From positions 217,334 through 281,333 of the forward strand of contig JAODTK010005387.1 in assembly GCA_026419785.1 (NCBI GenBank): a DNA stretch of 64,000 nt. The letters are read 5' to 3'. The translations under genes and the position numbers were made by a program. This document shows, in pieces, positions 1 to 64,000 of this stretch (the first letter of the stretch is position 1; every line of letters starts with the position of its first letter). The notes below the pieces were generated by a model. The model saw nothing but the letters and a program-made list of their open reading frames with translations. It did no database searches and was not told the DNA's origin. Source of the DNA: Sclerodactyla briareus (taxonomy: Eukaryota > Echinodermata > Holothuroidea > Dendrochirotida > Sclerodactylidae).

Positions 1-640
1 CAGTTCGTGGTTACCGTTAGGCAACATCACCTCAACCTTGAAAACCTCGGTCTATTTTTTTTAGCAGCGGTATAACAACTATGGGCAAGGGATAATCAAA
101 CGCTGTATTGCCAAACTTCCCGAAGAACGAGTTCCATTCTCCTCACTTTGAGTCATGGAACATGAATCATAGTAGAATCATTCCCAAAATCGAGTTTCAG
201 ACCGATACTGAATCCCTGAATAGATTTCTTATTCTTCGAACATTGAGCTCTGCTATCTTATCCAATAAATTAAAAAATCGTACTAGTGTGTATAAATTTG
301 GCTGATATGGCGGGAGGTTCAGAAACTGGAGCGCAGGTGAGCTTTCCAATACTAGATTTAGGCCTAGGCTAAGTTTTAGTCATTTATAATTTGTGGAAAT
401 GAGGACATCGCTTTGACTCGATAGTATGTGGGCCCACGTTCCTATTCTCAAGATCGTGGATACGTGCAGATCACACAATGCTATGCTGTTGCCAATCTCA
501 TATCGTGTATTGTGTAAAAACCACAGACATGTGATAGCTCAGTCCAAGTCCAACCTGCTGATAAACGATGAGACTCGAGAGTCTAGGTGAACTGTACGTA
601 TATCATTTTCAGATCCCTGAACACTAATCTCATACATCCA
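1..640. other. No gene recognised
   Basis: I see no coding domain, RNA gene or clear repeat here. The short open frames are no longer than chance predicts. A TAGGCCTA-type word occurs near 360. Confidence 0.5.
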
Positions 641-654
641 GGTACACGTGGGTA

Positions 655-1075
655 TACATAATATGCAATCATTCATGCCCAGGCCAGATCCCAACTACAA
701 GCTAGATTTGTGACTGGCGATTATGCCTCCCAAGTCGTCAGTTAGTGACACGTTGGCCGACCTGAACTGGGAATCAGTTGAAGAGAGACGTCTAAATCAA
801 AGACTAACAACATTTCATAAAATTATTCATGGAGAATTTGACATTGACGCGAACCGCTACTCAAGACAAAAACAGCAGATCTAGACGCACAAACTCGAAG
901 CAATACAAAGTCTTACACCACACCTCAACTCAACACATTCAATCCTTTTTTGTTGAATCTGTGAAAAAATGGAATTCTCTTCCAGAAACCACCCTTAGTG
1001 CTACCTCTTCTGATGCCTTCAGAAACCGCCAAAAAGCAATACCCCAACTCTATTAACCACACCTGCTCTCGTCAA
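655..1075 (+). mobile_element. LINE reverse-transcriptase C-terminal tail (CR1/Jockey-like)
   Basis: This is the end of a non-LTR retrotransposon pol protein. In order on the plus strand it encodes QARFVTGDYASQ (about 698-733), then DTLADLNWESVEERR (from 747), then KKWNSLPET (about 960-990). These match the usual LINE tail pattern: AARFVT-Y, then L-W-LE-RR, then the WN-LP motif before the stop. The three parts lie in three frames, so it carries at least two frameshifts, and there is a stop codon after the KQQI stretch. The catalytic RT core is absent, so this is a 5'-truncated, dead copy. The exact clade (CR1, L2 or Jockey) cannot be fixed from the tail alone. It faces another LINE tail at 1440-2112 on the opposite strand. 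Confidence 0.8.
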
Positions 1076-1439
1076 GACCTAGCATATAGTGAAGCCCTCC
1101 AGTTATATCCCTAGTGGAGTTTTTCGGAGGTGGAATCTACAAGGTACAAGGTAACAAACGATTCGAGAGTTGAGAGTCGAGACGAACTGAAGAAAGCGAT
1201 GACCGTCAACTGGTTCGCCCCCCCCCCCCAATTCTAGTGTGGTTCGGGTCCACCAAGCCAGGTATCAGAATAAATTTTTACTGTAGCACACTTCCCATTG
1301 AAGGTTTCAAAACAACATAGGCCTAGCATGTTTCAATTCACTACAATGTTAAAATTTCATTAGTATAAAGTTGCTACTAATTTTGGAGAAAATCACCACC
1401 TGTTTATCTTAGACTAGTGGAGTAGTGGCAACTGGTAGT
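1076..1439. other. Spacer between two LINE tails, with a 12-base C run
   Basis: No gene is visible. A C homopolymer of about 12 bases lies at 1218-1229. The stretch separates the 3' ends of two convergent LINE fragments and probably includes their 3' UTRs. Confidence 0.45.
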
Positions 1440-2112
1440 TTAACCCAACTGTGATGTAGTCTTCATCTTCATCTCCATCGAAATACTCCAAAGCGCCCGT
1501 TCGGCATTTGAAATTGATGAAGGATAGTTGGTGTGCAGAAACAAAAATTTATTGACCATGTAGTCAAGTAGGACTATCAATTGCCCCCTTGGAGGCATTC
1601 TCATCATCCAGTCAAGCAATGTTGGAGGGAGCTTGTTCCATTTAGATATGGTCCTTGGAGTATGAGCCCTTCGCGTCTGAAAGTTGGGGGGGGGGGGGTC
1701 AAGAGCAATTTTAGGGGGGGTCCGAAGCAGTGATGGGAAACATTTTGTGTGTGAAAAAATCACTATGTATGGAGGCCTTCCCAAAAGTTGGGGGGGCATG
1801 ACCCCGGACCCACCCCCCCCCCCCCCCCCCCTCCTCTAGTGGCTGCGCCCTTGGTTCGAACGAGTATCACTAGTATGGGAACGAAAATACCATGAAGAAT
1901 TTCATGGCAGGTGGTGATGTCAGCAAAATCTCTCCTATGCTCGAGAGAGTCCCATTTCAGAGATGACATATGCTATCGGCACGCTTGTAGCGGCCAGTGA
2001 CAAATCTACCAGCTCTGTTTGAACCTTTTCGACTTTCCTCACGAAGCCTTCAGTTACCAGTCACAGTTTAAGGGATCAACTTGGGAGGCATATTCTAGTT
2101 AAGGACGCACGT
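1440..2112 (-). mobile_element. LINE reverse-transcriptase tail and 3' end, interrupted by a G-rich insert
   Basis: Reading the minus strand from about 2110, the sequence encodes LEYASQV (typical of the VRP-LEYAS motif), then a VEKVQ stretch, then AGRFVTGRYKRADS, then SLKWDSLEHRRDFAD and HEILHG, and after an insert RTISKWNKLPPTLL. This is the standard order of a CR1/Jockey-like pol C-terminus. The minus-strand sequence from about 1510 down to 1440, ending in a short imperfect GATGAA repeat, looks like the 3' UTR and tail. Several frame changes and stops show it is not functional. A G/C-rich segment at about 1684-1852 splits the LEHRR and WNKLP parts and is best read as a later insertion. Confidence 0.8.
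1684..1852 (-). mobile_element. G-run-bearing interspersed repeat inserted in the LINE tail
   Basis: On the minus strand the segment starts with GGGCGCAGCCACTAG, has about 19 consecutive G, then GGGTCCGGGGTCATGCCCCC, and ends in another run of about 13 G. The same style (a GGCGTAGCC-like start followed by a long G run) recurs at about 2447, 4060, 4190, 4990 and 16960. The family is probably a non-autonomous DNA element, but I cannot fix its ends here. Confidence 0.45.
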
Positions 2113-3290
2113 AAATATTGTATCACTTCATAACATGCATAATTAGTGAAGACAGATATGGAGATTCCTGACTGAGTGATTCCGGGTAAATTTTGTAATT
2201 CTACTCGGCAAAGACCAATATGGGGAAGATGCTTCTAAACCTTGTTCTTAACTACAATTACAATATATAATTGGTCTTTGTAATTGGGGTATTTAATTGA
2301 GTGCCAGCTTGTCAGCACAAGTTGAAACAGAAAGTTGGCCACTTAGCGCTAGCCTAAAAAAAAAACATCCGAGGCCGCTGTTGTGAACGCAGGCTTTAGT
2401 AGCCTACATGTACAAAGTTCCTGCGAATCGCAGGCTCGGTCCACCAAACTGTGGCGTAGCCAGCCTCCTCCCCCATTTAAATTCTGTCACTCCTCGGTCA
2501 GAAAGCCCCTTTTTTATTTTCCACAACAGCATTCGTCATCCATGGTATTCCACTTTCCTCATTCTCAGTCAGATTGCTTTGATTTTCCTTGTAATATTAT
2601 TTTTTAGATAAATATCCAGATAAACATGCAAAGATTTCGCGCGGTTCGCGCGCAATAACAATAATTTTTTCGTCGATTAATACCTGATTTACAACAACGC
2701 TGTAATTGGCTGTCGATATTGTATGGCAATCAATTGTGTATATTGTTAGGATAAGATTAGGGTAGGGATTAGGTTCACGTACAACCAATGCAGAAATAGC
2801 TTGTGAAAATCTGCATATTGACCCCCTCCCGTTGCCTATATTGGTAAAGTATGAGATTCCAAGCATTTTTTCAACATTAGGCTATTGCCCCCTCCCTTCC
2901 TAGCCCTCCATCCCGGACAATAGCAGTTTACCATGGTCCAACATGGACCACCGACATCGATATGAGGGAAAATTATATAGGCAGAAATCGATCAAAATTC
3001 GCCCAGAACAAATGAAATGCTGAGAAATTCCGGAAAAGATGAGACGAAGGTAATTTTCAAATCACATATCAAACATTGTGCAAAGGTTTTAGCGCCTTCG
3101 TACGCAATAGTATCCTTTGGCCGGGCGTATTTCCACGACCTGCTGTCCCTTATAATACCTGTGCGATCTCTTGAAGATTTACGTTGAAAGAAACAGGTAC
3201 AGACAGGCGACAAACAGGCGAAAGAAAATCTATAACTTCATCATCTAGAATGGACTAACTGGAGGATATTGACGGTCCCTGAAAAGTGGA
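2113..3290. other. No gene recognised
   Basis: No coding domain or RNA gene is visible. A GTGGCGTAGCCAG word at about 2450, followed by a C-rich stretch, looks like the end of the G/C-run repeat family seen at 1684. Confidence 0.4.
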
Positions 3291-3294
3291 ATTT

Positions 3295-3480
3295 CGACCA
3301 GCTTCCAACAAACTGACAAAGGGCACTTACTGTTACTGCCCTTGTGCTCGAGCATAAATTACAAGATTCAGAGGCAGCAAATCGCATCTAATGACATACG
3401 AAAATGCAATATTATCTTTGGAAGAAGTGAGTGTTTTTGAGGAGTGCGAAAACTGCCCCAAGTGCATCAAAGGCCATCTT
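3295..3480 (+). repeat. Diverged direct repeat, copy 1
   Basis: This stretch aligns by eye with 3790-3972 over its whole length. Shared words include GCAAATCGC, AAGTGAGTGTTTT and AAGTGCA. Both copies are followed by G- or C-run sequence (about 3550 and 4022), so the unit is probably part of one interspersed element present twice, about 490 bp apart. Confidence 0.5.
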
Positions 3481-3789
3481 TAAATGTGAACATCTTCCCA
3501 AGTGGGGAGAGCTGGATTTGGCGGTCATAGGCATACGCGGAGGGAAGGAGGGGGGGGGGGGATTCTGCATTATTTCTAAGATGAGAAATTCGGAGAAAAA
3601 TTACCCGAAATCCGTGGAAAACTTGAGCCGCGAAAAGGCAAAAGTGAAACAAAAATGCCCGACTATTCTGCTGTCCTCCACGAATTTTCGATTAAGTGCC
3701 GGTGACCACTTAAAAAATTCGGGTCGAAGAATGTTTGGCCCCTAAATTGGAATTGTCCCGTATGCCTATGTTGGCGGTCCGGCTGTTAG

Positions 3790-3972
3790 GTAAGAATTAA
3801 ACCAACTCCCAAAGAAGAGACCTACTTTACTGCCCATGAAGCTCGGTAACAATTTGGCAGAAAATCACAAGATCCTTAGTAGCAAATCGCTATCTAAGGA
3901 CGTGCAAACGCAAAAGTGAGTGTTTTGGATTGCTTAAGTGCACCAAAATCGCACTGAGGCCACCGGGAAATG
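3790..3972 (+). repeat. Diverged direct repeat, copy 2
   Basis: This is the partner of 3295-3480, with matching anchors AGCAAATCGC, AAAGTGAGTGTTTT and AAGTGCACCAAAA in the same order and spacing. It is followed by two C runs (about 4023 and 4067). Confidence 0.5.
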
Positions 3973-4186
3973 CAAAATTTCCACGAAGGGGGCACCCCTC
4001 AGACCGCAATAAGTACCCCAAGCCCCCCCCCCGTCAAATGCCTAGGGTGATCCGTCACGAACTCACCCCCCCCCCTTCCCAACTCAAAATTACGTTCATA
4101 CGCCACTCCAATGATAAGGTGGTTTCTGCCGCATTCCATTTCACGGCGTTGTAATGACGTTTTACTAGTCAGTTTCGTGCATTATG

Positions 4187-4422
4187 CAGTGGCGGCTCCA
4201 GCCTTGGCAACTTAGGGGGCAATCAGGAGCAGGCAAATTTTCAGGAGGGGGGGGGAGGTTAAAGAGGAAGATACGACTCTTCTACAAAGAAATACCGAAC
4301 ATTGGCGCGATCGCTTGCGGGTCCAGGGGGAAAGCGCCAAAGCTTCCTTTCCTGGAATCCACTTGGAATTAGTGCGTTTGCAAGAATCCCAAACTGTGTC
4401 GTAGGCCGTAACGCAGCCACTG
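4187..4422 (+). mobile_element. Short non-autonomous hAT-like element (MITE)
   Basis: The left end reads CAGTGGCGGCTCCAG, a typical hAT-type terminus. The right end, read on the minus strand, begins CAGTGGCTGCG. The flanking 8-mers are GCATTATG (4179-4186) and TCATTAGG (4423-4430), which agree at 6 of 8 positions, as expected for an old 8-bp hAT target-site duplication. The 236-bp body has a G run (about 4246-4256) and no coding capacity. Confidence 0.6.
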
Positions 4423-4489
4423 TCATTAGGTCGTCTCTAGTGGCCTCGTAGGGGCCAGTGCGGTCGATCCTCCCACGGTCCCATATCCC

Positions 4490-4558
4490 CCCCCGCCAAA
4501 AAAAAAAAAAAAAAAAAAAAAATAATAATAATAATAATAATAATAGAATAATAATAAT
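4490..4558. repeat. C run, 25-base A run and (ATA)n microsatellite
   Basis: A C-rich stretch is followed directly by about 25 A (4498-4522) and an ATA repeat to about 4558. A poly-A passing into a triplet repeat could be a retroelement tail, but no element body is recognisable beside it. Confidence 0.7.
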
Positions 4559-4877
4559 CGGGCTCCGAGAATGAAGGCAAAATCGCAAATGTAAAACCTA
4601 CATGTATCTGCGTTGGAGCACATGATTTCATCTCAGTAATGGTGTGATCTAACACATTAATACACAAATTTCACTCAGATTCACATCCTTCACAACACTG
4701 CACGGGGTCACTGATCAGAGGCACTGCATGGCTGTACATGCGGGCCATTTGGCTACTCGTGAGAAGTTTCTTCAAAATTGCATGCTATGCCACGGCACAT
4801 CATGCGATGCATCTAGAACACAGTTTTTTCTCCTCCTCCGGGAGCGTAAATAAATTACAACCTGCCTTTTTGGTGAT

Positions 4878-5062
4878 CAAATGTTGGAGGGGGGTGGGGG
4901 TTCAGGCTTTTTGTCGTGGGGAGGGGGGGGGGGTCACGTAACCGTGATCCCCCGTAGCTGTTGCTACTGCTCTGGAATGAAATCCGTCAGTGGTGGCGCC
5001 AGGATTTCCCGTCAAAGTTCCCTGACGGGGTCGAGTTCCATGACGGGGTGGTCCAGGCCGAT
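4878..5062. repeat. G-run repeat fragments
   Basis: G runs occur at about 4889-4905 and 4919-4935. They are followed at about 4988 by CAGTGGTGGCGCCAGGAT, which resembles the hAT-like terminus at 4187. Ends cannot be paired. Confidence 0.35.
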
Positions 5063-5092
5063 CAAGATTCGAGCCTCCCTCCTGTCATTTTC

Positions 5093-6124
5093 ATTCCTTG
5101 ACTGAAGTCCAGGGAATCTATGCAGTCATGACAGTGTGGGTGTATGTTGTATGTAGTATGCATTAGTATGTATGTATGTATGTATGTATGTATGTTGTGG
5201 GACGCTGGCTTATAAGGGCATATGATCGACCCACCGAGGATGAAGCTCATACTGGTATTTGAGGGTCCCCACATGAGTACATGCCCGCTATTGTTTTGGG
5301 GTTCAGGTCAAACAGTCAGGTTCAAAGGTCATAAGAGGTAAAAGTCCGAAAAAATCTTGTGAAGAGGATAAGTCAGAATGCTTGGTCCAATCAAGCTGAA
5401 ATTTGGGGGTGTGCTTTTTTATGGGGATTAAGGAAACCAAGTGTTTTTATGTTAGAACAGGGTCCATTTGGGGGGAAACGCGGAGAAAAATATGAAAAAA
5501 ATATATTTGGGCAATTTTAGTTTTGAAGAGCATACCGACCCCACCTGGATAGATGAAGCTCATACTTGGTAGTTGGTATGTGATTCCATAATTTTTGAAT
5601 ACATAGGAACCTATTGTTTTGGCGTCAGGTCAAAGGTATTGAGGTAATAAGAGGTCTTAGTTATGAAAATATTGGTGAGAGGACAAGTCCAGAATGCTTG
5701 GTCCAATCACTCAATGCGGTGAGTATCTTTATATGGTGGACGTACAGAAAACTATTGTTTGTAGTGTAGACCAGGGGTAATTTTGGGGAAGAATGGGGAA
5801 CTTGTGAAAAATTGGTATTTTGGCCAATTTTATAAGCTTGTGCAGCGCATACCCGACCCCATCTGGATGAAGCTCGTACTTTGTGTTGTTTTCCCTCCCA
5901 TAATGAATACATATCCCCATTGTTTTTCGGGGTAGATCAAGGGCATCTAGTCTCATCAAGGTCCCATTCCTGCAAACCTTGTGGGCACGATAGTCCAGAC
6001 CTATTGGTTCCTATGGTGCTGGAGTTTGGCGTTTACATCCCATTATCCCATTGTTATTTAAATCTGGTCATAGGTTTGTTAGAATGAGTCAAGTGAATCA
6101 CTAAGCCTTTGTGCTTTCTGGTTT
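5093..6124 (+). repeat. Dispersed element A, copy 1: three ~313-bp units plus TATG microsatellite
   Basis: The left end can form a hairpin (ATTCCTTGAC at 5093-5102 against GTCCAGGGAAT at 5107-5117). It is followed by TATGCAGTCATG, then a TATG run (5166-5195), then three diverged tandem units. The units are recognised by GATGAAGCTCATACT-like anchors at 5239, 5552 and 5866, giving periods of 313 and 314 bp. The right end reads GTCAAGTGAATCACTAAGCC (from about 6088). The same parts in the same order occur inverted at 30163-31165. There is no credible protein. It is a dispersed repeat with an internal VNTR; the superfamily is unknown. Confidence 0.75.
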
Positions 6125-6259
6125 GCTTCTTTTCAAACTTTTCTCCAGTTTTTTCTTTAAAGCAAATAAAATACACATTGTGGACAACTTGTTATTCGTA
6201 GTGAACATCCTACTCATACCCCCGCCTCCGATCGGAAGACCACCCCCAACATGCTTTTG

Positions 6260-6902
6260 TCACATCCCGGCTGGATGCTTGTAATTCCCTTGTCATTGAT
6301 TTTGGTCTCCCTCTATCTTATTAACAAGCTTCAGCGAGTGCAGAACATTGCGGCTCGTCTTTTCTCTATTTCCTCGTCATCAGCATTCCCTCCACTACTA
6401 TACATGTTCATCACTTCACATTAAGGCCGAAAGTGCTTTTAAGATCCGTCTACTCATATATAATCAATCAACTAACTGCATGACTCCAAGTTTCATCTCA
6501 GAGCTTGTTTAGATCTGGCTGTTCTTCCAGATCCCTAGGTCCATTTTCCAAGCAAACTAGCATTAAAGTCACGTTGCTCAGTCCACCACGTTCTATCTAC
6601 GTTGTCCGTTCATTCACCTCGGCTGCGCCTCCCTTGGTTGGAATATCCCTTTTTTCCTGACGCTGTCCCGTCTGACTTCGACTGTAAATACTGTTTCAAG
6701 GCTGTCTTAAAACGTGTCTCCTCCACATCAGCCTTTCTGTCTGACTGATTCCCTGTTTATGGTCCTTTGTTGTGTGTTCCTCCTGCCTGTTTTTTTGCCG
6801 CTGCTTATCTTTTTTTTCTGTTTCTTTTTGCTCTGAAGCGCCATGAACGCTTCCTGCATTAGCGGCGCTATCAAGTCCTAACTACTTATTAATTATTACC
6901 AT
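6260..6902 (+). mobile_element. LINE 3' portion (L2/CR1-like)
   Basis: The translated plus strand gives SRLDACNSL at about 6265 (usual motif SRLDYCNSLL), a LQRVQN-like stretch near 6330, and SFTSAAPPL near 6612 (usual SFS-AAP-LWNSLP). A LKT-like stretch near 6705 corresponds to the FK-LKTHLF end. The 3' end contains AAGCGCCATGAACG and GCGGCGCTATCAAGT before an AT-rich tail, as in the 3' UTRs of many L2-like LINEs. Many stops and shifts mark it as an old 5'-truncated fossil. Confidence 0.75.
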
Positions 6903-7645
6903 CAGCAGCAGGCGCTCTGAGTGAGTAGAGTATGTTGCAGATTGCCCCCACTGGGGTAATTTTCGCATAACACTTCACAGGAATTTATGTTTACGCTACC
7001 ATGGGGGGTAACGGAACATTTGGTTCGCTAGAACACACTGCACACCGTTAACTCATTGTGCAATCCTCACCCGAAGAGTCTTTCTACAAGCTGCCAGGCC
7101 AAAAACAGTGTAACTTTTTTGGAATACGTCCTCCCTCCCGACTAAATTGTACATTAACCTCTTCCAGGGACATTTGGGGATATTCATGAGACTTGTGTAG
7201 CCTATTGAATATATACCACGATTGTACAGATTGTTGGAAGATAGGAGGACGGCCTACGCCTTTCAAACTCAACAATGGTCAGGGACGGTGCAAAACATGT
7301 TCTTTGAAATATTATGATTTCTTCGGGATTAATTCATGACTTAGATAAGACAGTGAGAATGATACAAACCTACCGTTACGCAATGACTTATGACATCACA
7401 TGGGTTGGTGTGGAAAAATACCTGCTCAATGCAAAATTCACTTTTTTCAAAACTCATAACCCGAGCACAAGAAGAAAAAAATCACACTTTTACTTATGAA
7501 GAAGTGAAAATCCGCAGTCTGGTGCTGTGTAAACTCCCCCCGTGACAACATGGACTCAAACAGTATGAGAACTCTAAAATGCTATGTTTGGGGTTATCAA
7601 ACTGGCTCTTTTCATCTATGCTAGCTCAAAGCACGCCAATGTAAT
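6903..7645. other. No gene recognised
   Basis: No domain, RNA gene or repeat could be identified. If the upstream exons of XRCC2 lie in this direction they may be here or further left, but I could not find the short first coding exon. Confidence 0.4.
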
Positions 7646-8629
7646 TATATCCCCGGGACACGGTAGTGTCCAGGGGGTTTCATGGTTTTGGCTGCAGTGC
7701 GCTGCACCGTCGTCCTCGGCTCCGTCTCCGTCTGCGTCTCCGCCGCCGCCGCCGCGTTTCTTGTTAGCGCTCAGCTCTCAACCATTGTCCGATTTACTTG
7801 AAACTTGGCACCCATGTTTGTCATGAATGAATCTCGGACAAGTTCGAAAGTGGGCGTGGCCACACCTCTCCAACGGCGGCCATCTTGGATTTTCGACGGA
7901 ACGCATTTTATTCTCGTTAACGCTCTAGCTCTCCAACGCATTGTCCGATTTACTTGAAACTTGGCACCCATGTTCGTCATGTGAAAATCTTGACCAAGTT
8001 CGAAAGTGGGCGTGGCCACACCCGTCCAACGGCGGCCATCTTGGATTTTTTTGACAAACTTACTTTTTTGCAGATATGCACGTTTCAGAACATGGCGATC
8101 GTTTTGGGACCCACTTTAATTTTCGCCCCTTGGACCCCACAGCAAACTATTGATTTTTTCGCAAAAATAACGCTTATCCGATTGACTTGAACTTGGTGTC
8201 GATCCGACATGAGGAATCTCAGACGATTTTGAAAGTGGGCGTAGCCACACCTCTCCAACGGCGGCCATCTTGGATTTTTTGACGATATGACTTTTTCGCA
8301 GATTGCGCGTTCGCGAATATGGTGATCGTTTTTGGACCGACTTGACGTTTTTCGCCTCACTGGTCACTAGCGCTTTATCCGGTTCACTTGAAACATGCAA
8401 TTTTCCAAACTTTCAGATTTGAACGAACTTGGTGGATGGGGCTACATTTGTTCCTCACGACGTTAGAAGGTCATTTTTCAAAGCCATCGTGGTCCCATAT
8501 TTTTCATAATTCTAGGCCCATTAACTTCCATGGATTGCAACAAAACTTGGTGATGCAGTTTATCTTGGTTTCTGAGCAAAATGCGGTGTTAGATACTTCT
8601 TCCCAATGATTGTCAAAAGCGGGGATATA
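7646..8629 (+). repeat. Dispersed element B, copy 1, with tandem sub-units
   Basis: The element is bounded by TATATCCCCG (7646-7655) and its inverted match CGGGGATATA (8620-8629). Near the left end is a short palindrome, GGACAC-GGTA-GTGTCC (7656-7671), then a CCG-triplet stretch (about 7738-7755). Three diverged sub-units follow. Each carries a TGAACTTGG-like phrase, then GTGGGCGTGGCCACAC or a one-base variant (about 7850, 8006 and 8235), then CGGCGGCCATCTTGGAT (7874, 8030 and 8258). The last third (about 8410-8629) is shared with 34900-35133. No protein is encoded. It lies upstream of the XRCC2 exon, possibly in its intron. Confidence 0.7.
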
Positions 8630-8754
8630 CACTTGGCGATTTAACCCCCTACCATTTCTAGTTTAAACAGAAAGCACGAGCTTAGTGATTCCTTGACTGC
8701 CTTCATAACCTTCGATTGCCTTTCCTTTGCCTATTCTCCTTTGAATTTTCCAAT

Positions 8755-8930
8755 GTTAACAAGCGCAGCCTTTGTGGCAACCGTTGCAGGTTAGATATTC
8801 GGAAGTATTTCCTCTCCCAAAGAGCTGATTGATGAGTGGAACAGCCTCCTCAAAGATGTTGTCCTTTCTGAGAGTGGTAATGCCCTCAAGGACAGTCTTG
8901 ATTTGTTTTCTCAGGAATTGTAAGCGCGTT
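8755..8930 (+). mobile_element. LINE pol C-terminal fragment (CR1-like)
   Basis: The plus strand encodes RLDIRKYFLSQR (about 8800-8826) and, after one frameshift, ELIDEWNSLLKDVVLSES and LKDSLDLF (about 8822-8915), followed by a TAA stop. This is the common LINE ending RLDVRKYFFSQRV-WNSLP-VV-A-SVN-FKN-LD. Only the last ~60 codons remain. It sits about 130 bp upstream of the XRCC2 exon, in intronic sequence. Confidence 0.8.
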
Positions 8931-9028
8931 CTTTAAGTTCTTGTTTTTCTTCTATTGGGGTGTAATGGTTTCATCAGGGTCGTTCATGCGGATTCTTTCC
9001 TTCCTGACCCTTTCTTACTATATCTACA

Positions 9029-9062
9029 ATAACCAAACTAAACTGTTTTCATTCTATTGCAG
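9029..9062 (+). other. Branch point and 3' splice site of the XRCC2 exon
   Basis: ACTAAAC (9037-9043) is a near-consensus branch site. It is followed by a T-rich tract and TTGCAG, ending at 9062. The next base starts codon CTT in phase 0, giving LFARLG, which lines up with the start of human XRCC2 exon 2 (LLARLEG, residue 14). The intron position therefore appears conserved. That also argues against a processed pseudogene. Confidence 0.75.
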
Positions 9063-10117
9063 CTTTTTGCCAGGCTTGGCTCCCGTCCTGTCTCTGGCAA
9101 GGCATGTGTCCTAACCTTTTCGAAGATGACTTCCCCAAACCCGGCCAGTTAGTGGAACTGTGTGGTGACAGCGGTACAGCAAAAACAGAAGCATTACTCA
9201 ACTTCATCGTGACATGTATCCTACCTCCCGAATGGATGGACTTCACGATTGGAGGCATCGGGACAGGTGTCGTTCTAGTGGACACACACTATCAGTTTTC
9301 GATGTCCGCTTTTTTCTCGTTAAATGTAGAAGAAGGTTGGCTTCTGTGAAAAATCCTCTCAAGATGATTAACAGAGAGAGTCGTGGTGATGGACCTACAG
9401 GCCATAGTTCGGATCGTCCGATCCCAAAACGGAGAGTACAAACGATGTGACGAAGAATGAGCAAACGCCAGATGCTACAGAGGTCGAGTCATTCATCAAG
9501 ACGTGTTTGGAGAAGCTGTACTTGATCCGATGTAACTCTAGCCAACAACTCCTCATTACCCTGCATTCGCTCGAAAATTGTCTTTGCGGAATCGGATCGA
9601 ATGAGCGTCCCTTCTGATCGACTCATGGTCCGCTTTCTACTGGATGGACCGAGCCGGGTTCGGCGACCAGATGTCTTTGCTGACGCTTTCCAGAGGAACT
9701 TGGCTAAGGCTCTGGGGAAGCTTGTTGTCGACAGTCAGATAACAGCCTTTGTTACGCGCGGATATCAAAAACCGAGTGGCAAATCCTAAAGTTCTCTGCA
9801 TCACCTGACTGGCTCGCCCTCCTTCCGGCAGCTGGTATAAACCCAGAAAAGATACTCAAATGTTCATGATTCAGTGCCAAAGACTGGAAAAATACCCTCA
9901 GCCACAGGTTCATTCTCGACAGAGATGAACAACCTGCCTGTTCGGCGGTCGCGTTAATGAGCACAACATCCTAAAACCAGAGAGCGGTTTTCACGGCGAC
10001 AAGAGTGTTACCCAAACCGGTCAAGACATGAAGTTCCTAATTTCCAGTAAAGGTTTTAGACTCATAAGGATGAAGGCGCCCAAGAGTCCGTCTTCTGGGT
10101 CCGTGCTGAATGTATAG
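9063..10117 (+). CDS. XRCC2: XRCC2-like RAD51 paralogue, large last exon, reading frame broken
   Basis: XRCC2 is a RecA-fold RAD51 paralogue that pairs with RAD51D in the BCDX2 complex and supports RAD51 loading in homologous recombination in the nucleus. Recognisable parts in order: LFARLG (9063); PNLFEDDFP (from 9110); a Walker A stretch GDSGTAKTE (about 9164-9190); CILPPEW; a Walker B region VVLVDTHYQFSM (about 9269-9304); KLYLIRCNSSQQLLITLHSL (about 9504-9563); SWSAFYWMDRAG (about 9623-9658); FQRNLAKALGKLVVDSQITA (about 9690-9749); DWKNTLSHRFIL (about 9882-9917); and MKFLISSKGFRL near the C-terminus (about 10028-10063). Stop at 10115-10117. The usual Walker A Gly before Lys is Ala. A linker of about 45 residues precedes VESFIK, longer than in human. 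The human exon 2/3 junction is not interrupted here. The pieces lie in frames 0,2,1,0,2,1,0,2, so there are seven shifts, all equal to one lost base, plus one TGA at 9867. Either an under-polished assembly or a pseudogene. The first exon was not found. Confidence 0.88.
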
Positions 10118-12119
10118 GGTTCCGTACATATTGTATAAAATGTGTGATACCAAATTCAGCTGTATTCATTTCGAATACACGATTGAAATCGTCATCTCAA
10201 AAGTGTGATTGTTATTGTCGCTTACGTCATGTCCGTACATAATACTTGCTCTGTGGAATTGAACATGTAGTCCCACCCTCGTATGCATTTGAAAAATATT
10301 TCAAATCGGACATGCCCTCCGAAATAGGGTGAACTCGCGTATTACGCGTTTCTCTTGACCAAGTGAGAATTTGGAAGAAAAATCACACGGTTGGGGTCGA
10401 ATATAATTCAAAAAGTGTTGAATGAATTCGTTTCTAATCAGAAAGTCATTGACGTACATTTATGCTCGGGATTCAAGGTATGTGCTTGTTAACATGCCGG
10501 TTCTAATATCTCCGTACCTAGTACCTGCCTCTAGGACCGACCATGTCTATCTCCCTCGGTATACTTTTCACTGGTCACACAAAACTCTTGACGACTAATG
10601 CGTTTAAAATGGGCCCAAACAGTGGTCTGTCGGTGGTCGGGAAATTTTACTGAATATAGTCAATCAGTATCCAAGCCCACGCCAGGCTACGCAATTGAAC
10701 ACGCAAGAAGGTCGAAAAGAGTATTCTTCGCCCGGGCAGTATACTCTTACGAAGAGGGACTCCCCACGTGAACCAGTAGTGATAGAATAACCTTGCGGGA
10801 GTTCCCGCTTGCTCCAAGAGGCAACCAACAAGGAGACATGTCTGACAAAATAATGTATAGCAAGTATGCCTGCCTAGGCTGCCTATGAATGTGTCGTCAC
10901 ACATTGACTAGGCAACGCTCATCTTCCCAAATGTTAGGTCCAACAAATGAATAGGCTCCAGCTACTATACGCAGCTTACCTAGTGCCATGGTTAAAATTA
11001 TTATTCCGAATAATGGAACAATAGCACGTGGCATGGCAAATATCTCCTTAACTGTATCAAGTAGCCTACAAAATACGGTTAATGTTTGACGGTTCACCGA
11101 CTCGCGTACGTGATACATTGCTCTTTAACGTTGCAAAGAGATAAGCTGCACAGCTCGTCGGTTTCGAAATGAGTAAACCTTAAAAATCATGAAGAATACA
11201 TCACCTTTATCCCCCAAGACTTACCTGTTGTGTCTTGGATGTCTAACTGAGAGGTTGTATAGCTGCGACTTGGTGTAACATTGATAGGTTGTGGTCTAGC
11301 CCCTTGCCGGGCTCAACTTTTTTTCATGGAGTTGTGTAAATTTGCCTAAGCACTTTGGCCTCTGATTCGAACGATAACGTTTTGTGTTACTCTGACTATG
11401 TAAAATTAAGGGATTCGCTATCATGATTGTCACTGACCTGATTAAGGAGAATGATTAATGAACAACAAAAATTCGAAGTGAAACTCATTTTTCTCAGTTA
11501 CTTCTATACTGTCTGAAGTCGACGTCATCGTACAATGGTAGAGGCAAAACCCCTCGCCTTCAAGCTCGTTGTTTCAAGCCTTCACGAATCACGATGATGT
11601 CATCATCGGTCTTGAATGCAACAAAAGACCTCGGCACCCTCATATTTATCCCCTAAATAATCTTCAAGCTAGTTAGCTAAGCTTCTCTACAAATATTAGG
11701 TGTTCTGTACCACAGCATATCAAAATATTCTCCCTCGGAATGAGATTCTTGAAACATTAAAAATCACCGACCTTCGTTATCATGTCTAGCCATTGATGGA
11801 TAAGAGACGCATGTCTCTCCATGATCTAGGCGACGTATATGATTTCTGCCTAAATCTGTCTATCGATAACGCACGAGTGCGCCTTCAGCGCCGCAGTTTT
11901 GACCTTGCGAAAGTCAATAACATCTGCTGAACACAGATACACATACTCGAATGGAGCCTTGTCATGTAATGAGGATTCTAAATTAGGGGCGCAACCATCC
12001 TGCATGCCTGCCTCCACCAAAGCTACTGATATAGGCATCGATATCGATTATGGTCTCTATTTCCATCGAATGCAGGAAGTTTGCGACTTCTTTTCTGGGA
12101 TGGAGGTGCGTTCTGCTTA
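10118..12119. other. No gene recognised downstream of XRCC2
   Basis: I see no domain, RNA gene or repeat. No canonical AATAAA lies within the first 100 bases after the XRCC2 stop. Short open frames here have no recognisable content. Confidence 0.45.
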
Positions 12120-12124
12120 GTTTA

Positions 12125-12480
12125 TTCGATCTCCAAGAGAAGCTTTATTTGTTGCAGCTGGCGCTTAGCCAGCACCTTCTCTTTTCCTCCTCCCCTCTTA
12201 GCTCCAGCTTCTGCATTTTCTTATCTGCGTGCAATCGCTCTTTTTCGCGAGTTGCTTCCTCTTTCTCAGCCTCCTCCTCCTCTCGACCTCACGTCTTCCC
12301 TCAGCCTCTTGAGCCTTAAGATGTTCTCTTCCATCCATGGAAGATTAGTTCCCTCAGTTCAGCATGCTCTACACCTAGTTTTCTTATTGTTTCACATAAA
12401 TCGTACAAAGTTATATGCATGTGCATCCGCCATATTAACCCACGATAATGGAAAGTCACGGAGCCTACAATAATCCGGCA
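12125..12480 (-). other. Possible Glu/Lys/Arg-rich coiled-coil coding remnant
   Basis: The plus strand is a pyrimidine-rich CTCCTC tract. The minus strand accordingly reads as charged, heptad-like peptide (for example EAEKEEATREKERLHADKK). It resembles coiled coils found beside gag proteins of Gypsy-like elements and also ordinary host coiled coils. It is broken, with no adjacent RT, LTR or zinc knuckle, so the origin is undecided. Confidence 0.3.
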
Positions 12481-12884
12481 AAGTGCACATCATAATGTTG
12501 TAAGGGTGGGGGGCGGGGTCTGCATTCCGAACAGACAAATTGAAGCAGAAATTCCACTCACATATTGCCCGATGCAAATACCGCAGACAACCGACCCAAC
12601 AATTAAAACCGTTGGAGGAATGGCGCGCTCCGCTTCCTCGCCCACCCTGTCAGACATTCGACTGACGATAAAAAACCACTCACGCAACATAATGCAGTCC
12701 CACCAGTTAACCGTTTAATGTCTTGTCTGGGCAACCAGACATGCCTGGTCTTTTTATATACTCACAAAAGCGAAAGGAGTCGTGAGATAGCACAATGTGT
12801 ACAAGGTTGAAGTTCTGGGAGGAAATAACGAGCATCACACCAAAAAACACATTGCCAGCCTTAACTAACGTTCCATGCAACACA

Positions 12885-13030
12885 CCCAAGTGGTTTGCAC
12901 AGTTTGTATAGAGTCGGCCTTCTAAACGGAGATCGGGGTTTGAACCCCAGTTGGGTCATACCAAAGACTACGGTATATGGTACACCGTATGGTTATTTTG
13001 CAGTTGATAAGTGATACGCACGGTCTACGC
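12885..13030 (+). mobile_element. tRNA-derived SINE head
   Basis: The sequence contains a degenerate box A (TTTGCACAGTTTG, 12894-12906), an anticodon-arm-like stretch (TCGGCCTTCTAA), and a near-perfect box B (GGTTTGAACCC, 12937-12947). It continues into GGGTCATACCAAAGAC, a phrase that follows the tRNA head in common invertebrate SINEs. The acceptor stem is not conserved, so it is not a working tRNA gene. The 3' end is unclear. Confidence 0.65.
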
Positions 13031-13094
13031 ATTGGTACATGTGTTTATTTGCCTATTCAGTGTTAGTTTGCTCCCATCTACTTTCTTATTCCTC

Positions 13095-13133
13095 TTTTTT
13101 TTTTTTTTTTTTTTGGGGGGGGGGGGGGGGGGG
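13095..13133. repeat. T20-G19 homopolymer junction
   Basis: About 20 T are followed directly by about 19 G. On the minus strand this is a C run followed by a poly-A. It may be the end of the G-run repeat family. Length is likely unreliable in any assembly. Confidence 0.8.
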
Positions 13134-13399
13134 TCTGTAGAACCGATATCTATCTTTGCAAACTAAATAGAACATATTCTGACACTGGCACTCAGCTCAC
13201 GTGAATTCGCGATTTTTTCACATGCGCGTATACCGGACCCGCATACGCAACGATGGAATCCCAGTCTAAAGTTAACTCTATCCATCCCGGTGTACGGAGG
13301 CTCTAATGTGACAGCATTTCCTACTGAGAGCATTGGATGGAGTTTAAACCGCGGTTTGAGTTCCATTTTGCAGTGCTTCTTGTATATCAGGCTGATAGG

Positions 13400-13826
13400 T
13401 TAAAGGACAATTCCAGCCAAACATATTTGAATGTCATGTGATTGTGCATTGAAAATCATGCCAATCGAAAATCCGTTTCATGTTCATAGATGTTGGTGAT
13501 AAGTTACACATTTTTGAAGAATATTAATTATCAATGCTCAGTTGGCAATTTTGCAAATTGGTAACATTTGATGACGTCATATCTACCAAATTCTGAAGAA
13601 AATGCTAAGAAATATGTCTTAACTTTTCCTTGATAATTAGTAGATATGACATCATAGAAAGGTTGCCAGTTTGTCAAGATCACCAAATCATATGAAATTG
13701 AGGAAGCCATATCTTCCCGACCGAACATGCTATAAACCTGGAACAAAGTGATATTTGAATGATTTTTTATTCTCTTTAACATTATAACACCAAGAAGGTA
13801 TTAATTTGGCTAGACTTTGCCTTTAA
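13400..13826. mobile_element. TTAA-flanked palindromic MITE, copy 1
   Basis: The element starts TTAAAGGACAATTCCAGCC. Its right end read in reverse is TTAAAGGCAAAGTCTAGCC, giving terminal inverted repeats of about 20 bp. TTAA at both sides is the target site used by piggyBac elements. The interior is a second inverted repeat: the arm at about 13560-13590 (ACATTTGATGACGTCAT) pairs with 13637-13668 (ATGACATCAT...GGTTGCC). There is no coding capacity. A second copy lies at 27571-27966. Confidence 0.75.
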
Positions 13827-16800
13827 GTATTGAAATCGGGCCAAAGTGTATTACATGCCTCTACGGTTATTGACAGATTTCGACAAACTTGGATATTAAT
13901 ATCGCCCTCTGGAGCAGCCTTGGCCATTTGCATGCTAAAACGACAAAGGTCGGCCAAGGAAAAGAATCGCGAAAGTATCTCCTGAAATCGAATATTTCTT
14001 TTGACCCATGCGAGGATTTCTCGGGTCATTATAGGTCAAATTCAACCCTAACCCTGAAAATAGAAATAGGCCAGAGTAAAAAAGAAAAAAAAAATATGCC
14101 AAGAGTGTTATTCCCGTCAATAGTTGCAACGTTGGCCACAATGTTGATTGACTTATCCCTACATTTCGAGCTCTGTAAGGTCAAGTGCTATCGGGCAGAA
14201 TCTCTTGGAGAGCGCCTGCAAATTTTGGCAAGCCATTTGAGGTCATTGATCATTGGAGCCCAAACAGTGATGAAACCTTACAAGAACTTATTACGAAATG
14301 CCCGCCTAAGCTATATTCTCTTCGTCGGAACTACCGAAACTGCCTGACTGCTCTTATTTTTTTATTTTTTTTTCATGAACGTCTTCTGAGGTTCACTGCT
14401 AGGTCAAACAAGTGGAAACAAGGTGGACTCATACTAAAAACGTGTTACAAACCCTTGGAGGGTTGTTCGCTGAAATAAAACGTTGCGATAGAATTCCACC
14501 TGCAGTTTGGAAAACCGGAAGGCAACAGAAACAGAGAAGGCCATTGGAGGGAAATGATGACCTATAGCGTGAAAAATGCATTTCCTCACTACTCTTTTTT
14601 TTCGTATTATTTATTTAAATGTGGAATACATTCATTTCGTGTCGTCTCTGCTCGGTCTGTTGGTCACAGGTTTTTGACAGCTCGGTTATAAGATTTAGAG
14701 GCCAAGAAGTTGGTAAACCTAAGAGGTTATATGGTTTGTTCGCTGACAGCTTTTGATGAAACTCTGGTGCAATGTGCATTGACTGTTGGGGCATAATTAA
14801 ACGCTATGAAGGCAAGACATGAAATTATCTAAGGTTATAGCTATAATATGGCTTGAACAACACCCTTCACGAAGTAATGTAAATGATGAAATATAGGGTT
14901 AATTTGTTGCACTGCTCGGAATTCAGTAGAAATTTCTGGTAGTTTTTTTTTGCATGTTCATTTTGCCTCCCAGTACATCTACGGACGACAGGAATATGCC
15001 CTTATACGCCGCCGTCCCATGAGGCCTTTGCCGGCCGTCCACTCATAGCCGTACGGGCATTGTTAAACACATGTAATAATGCCTCTTTGAACTGTTCCAC
15101 CTGCATGCTAACTGCATGAACAGTCCAAGCTTTACGACACTAGTTTCCCACACGTCGAACATTTCGTCACTATCCGTCAGTCGGACCTACAGACTGACAA
15201 ATGGGACATTTGTTCTACCTGCTGACAATTACACATCCATCGAATATTTACGCATCAAACCAGTGTAATAGCCTTCGAGATTACAGATTAGGGGTGATTC
15301 ACAGTTTTGTCAGCAAACTCAACCTCTGATTCCAGGCGGGATATATAGGCGTATTTTATCGATCGGGAGGAGGAATCTGTCGTGCAGATGTACCTTCTAG
15401 TCATTAATCAATAGTGTTCTATATATAACGTCTCCTGAATCACAGAAACCACTTCCGGCAGTCCGGTGAACTCACCTATTAAGAATGAGAGGACGGGGCA
15501 GCTCGGTATAGTCTCACTTTAATAGCATATGGTTTGTCTTTGTGTGCAAAGGAAAGGTAATGTTGCCCACGCGGTCGACATACATAGGCGGCCATCTCCC
15601 AATCTCTGAAAAATAACAAAGATCTATTTTTAGATGGCAATTTATAAGATACGACTGCTCTCCGTATTTTGAATTAATCGCCGCTTATTGCTAGGTAGGT
15701 CAAACTTTAACGACATACACAGGCATGATTGGGTAATATGTCTTCATGTAGGCTACGTACAGATGATAAATCCGAACAATATACTTTATTAATATACAAT
15801 GTTACAATATAATTTACCTGGGCAGCAACGCACCACTTGTTTTCTCTCGAAACAGTATCCAGCGTTAACGATACCATGTGGAAAACTGCTCCATGTACAC
15901 GAATTCCATGCTCTTGCGAGTATTATCTTTGGTTATTTCCGTTATTAGAATAGACAATAATTGCTATAAATTCTAAGTCTTGCCTGGAACCATAACATAA
16001 CATTTCTCTTAAGGTGATGTCGATCCCTATATTGTATTCTTCCGTATGCTGACGAACGTGATCACTTTTACGGAGGATCCCGCATCGTTAACGCATTCGC
16101 AGCCTGCAAACAACTATGCGGAATGCACCCTCTTTAACATCCCCCTCGACAAGATAACTCAGCCGTAATGGAATTTATTCGACTTAATGAATTCCCGCAA
16201 ACTATCGGAACCGCGACGATATTGCGTTATTATCCCACTTCTCATTATCTAGCACTTAGAGCGGAAATGCGTCTTCCCGTCGACTTAATTTTGTTACTAC
16301 GGGTTACGAGAATTTTAAATCAGTATTCCGCAGTTGCAGGCGCGGAGGATGAGCAATTCAATTCTCCTACGAGTGAGGGATACAGTGGGGGTGGTCTAGG
16401 TAAGTTATTTCATGATTGCTTGTATATTAGGCGTAAATAGGCCTACGAATACACTGGTGTATAGGGAGGCCACCTCGATGTAAGGTAAAGTGTATTGTGC
16501 AAACTGTAAAGTATACTATAGGCCTAATATACCCAGTACCTTGATACACCTGGATTTACATTGCCCGTACATAGCCTATGAAACACTTATCAGGTGACAA
16601 GAAAGTTACAGCTGTCTATCACGAGTCATCAGAGATCATTTAAGGTAAAATTACCATTTAAGGTCACATTACCGAACATTCTTGTGGGCAGACCTACATG
16701 TCTGCCACTTCTCTGATTGCAGTGGGGGGGGGGGGGGGTTAGATCCCCCATGACCCAAGTGCCCAATAAATGTTTAACACAAAAAATGATTTTCTGCAGT

Positions 16801-19800
16801 TCAGTAGAGGTTTTGCAGCTGTTACTTAGCAAATATTGCAGCAGCATGTGTCCAGAGGCCATAAATGTTTATTTGCCAATAGGGAGAGCGAGGCCAATTA
16901 TGAGGGCGACTTCCCTTGGGTTCCGACCTCGAACCCCCCCCCCCCCCCCCCCAGACAAACTCCGGTACGCCACCCGTCTGAATGGCTCCACTTCGGTAGC
17001 ACGCTGTTTACACTGTATTCGTACACTGCTACCCACTACTAAGCTATTCGTTATGTGTCTGTTCCATTATCAGGTTTTGGCACGTGAATTATTTCAGCCC
17101 TCCTATCTGCTTCGAGACCATCATCTCCGATTCGCGATAAACATTGTTATCATTAGCTACTGCTACGTGTAAGTAGGCCTATGGGGTTCTAGCGCAATCA
17201 CAATTGTATAGGCTCTGCTGGTAGTGAGCGGCGGAGGCTAAAAAGCAAGGCGTGATGCATATATGAACACTGCAAATGTTAATGTGCTATGACGAACAAC
17301 CAACCTACTTGAGTTATAGTAGTACTTATATAACTTCTAAGTGCAACAAATTGTCCAACCGTATCCTACAAACTATGTCCGTGCTATTCACTCGCGCATT
17401 GTTTTGTCCCCCATTCCTTCCGAATAATGTAGTTCAGAGCGGCAACACGGTATACTCCCGAGACTCTTATTGAGACGGGTCTACACAGAGATAGTGTCAC
17501 TATTCAACGTGCTGTTCGCCGGGCAGTGACGAGCCACTGAGGAGGTCTATCTATCTACGCTTGTTTCATGGCAGTAGTGGAATTCAGTTGACATCATCGT
17601 CGAAAAGGAGGATTAATAACATATTTTTCTAATAAGGTAAGTGGTAGTGATAATTGTGTCATTGAATGTTGTAAGTTAGGCCAATAACGTGAAAGGACGA
17701 ACGACTGTAGATTTTTGTTAAGAACATATTTTAAAGGCTTTCTGATAGTCCTAGGTTAGACAATTCGTGACATCTTCCTTTTTTCGAGATACTATAGAAA
17801 TTGGAATTTCCCCTATTGCAATTTAATAAAATATTTTCGAGAACTCGTATAGATCCCTAATTGTCAGCTTTACTGTAAAAAACGATGTAGGCTAATGATA
17901 TAAACAACCAATTGACATTCATGCAAATTACTCAAATTCAACCTGCTTTGCAAAAGGTGAGGATGTAAGCGAGGAGTATGATAGAAATATGAAATTGATG
18001 AACTAATTAAAGAAAACCGCCGGGTAACGCTGCTGGATTATTTTTTTTACTGATTCAGTCATATGGGCCTGCAAAGGATCTGCGTTAGTTCTAAGGGATA
18101 GAAGATACTGACAGACACAGTTCCATAACTATAGTGGAGTTCTCGGTTGTCGTGAAACCACAGGTTGCCAATAACTTGTTATGGTCGGTATGTTAAGTAA
18201 CATTTCGTTCGTTCGAGAAAATGAGAAAATATTGGAATGAGATGAGGTGAATGGTCACTAAATATTCGGAAAAAAACAATGCATGTATTCTCTTTCTTCG
18301 CGTCTCGAGAAAAGGAATGAGTCACATGGGAAAAGTTATGTAGAATGGGACCATTCATCTTCTCATTCCTGTGGCAAAGGGCGAGTAGAATACGGAATGC
18401 TGGACTATTCGTCGAGTTCATAAATGTCTTAATAGATTGACTTACTGAGTAGCACACATCTAAGACACATGTGTCAGTGAATTGTTCAGTTTAGCATATA
18501 ATTGATCTACTAATCTATGGAGAATCATTAATATACCAACACTGTAGCTCGCAGCATTTATTAATTTTTTTTTATTATTAATTTTCTGCTCATTTACCCA
18601 TATCGGTTGTGAATTATAGGGTAGGGATAACTACGGGTACAAACACAAAATAGCGAATCGTGCAAATTGTGTTCAGGAGAGAGGTTAACCGAAGGGGCTG
18701 TGGTTAACCTCGCTGAATTGACAGGAAGCAATTACAGGGCTCGTTAACTCGCAAAATAGTCAGAAGTCTACAGACAATTCTGAAATTTTGTTCCTTTGTT
18801 AATAATTTTGGCACTTTCAAGAAACGCGTCCAGCACGCCCATCTCAAGCCTGCGTTCACATTAGACCCATTGATTTGCACGTGCACTAAATACTAAGACA
18901 AACGCCCGACCCTGACAATACATTACCTGGGTATATGTTAGTGTATGGCCTGTATGCCCGCTTTTCATAGCTGTGTGATTTTTATTCGAATTTATAAACG
19001 AGTACGTTGCATGATCGATAAAATCTATAATTTGGGGAAAATATGATCATTTTTGCATGTGATCACACATTGGGTTTTTCTTTCCGTATACGTATTATTT
19101 CATCAGTGTGGTCCCTGGGTGAATTCAACCAGTATAAACGTCTGATCGATAAATTTATTCAGGCTGACCTCATATTCCAAGCACATAACCTGACTCGCTT
19201 GTGCTGGTGGCATAGACGAGACTATCTGGTCTGTTCCAGGAATTGCTTGTTTTTTGCGGACTGATACAACCATGCATACATGCAGCGACTGAACTTAAAG
19301 ATGGATTGCCGTCTGCTAGCGTCCAGCGAATAAGCGACGGCGAATTTTGCATGACGTCACGACAAAACATCGCAATGGGGGCTCATATGTAAATTCGAAG
19401 CGATACTTTTCTACCTTATTATTATTCAATTATTTGGACGGAAAAAATGCGTGAAATATACCATTTGGTTTAAATTTATCTAAATGCTGGGTGTAGTATA
19501 TTGTTTACAATATTATTTTAATTGACGACAATCCATCTTTAAACAAATACAGATTCATATTTATGTAACCGTGTTGAACATTAAGGTTCGCTAGGGCAGA
19601 AATACCCTGGCAGTTCTCTATAGCACTAAATGATGTCCATGTTTTTTTGAAAAAAAATACGATCATTCCTCGCATGTGATCATCTTGTTACAGGTATCGC
19701 TGGAAAATCTAGGCTTAGGTAACTACCTATTCTTTACCAACCTGTTCTCTACACAGTTACACAGTTTTGAGTTTGAGTATACTGTAAATGCTCGTTTGAC

Positions 19801-20199
19801 CTTTCACGGAATTCCTTTCCAATCATAGCAATATAACATTAGCATACATTGTAAATATGAATTGGCTTATTCCGCCTGCATTCATTCAATTGGTTTTACA
19901 GAGCGGCAACACTCTTCAGTGTCAAACAGTACAAAATAGACTGAGCCTCCGTGAGACAGGTGGCGCTTGCAAATTTTCTACAGCATATATGATATACCCA
20001 CGGAAAATTAAAATATGGTTATATCGTACGATAACAATTATTCTGAGTTTTAATCACAAGTCCATATAGTTTAATGGGAGATGTATTGTGTTTAGGTTTT
20101 GGTAAGAGGCCTATCTGTATCATGAGTCCGTTCAGTGGGTCTGCTCTTTGTCCATGCGTTATGAATTGAGTGCAACATTTACAACTCTATCCGGGCCAG
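13827..20199. other. Gene-poor stretch with two G/C homopolymer repeats
   Basis: No gene was recognised. An open frame of 152 codons at 13889-14347 is about the length expected once by chance in a window this size, and it has no recognisable motif. A G15 run (16724-16738) and a C19 run (16934-16952) face each other about 200 bp apart. The second is followed by GGTACGCCACC, whose reverse complement begins GGTGGCGTACC, so the pair may delimit one G-run element on the minus strand. TAGGCCTA-type words are frequent (16437, 16520, 17174). Confidence 0.4.
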
Positions 20200-20212
20200 G
20201 CATAAGAATAAG

Positions 20213-20451
20213 AGTAGGATTCCATTAGTGCGCATGCGGGGTGCGACAAGACTTCATAAATGCTAAATAAAAGTGTTATTATATGCTTCATTCGATCTGC
20301 AGAGTTGAAGATATGTTCCATTGCAAATTCATTCCTAATAGACTGGAACGAGTCCCGATGGGGCGAATGTACGACCTGTACCAATGCGGCGTTGATGCCG
20401 CATATTGCAAATGGATTCTTTGGAATATCCTCGATCCCCCCCCCCCCCCCC
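20213..20451 (-). mobile_element. Partial copy of the ~43-bp-TIR TTAA MITE, ending at a C run
   Basis: The left edge contains TTCCATTAGTGCGCATGCGGG (trimmed here to its key words TTCCATTAG and GCATGCGGGGTGCG), the TIR of the element at 39824. The interior at about 20381-20409, read on the minus strand (GCGGCATCAACG, CATTGGTAC, CTCGTTCCA), matches the middle of that element. The copy stops near a run of about 16 C (20436-20451), so the other TIR is missing. Confidence 0.6.
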
Positions 20452-23084
20452 ATGGAGCCAATCACGTCCGTATACATAAACTGATGCAATTATGCAGTCT
20501 TTTGGCATCAATGTACCGTTTATTTGCTTAATTTGCTCCTATATCAATGTAACAATTAGATTGTTACATTTATACGCGCACACCGCCTTGGTACCTTATG
20601 GAATCTATCCTAAAGCGGTAGCATGGGGCGGTACGGGGAGACACGCGGACACGAACTTTTTGGACTCCTTTCTTTGTCCGAACTTCGAGAATGATATCGA
20701 TATCGACATTGGTAAGGAATCAATGAGGGAGCTGAAGTGAATACTTGGAGTATGCTAGTCAGTCGTTGTCACATACTTTACTAGATCAGGCAGTAAAGAC
20801 GTTCATGCAGTAGAAGGATTATTTTAGTTATTATAGTGATCGACCGGTTTAAATTCCGCAAGTTACCATCGCGTGAAATTGCATTAGTTCTCTTTGACCT
20901 ACAATTATTCATGAAGCCTAATTGAAATAGGACATCTTACTCTGAGCGTGGTTATCATTTATGATCGAATAATGAGCCATGCACTCTCTCTATGCTTGAA
21001 TTTGGACAAACGGCCAGAACGGAAATTTCACTTTGAAGGTCAAGGGAGCGTTTGTTTGAGCGTGCTATTGCCAGGTGCCATGAGAGTGTTTGCCTCCATA
21101 ATATTCGAGGACAAACTAAAACATTCTTGGCTGTATAAATTCAAAGGAACCAATAAAAAAATGTTATATTTGTTATAATTGCGCTTTTTTATATAATATT
21201 ATCGCGCCCCCCCCCCATTGGATCGATATCCTCGTTTCAAACAAACATTTCTCTTCGCTGACGACCCTGGCATATGGCCTCACGGAGGATAATGTCTGGC
21301 CTCCGTGTTGGCCTCAGTTAACTTGATAATATGTTAATGAGCATATGCTATATTGAATGTGTGATTCTCTCTCAACTCCCGTATAATACTGTCAACGGTT
21401 ATTCAATCATGTCTATAGACAGATAGATGGATCAAGATTGTAATCACTATTCATGTTACGTCCGGGGTTGGCACGATTCGTATGATGACGCCACAGGGGT
21501 TTGAATGTCATCTGAGAAAAAGAGATCAAACTGTGAAATTCCTATAAACATGATGGTCCGGTTAAACTAAGATAACTTGCTCAGCTGTTTCCGTGAAGAA
21601 CTCGTCTTGGCTGATTATGTCTTTTTAAATATAAATTATAAATGACACTGTCTGAGTATATGGCAGTTTATTCTTATGATAGTCATACAAGTGTAAAGTG
21701 CATGGCCGCTATTAGTCTAGGAGAAGTCACGCGTCATATGTGGCAGCCGATGGAACACCAGTTTGTGGTAGAAAAAACATGTATATGACACCATTGCGTT
21801 CAGAATATTATGTATGCCTGATGCATCGTGGAAACTGCGATTGATATGGATTGACAGTTCCAGAATGCGAGAATAAAGTCATTATAGTAATTTCCATGAG
21901 CAGAACCGTGTGGCATAGTGCTAGGCTCACATGAACGTCAGAGCATCCTACAGAGACCCAAAATACCCGCTGACATCATATCGTATGATTGATGAATTCT
22001 ACTTCTAACGCGCATTTTGTCGCATAAATTCCTGCGTGTCGTTTCCAGGTTTCTCGGTAGTGTGACTCTTACGGGCTTAGTGCCTGGTAATATCATGGAA
22101 ATTTAGCATGTGCCATCCGTCATTCGAAGACCGAAGGTATTCCGGCTTGAACAAGCTGAACAAACCGGTAAGTAAAATAATAAAATAAGCTCTACGCTAA
22201 AGTTTCGGCACATCAGACGTCACATCAGAACACCTCTGGTAACAATAATCGTGGATATCAGTAAGCATAAGGGAGGCAGAAGTAACTAATAGATAACAAA
22301 AAATAGTTGGATAGTTTCCGCGTTGAAAATCCATATAATACAAAACACAGTCATAGTATTCTAAATTATTTTGCAATCGCAATGTATCTATACAAGAACG
22401 TGGATTCCAGTACAGTAAAAAAATCGAGAGCATTATGCCCCTCTCACAATGGGGGAAACACGTGCGTAGGTAGTGGTAGGTAGGCCCCTACTATAATTAG
22501 TAGCGTGTTCGCTGGTGCCGGTGAGAGATGTTGATATGGTCATATTACCCTATTACCAGATTGCTGATCGATACTGTTCAATAGGATGGCATTACGAACT
22601 AATACAAAACATACTGCGACCTTCACGGTCTTACAAGGAAAGGGTATCGCGTATGTTCTCAATTCGTGTGCACGACATCGTACGTTGTGAATACACAGGT
22701 TGAGGTTCAATATAATTATAATCATGGTTTTCGTGGCCACTCTTTTGATGCGCCGCAGGGGATGAAGGAAAGCGCCAGAGAAGCGCCGAAAAGCCTTCCG
22801 ACGATTCAGGGTTGACAACGACTTATGCGGAGACCAGAATACGGTTTCGTCGAGAAACTGGTGCATGAGTTCGTCAAGAACGAAGTGTGGCAGAGACGTG
22901 ATTGTTCGAACTGCATGGTCGTAGCGAACAACGATTGAGCGGGCGTTCTAGCACGCCCGACACACTGACCTCGCTGTGGGCATGACGTCACCCTAGTCAC
23001 TCAGTCAACCGATTCCAAACTGGAGTGCTGAACCCAGAGAAGCGTGAGCAATCTTAGACCTGCTGGTGAACAGAGCGACTGCTC
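20452..23084. other. No gene recognised
   Basis: No domain or RNA gene could be identified. A C10 run lies at about 21207. A small perfect stem (CGGGCGT with ACGCCCG, 6-base loop, about 22939-22958) is noted but has no other support. Confidence 0.4.
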
Positions 23085-23905
23085 TTATGACAGAGGCTCG
23101 ACACACAAATCAATGCGTATTATTCAGTGGGATGGTGTAAAGCATGATGCGCACACAGTCTCTCTCTCTCCTCTCTTTACACATGATGTGCATTAATTAG
23201 TGGAATATTTTTATCGCGTGGTGCGTCCACAGTGAATTTTTTTAACTGAAATCCTCTCTTCGCTGATGGTGTGTAGAAGTCAGTGGCAAATTTCTAACGT
23301 ATGATGCGTCCGCAGCCATTGACCAAGCATGTTTTATTTGTGCTGTTTCCTCTCTCGTCGCACACGACATGCATTTTCAGACTATTGAATAAGGTATCCA
23401 AATGCTGGAATGTTTGATGCGTCTACCGTCGCAGAACAGGGGCTGGAATGTCCAGTATTCTCCCCCTCTCCCCTTAATTCATCTGTCAATGATACATTTA
23501 ACATGCGTAATGCTTCGTAGCGCAAACGAGATGAACCGACTTCCGTCGGCCTTCATCTGACAATGATAATCTCCCTATGATATTCATATCCGAGGTCTTT
23601 ACACCTTTGCACAGCGACACGAACGAGGCCTCGGGCTACCCAGCAGTCTATATACACGGAGGTCTAACCGAGGCATTGCTCGACCTCAATTGGATATTGA
23701 ATCGAGAATCGAATCCCTCCCGGGCTTGCTCAGAATCTGTCACGTAAGGTTTGTTGGCACATCAGCCGAGCGTTGTCTTGATTACTCTCCGCACCATTAC
23801 TCGTCGATCAATCGCCATAGGATTGCGTCGAAGTGATGCCAGGGAAGAAAATAAAAATCCCGTACAATATCATGTTCACACTTCATCACCAGTAACACAA
23901 ATTTG
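23085..23905 (+). repeat. Motif-pair array and shortened copy of the 27-34 kb repeat (copy 0)
   Basis: At 23098-23480 at least four diverged units about 80-110 bp long pair a CACACGATGTGCATTA-like word with a GTGATGCGTCCACAGTC-like word 35-50 bp later. From about 23246 the sequence aligns with 31703-32055. From about 23590 to 23905 it aligns with 28480-28800 and 32850-33180 (shared words: CACAGCGACACG, GACCTCAATTGGATAT, CCGCACCATTACTCG). The part that lies between these two blocks in the other copies is missing here. No protein is supported. Confidence 0.65.
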
Positions 23906-27256
<3,351 letters not shown>

Positions 27257-27570
27257 TGTATGCCGGCGTATAAAGAACATCGAAACAAAAATGGGTGACT
27301 CGTCTTTCTCGTACACACGATGTTCATTAGCTAGTGGGGTGCTCACGGTGCACGATACGTCGACTGTCAAAGAACACGACATTACATGTTCTGTCTCCCA
27401 CCTCGCTGGTCCTCCTCTCTTCACCGACACGTTTATTGTCAGTCGATGCATCTTGTAATGCATGACTGAATCTGTCCTGTGCCTACTATCTGTTCAGGCC
27501 TTTCGTTCATTACGGTATTCAGTGGAGTATTCAGGAAGCGTGGGCATGGCATTGTTGGGGACTCCTCTCC

Positions 27571-27966
27571 CTAAAGGAAAGTCCAGCCAAAAATATTTAA
27601 ATATCATATGATTGTGTATTGAAATTAGGCCAATCAAACTTTGTTCCATGTTCATAACATGTTCGGTTATAAAGTAACGAATTTTCAAAGATTAAGAATT
27701 ATTACTGCCAAGTTTCCATTTTGCAAATGGGCAACATTTGATGACGTCATATCAACCAATTTTAACGGAGAAAGAAAATACGTCTTACCTTTTCTCTTTT
27801 AATTGGTAGATATGACATCATAAAAACGTTGCCAGTTTGCTCAAATCACCAAATGATATTAAATTGAGGAATCCATATCTTCCTAACCGAACTTGTTATA
27901 AACCTGGATCAAAGTGATATTTGAATGATTTTTATTCCTTTTACATTTGGTGGACTCTGCCTTTAA
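27571..27966. mobile_element. TTAA-type palindromic MITE, copy 2, with an empty site in the sister repeat
   Basis: This is the same element as 13400-13826. The left end is CTAAAGGAAAGTCCAGCC and the right end, read in reverse, TTAAAGGCAGAGTCCACC. The internal arms ATTTGATGACGTCATAT and ATATGACATCAT form a foldback. The sister duplication reads TCTCCCCGAACTCCTC at 32370-32385, where CGAA stands in place of the insertion. The element therefore entered copy 1 after the duplication, or copy 2 lost it. Confidence 0.8.
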
Positions 27967-29649
27967 CTCCTCAACCACAATTCAACTCAACTACATCATG
28001 TACATGCGTTAATGGGACGTTTTGAAAGCGTGATGCACCCAATGCAGTCGGGAATAACATGGATTTGGTGTCTGCTCTCTCTCTTTCTCTCTCTTCACTG
28101 CAACGTACATGAGTCAATAGGTACTCAAAGATTTTGAAGCATTTATTGTCGTAGAACCTGTGTTTCGTGTTTTCTCCCGCTTCACTAAAGGCTACATTAG
28201 GGAATTTGGAAAGCTCGATGCATCAACTGGGGCGGGGAGGGTGGTGGCGGGCGGAAAGACGTGCCTGATGGTCAGCGCATGGAATTTCACTGGTAGGGTT
28301 TGTTTTTGGATATTTTGCAACAATACAGATTCCCATTGTCATAGGCATTTTTGATTTGAATAACCTCTTTGTCTTCTTCTGGCGTACGAGAAACCTTCAT
28401 CGTTGTCCCTAGTGTTGCAATGCGTAATTTGTCGTATACAAAACGAGACGAGATCAGCCGACACTTGCCTTCATCTGAAAATTGATAATCCTCTGATTAT
28501 ATTAATTCCCGTGGTCTTTACACCCCGCACAGCGACACGGACGAGTCCTCGGGCTAAGTATACTGCCTGTACACACGGAGGCCTAACTGAGGCATTGCTC
28601 GACCTCAATTGGATATTAAATAGAGAATCAATTCCTCCCGAGGCTGTATGAAACGGTCAAGGAAGGTTTTGGCGTATAACAGGGCCAGAGCTGTCTGATA
28701 CTTTCCGCACCATTACTCGACGATCGATCTCTATAGGATCGCGTCGAGGTGTTACCAGGAGAAATGACATAAACCTAGAGCGATATCGTGAATAATCTTA
28801 CCGCCAACAACAACCGCCAAACATTTCCTCATATCTTTAAAATCATGTGGATTAATCTAATCAGATTTCAACAATGAACAGTAATCATACCTTCACATGG
28901 TATCTTCAAACAGATTATCTTTCATTTGTCTTGCAAAAATCAAATTGTGGCTAGGTGGTGAATCGGTCTAAGACAACCACTTCTCAGCTATTGCAATTGA
29001 ATACCCATGCTTTCGATTTCCCCTCTGTAAAAACACACCTCACTCAGAAACAAAAACTCTCAGGCGAGTGTCCACAAATGTGTTGCATAGCCCGGCATGA
29101 CGTTTCAGACACGCTGGCGTTCAACAACGAATATTCGAAAGATTCTGAACGAACATAATTTGCATCGAGTATTCGCTGACAGGGCTATTATTTCGCACAT
29201 TTTGCAAATTGTGGCTCATTTGAATACCAAATCGGATTTGAAGAAGGTTCAATCCTTGCTCGATCACGTAGTAACGAAATGTTACCCGCAAACTCGACTC
29301 TAGATTAAGTCAGAATGTGAAGATTGTTTTCTACGTAGCTGGTGTTCTGCAAGATATATCAGGTCTAACAACAGCATAAGTACCCAGGGACAACGTACAG
29401 CACCTTCAAATAATATCAACTGTTTCATCAGTACCTGATAGACTGGTACCGAGAAACTGTTTGAAGGTTCTGTAAAATTCGACAGGCAATACTTCATGAT
29501 CCCTTTCTTAGGAAAGACCTAAACATGTTTCATTCAATAGGCAAATAGTTTGATATGAACCTTGTGAAGTAGGAGACCCCACGTCATCCACAATCACGAG
29601 GCATTAGTTAATAAGTAGAAGGAAAAATTTACCATTCCCATAAACTGGA

Positions 29650-30105
29650 TGTTAGCAAACCGACCAAAATGCAACTTTTGGATTTGAAATGATTCATGAT
29701 ATATTCCTCAGAAACACAGTGAGGAAAGTGGAAGTGGAAGGATTATTGGGTGGAGAGATCGAGGTATGTGATCCCTAGTATTATTTGGTTTCCTTGTCTT
29801 CGTAAATTGCTAATATTCTCGTTCCAATATGCCGCATGTATAATTACCCATGCGGCTTTTCATTTTTCAAAGATAGCTTGTAGATGCTGGGCACGGAACT
29901 ATGGTCGCTATATCATCAATTCTAAGTAACGCCACATCCTTTGGAGAAGCGCTAATGCTTTCACGTGTTGCTGCCTTGATCAGACAACTGCAGGAATACA
30001 CACTTCGCCGTAATATTCTCAACATCCGGTTCGCCCTGTAAATAGGTAATGAATGCCTGCTGAACTGCTTGGTTAATTAGGTATGAAAAAAACTGCTTTG
30101 ACCTT
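29650..30105. other. Segment present only in duplication copy 1
   Basis: The flanks CATTCCCATAAA (left) and TTTCCATTAA then TATCCA (right) collapse to CATTCCCATAAATATCC at about 34010 in copy 2. The two edges are similar (TCCCATAA and TCCATTAA), which could be an imperfect 8-bp target duplication or a short repeat that drove a deletion in copy 2. No TIR or protein was recognised. Confidence 0.45.
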
Positions 30106-30162
30106 TCCATTAATATCCAAGACTGACAGCACCAAGAGAAAATCATGAAAACAACATGAACT

Positions 30163-31165
30163 GCAGAAAGCCAAAAGGCTTAGTGATTCCTTGACTCGTT
30201 CTGACAACTTATAGCCAACACAAGCACAATGGGAGATTGTACCAGCTCGTTATGGGAAACATACCAGTCGTCAAAATTCCATCTTTAAAACCAGAACAAT
30301 TAGGGTTCCCATATCTGATAAGGTAGCTACACACTTAATCTCGAGGATTAGCGTCATCCATCCCATGGGGGGGTGTCGACGGTGATAGCGTTTCACAAGT
30401 CAAAATTGGCCGAATTATTGACTTTTCACAAATATTCAAATTTTTGACCAAATTCAACCCGAACTATACCCAAAAACCATCGGTCCTGTCCTCCCCATAA
30501 GAAAGCTACACACCAAATTTGAACCCGATCAGACCAACCATTCTGGACTTATCGTGTTCATAATGTGTCACATACGTTGACCCTCTGCTTACTCGTGACA
30601 CGTCCTGACCCTAACACAATAAGCGTTTCATGTACTCCTCATGGGGGAACTCACATATCAAGTATTAGCTTCATCCATCCAGGTGGGGTCGAGTTATCGC
30701 GTTCACAAGTCAAAATTGGCCGAATTATTGACTTTTTTATTCACAAATATTCTATTTTGACCAAATTTACCCACCTCGACCTATACCAAAAACAATAGGG
30801 TTCCTGTAATCCCCATAAGGAAGCTTCACACTCGTTTCAACCCATCAGACCAACCGTCTGGACTTTCGTTTTCACAAGGTTTTCAGACTTTGACCTTCTG
30901 TGACCTCAGATCACCCTGACCTGACCCCAAAACAATAGGGTTCATGTACTCATCATGGGGAACACACATATCAAGTATTAGCTTCATCCATCCAGGTGGG
31001 GTCGAGTTATCGTGTTCACAAGCCAGCGTCACATACATACATACATACATACATACATACATACATACATACATACATACATACATACATACATACATAC
31101 ATACAACATACAAACACACCACACTGCATGACTGCATAAAGATTCCTCTACCTCGTCAAGGGATC
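30163..31165 (-). repeat. Dispersed element A, copy 2, with CATA microsatellite
   Basis: This is an inverted copy of the element at 5093-6124. It starts with GGCTTAGTGATTCCTTGACT (about 30177) and contains three diverged units anchored by AGCTTCATCCATCC-like words at 30350, 30668 and 30979 (periods about 318 and 311). It ends in a CATA run (31031-31104) followed by GCATGACTGCATA and a GATTCCTC/GGGATC hairpin. It is absent from the matching place of the sister repeat (about 34055). Confidence 0.75.
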
Positions 31166-31702
31166 AAAAAGTTCCTCAGGTTACTAGTACGTTCTGGTGA
31201 GCTATAAACATAATGTAACTGTGAGAAGATTCAAAATATCTGGCTCATATCTGTTGAACACATAAACCTTCAGTTTCTTGTCAGGTTGTGCGTCGTTATA
31301 TTCAGCCGAGAGTGATAAATTATTCCCAAGGATAAAGCTCTGTCTTGTAATCGTAAAAACAATCAACTACGACTGCAATACACTGAAAACCATTGTACAA
31401 AATCACCTTTTACCCGACAGTTAGATGATCGGGTGATGCTGCTACATGTCTGTTGAAAATTTTGTATTGTAAGATCGTGATAGGATAACAATTATTCATG
31501 GGTTCATAAGAATGTGACATTTCAGGTGTGATGGGAGAGAAATTATGTATTGGAAATGTAATTTCCCTCGTTTGGATGTTTTTGAAGCCATAGTTATACT
31601 GTAATGGTAACCGTAACTATAGCGATAAAGCCTATAACGATAAATAGGAAGCGGTTACACTATAGCATGAAAACCAACGATAACAGCGGCTTGGAGAGGT
31701 CG

Positions 31703-32055
31703 GATTGAAATCCTCTCTTCGCTAATGTTGTGTATAAGTCAGTGGCATAATTCTAACATACGATACGTCCGCAAGCCAGTGACCAAACATCATTTATTTG
31801 TGCTGTTTCCTCTGCTCAATCGCACACGACGTGCATTTTCACACTATTTAATTGGGTATCAAAATGCTGGAATGCTTGATGCGTCTACCATCGCAGAGCA
31901 GGCTGGAGATGTCCAGTATCGCCCCCTTCTCCCCTTAATTCTCCGTCAGTTGTGCATTTAACAGTTTAACATGCGTAATGCTTCGTAGCGCAAACGAGAT
32001 GCACCGACTCTGTCTTCATCTGACATTGATAATTCCCTCTGATATTCTATCCAGT
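31703..32055 (+). repeat. A-block: motif-pair array preceding duplication copy 2
   Basis: This matches 23246-23600 (shared words CCTCTCTTCGCT, GTGCTGTTTCCTCT, GATGCGTCTACC, CATGCGTAATGCTTCG). Its end (CTTCATCTGACATTGATAAT) also resembles the end of the later block in copy 2 (about 32838, CTTCATCTGAAAATTGATAA), so the large unit itself contains an older internal duplication. Confidence 0.65.
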
Positions 32056-32060
32056 CTTGA

Positions 32061-34585
32061 CTATACCGTCGTAAGAAGAACATCGAAACAAAAATGAGTG
32101 ACTCGTCTTTCTCATCACACACGATGTGCATTAGCTAGTGGGGTGCTCACGGTGCACGATACGTCGACTGTCAAAAAACACGACATTACATGTTTTGTCT
32201 CCCACCTCTCTGGTCCTCTCTCTCCACCGACACGTTTATTGTCAGTCGATGCATCTTGTAATGCATGACTGGATCTGTCCTGTGCCCACTATCTGTTCAG
32301 GCTTCTCTTTCATTACGGTATTCAGTGGAGTATTCAGGAAGCGTGTGCATGGCATTGTTCGTGACTCCTCTCCCCGAACTCCTCAACTCATGATGTACAT
32401 GCGTTAATGGGACGTTTTGAAAGCGTGATGCACCCAATGCAGTCAGGAATAACATGGATGGTGTCTGCTCTCTCCCCCTCTCTCTTCTTCACTGCGACGT
32501 GCATTAGTCAATAGGTACTCAAAGATTTTGAAGCATCATTGTCGATAGAACCTGTGTTTCGTGTTTTCTCCCGCTTCGCTGAAGGCTACATTGGGGAATT
32601 TGGAAAGCTCGATGCATCAACTGGGGCGGGAGAGGGTGGTGGGAGGCGCAATGACGTGCCTGATAGTCAGCGCATGGAATTTACTGCAACGATCAGCACC
32701 TCCATTGGCATAGGGCCTGATTGAATAACGTTTCCTGTCTTCTTCTCTTCGTACGCGACCCACAGTCGCCTAGTGTTTGCAATGCGTATTTTGTCGTATG
32801 ACCAAACGGACTAGAATCATCCGACACTTGCCTTCATCTGAAAATTGATAATCTCCTGATTATATTCATACCCGGGTCTTCACACCCCCGCACAGCGACA
32901 CGGACGAGTCCTCGGGCTAAGCATACTGCCTGCATACACAGAGGTCTAACTGAGGCATTACGCGACCTCAATTGGATATCAATAAAGAGAGAATCAAATT
33001 CCTTCCGAGGCTGCTATGAAACTGTCAAGGAAGATTTTGGCAGTATAACAGACAGAGCGTTGCCTTGATTACTTTCCGCACCATTACTCGACGATCGATC
33101 TCAATAGGATTCGCGTCGAGGTGTTACCAGGAGACATGATATCAACCCCAGAGCGATATCATAATAATATTACCGCCAACACACTAATTTATTCCAAAAC
33201 ATTCTCGCATGTCTATAATAAATCATGTGGATTATTCTAATCAGATTTTCAACAAAGAACAGTACTTCTACCTCACAGGAATTTTCGAAACAGATTGTCT
33301 TTCAGTTTCTTGCAAAAAATTGTGGATCGGGTGGTGAATCGGTTGAGACTACTTCCCAGCTCCTGCAATTACTTACACCTGTTTCGATATTCCCTCTGAT
33401 AAAAATCAAAGCCCACGCACAAACCAAAAAACCTGACAAGGCGAGTAGTGTCCACTTACAAATGTGTTGCACAGCCGCATGCGGCCGCTCAGACACGCGC
33501 GTTTTTTAACGACGACGGAAAATAATCGAAAGATTCTGAACAAACAGAATTTGCAACGAGTATCCGCTGACAGGGCTATTGTTTCGCACATTTGCAAATT
33601 GTTGGTATCATTTGATTCAATCCTTGCTCGATCACGGAAATGTGCCCCAGCAACTCAATCCTGGATTAGAGTTCATAGTATGTAAAAATTGTTTTCTAGG
33701 TAGCTGAGGTTTTGCAGGAGATGTTAGGTCAAACAACAGCATATAAGTACACAGGAACAACGTATAGCCTAGTACAAATAAATAGTCCAACTGTTTCATC
33801 AGTACCTAATAGACTGTTACCGAGAAACTGTTTGAAAGTTCTGTAAATTCGACAGGCAATTAAAACTTTCATGATCCCTTCGTAGGAAGACCTAAACATG
33901 TTTTCCATTCAATATGCAAATAGTTTGATATGAACCTTGTGAAGTAGGAAACCCCATCGTCATCCCAATCACGAGGCATTATTAGTACGTAGAAGGGTGA
34001 AATTTACCATTCCCATAAATATCCAGAGTGACGCACCAAAGCAAGTCATGAAAACACAGTAAAAAAATGTGTCTCAGGTTACCAATACATTTGGTGAGCT
34101 AATAAAACAGAACGCAACCCTGAGAAGATTCAAAATATCTGGCTCATATCTGTTGAACACATAAACCTTCAGTTTCTTTGCAAAAGTGTGGTTCGTTATA
34201 TCACCGGAGTTTCGAATTATTCCCCGGGTAAAAGCTCTGGACTTGAATCGTAAAAACAATCAACTCCCGAACGAAATACAATAAAAAAATAAGTTGTATC
34301 AATCACCTCTTCCCCGCAGTTAGATGATCGGGTGATGCTGCCATATGTCTTGTTGAAAATGTTGTATTGTAAAATCGTGACAGGAAAACCTTATTCATTG
34401 TTCATTCCGAATTTGACCTTTCAGGGAGTGATTGGAGAGAAATTATGTATTGGAAATGTATTTCCCTCGTTCGATGTTTTTAAAGCCCTAGTTATACTGT
34501 AATGGTAACCGTAACTATAGCGATAAAGCCTATAACGATAAATAGGAGCGGTTACACTATAGCGTAAAAGCCGACGATAATGGCC
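32061..34585 (+). repeat. Large direct duplication, copy 2 (uninterrupted)
   Basis: This is the sister of 27257-31690 with the same landmarks in the same order and without the three extra segments. Differences are scattered substitutions and one-base indels, so the copies are old rather than recent. The 3' end carries a direct repeat of about 40 bp: CGTAACTATAGCGATAAAGC (about 34510) and GTTACACTATAGCGTAAAAG (about 34551). The same pair ends copy 1. Confidence 0.8.
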
Positions 34586-34679
34586 TTGGTGGTGGGGGGG
34601 AGGTGTCTTGGATGACTAAGCCGTGACGGGTCGCGGTCCATTCTCATGACCTCCTGTCAACACCTGATCTTGTGTCTCC

Positions 34680-35133
34680 GGGAGATTATGGTTTTGTTGC
34701 CGCCGCCGCCTCCCGGTCCGATGCCGCCGGAAACTTTAGGCGTTAGCGCAATAACTCTTAACGCTTTATCCGATTGATCTGAAACTTGGTACCTGTCCGA
34801 CCCAGTGGACTCTCGGATGAGTTGGCATGGTGGCATCGCTGCAATGCTGGGGCCGCTAATTGCAGTAATTTACCGTGAAATTTTCAAGTTGCGTCATTTT
34901 GCAAAACGAAACTGGTGGGTAGGGACTATAGTTGATCCCGAAAAATGCGGATGAAGTCATTTCAAGGTCATCGTAGGTAAAATTTTGCATAATTTAAGTG
35001 ACTTTTTTGTAACTTACATCGGATTACAACAAAACTTGGTGGATGAAGGCTATCTTGCTTTCTGACCAAAATGGGGGTGTCTTTATGGGGTTTAGATACT
35101 TCTTCCCAATGATTGCTCAAAAGCGGGGATATA
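34680..35133 (+). repeat. Dispersed element B, copy 2 (partial)
   Basis: This shares with 7646-8629 the GGTTTTG-TGCCGCC start, GCGTTAGCGC, a TTATCCGATTGATCTGAAAC phrase, ACAACAAAACTTGGTG, TTAGATACTTCTTCCCAATG and the terminal CGGGGATATA (35124-35133). The tandem sub-units with the GGGCGTGGC and GGCCATCTTGG motifs are missing. The left terminus is not clear. Confidence 0.6.
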
Positions 35134-38100
35134 CACGTGGCGGTTTACCCGCATACACATGTAGTTTGTTTTCGTTATTCTTATCGTTACAGTGTGACTG
35201 CGCCCTTTTAATAACGTACGCATACACATTCTGCGTTCAGTAATCTATGCCTGAAGTGGGGTGGGACGCAGAAAATGGGAGAACAAGAAGTCGAGAAACA
35301 TCAATCCTGTGTTATGTGAGGGTTGTGGGACGATCCTAAACTCTACGATTCATTGCAGTCGTTTCCAGATCAACTATGCCGGGTTCTATACTCTAGGGCA
35401 AATTTCTCTTACCTCGTTTTTAATTATGGCATGTTATCTGTTCATTTGAGACAAACACTTTCCAGTAGGTGGTATATTTATATGGGTGGTATATCCTAAT
35501 ATATTCTCACCCTCATCATAACTTCAAAAAAATTCCACCTTCTATTTGTAATTTCATATTACCATCCTCGGCGCTAGTTTCCTCAACCCGCTGCTTATGT
35601 CGCCGCAAGCTGGAATCGATCATAATTGCCTTACATTTACATTTGGAGTTCGTCATAGTGACATCCTAATATTTCACCACGCGGGGTAGGAACGGTCATA
35701 AGGGCACATATTGGTACCATTTTACGAAAAGGTACCATGGTTCGTGAGGTCTGCAGGGTTGTAAACTAGAATGGCATACCCCGGTGGGCACTCTACTTTT
35801 TCCATCTCTCTCCCTCTCCGTGTTTGTTCTTGGCTAACGAAAATTCCGTCATCTCGAGTATTCTCCTTCGATGTTACAAATTCTACCTATACTATAAAAA
35901 GTGTTTGGTCCTCCCAAACAAATGCGAATTCACAAAAGTTGGCCCGACTGCTGCGTTGTGATATCATATATCTATATATATTCCATGTTTTATATCATGC
36001 TGTCAATTCCGGATGATTTCATAATCATCTCTCATTCATTTTTCGCGGGGAACTGTTTACTCTAAGAAGGAAGATGTGATGCTTGCATTCACTCGAAAGA
36101 GTTGCCGTATTTTAAGATTTACAGCTGCTCAAATGAATAATTACACATTAGTCACCACCCACTCTGCCTTATTCATTAATTAATTGTAATCCATTCACCC
36201 CAACAGGCCTGTACTCTCCGTTCTGTCTTCAAAACTATGAATCTTGGTAGTCTGTTACATATCACAGATTCGGGGGGGGGGGAATTTAAACATGCAAAAA
36301 ACATTTGGGCATAGTTTTATGATCCTGAAAACTCAGATCCGTGGCAATTATTCTTCCCCTTCTTTTTCAGGTATGCTATAGCTAGTGGCGTCACATCTCA
36401 TGATTGATATTAATATCTATCTTCGTTTCTTTCTCCTCACTTCATCGGATCCTTCGATGGACTCTGGGATTATGTGTCCTGGAGTGACCTTTGGCGCCTC
36501 ACTCATAATAATGACTAACTGATGCCCATCTGGGTAATTCACATTATTCACTCGTGACTGCCTCGCTAGTAGCACATTTGATAGTAATGTCGCAACTTGG
36601 AGCATGTAGACGCACAAATCCAACGCCAAAAACTGTTGTTTGGGTCGTGGATACTGGTGTACATCGGTCATTATTGAACGTTGTATAAGCGTAAGTATGG
36701 AGAGTTCAATCACTCATCCACTCTCCTCCCCACTCCATTCTGTATGGTATATTGTGAACATGAGTGTATAGGAGTGGAAAACCACGACCGAGTAACCCGA
36801 AATCGGACACAAGAACGCAACTGTGCATAGAGATTCCATCCGTGTCATTTGTTGTCCACCTTGCTTTCAAATATCCCCTGCCTTAGGAATTGAAAATGAT
36901 ATGAAAAACTATATTATGGGAATATAATTTCATAATAAAAAATAATATAATATATAAAAAAATATATATAAAATGAGAAACCTCCCAAATGACCCCACGG
37001 TCTTTCAGAATGCTTTCCAAAGTCAAAAAAATTTTCAGGTATGGTAGATGAACAAATATAACTATTTAAAATGAACATGAGATGACAAATAGCTCAGGTA
37101 TTTACAATCGACCAAAGTCCATGTGGCTGGTACAATAGTAGCAAATTATTTTGCAGTTTCTCGAAACAAGATCTCCATTCAATCATATTCTATATTTTCA
37201 CACGAAACTTGAAAGTGTTATTATGCGTAGATCCTCTCGTACTATACTGCCGATAGAGGACTCACCATATCGTGCTTGTGTATATTTATCATGTTTATGA
37301 TATAACATAAATATGTGAAATATTTAAATATATCAGAAACCTGACGTAATTTGGGCGGATGTCAAAAAATGACGTCGATGGTCCTCTATTCATGTGCACC
37401 ACACCTACATAGTTTTACCCTGATGGTTGCCATCGTCACATATCCTGCTGACATAATCTTAACCTTATATCAAAATAATGGGTTTCATTCGTTCCATATG
37501 CATACTTGCCTAATTTGAACTTCTTGAACTGAATACATGCTTGCGTTCGTTAGATATCGTGCTGAAAAGCGTTTCATAGAGATCAATTCACCTATTGCGA
37601 GGAATACCTGTTAATGTCTAGCAAAACACACTTTCTTGAAAGCAGTGTAGCATGCTATGGATATAAACGTTCACATCTGGGCCATCTGAACAACGATTTC
37701 GAAGTAATCAGCTATTCCAGGTTTTATGATTTTAATAATGAGCAGTGCAAAATCATCTCATCTCTGCTAGGCTGAGTCCGACTCCTGAGTTAATATTTGG
37801 CTAGTACGTAAGTGTTTATACATGTCAGTTATATAAGTCAGTAGTGAAGGTCACCTAAGGCCTAGACCCCATGACATCGTGGTAGGCCTATTAACATATG
37901 TATAGCCTAATTTAGGTGGCCTAGACTCAGGCCAGACATAACGACTAACAATCCTAACACTAAGGACTATGTAGAGGCCTAGATTAGTCCATATTATCTT
38001 ACAAATTTGTACCGGTGGTCACATCCAAATTCACACTAACTCGAGTGAGGGGTTAAAAAGAGTGAAATAGATAGCTATATAGTTAGGGGCTCCTTGGAAT

Positions 38101-38639
38101 GGTAAAGGTCAGTTTTCGGATTGGTGACGGCAACCTACACTACTTTAATCGAATACACATGGGCTCGTAAGACAGGCTTAGGCCTGTACCAAGTATTTAT
38201 ACTTTAGGCTAGGTTAGTCCGCGAAAAGAACTTCCAATGCCTCCAATACATTTTTGAGCGTAACCACATGAACACAGTCAGCTTTTGTGGACTAGACTAG
38301 GTAGGCCTTGGATTAAGTTATGGGCCCCTATATTTGGCATATTAAATGTATTCAAGCAGACGATCTCGTTTATCATGTCAGCGTGGGAACAGGTGGTTGG
38401 GGCCTCCAGCTAGCGCTGCCACGGATACCTCAGACCAGGAATCTGGATTGAGTCGCAGTCCTATTCGCTTGCCTGATGATGCAGGTGGATGCAGACAAGC
38501 CTCATTTATTTCCCACTAGGACATAGAATCTGTTTGATAAGGTGGCAACATTAATTCAGGCCTTTATAACCAGTTCCAATCAATCTTGCCCTTAGTTAGA
38601 CTCCAGTGCACCTTAATTTGGCAGATTCTATAGCATGAA
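35134..38639. other. No gene recognised
   Basis: No domain or RNA gene is visible. A very AT-rich patch lies at about 36920-36975. From 37850 to 38300 TAGGCCTA-type words are dense. Confidence 0.4.
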
Positions 38640-38674
38640 TTCTGGTAATGACAGGAAAATTACCCCTGAAGACC

Positions 38675-39195
38675 AGGCCAAAAAGTGTAATGAGGTCGGA
38701 GTAGAGCACTAGTTGAAGTACTCGGACGAACGAGACTTTCCGTTAAAGCATACCTTCAAATTGTACACGCCAGTGCATACATCTTTGTGGTCTGTTTCAA
38801 CGGGACGAGTCGGGTCATCACAACGGATGAGCCCTGCAGGTCACATGTCAATCGGTCAAATGTAATGAAAAGGTCAAATGAGGTCAAAGTGGGTCCCACC
38901 AAATTTTGTAGCTAGACGAACAAAACTTCCCGTTACATCATCTCCCTAAAATGTTTCATTGCCAAGATTTCAATGTCCAACATCGAATTTATTCACATTT
39001 CAATGTTTCAGGCTGCTCTGACCGTTCACAATGGTTCATAACTTGAGATGGATGTTTACAGGAGTGTTGAAGTACATTAGTGTAATTGAGTTTGTGTTCT
39101 GTCTCAACAAGACGAATCTAATCATCAACCAAAATCAGCCCTTATAGTTACGAGGTCAAGAAATCTAATGAGGTCTAAGTTGGCCACAAGATGTA
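38675..39195 (+). repeat. Degenerate tandem repeat with GAGGTCAA words
   Basis: Two diverged units can be followed. GACGAACGAGACTTTCCG (38726) matches GACGAACAAAACTTCCCG (38914). GTCTGTTTCAACGGGACGAG (about 38791) matches TCTGTCTCAACAAGACGAA (about 39098). Both are followed by an AATGAGGTC word (38878 and 39169). The style resembles element A, but I found no longer match. Confidence 0.45.
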
Positions 39196-39823
39196 GTTCG
39201 CCCATTATATACCCAATATGGACACACCGAACGTCTGGGTTGCGTCTAGGAGCCACTAGAAGCCATAGGTTACGCTACACAGTACACCTTGTGAAAATAG
39301 TTGCGAAATTACAATAACAAGTTATAATTACATTAACAAGCTTCAACACACACTTCATTAATTTTAGTCCTTAAGGATCACGTATGCAATAGAATGCTCG
39401 TTCCGATGTCGAGGAGAAGTGACTGACTCATCGTGGTCTCTTCACAACAACACCAAGCCACTGCCAGTAAAACCATGTGTAAACCGTGTTGCTAATGCTT
39501 CCACACTGAAGAATTCCAAACCATTTTTTATTGCTCATAATTATATTAATTATTACGCTCTATCGCCCTTATTTCGAGGGGAATGTCCTTATACCTGTTA
39601 CGATGTTCCTATGCTATAGAAATAAATGAGATCACTGCCTCTGACACCAGTTGACGTTTTTTCACGTCCGATAATGAATAATCCAGGTGACTGCTCTTTA
39701 TAGCCGAGAGAACGGTCTTCACACCTCTGCACAGCAACATATATCGGACATGCCAGAAACCCTATATCCGTCAGCCCTCGACCGAGATATGTCCGCAATC
39801 TGCCTAGTAATATTCTAGTAGGT

Positions 39824-40236
39824 TTAAAGGCGAGTTTCCATTAGTGCGGATGCGGGGTGCGGTAAATAATTTGAGAATCGCTGTTTTGCGAATACGGAAC
39901 ACTTTTTCGGAGGAAAAAAAGATGTAGGGTGATTCGGATGACTGAAAAATATATAATAACTCATAAAAATTGACACGAATTGGCTTTATGAGGGAGATCA
40001 TCCATATAATTGTGTCGCGGATGCGGCATTAATGTCACATTGGTACGCATGGAACTTTTGCTCATTCTGTGCTCGTTCCATTATGTTCGAATGAATTTTC
40101 GCGGCTATTGCAACTGGTTTTATCTCCGAAACCCGAATACAGCTTTTCCGGCACTTTCCACATTTATTTTCCCGTGAAAACGAGCCTATGGTTTTTACCG
40201 CACCCCGCATCCCGCGTGAATGGAATTTCGCCTTAA
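39824..40236. mobile_element. TTAA-flanked MITE with ~43-bp terminal inverted repeats
   Basis: The left end reads TTAAAGGCGAGTTTCCATT, then GCGGATGCGGGGTGCGGTAAA in part. The right end read in reverse is TTAAGGCGAAATTCCATT, then GCGGGATGCGGGGTGCGGT. The match runs about 43 bp. TTAA borders both ends, as for piggyBac-type insertion. The 413-bp body does not encode a transposase, so it is non-autonomous. A broken relative is at 20213-20451. Confidence 0.8.
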
Positions 40237-41229
40237 GGCAGGGTGTTTTAAGTTGATAGAAGCGTCGTGTTCTGTGCCTGGTGAATTGCCCCTTAAGCTG
40301 TCAATGAAGAATGCCACGAGCATGGCTAGATGGCATGTGATATGCGGACTAAAAGCCTATATGTATTCAACCACTTATAACAGTACTGCGTGACCTTCGT
40401 CCTGAACAACACTTGAAGCGTAGTAATAATATGCAGACAATTGTCTCTAACCTTGAACAAATGAAAAGAGCATAGGCCTATCTGATGCATCTGTAAACCC
40501 AAAATGGTTCTGTACCTTTTTCTTGCAATGTGTAAATGTTGATCTAATAATTGCAAATTCCATGGTCTCCACATTACATCGATGCCTCTGGTGATATTAC
40601 AACAGTGTAGCAAAAACAGTATGAATTCTCTATTTTCTACTCGATGGACTGGCCGTCTGGGGATTGGAACTTACGCCGATAGTATGACATCAGAATGAGC
40701 AAAGTTTTTTGCTATGAAAGTATCGAAATAGACACTTGATCACATGACAATCAGCCGTGCATTGGTCCGATTTGTAGGTTTTTTGCCATTGTTTGCATGG
40801 TGAAGTACCGATACATCATTATTCGAATCTGGTCAAGACTTTGCTTTGCCCCACACACAAATAGTGATCCCTGCTAAAAACGATCAATCGGGAATGAAGT
40901 AAACCATACCGATGATTGGCTAGAGAATACCTGTGTTAAAATGGAAAGTGAAAATGTACCTTGCTCAAACGAACAATCGATTCACAAATAGAACTCCCCT
41001 CCAGGCCCATCACGGGTTGCCGTTTTATTATCGATTTCATGTTCATGCCACAAAGGTCGTTCCCAAATAGGAATTCAAAAGAAAAGAGAATAAGATGTTT
41101 CGAAAACATCCATACTAAAAATGTTATGACTCTCATTTTACGAAATGCAATGTCTCGCGCGGGTGAACACGATTAGTTAGTGCTAGCATTTAGAACGTGT
41201 TAACCGTCATTCGAATGGTTCGGGGTATT
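40237..41229. other. No gene recognised
   Basis: Nothing identifiable was seen on either strand. Confidence 0.4.
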
Positions 41230-41405
41230 GATCAATCAATTGTTCCCATACCTATAGCGCAGGATCATCGCGAATGGCAGCCACATCTCACAGGTACCCA
41301 GGTAGAACCTGGGTAGAGAGGGGAGAGCGAGAAGAAGCACCCTGTCCATAGACACACCGCAATCTTTGAATCCTTGGAGCCTAACCACTCGGCCACCGCG
41401 CCCTC
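41230..41405 (-). mobile_element. tRNA-derived SINE
   Basis: Read on the minus strand from 41403, it begins GGGCGCGGTGGCCGAGTGG, a Ser/Leu-like tRNA head with an excellent box A (TGGCCGAGTGG, 41385-41395). The box B region is badly decayed. The body contains TACCCAGGTTCTACC, and GGGTACCTGTGAGATG, which follows the head in many invertebrate SINEs, and ends near ATTGATTGATC. The decayed T-arm excludes a functional tRNA. Confidence 0.65.
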
Positions 41406-42619
41406 TACTATATAGATCAAAACAGGTAAATGGTATCAGTCGGTCACTCAGTTAATGAATCTCTTCCGGGAGCAGTTGATGAACCCAATTAGCGAGGACT
41501 TTGGACAACGAAGAAACTTCATATGCAAGAGTAGTTCCATTTAGTGCAGAAGCACTGCTCCCCATTCTGGGGCCCTCGACTCCACCGTGAATGAACAGTG
41601 GCTGAGCCTCGATTCTCAGGTATAAACAGCCCTGGGTACAATGCGACGGATTGATTTCTACTCCTAAGACGACCACTTGACGTCTGCATCCGACGGACGC
41701 TATAGTGAAAATCTCAACGTGAATCCACCTTCATGCGTGGAAATATTGTATTGAAAATCACAAGACGTGTTTTCTATACTGAAACATCTTATTAGCATGC
41801 TTAGCTGGCACTCTCACTGAGCCAGGCACCACAGCATTTGATGCACTGTGTTACACAGTATTGTCACGGATAAGAAGATCCAATCGCTATATCGATTATG
41901 CGGGATAAAAAAGTATTATGGAGAGAAGTTCCGAAGTTCACCAAACATCTCTCGCCGTTTTCTCCCTGCTCACAAAGTGCCAGTTGATGTTCATCCTTTT
42001 GATGATGTAGGGGTGAGAACACATCTTGTCTGGAGAACCGACGTCTGAGATGCATTTCATTCAAATTTTCAGCCTCCGACGGAAACTGAAGCGAACATGA
42101 ATACATGTTCATATCTGAACATGTATATCATGCGGAAACTGGTATCCGCGAATCCGTCAGCAGTTTATCGTGGGGATATTAACAAGACCAGAAGCCGTCG
42201 TGTCAGTAGATGGTCACTCTATCTACCCTCTATGTTTCCCTGTTGGCAAGTCATCCCAGCCTATTTGTGTTTGAGCGAGGTTGCTGCGAATCCCCCCCCC
42301 CTTCTGGCCGGCTGTCAATGTCCACGAGCATGTATTTAGCATGTAGTTAGGCACTCAGTGACCTCACTCATATATTCTGGTATAATATCTGGCCTCTAAC
42401 GAGCGACCATCTCGTTAGATTCTAATCTCGCGATCACAGGAACGACGTATTCGATCCCCGGGGATCGAAGGGACGCTAATCTCTCTCTAAAAAAAAAGAC
42501 AAATTGATTCGGTCACTCATGGGTTAATAACCTCAGCCGAAAATTAGCGTAAACCAGATGAATTAGGTCAGCTGATGAACTACTGGGATGGCCAAGAAAC
42601 TATACCTTGCGGGGGTAAT
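41406..42619. other. No gene recognised
   Basis: No domain, RNA gene or clear repeat. A C10 run lies at about 42292. Confidence 0.4.
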
Positions 42620-42624
42620 ACTCC

Positions 42625-43165
42625 ACTATTATTTATTTATTATTTATTTATTTATTTTTTATTAGGTTATTTATTTATTTATTATTTATTTATTTATTTA
42701 TTTATTATTTATTTATTTATTTATCAAATGATGATGTAGTTTCATAAACGCCCAAATCCAGCTGACAGCTGCTCAAGGCACGTTGCAACATTACCCCTGC
42801 TCATAGGAGCCAGGAACGCACTCCGATCATCCGGAGTGTATGTGACAGCAGTTATAACAGCGCCGGTTGTGAGCTTATCCTCCCACATCCTTATTTATTT
42901 ATTTATTTATTATTTATTTATTTATTATTTATTTATTTATTTATTTATTTATTATTTATTTATTTATTTATTTATTATTTATTTATTTATTTATCAAATG
43001 ATGATGTAGTTTCATAAACGCCCAAATCCAGCTGACAGCTGCTCAAGGCACGTTACAACATTACCCCCCCTCATTGGAGCCAGGAACGCACTCCGATCAT
43101 CCCGGAGTGTATGTGACAGCAGTTATAACAGCGCCGGTTGTGAACTTATCCTCCCACATCCTACA
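42625..43165 (-). repeat. Tandem pair of 270-bp units: LINE-like 3' end plus ATTT repeat
   Basis: A sequence of about 170 bp (42723-42890 and 42993-43161) occurs twice, exactly 270 bp apart, each time preceded by an ATTT microsatellite (42628-42722 and 42891-42992). On the minus strand each copy contains CGTGCCTTGAGCAGCTG and GGATTTGGGCGTTTATGAA, and then runs into AAATAAAT repeats, the form of a LINE or SINE 3' end with its tail. The copies differ at only a few bases, so the duplication is recent relative to other repeats here. Confidence 0.7.
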
Positions 43166-44603
43166 CCCCCCAGATTGCCATTCATTCTCCATCATTTTCC
43201 TTCACCCACTCACTCACTCAATCGTTGATTCAATTAATTGATTGGTCGATTGATTCTAATTCCAAAAAATATAGAATGCAAGAGAGACGATACAATGGCG
43301 CAACTTCTACGGAAGTTCGACCGGAGTATAATTAATAATGTTTGGTACGCAGGCACAAGTATAAGAATTGAGCATATGAATATCTAGTTGAAAAACATCA
43401 CTCAGTGTTGTAATGACTTACAGCCATGCCGGTAATTTACTTTTTGAAGGCTCATTAACCTACACACTCGATTTGTCTCAATATGTGGAGCTATTCTATT
43501 GGCTGACTATAATATCATTCAATTCCAATTTAATTTATTTCTTCTATAACTTTAAGCATATCTACAATACATATAAGTATAAACAAGGACACTAGAAGAA
43601 ACACATATGTTTATCGAGCCTAGTGACCCAAAACTTGGGCATAATTCGAGGACAGGAGGCACAAAGAAAGATGTCAGAGAGTCACTGGCATTAAGCTCTG
43701 CAGTCATTCCGAGTATGCGCGAGTAGATGGCTTTTTAGCTTAGTGAATAACCAATGTGAATTGCAAAGTGTCACATCATTGCAGTTGATTCCAGATTTTA
43801 AAGCATACTTAATTTCAAAAGGAGTTTGTCATGTTTATTATAGTGTCTAGTAACAGTGAAGAGTGAATTTCTTCTCGTAGATTAGGCTGACAACGGATTC
43901 CTGGTTTACGACGGATGTCGTTGAAAATCGTAGGAATTGAACGGTTCACCTATTTTATATTATTTTATTTTTTTTCTGGAGATGAAGATCCACTCTTATA
44001 GATTAGGATATCACTAATCTTAAGAAGGCCCAAATCCACAGTAGGTCACGTCGCCATTAGGCTGCGATGCGCTGTGCCTACTGAAAAGACACGATTTCTC
44101 GAATATGGTGTGGCCTTGTTACTTGAAGTTTGGCCAACTACTCGCTCTCCTAGCTTCGCGACTCCTGCCTCCCCTCCGATTTGAAAGCTAATTACTTTGA
44201 CACAGAACCACTTGGGCGGAAGTAATGGACAGCTGACAGCTACAGATTTTCGCACAAACAACACTATCAACACTGCAGTGACAACAGTTGGTCGCTAGCT
44301 GCGCCGTAATCTCTGTAATAATTCGCTATATAAATACAAAATGAGCTTTTGTGAGGATCGTACCGTCCTTTGTTACCGACGGGGTAAACATACTTTTTTA
44401 ACCCCACGAGTCGATTCTGGTCTGAATGTGGATATTTGTCCTAGGGCGCAATTCATTGTCATTTTGGTGATCATGGGTTTTCGTCTTGAATAATGTAAGC
44501 GTAAGCAATTTGCTGTGCTGAGGTAAAATAATCCGCCTTCAGGGGCCGGATATTAAAAGAACTTATACCATGATTACATTAAGTGGATGTGAATACCTGT
44601 GAT
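43166..44603. other. No gene recognised
   Basis: No domain, RNA gene or clear repeat was identified. Confidence 0.4.
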
Positions 44604-45000
44604 ATACTATAGTATAGTATAGTATAGTATAGTATAGTATAGTATAGTAGACCACTCATATAGCGCCAGTAATAAACAAATACTCAAATGCGCTAAACAA
44701 AGACAAAATCGACAGTAATTATCAAACGCTAAATTAAAATAGTGTGTTTTAGGGCGCGATTCGAAGGTTGTAAAATTCGATATGCTACGGATGCAAGATG
44801 AGGGCACACTCTTTTCTTTCCAGTTCTACACATGGGGACGCAAAACTTCCGTCTGAAGCTGAGTGACCTAGCAGGGGTGTAGGAGGTAATGAGATCAGTA
44901 AGGTACATAGGGGCGTTACCAGACAAACATTTGTAAACCATTAATTATATCTTGAAAACTATTGTGCTTCACCGAGCCGTTGTCCATCACTTGAGAATTT
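44604..45000 (-). mobile_element. LINE 3' end with pentanucleotide tail (CR1/L2-like)
   Basis: On the minus strand the sequence encodes a decayed LHW-TTAR-VFKI stretch, then VYKCLSGNAPMYLTDLI and TSYTPARSLSFRRK, the usual VYKCLHG-AP-YLSDLL-YTP-RSLRS run of LINE RT C-termini. After the coding part come GGCGCTATATGAGTGG and a repeat of the 5-mer TATAC (44604-44649), which is the likely 3' tail of the element. Scattered stops and frame changes show it is dead. Confidence 0.8.
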
Positions 45001-48000
45001 GCTGCTTCTGTAAACGAGATTGGGTTCCGAGAGTCGTTGAGGTCTAAGGATTTGAAGTAGAAAACACCCATGAAGAACTTAAATTGAATAGTTGAAATTT
45101 GCAAGTTTTCTGCCTATTTTGGGTGTTTGATGAGTTTGTAATATCTAAAGTTATATGTGTACGTGCTAGATAGGATTTCTGTATATTTTCATCAAACAAG
45201 CTGAACAGTATTCAAAATCGTTCAGTGTTGTGCTTTTTTCGTGCCTTTTCGAAACCCATTGCCTCATCAATATTCGGACCATTAGTTGCTAAACTGAATT
45301 TTATCCCAACAATATAAAAAAAGGATATCGGGAGGGGCTTTACCCACCCCAGAAGAGAACACAACCAATATATTGATAGTGGATACATGGAGGGTGGTAC
45401 TCTCCACCGAACCTATGCCGAATGCACAGTGCTCAATTTGAATACCAAATTGGGCTTGCGGGGAACTAGTTTCGTATTTAATTACTTAGCTTGGGAATGT
45501 GTTGTAGCAGAAAATCGATTCCAGATTCTGTCGCAGTGTGAATAATTTATGACTGAGGGTTTGGACTTAGGGTTTATGCGGAACCACTCTTAGCAGCTAA
45601 AACACTAGCGGTATTTGATCTCGATCAACACTATGGACGAGCAAGATATCGACTAGCATGACAATTCGTGCCAACATCAACACTTACTGTTAGTATATCG
45701 CCAGACAGTTCGAGTCTATCAATATTTGAAACATGTTATTTGCTTGGTTGTTACAGGAACACATTTCCGTAACTGATAAAAGGTCACGAGCTTTCGTTAA
45801 AATATTAACAAAATGAAAAACAAAACAAAAAACTTTCACCTTCAACAACAGTGAATCGATTTTATTAGTGTACATGTTTTCTGCAACAATGATCGTCTCT
45901 CCGTATGTGATTTGCTTCTCTGAGGAATAGCAGGTAGACTTCCCTTCATTTGCGGCAACCAGTTCTTTTACGCTTTGATAGAATCTGAGGTATGTCTGGG
46001 CGAACATTGCTAGACTAAGCATAGGAACGCAATGAGAAGTTTCGTAGAACTTATATTAGCTTCGATTGTCCTACTATAAGTATATATTTAGGGACGTGAA
46101 GGCTTCATTTGGGTCATTTGACCATTATTTAGGTACGGCAACATAATAGGAGGGTACGAAATATATTCATGTATGGAAAATGTTGACAACTTTCAGTTTT
46201 CATAATGCCACATTGTCTACGATAGCCTGACGCTCGAAATACCACTATATGTGTCATGTTATATGTGTTACCCCCGTTACAATGTCAATCAATTGGAACA
46301 GGAATGAAAACGCTGTGGCAGATAATAATGTGCATGAAAAACTCACATGTTACCATGTTTTCATTCACAGTCGATATGTTTGGCATGAGAGTTAGAGTAG
46401 AACCGAGCCCAATTTTGTTTGCCATGAGCAATTAGACTTTTTTTGTACTCTGTTAAGGCGTGTTGTCAAATTAGATTCATATAGGTAAGATTATTATTTT
46501 AGCTGTTGGGCAGCTGAGTATAATGTATTGCGTTACTGGATAAATACCCCAGGGATAGAGTTAGGGTTAGGCGAGGTATACTTTGGGAGTTAATGTCCAG
46601 GGGAAGTTATCCGGGAGGGGGGTAATTCCGGCAACTGTTGATAGGCATATATAATGCGTTTCGAGAAAACAAAATTGTTGTTCAAGAACTTCGGTCGTGA
46701 ATAACGAAACCATATATGTATCGCAGTATGATAAAGTGTCATAACTATTTGACTATTGGTACTGGAGACGAGCACTTGCCTATCGTTTGCACAAATTTGT
46801 ACCCCGAACTGAACCACGGCAAGACCCCTGGCATATTTTGCACGCATTTTTGTCTTTATTGTTTTTCCACGGAAACAGAACAAGGTGTTCTTGTATGAGT
46901 GCGGAAGTCACCAAATACACTCATTAATTTAAAACCCCCAGAGGTTTTCGAGCGGGAAAGTGTTCTTCCAATTATCATAATTGTCGAGCAAATGCTGATT
47001 GCTGATAATAGTTTTCTGTCGAGGTGTCGCTTTGCTTGCGAAAACATCTCGAGGCCTTCATATACAACACATGGCTAAACGCTGCCACTCCCTGAAGCAT
47101 CTCAATCCATTATAAATGAAAACAAAAGCACACAGCATGTGCCCCTAACGGGAATACATGATCTGTGTTTATAAATCGGACGTCAGGGTGGTTGAGTCAA
47201 GCAAATTTCTGTTACTAATCTTTTGAAAGATAATATCGTATCAGACCGGTACACCGCATTCAGAACATGAGCCATTACAGATTTACAGGTGATACGGTAT
47301 CCCTGTATGATAAGATACTATACAATACCCCTTCGAACCGTAAATCCAAACACCCATTGGACGATCGTTAGTCATGTGACAATCGATTAAACGTTTCTCC
47401 ATATGTGGCTTTCCCTCAATACGTTAATATAAATAGCTGAGCCCTAAAACATGAATTTCTTGATCCGGTCTGCTGAGTTATGAAATTTTCAGTGTAATGC
47501 AAAAAAAATGGTATAAGAAGAAATAATGAATGTGCTGTTTCTTGGAAATCTAACTGAAAGCCTCTCTTTAACACCTGCATGGAACGACTCCAATAAGTAC
47601 ACACCCCATTGAACAGTTCATCGCCTACAATATTTTATTTATAGGAAATATGTTGTGTTATTCCAGGCTAGGCTTATGCTATACGCTGCATTCTATAGAC
47701 ATATTTACGCAACTATATTTATCCGTTCATATTTATCGTTCCGTGAATCAGACAACGAGAGAAGACCGTGGAACTGCGGAAGTTTCAATCAGGTCAATTT
47801 GTCCTAGGAGAAACTTTTAGGAGATTGGATGGCGATTAATATTTTTCACTACGGTACGTTATGTTTGAGAGTGCAATTATAGCGATTCCTCATTTGGATG
47901 GGAAGCCAAATACTTCCTGCTTCGGCAGTCCTCAGGAATTGTTTTGTCTACGAACCCAAGTGGCGACAGATCTGTTTGTCCGCGATTCTCTTATAAGTTG

Positions 48001-50929
48001 AAGGAATGGAGACCTAACATCCATATAGGATTTTTAAAAGAATATTGTTTCCAAGAAATGTAGACCGATATGGTAATTTAGTATTAGGATTGGTAATCCA
48101 CGCAGTAGAGAATGGATGGTTTTCTCTACTGTATGTTGTCTATCTTGGTTGTCTATGTGAAGCACAATTCAGCATTAGGTTACCGTGTTAAAGACTTCAA
48201 TTTTAAGCGGCATATTAGCTCTAACACCCATTGGATACTGGACGGTGCCGTTCGCCTGTGAAGTTCCAACTCATACTCGAGATAACAGCAGATTGCTTTG
48301 AACTTACGAAGAAAAAAATATTTTGTCGAACCCCACATATCTATAATTTAGGAATTTAAAGAAAATTTTAGAAATCCCATATTAGGTCATACCCGCGAAT
48401 AATGGACGGTTCCGTTCGCATGATATTGTAGCGAAAAACCGTCCCGTGATAATACTGGGATTTTCGCTTTGACATGCCATAGTGATGATATACTGTTCAA
48501 CATTGAATTGTACTGAGACGGCTGAGAGACGGCTGTCCGTCGTGACGTCTGCAAGCGACTCCCGTCCTTGTTCGCCATTGCCTACCAACCAGACGAACAA
48601 TGCTCCTTAGAGGACAACTGGTAGGAATATTTATAAAGGGGCTGATATAATATAGCTGGATAAAAACTGAAGGTGTCAGTCCAACCGGGAGTTCATACGA
48701 CTTTCCGTACGGAGTTATAGTCGTTCGAAGTTCGTGTATTGTGAAGCATGTGTATGCCACGATCGAAATGCTCCCATCATGCAATAGTAATTGATGTCAT
48801 ACTTGCAAAGCCCTGCAAACATTCCTTGTTTCTATTGAAATTCAAACATTAATTTCACATTTCGTTGTTCTCATTCGCAGGAATGTAGTCTATGATTTAC
48901 AAAGCCTGCTTTGCTGCTCCTTCCCCTAGTTGGCGCACATTGTCATCTCCACCATACATGCTTTCAACCGAATTGAATAATTACTCACAAAACAACAATT
49001 TATTTGCATCCGCCGGAGGCTACTGTAAAAAAAAAATGCAGGAAAGTGGTTGATGTCGCTTAGAGCGAGGAAGTATAGAAGATATCTGATGCTATGAACT
49101 AGCTATAATATAAGTTTTGCTTGAAACAATTTTTTTTTTTTTTTTTGAAGATCGTTTTCAAAGTTGAAAGAAACTATGATATATTTGTTGATTTGAGATT
49201 GAATACATATTATTTTGACTTTTTTATTCATACCAGAATAATAAAATTACTGCACCTTTTAATACGAAGCAGTCAAATAACGCCGAACATGATAACTCAT
49301 CTTTACCGCTTCATCGACAAATAAACTTCAATATTCCGAGGTAGGAACCTGAAACAATGGCACACTACGACTAATAATACAGAGTAAAATTACCCTTGTT
49401 GTCTATATTCCAACCGACATTAGCGATGACGACTGATTGTCTAAAGCTAGTAGAGAAGTATTCTATTTGATGTGCATTTTACAAGTTTTTTTCCATATTT
49501 CCCGACCTTCTCTCGGGGCTCTCACTTCTTAAGGAGTTCTCTCGAAGGGTGCAGTTACCCCGACTGGACCTTCCCTATAGCCGACCAAACGAAGATACGG
49601 GAACGGCCCAGCGAAGGCGACAGTGGGCCAAAGTTCAAAGCCCGCGTCACAATCTCCTACATTTTGGGTTTTGTCGGAGCGTATTAAACACCACCTGAAC
49701 TGATGTGGAGAAGAAGAAACATATCGTTTCAAAGCCACAAGCACCCCCCGTGGGACGCTAGTACAAGGTCAAGACAGACAACCAAATTGCGAAAGTTCCA
49801 ACTTAGTGTTTGGTTCTGGTGAGTGTGCTGTGGCAGTCTATGTTGGCGAAACAAACATGGTCTACGATCTCTCTTGAATTAACACCCAAGGCCCGGGTTT
49901 ATTGAGGCCCAGAATTCGGCATGGTATTCCACATCGAGAAGAGAGGGGCACTCCCTCACTGACAGAGCAGACTACACTTCAATCCTTCACACACTGGGAA
50001 GAGGCACTCGAGAAGAATATGAGCCGTCTGACCATAAATCACGTGACCAGTCAAACTAGGGCAATTCCATGTTGGAAGTCCGGGGTATCAGACGCAAAGT
50101 TCGGAAACTATACTAAATAGAGCATAGGTTCCGTCTATATGGAAATGAACTAGAACTGTCGCTTTACATTTCAAGTTTCAAGTTCATACGACACGGCTCC
50201 AGTGATGATAAGTTCTGTAATAATTATATCTCGATAATTGACCATGCGATTCTCGTGGCGTGGTCGTATTACTATTCGTTTGTTTGTTAGAAGACTCAAC
50301 GATTGCAAATAATAAGAGAATCTAGAGCAGATATCAATTTGGCATATTGATTTGGGCTCCCTAAACTTATATTGTGCTCTTGAGGGGAGAATTGTACATT
50401 CACATGTTCACTGGTGTTGGTGATCGGTAAGAAATCACTGCAGTTGGTAGCTACACGATATGATGCTCGGCTACTCGCTAGGTAGGTTGATTACACTATG
50501 GAACGCAGTGATATGAACCGCCTTATCTACCAGGCGAGGCAATTGCCTTCAGTGATTGGACACTGGGAGGCACCCGCTTATAGCATTATCAATGTAGAAA
50601 CCTGCAAAATGCCAGCTGTGCATAGGGCTAGTGTTCACCATTGTGAACATAGATTGAATATATATATATTACGCACATGGTTTATTGCCGTTTCAGTTTG
50701 GCACGCAAATCGCCAGCGTTATAAAGGATATCATCCCAGGCCATTTATCAACTAATGATCGTCTTCCCGTCGTTTTGTTATGTAGCAATTGTGATGACGT
50801 CTTGCTACGGCCTCTTGACATGTTCGTGTACACGATTCTGAAGCAGTGTCTTCTCATTACTTCCTCAGCCATCAAACTCAGCTCTCGTTCCAGTGAGATA
50901 CCAACGCTATTGGCAGCTCTTCCCAACCC
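45001..50929. other. Gene-poor stretch
   Basis: No gene was recognised. Two related 17-bp words, TGGACGGTGCCGTTCGC (about 48239) and TGGACGGTTCCGTTCGC (about 48403), lie 164 bp apart. A T-rich run is at about 49131-49147. Open frames up to 110 codons have no recognisable content. Confidence 0.4.
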
Positions 50930-51806
50930 GGATCTGTGGTTTTATTTGTTCATATTCAAGCCTCAAGTCGACTTGGGGCGGGTATCACTGTTGGATCAAC
51001 GAGCACACTGCTTCACATAGTTGCTAGGAACATGCATTATTCTCTGCTGCCTCGGCGAAACACTCGATTATCCTACTCCACCCAAACATTTAGCGGGATC
51101 TTGTCGTTCGAATCTCATCGATAAAAATGGAAATCAAAGGGACGGATAACGATTCTCAAAAACATTTTCCAAAGTTATTGGCAGCTGATGTAAACGACGG
51201 CATGATTATAAAAAGTGAAACAGGCGCCTGCGGTTCATCTGTTGAAGCCTGACTGTTAATAGATGAATTCTCTAAAAGTTACGGAACGCTGAAATGACAT
51301 ATGGTCCGTATTGTGTGAATATTTTAAAGATGATCGATTGATTTGTTGCTCGGTACGAGATATCAAGTAGGAACTACTAACTTCTACAACCTTCTGTCAT
51401 ACCGGGGTAGAATGACTGGTTATTCGGAGAGAAAAAAAACACGTGAGTTAACTGACACAGTGATTAAGATTCCCATTCTGAAAGTTAGTTCAAACGTGCC
51501 GACTAATCCTAGTCAATGAATCAGTTCCCGAACTCCCCTGATAATGCGAATCAGTCACTGTAGGGTCGACTTATAGAAATAATCGATGATGTGGATCAAT
51601 ACATTGTATCGATGAAGATTCGGAACTCGTGGTGCTCTGATCGACACATATCTCTGTAGCCTATTATTGACGGACTAAACTACCAAAATTCCCTGCCCAT
51701 TTTTTTTTTGGTGTAGTAGAGATTAATTTCCTTCGAGGATTTGTGATGCATTTCCTCCAATGTATCTTTCTTGGTTGTGCTGTAATCGACCCATACTCTC
51801 TGTAGC

Positions 51807-52463
51807 TCATTTACTGCCTAAATCCGCATTCCAAATGCTAGGTGGCAGTAAAGATACAACTCCTCTTAAGCACTGATTTCTCAGATGCATTTTCTTGACC
51901 TTGTCTGCAATATCTACAAAACGTAAACGACACAGCATTTCGCGGGATCTGTCGTTCGAATCTATCAAGAAAATATACTCTAAACCAGTATAAACGACAC
52001 ATATTTCCTGTAGCTGTGTAGGGCGTGATGGAAATAACATCTGATGCGTACTTTCCGTAAAACACCCCTTTAAGGAATCAAGATCTGAGACCCTTGTCAT
52101 CCTATACTGCCCAACTGTTTCTATTAACTGTGCCATTATAAGTGCATTTACTCTACCACAAATACTATAAATGGAAGTTTTCCTTCCATCGGTTGGGTAC
52201 AACCCTTGCAGGCGCCTCGGTCGGGATGATTGGTTCCGGCCAAAGCTCTTAAAACCCGGATCTTGGACCTTCTTGACAACAATCAAGCATACTCGAGCGT
52301 GTTGATTTCTTGATTTGCTCGTTATATTTGGCCCGACGCGATTGATTTTTTGAAAAACGGTAAATCCCATGAGGAATGCGGGTGGATTTTTGCTGTGCTT
52401 GAAAAGTGCACTGGCCATAATTCGCAAATATACAAATATGAATGGACTGCCGATGTTAGTCAC
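51807..52463 (-). CDS. Unassigned 218-codon open reading frame
   Basis: This is the longest open frame in the window. With about 40% GC, a stop-free run of this length is unlikely by chance (my rough estimate is a few percent for the whole window). I recognise no domain: no signal peptide, membrane segment or zinc-binding pattern is evident. The ATG at 52461-52463 is simply the first Met. Part of it (about 52195-52330) aligns with 56990-57125, next to the Penelope-like element, on the same strand and in the same frame, sharing KSFGRNQ and an LIV/LVI-KV stretch. A further 35-bp match (GGGATC-TGTCGTTCGAATCT) links 51940 with 51098. It may therefore be a fragment of a dispersed element rather than a host gene. 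Confidence 0.35.
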   Translation of the reverse strand: MTNIGSPFIFVYLRIMASALFKHSKNPPAFLMGFTVFQKINRVGPNITSKSRNQHARVCLIVVKKVQDPGFKSFGRNQSSRPRRLQGLYPTDGRKTSIYSICGRVNALIMAQLIETVGQYRMTRVSDLDSLKGCFTESTHQMLFPSRPTQLQEICVVYTGLEYIFLIDSNDRSREMLCRLRFVDIADKVKKMHLRNQCLRGVVSLLPPSIWNADLGSK

Positions 52464-54722
52464 TAATTCTGCAAAATCGTGCTCAGATTACCCTTGGCTA
52501 TTCGACAATCCATTATTACTTGATTAGTAAATTTACTGCAATTTCTACTTCTAATTTTAATGAAGAAAATGCTTATCGAGTTCGAGTTTCTTGATAGTTG
52601 GTAAGTAGTAGTATCGATGACTAGGATAACTGAGGTATATGGGGGTGCAAAGTCGGCATCTTGGAGTCATTTGATCCATTCTGGGGTTAATCAGTGATCA
52701 TCGGGTGGTCCGTGGTGCATACGAGGGGGGTCAGTGGCCATCCAGACCCACTTTGGGGACAAGCGTCAAAACATGTCTCTCCTCTACAAGATCGATCTGG
52801 ATGACAATGATTAATAGTCAGTGACCAATTGATGCAGGGTTCAGCAATTTGCAGCCAGAGATCACCTAGCGGTTCAAGTCTGAGCCCTGCGAGTCAGTTT
52901 TGGGGTAAGATGATCAATCAGTAGGCTAATTAGATACTTGTTCATTTGCCAATAGTTCTTGGAGTCTTCACGAAGTATGTGTTACGGTAATTTCTACCCC
53001 ATTTTCTTGCGACTCATGAGTCGAAAATGTTTCTTGATGAAATTATTTCAGATGATCATATTATGTAGTCAATTACATCACTAACCCCACTGGGATGCCT
53101 TCGAATGTCGAACTTGGAGTCATTCAGGGGTCATAAATTCCGACCACTTGTGGAAAATAGCATCCAACATAATGATGGCGTCCTTTTATGTGGTCAGTTA
53201 ACTCACAATACCAATATGTAATGTTGCGGCTATGGTCATATTGGAGTCAAATAGTTTGAATGCTTGTCTGAGGAATATAAAAATTATACAGGCCTACTTT
53301 CAGCCTAACTTATGCTATAATGCTTGAAAGTAGTGCATTTATATCGATTGGTTTTTAACACTATTTTACGGAATTGGTTCGATTCCTTCCATAGTTCCTC
53401 CGAAAAATTGGGTCAATATATCTCTTGCAACAGCGACTGAACAGTATGAACGAAATGTGTGATCTCAGTCCGACAAACATGCGAAGTTATAATCATTGAC
53501 TCAAGCTCCTTTTTCGTATTGTACATATTTAATCTGAGGCGTCGAAACAGTAAGGTACAGATTACTTACGGACCAATTCATTACCGGTATTATGTCCTTC
53601 ATCAGATCCCAATGAAAAACGAGAAAGTAAGAAAAATGGTGGAAAAACATTAATGATAAAGTACCCCTCAAAATTCGTTCTTGCCTGAGAGTGATTCAAT
53701 GGTTTGGTTCGTAGCCTGTGACCGTGAGCCCCTTCCCCGTCCAAAATCACCATGGTACTCCTACTGAAAATTGTCATTCAATTAATACAGCATAAGCGAA
53801 AGGCTTTCATTACTTGATCACCAGTATTCTAGTACTGTCAATATATATATACATATATGGCTCTCAGCCTCCTACTTTACATATTTATCTAGTAAGTAGG
53901 CTATCAACTGACTCACACAGAACGTACGAACCTAAATAAATTTTCAGGGCGAACCTAGTGGGAAACCATGTTATATACTTGAACTATCGCGACAAGGGCA
54001 CTTGACAAAGGAAAGCTGGCTAAAAGCATCTCAAATAAATTACTCTTCACAATTCGTGTTTTGCCCCATTTTCCGCTCATTGCTTAGGGCCCGAGTTCTC
54101 GCTCATTCGTCCTAATTACCATGGGAATTCCGCATGAACTGTGACATTCAATTTGATCTCCCATAATAAGCAAGGAATCCCGTCGGCATTGCCTGTAGAA
54201 CAGCGCATCTTTGTCATCTCGGGGCAAATCTGTGAAATAGCTAGCTCTCTCTCTCTCTCTCTCTCTCTGTGGGGTAAACATGTTCCTTTCATCAGTCGTA
54301 ATAGCAACAGAACAATCCTCAATTATAGAATAGATATAGCAATCATCCTCAGGGCGGATGAGGAGGACGTATAGGTCAGACTGACAGGAAACTATAGGTG
54401 GCATTGTTATATTAGCGACATTCATTGTTCAAAATATAACGAACGTAGATCCAAAGTATTTACCCATTTTCTAAATAGAACTTTTAAACATTATACCTTA
54501 CACTGGTATTAACTATTTAGTTAAAATATATATGATTGCAAATTAGGCCAAGTTTTAAAGTAATTTATGCCAATTACTTCAATGATTACTTCTGAAGACC
54601 TTTCATCGTTTGTGCACTAACTGCTGTGCTTCCAGGTTAAATTATATGATGACAATTGAGCGTATTTGTGCAATTACTCTGCATAATTAGCATAGATACG
54701 AAGCTCGTTCCTCCTGCAGTCT
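52464..54722. other. No gene recognised
   Basis: No gene could be identified. A (CT)n microsatellite lies at 54243-54269. The word CTTGGAGTC recurs at about 52660, 52960 and 53114, but no repeat unit could be delimited. Confidence 0.4.
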
Positions 54723-55172
54723 TACAACGAGTCGCTTCACCCGCACGCACGGTTTGATGTGATATATCAACAAACGTTACGAGCAGACTAACTGGCGAAG
54801 AGACATAATGCCCGTCTACACTGCCTATCCACAGTTAAAATTAAAGAGACTATCGCAATCGCATTCGAACCAACTATTTCAATTCCTCCATCGGTCATTC
54901 ACCAAGACGGTAACCATTAAAATTGAAACTAAACTAACTAATGAAGACTACAACGAGTCGCTTCACCCGCACGCACGGTTTGATGTAATATATCAACAAA
55001 CGTTACGAACAGACTAACTGACGAAGAGACATAATGCCCGTCTACACTGCCTATCCACAGTTAAATAAAAGAGACTATCGCAATCGCATTCGAACCAACT
55101 ATTTCAATTCCTCCATCGGTCATTCACCAAGACGGTAACCATTAAAATTGAAAACTAAACTAACTACTGAAG
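54723..55172 (+). repeat. Near-identical 226-bp tandem duplication
   Basis: The unit starting TACAACGAGTCGCTTCACC at 54723 repeats at 54949, an offset of 226 bp. Both copies include GTCTACACTGCCTATCCAC and CACCAAGACGGTAACC. Only about half a dozen differences are visible, so the duplication is young, a haplotype merge or an assembly artefact. 226 is not a multiple of three and the sequence is not coding. Confidence 0.9.
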
Positions 55173-56949
55173 ACAAATCTGCCGTTCGTGAAGTAGGACC
55201 AAGATGCTGGAAAATGCAATGACTATGTCTTATCCATTAGGGGAGGTAAATACCTTATCGCATGAATGTGTGCCACCCGTGGGTGCCAGTATAGGAGAAT
55301 GTTACCATGATAACAAAAACAGAATGTTTTCGTAAAACAATTCTATTGGTGGAATGCAGGAGTGATGGTGCGCTTTCTTGAGCTTCGACTTCCGTCTTCC
55401 TCATCCATGGATTATTGCTCACGAAACAGCAAAGGGCACATTAACAGTTCCGTTGATCAATTTGATTCGCCAGCATTCGAGAGATAAACGCCTCAACTGA
55501 CCGGAAATACGTCTGACCTACCGGTATGTGTATCACTGGAAATAACACAGGAGTTAGGCTTCCCACGTGGGGGTTGAAAATAATCTACGCCGATTGATCC
55601 TATAAAAACTGAACGTTAAGAGTTCGTTGATGCGGGGAAACAGTAACATTGGCATGCCGGAACTTTACGGGAAAGTATCTCATAAAAAGGAAATATTATA
55701 CAAGTTATTGTAAAATAACGTTTAAAAGAGGCACTAGTTTACACACACATTAGTGTGGCGCCAGTTGGCTTGGTGAATGCACTGTTGGTGTTGGTAGACA
55801 TATGAGGGTCATATTCACATTGAACTCGAACAGGCGGACAGGCAGTACTAATACTGACCTTTTTGTTTTCCACACTATTCCCTGAAAGTTTGTCGTCGAT
55901 TTTAAACCTGTTCGTGTAACACTATCTTCGGAAGCGATATCTTATGAACCACTCAGCCCTGCTCCACCAATCTGTTCTGGTTAAATTGAACTCCTTCCCA
56001 TAATTGTTTTCTATGCCCAATTTTGTTGTCCATGTGAGGCCTCGAGGTATTTTATTCTCATAAATCCAATCCACAAAAAGTAAAAAAAAGGTAGTTACTG
56101 CGATAAACCATCAGGGCGATCAAATGGCTAGCGTTTCTGGCCTGAGAGCATCAGTGTATTTCCAAAAACTCTCCTGAACTTCCAATTTAATTATACACAT
56201 ATACCGTTACACAAGTTCCCATCTGCGTAGGGTTTCTCGGTTACCATAAAAGATTCCTTGTATATTTTGCACCGTCTTAAATGTTGGAAAGCGAGTTAAA
56301 AAAATCGCTTCGGCCGTTACATCTTTCCAATGTTCTTTCGCAAAGGTTGTGGGAATCCGATTTTTGTTTTTAGTATTGAGATTTGAAATAGTAGTTGCTT
56401 TCAATGAGAAGGCCTAACGGTTCTAGTGCTTCCACTGTTCATGGATCACCACCGGTCGTCGTGAATATTTTTCTTGTGTGTCATGAAAGTGGAAAAGACA
56501 AAATATAACGCTGGTAGTTATTATACCACTCGTGGAATTATTTGTTATTTACTAAAGAAAATTGTCAGGTCGATTTCGATTCCATTCTATGTTGACTAAA
56601 GATTGATATATCAGATCAACAATCATCACTTAATAATTGGCCCATGCTCTACGAAAGTCAAAGTTTTAGCAATGTAATGTCATTGTAATAAACTGTATAT
56701 TGTCAGTATTAAATCTGACATCTATGGACTATTAGGCCTATACTTTCTGTTTCACTGTTTTGATTTCATGACGAGCGAAGTGGTTCGAAGAGAATGAACA
56801 AGAATAACTGTTTTTTCTATTCTAACCCTAAGTCTGTATATAAAAGGTGACGCCAGACGTAAGCTCCAGTACTTTCCCCTAAGTTCATCTCTACAATTGC
56901 TCACTCTCCGCTGTGATTCCCGAACCGCCTCTCTTCTAAAACTAAATCT
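55173..56949. other. No gene recognised
   Basis: No domain, RNA gene or clear repeat was identified. Confidence 0.4.
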
Positions 56950-58550
56950 TTAATCGAAGGTCAACTTTGATTGGTTCTTCAAATATTTAGAGGTGCCTTT
57001 AGTAGGAATCATTTTGGTTCCGGCCGAAGCTTTTTAAAGTCTGTATCTTGGCGACTTTCTGTATCACCAATCAAACAGGCCTCTTCTCTTTCGCTTCATT
57101 TCCAGTATATTTCGCCTCGTCGGATTGTGCGATAACTCTCAAAGTAAGGGTAGGTTCTAATTTACCCAACTGAAGGTCCTGTGTGTACACCTCCTGCATT
57201 AGTACGCCCTAGTCCTATGGTCAAGTAATATTCTGTAATAGATTTCCTCGACTCATCGGGTGTAGAATTACTTCATCGTAGAAACCTTGGTTTACATTTA
57301 AAACTGACTTTCTATTCCAAGCTAAAGTCGACACATTCTCACACTTTGTACTTGACAGATGCAACTGACCCACTTACGAAATTTTCATTCTCACTTCGAA
57401 TGTGGATTTTTAATTGTGTAATAGAATGATTACGAAATAAATCCATAAATTGTAATGAGGGAGCGATATCATGGCACCAAATAGAGAAGATATCATTAAT
57501 TATCCTGAAGTAATTAATTGCTTTAGGAGAAGCGGCCACAGATTCTTTCTAACTAAATCCATAAATACTACTTTGGCTAACTGGGGGGCGCTATCTTTGT
57601 ATGGTACCCATGGCAGAATCATCAATCTGCCAAATCCTCGTTGAAAGTGCCGTTGAAAGCGGAAAAATTGTTCTTCAGATGGAATTTGCGATGCCATATC
57701 TTTTGAAATTCACTTCATTATTGTGCTTTCTGACAATTCCTCGCAGGCAACGATCCCTTCATCGTGAGGGATGTTTGTGTAGATGAATGTGACGTCCATA
57801 GTTACATATATCTACTACTCATTATCATTACCAGTGAGATAATCATAGTAATTAATGTCATATGCGAGTGTTCCAGGTTTCTTAGAAACAAGGGTTGGAA
57901 GTATATGCATATTGGGTAATGTATAGAAAGTACCCAACTTAGGGTTCTTAGGATAGGTGACTCACTTTTCAAGAGGACCGGAGACAGTCTTGGCCAACAA
58001 CTGGTTCCGTGCTGAAGAATACTCGGGAAGGAATCACTTTTACCTACTGCTTTGTAGAACGCTTCGTCCTTGAGTTGTCTCTCGGCCTCCTCGATATAGC
58101 TTGTTGACGTCCATACTACGGTGGCCCCTCCTCTTATCAGCAGGCGGATGATGAGTCCGAACTCCCGCGTAGACGTTGATGCGGTCGTTTCGTCCCGGAA
58201 GAGTTTACGGGTGTTTTCACATGTTCTCCGCCATGAAACGATCAAGATGAATCTTACAGTAGATGCGAACGATCGATAAAAGGGGTTGCGTTCCCACCGG
58301 GGAGGCCAACTGGGAACCCGGCTCGATGATGCTTTCTTGTGAGTCTGGAATTGTAGTCACCATTCCGGTCGTGGAAGTATTCACAGTTTAACCCTCCTGG
58401 TAAAGTTCTGCATATCGAACACCACTCCTAGGATCCCTCCTGCGCGAGGGACAGAACGAGAGTCCTCCGCGAAGTACCGAATCCTCATCTGCAGTGATGT
58501 GTGACTAAAAAGATTGATCACGTAGGTGCAGTCTGGGTTTTTTAGAAGGA
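56950..58550 (-). mobile_element. Penelope-like element: reverse-transcriptase part
   Basis: On the minus strand, from right to left, the sequence gives YVINLFSHTSL (about 58535), GGATVVW and YIEEAERQLKDEAFY (about 58130-58050), [14 protein letters not shown] (about 57795-57755), an AMG motif (about 57605), INDIFSIWCH (about 57500-57470), and DESRKSIT (about 57250). These are the conserved blocks of Penelope RT in the right order: GGA-VV then EA-RQL, YTNIPH-EG, the GTAMG block and Y-DDIF-IW. In the last, the usual first Asp of the DD pair is Asn. Several reading-frame breaks and stops make it non-functional. The left end, about 56990-57125, is shared with the 51.8-kb ORF. It is followed on the right by a GIY-YIG part on the opposite strand. 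Confidence 0.85.
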
Positions 58551-58739
58551 GCTCCTCCTTGAATCATATTCCTCAGTTTAGTGAGTTTTCGTCTGGAACA
58601 CTGGTCGATATTGCGGTTGTAGATGTAGTCCTACGACGACACGGGGTTGACGGGTGGGGAACCCGCGTACTCCCCTCTGGGCCACTTCGTTCGCAAGCAA
58701 CATGCTCCTACTCCACAGTCAGTGGAAAATCCGAGCAAT

Positions 58740-59075
58740 TGAGCGACATACCGCAGTCGTTCTCAAGCTTCCCAAACGGCAAATCGTGAACTGGCTGACA
58801 CCACAACCTCCTTCAAAAGTTCCAGACATCAAAAGTCTACAACAGCAGACATACCATTGAGACTGTTTCTCCAAAAACCTGATCTACCTAAATGACTCAA
58901 CACCGATCGGCCATTAAAACAAAACCCGTCTCAACCGGTGCAAAACATTTTCATCTCGCCGGCCACTCTGTTGAAAGCCTGAGAGTGATTGCCATTAACC
59001 AAACAGTGCCTGATCGACAAATCACCCAAGGCAAAGGAGAACTCCAGGAGCTGAACCTGAAACCACAGCACTCTT
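58740..59075 (+). mobile_element. Penelope-like element: GIY-YIG endonuclease end
   Basis: The plus strand encodes FSKNLIYL (about 58870-58890), then HRSAI (about 58900), KPVSTGAKHFHLAGHSVESL (about 58920-58980) and a DRQITQGKGELQELNLKPQ stretch (to about 59065). This fits the C-terminal GIY-YIG nuclease of Penelope-like elements (C-SKN-IYLI, HR, HF-LPGHS, R--E--WI--L-T--P-GLN). The central YVGET part is missing. Its 5' side abuts the inverted RT part at 58550, suggesting one insertion with an inverted 5' portion. Confidence 0.7.
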
Positions 59076-60055
59076 CGCTTGACTTGGGAAACGAACCTGC
59101 CATCTCAGTTTCAGTGCTTCTTCATTACTTCTGTAATCAACTTCTTCGAAGAGCTAGTATCGCTCGAGCTTTGCCCCGAATCATCTCATGTTCTATTTAC
59201 ATCCACCTTCCTAGCTAAAATTGCTATTTCGTATCTCATTCGAGATCCAGCCATTAAACGACGCATTGTTGTTGTATAGTATGCAATTGGCAGTTCTGAA
59301 AATGTTGGAAGGCGTCATTTCCAAGAGGGACCATAAACCGTCTGATTGTCTAACAATTGTTGAATTATTTGAATTTGAACGATTGTACTTTCTTCACGCT
59401 GATTCTAGACTTAGAACAATGCGATCGGATAAATTACACCTATACCAGTACATAACACGTTAACCTTTTTTAATGCCATTTTTAATGCACAAAAAATCCT
59501 CATTACATGTATTTTACTGGTCCATATACTATTAGTTTTACTATTTATTAACCTATCACGTCTATTTTGATAGGCCACGTGTGTGTAATCGCTTTATAGT
59601 CTAGGCCCTTCAAATACATATCGCGCATTGTGGTACATTTACCTAGTGGTGGAGTGGGGGCACGCATGTGTAAATTCCGGTGCATGATTCCTCCAACTAC
59701 GTACATCTACCCCTGGTGGACGTTGTCGCAAATATACCAGCTAATTGGAAGCAATTTACTGTTTAATTGTTGAAACAGGAAAAATTCGATTTTGCCGGAG
59801 AACAGACTAAAAGCAATCGCAAACACATTTTCTTCTCGCAATTTCCGTGTCTCTCGCCTCATTTGGCAGGTTTTGCTCGGGGCCTCGCTTCCTGTTTCGT
59901 TTCGTCGTCTCATATGTCCCAGGGAAGCAACCGAACTTCCCTGACATTTTCAATTCAATATCCTTTTGCGGTAATGTTAATGAAGATGTGGTCAGCAGTG
60001 TTTTAACGGGTACATTGGCGAATAGATCGTTTGGAAACAGTCAAAAGTGCAATAA
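59076..60055. other. No gene recognised
   Basis: No domain or RNA gene identified. The first few hundred bases may be the 3' UTR of the Penelope-like element. Confidence 0.35.
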
Positions 60056-60150
60056 TCTAATAATAATAATATAAATAATACATAATACTAATATAATAAT
60101 AATAATAATAATAATAATACTAATCATAATAATAATTATAATACTAATAC
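60056..60150. repeat. AT-rich (AAT)n microsatellite
   Basis: An imperfect ATA/ATAAT repeat with a few interruptions (TACTAATCAT). Confidence 0.85.
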
Positions 60151-60254
60151 TTACCATTTGGAAATTCCTTCCACTCATAGTTTACCTTTTTTTTTTACTG
60201 CAATTATTCTAAAGCATTTACCACCATGGTTGAATTGGGCCTGGTGGGCGAGCG

Positions 60255-60490
60255 AAACTAATTGTTTTCTAGTACAATGGGTGGAGTTAAGGTCAGCTGC
60301 GGGATGAGATTACGAAAAATAATTTGGCCAGTCGTGTTGGTGAAAACACATATCTTGAATTTGTGAATATCTTCAACTTTGAGTATGCCTAGTAAGCTAC
60401 TGTGTAGAGCATTAGTTGGGAAACGGTAATGCTTGAATGTCATTGTCTTCATGATTCTATTTTGCAATTCGCACTGCTTTAGGACGCGAA
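60255..60490 (-). mobile_element. LINE pol fragment
   Basis: On the minus strand the frame gives VLKQCELQNRIMKTM, then HYRFPTNALHSSL, LGILKVEDIHKFKICVF and NLIPQL, with the stop at 60258-60260. This matches the LINE pattern LQ--Q-RIIR-I----Y--HT-PL---L-ILK--DI---KI--F-YK---N-LP. Only this part of the C-terminal region is left; the RT core is absent. Confidence 0.7.
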
Positions 60491-63400
60491 GAGCCAGTCA
60501 TACGTAATATTTTCAAACCTTAGGCACTTTAGAGTATACTAAGAGTAAAGATAAAATCTGAATAATTATCTAAATGATCTAAAACTAATGATAATTCTAA
60601 AATAATCATGTTAAGTCTAAACATGATATTCTCTGGATATCGTATCGATTCCGACGTATACCATTATACAAACCGTGTCGAGTTTACCGCATCAAATTGA
60701 AGTAACGGCAACGCACGAGTGGAGTTCTATTGAGTTGTACCTCGCATTCCCACATCACGTTCTTATCGATGCCCATTGCAAATTAAGCGTTATCGTGGGA
60801 AAAGGGGAAAATTTTTTAACGGCATGACCTACTTCCTTGATTGAATTTCGCTGCAGAAGAGGCAGCAATTACATCCGTTATCCTCGTGCGAGCTTGCGAT
60901 GTCGCCTTCTGAGGCCATAGGTTGAGTCAATCCCTGAGGGTCAGGCTTATTTGACATCAGGTCTTGTCGTTCATGCTCTTTTAAGCTCCACAAATCCTAA
61001 TCAGACCTGTTCTCCAGCCGTTAGGAGGCTGTCGTGTGATGACTAGCGTGAAAAGGACAATTTTATTGAAAGAACTTCTCTGCAAACGAAGCCTACTCGA
61101 TAAAATGAAGACGGACTAAGGTTTATATGCAGATACCAAAAGCCAGTTGCTTGTTGGCCAACTTCGCAATAGTTTAACAAAACGACGCTGTTATCCGTAC
61201 TTCCTAACTCTATGAGCATCGTGTCGAAGATGACACGAACAGATATTATGCAATGTAGTCCTACTCGTAAGATAATTTCATACATTCTGTTCCTTACAAT
61301 CTGTACAATATACGAATAGCTTCGAAGATGTTTCAACACAAACTTGGGTCGTATTAACGGTTTAATTTTCCACCATCGTAGCGAAATTTGAATAGCATGA
61401 CTCCATTTCTTCGTATTAGTGCTGTTTCGAAAAATAATCACTTGACAGCGTTAGGCCCGAGGTAACCGCGTACGTACTATACCAAGCCCAATTGATTGTA
61501 AGCAGCAATGTACTATTGTGGCTAATAATTCCATTTATTTAAAGGAGAACTTCCTCTTGCCTCTCCCACTTACAGTTTTAAGCCCATATAATTGTTGACT
61601 AACCAACCAGTAAATTCTCGTATTCGGCGGAAATACATTACTGCATGATTGGCAATTTTCAGCTGGATACAGGTACTGCTGTCCATATACCGTGGTCCTT
61701 CCAGGGCGGGCAATTCAAAGCTACTGAAGGCTAACGAGCTCGTCTGTCCTTTGAAAGACTCATAGAATATAAAGTACCAACATAATGAGTTGTTAACTTC
61801 TTTAAATCATTCACTCAAGAAAAACAAGGAAAAAAATAACTGACACATCGAACGTTGTGGGATTGAATGAGGTCCTATCTTAATGTATAGATCCATTTTA
61901 TAACAAGGCATCTCGTACCACTTACGTGGCCAGAACTGTGCCTCTATCCCGTTTCTCTGAGAAATATTGGGTCTATTTAAAGAACAACAACACCTCTGCA
62001 TCACGATGACTGTCCTAACATACTTCCTCTCTTCCTGTCCGATCACGGTCGTCATATTTCATATCTGTCCTAGCCAAAACGACTCTGAGGCAGACCAAGC
62101 ATATAATGGGAAGTGAATACTATAGGCGTCAGTACTTGCAGTACAGTGGAGTATACGCCCAAGAAGATCGTTGTTCGATTTAAAAGGTTAACAAAGTTCG
62201 TCAAAGCCAACTTGCACTACTTCTGTGTATCAGGACTTTTGTGATTTACATTGTTTCCACCTTTCCTCTCTGAAGCCCTTCATCACACTCCGCATAATCC
62301 TGCTAGCGCATATCGCGGAAATAATTACAACACGCGTGCCCCTCTCTCATATTCCATATGTTTATTATCCCAAACATGAAGCTGTGACATCAAGAAGGAT
62401 AGTTACCGCCACAGTGCGCGATCTGAAAACACTAAACCTTCAGGAATCCAAGATAGCTCTATTTAATTTTCGGTTTTTCGCCGGTGTGATGACTGCGGCC
62501 CCATTAAACATTCATGGTTTCATCAACTTCAACGTCCGCCCGATTAATCATTCTTACTAAGGACAGCTTCTACAGTGCCTGGTTCTCGTCCGTCAATGTG
62601 TAATAGAGTATCAATATAAAAGTCAGGTGTACCCTGCTTTTCTTATTGAAGGAATATAAATTTCCCTAGTTGTTTCCAACGTGGATAGGAGTGTCCTTTA
62701 ACGACAGGTAGGGGCGTAAATTCGGAGTGTAGTGGTAAGTGTGGATTGGGCTTGGTGACACCCGGTCTCTGGCCGCAGAAAATTTGGGAGATAAAATTTG
62801 CGAAAATGTCAGTCTCCAGGCACATCCTCCTCCCCCCCCCCCCCCCATTGAAATGTGTGGCATTTGTTTTATGCGCCCCTGTTTTGCAGGGTGAAGAAAT
62901 AAAATGGAAATTTATGTTTGACTTCTTGTACTCATTTTCTTCTGTAGAATGCTAGGGATTAAAGTTGGCGTTATCGAATGAAACGACATGAATCCTAACC
63001 GCGCGCAAACGGCTCTTCCCCCGCTCTTACTCCGTCATACCAAGAACGACGCACCTACTTCAGTATTTAAGCAGAGGTGTTAGTAAAGGTGTATTCTCTA
63101 CTCACCTGGTGTACATTCCTTCATTGAGAAAACCAACATACCATCATGTTTTAGCCAGAATCGAATGTTTCTATTCTATTTTTGTTTGTCTAATTCAGGT
63201 CTCAAGGGGGGATATATTCATGTGGGCACATAACACTACCTCCGCTTGTTCTGATGTTGTTATGGGCGCACGTGTCATTTGTCCTTTCTGTGCCGTATAT
63301 TCCCGTCTACGTGTCGGATTGTTTTCTTCCACGTATACTGTCACGATTTGCTTATTCAGCACGACACCGTTCCGGGCCTACTGACCGCCGCGTGCTGATA

Positions 63401-64000
63401 TCCTATTATTTATTAGTGATATTTATTGTTACACCTTTTAGCTACGCACGACCAGTCTGAGGAAGCCAGCACATCTGGCAGTCAATGCCCCTCGTCACTT
63501 TTCATCAATAGCCTAAATGTGCATGTTAAGGTTTAAAAAATTTTATAAACCAAGAGGCGTCCCCTGCTCCTAAGCGCGTATAGTAACAATTTCATGACGG
63601 GGATTCATTTTGTTAATCGTATATATAGTAACTATATGCGAATGGGCCATTCCGGTGTTCTACCAATTTTACAACCACCGCCGTTATTGGCACTGCGTGG
63701 TTTGCTTATAAAAGAACCGGTTGCATTCATATTGGAGTATAGGGTATGGATTCGTAGTCATGTTTTAAACATGCTGGAACAGGTATCTTGTTTGAAATTC
63801 CATGCCAATGACCCTTCTCATGCCAGGGCCCTTATAAGCAAATTTTCGAGCATTGTTTGAATGAACTATTATTAAGGACTCATTTCGTAAATATAGCGTG
63901 ACAAACATTTAGGCTGACACCCCACCGCTTCGCTAGGTATTTTTCTGAATTGGTTTTGGTGGTAGTGTTTTGCTGCTTGAGCCTTTGTTTGGGGGTGGGG
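60491..64000. other. Gene-poor stretch with one C run
   Basis: No gene was recognised. A C run of about 15 bases lies at 62832-62846. Open frames up to 132 codons (61043-61441, minus) and 111 codons (62225-62560, plus) contain no motif I can name and are about the length expected by chance. Confidence 0.4.

Follow-up and report, generated by a model that had tools for sequence, protein, structure and literature searches.

The window, by which we mean the whole 64,000-base stretch of DNA analysed here, carries an XRCC2 locus on its plus strand at 9063-10117 in which the reading frame is broken again and again, and this raises the question of whether the animal has lost the gene or whether the breaks belong to the assembly. 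We are confident that an ordinary XRCC2 gene, probably intact, has its main coding exon here and that the breaks are insertions and deletions in the assembly. Under this explanation the XRCC2 frames would be broken by assembly indels, conserved genes used as controls showing about 2.5 to 8 frame breaks per kb; the errors would stem from insufficiently polished long reads, and XRCC2 would be intact in the animal itself. Gene loss of XRCC2 is not demonstrated.

The plus strand of 9063-10117 was translated in all three frames and aligned, with an aligner that permits one-base frame changes, to the human XRCC2 sequence, which is identical to chain D of PDB entry 8ouy. The homology is genuine: a single large exon can be matched to human XRCC2 piece by piece, with the frame changing between pieces, and at a frame-change penalty of -8 the pieces are placed in order along human residues 13 to 257. 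When a 77-residue piece (9110-9340) was compared with PDB sequences it matched XRCC2 chains only (four of four distinct sequences at E up to 0.1, the best at 3.4e-7), so that XRCC2 is preferred over other RAD51 paralogues. With these matches, and with four pieces that outscore all 1000 shuffles, the assignment to XRCC2 in the sequence-only reading holds. As in the known RAD51 paralogue (PDB 8ouy chain D, 8faz chain X), the Walker A region, which reads GDSGTAKT in the window and GPEGTGKT in human XRCC2, and the Walker B region are in place. The window version differs from the human protein in having 45 middle residues (23 and 22) without a human counterpart in the alignment, in its frames being broken as assembled, and in that exon 1 was not found. 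No single open reading frame spans the exon as assembled, and one motif scan for exon 1 on the plus strand before 9063, upstream of the acceptor, returned one unrelated match.

The features of the locus are given below. Frames are stated as position modulo 3, and the support for a piece is its alignment score against those of 1000 shuffles. Codon use was judged with a model trained on 1,787 codons of actin, HSP70 and tubulin from the same assembly.

9042 to 9062, plus strand: pyrimidine-rich stretch and AG splice acceptor before the XRCC2 exon, from the sequence as read
9063 to 9107, plus strand: XRCC2 piece in frame 0 (LFARLGSR...); score 20, with 62 of 1000 shuffles as good
9110 to 9331, plus strand: frame-2 XRCC2 piece that includes the Walker A region; identity to human in 29 of 75 aligned columns, none of 1000 shuffles scoring as high
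9334 to 9440, plus strand: stretch without assignable homology; read in frame 1, 9334-9411 does no better than 812 of 1000 shuffles
9444 to 9602, plus strand: frame-0 XRCC2 piece; none of 1000 shuffles scores as high, codon use P 0.0023
9605 to 9679, plus strand: frame-2 XRCC2 piece that includes the Walker B region (LLIDSWSAFYWMDR); none of 1000 shuffles scores as high, codon use P 0.0017 (9611-9679)
9682 to 9786, plus strand: frame-1 XRCC2 piece; none of 1000 shuffles scores as high (9682-9790), codon use P 0.018
9867 to 9869, plus strand: TGA in frame 0, a frame that is open from 9706 to this TGA
9879 to 9962, plus strand: frame-0 XRCC2 piece (KDWKNTLSHR...); raw score 48 at penalty -8, with identity in 8 of 29 aligned columns
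9959 to 10060, plus strand: probable C-terminal XRCC2 piece in frame 2; codon use P 0.0053

The AG of the splice acceptor, at 9061-9062, directly precedes the residue aligned to residue 14 of human XRCC2. Exon 1 of the human gene presumably ends at codon 13, and if that is right the intron stands at the human intron position, which argues against a processed copy. A second, intact XRCC2 elsewhere in the genome, which the sequence-only reading had proposed to look for, was found neither by DNA search nor by protein search of the assembly, both of which score the best candidates only and skip introns; all five matches from the protein search were the locus at 9063-10117 itself.

The four pieces that beat all 1000 shuffles (9110-9331, 9444-9602, 9605-9679 and 9682-9790, in frames 2, 0, 2 and 1) carry the homology, and in each of them the frame picked by homology is also the frame with the best codon use. 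The codon-use path alone, by itself, leaves most of 9110-9331 uncalled as coding. Toward the ends the matches thin out. The frame-0 piece at 9063-9107 is weak alone and is helped by the acceptor, and the frame-0 piece near 9861-9940 is weak as well (score 33), with a codon-use P of 0.065 for 9879-9958 in that frame. For the C-terminal stretch 9965-10075 the match to human XRCC2 lacks significance, 594 of 1000 shuffles scoring as high. In the middle of the exon, 9332-9444 is free of stops in frame 1 only, against a window background in which, for this length, a given frame is open at 14.6% of places and at least one of the three at 37.5%. Codon use over 9334-9440 favors frame 2, weakly (P 0.058 versus 0.10 for frame 1), and at switch costs of 4, 5 and 6, though not of 8, the codon-use path assigns 9372-9438 to frame 2 followed by frame 0, but frame 2 is interrupted by stops at 9347 and 9365. 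One extra base between 9331 and 9444, taking frame 2 directly to frame 0, was also considered and was rejected, as this step would run through stops where frame 1 is open.

The sequence-only reading had followed the homology through frames 0,2,1,0,2,1,0,2, each step amounting to one missing base. Such a path exists and is free of stops except for the TGA at 9867, but only three of its seven links are anchored by strong pieces or by open frames between them, both of its ends are weak, one of its middle pieces is without homology, and the directions called by the aligner depend on the penalty for a frame change (three missing and six extra bases at -10, four and two at -12, four and none at -16). 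Moreover, frames reveal the net change modulo 3 only, such that a net step of -1 is also what two extra bases would produce. The odds that had been put forward are correct as arithmetic: for seven of seven shifts in one direction P is 0.016 at even odds and 0.029 under the mix of directions found in the control genes described below, while five of six or better has P 0.22 or 0.27. Because the one-way pattern was chosen after it had been seen, we rate it as a mild oddity; all of the XRCC2 shifts may go one way, and this is not firm.

Whether such breaks are peculiar to XRCC2 was judged from conserved genes in the same assembly (319,486,128 bases in 3,171 contigs), which was searched whole for actin, HSP70 and tubulin. 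From these matches 23 control regions on five other contigs were aligned to human proteins. Actin gave 16 matches, 10 of them with loci, and eight regions (L002-L009) were used; L010 and L011 overlap others, and the six matches without loci were left out. HSP70 gave 14 loci, from which ten regions (L012-L016) were used, L017-L021 being overlapping and L022-L025 being left out as mostly more diverged. Tubulin gave seven loci, with five regions of L031, L032, L033 and L035 used, the diverged L034 and L036 left out, and L037 overlapping L031. A break was counted as strict when at least 5 of the 8 columns on each side were identical, a rule that 12 of the 64 breaks called in the controls failed. 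Two intact E. coli genes, 910 codons in all, showed no break under the same aligner and rule when aligned to human references (dnaK, 583 codons at 52% identity; gapA, 327 codons at 67% identity); as these genes are without introns, this control tests the aligner and not splice boundaries.

Conserved genes on all five contigs are broken in the same manner as XRCC2. Taken together, actin, HSP70 and tubulin have 52 strict breaks in 8,961 aligned coding bases, or 5.8 per kb when pooled, and these are spread over the families as 7 in 2,829 bases of actin (2.5 per kb), 13 in 2,199 bases of HSP70 (5.9 per kb) and 32 in 3,933 bases of tubulin (8.1 per kb). At least one strict break is present in 15 of the 23 regions and on five of five contigs. 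Over their aligned codons the eight actin regions share 86-98% identity with human beta-actin, more than long-dead copies would keep, and so they do not look like old pseudogenes. The closeness of actin and tubulin to the human proteins, along with the introns, points to an animal as the source of the DNA. The identity of XRCC2 to its human counterpart is too low for the strict rule, and the seven shifts of the sequence-only reading were compared instead: at the pooled rate 1,055 bases should hold 6.1 breaks, with a probability of 0.41 for seven or more and of 0.002 for none. Disabling changes in XRCC2 are thus not above the assembly background (6.1 expected versus 7 claimed). Given the similar rate of breaks in actin, tubulin and HSP70, those in XRCC2 are most likely base errors of the assembly, a reading limited by the facts that the rate differs between gene families and that eight of the 23 control regions have no strict break. 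The earlier preference for assembly errors over slow decay is supported by this comparison, and the suspicion that other coding evidence in the assembly is similarly hidden is borne out.

A true unitary pseudogene, that is, XRCC2 lost in this animal with the breaks being real mutations, a loss that could hide in the noise, would account for the several frame breaks, for the TGA at 9867 in frame 0 and for the failure to find a second copy. However, the density of breaks is that of essential genes in the same assembly, and homology together with coding-like codon use persists piece by piece. The TGA had been singled out as the main evidence for real loss. It is present, and its placing in frame 0 is possible in that this frame is open from 9706, yet with a penalty of -8 the aligner assigns 9839-9877 to frame 2, moving into frame 0 at 9879. 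The coding frame there may therefore be frame 2, and the TGA would then lie outside it; it may also be a base error, in-frame stops being found in the controls too, one in each of two tubulin regions (2 in 8,961 bases). As such, the TGA is not firm evidence of loss, and we regard a unitary pseudogene as improbable.

The version of the artefact that had been proposed in the sequence-only reading, namely systematic single-base deletions that all go in one direction, draws on the path being stop-free except for the TGA, on frame 1 being the sole open frame over 9332-9444, on the four missing and no extra bases called by the aligner at -16, and on the low probability of seven of seven (0.016 to 0.029). 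It is not supported by the controls, where 31 of the 52 strict breaks are extra bases and 21 are missing ones (two-sided binomial P 0.21), which speaks against it for the assembly as a whole. Within the locus, of the eight pieces three either match human XRCC2 weakly or lack homology to it, the directions change with the penalty, and a net -1 step may equally stem from two extra bases. Breaks within 4 bases of a run of at least four equal bases make up 12 of the 52, compared with 10% of control positions, a mild enrichment; given that these comprise 9 of the 31 extra-base breaks and 3 of the 21 missing-base breaks, systematic deletion is not seen in the control genes. We consider this exact version very unlikely. 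That conserved genes on five contigs are broken could also be taken to mean that the breaks are real across several essential genes and that the cell corrects them by frameshifting, RNA editing or another frame-correcting process. The breaks go in both directions, however, and inspection by eye of the 64 printed break contexts revealed no common motif. We know of no animal that corrects such breaks by frameshifting or RNA editing, and we give this explanation hardly any credence.

Returning to assembly errors as the preferred explanation, PMC12007338 describes how short insertions and deletions in long-read assemblies fragment genes and inflate pseudogene counts, and the present case would be alike in that short indels break genes. 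The genomes treated in PMC12007338 are small, and the errors detected affect less than 0.05% of the genome and are mostly tied to homopolymers; the present assembly differs from them in having breaks at about 0.6% of coding bases that are only mildly linked to homopolymers. The XRCC2 breaks are most likely ordinary and mainly a warning about the assembly. The XRCC2 locus does not show that XRCC2 was lost, and neither broken frames nor short open frames nor absent domain matches can count as evidence of gene loss in this assembly. Claims of lost or decayed genes from this genome require reads or transcripts first.

Searches of the assembly for the Pfam Rad51 family and for COX1 each gave 0 matches, and so neither another RAD51 paralogue nor a mitochondrial contig was usable as a control. 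GTP_EFTU gave three matches. Matches to families are few for an animal genome (Rad51 0, GTP_EFTU 3, tubulin 7, HSP70 14), a shortage to which frequent frame breaks, short exons or an incomplete assembly would lead.

Over parts of the window, Pfam searches of one plus-strand frame over 6,000 bases from 9001, 5,000 from 15001 and 1,116 from 9002 found nothing at the limits used, and neither did searches of the three minus frames of 4001-6000, 6001-9000 and 57001-60000 together with three open frames. Searches of the window for tRNA genes and Rfam families gave no match. An overlapping contig at the end of the window was sought as a direct measure of the error rate; among the 50 matches listed, one is the window itself, one is a nearby copy and the rest are repeats at 69-90% identity. 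Dispersed repeats lie at about 58720-59280 and 60190-60560, with many copies at 69-90% identity on other contigs. Coding-like pieces without a Pfam match are found on the minus strand at 57740-58563, where a 15-letter piece resembles Penelope-like reverse transcriptase. At 51807-52463 on the minus strand lies the longest of the window's listed open frames (218 residues, GTG start), which likewise has no Pfam match, and the same is true of a coding-like piece (IKTVLEGITTLRKDNIFEEAVPLINQL) at 8822-8902, which lies on the strand opposite to the XRCC2 exon and 160 bases before it. Two direct copies of about 175 bases, at 54774-54948 and 55000-55174, are 97% identical to each other.
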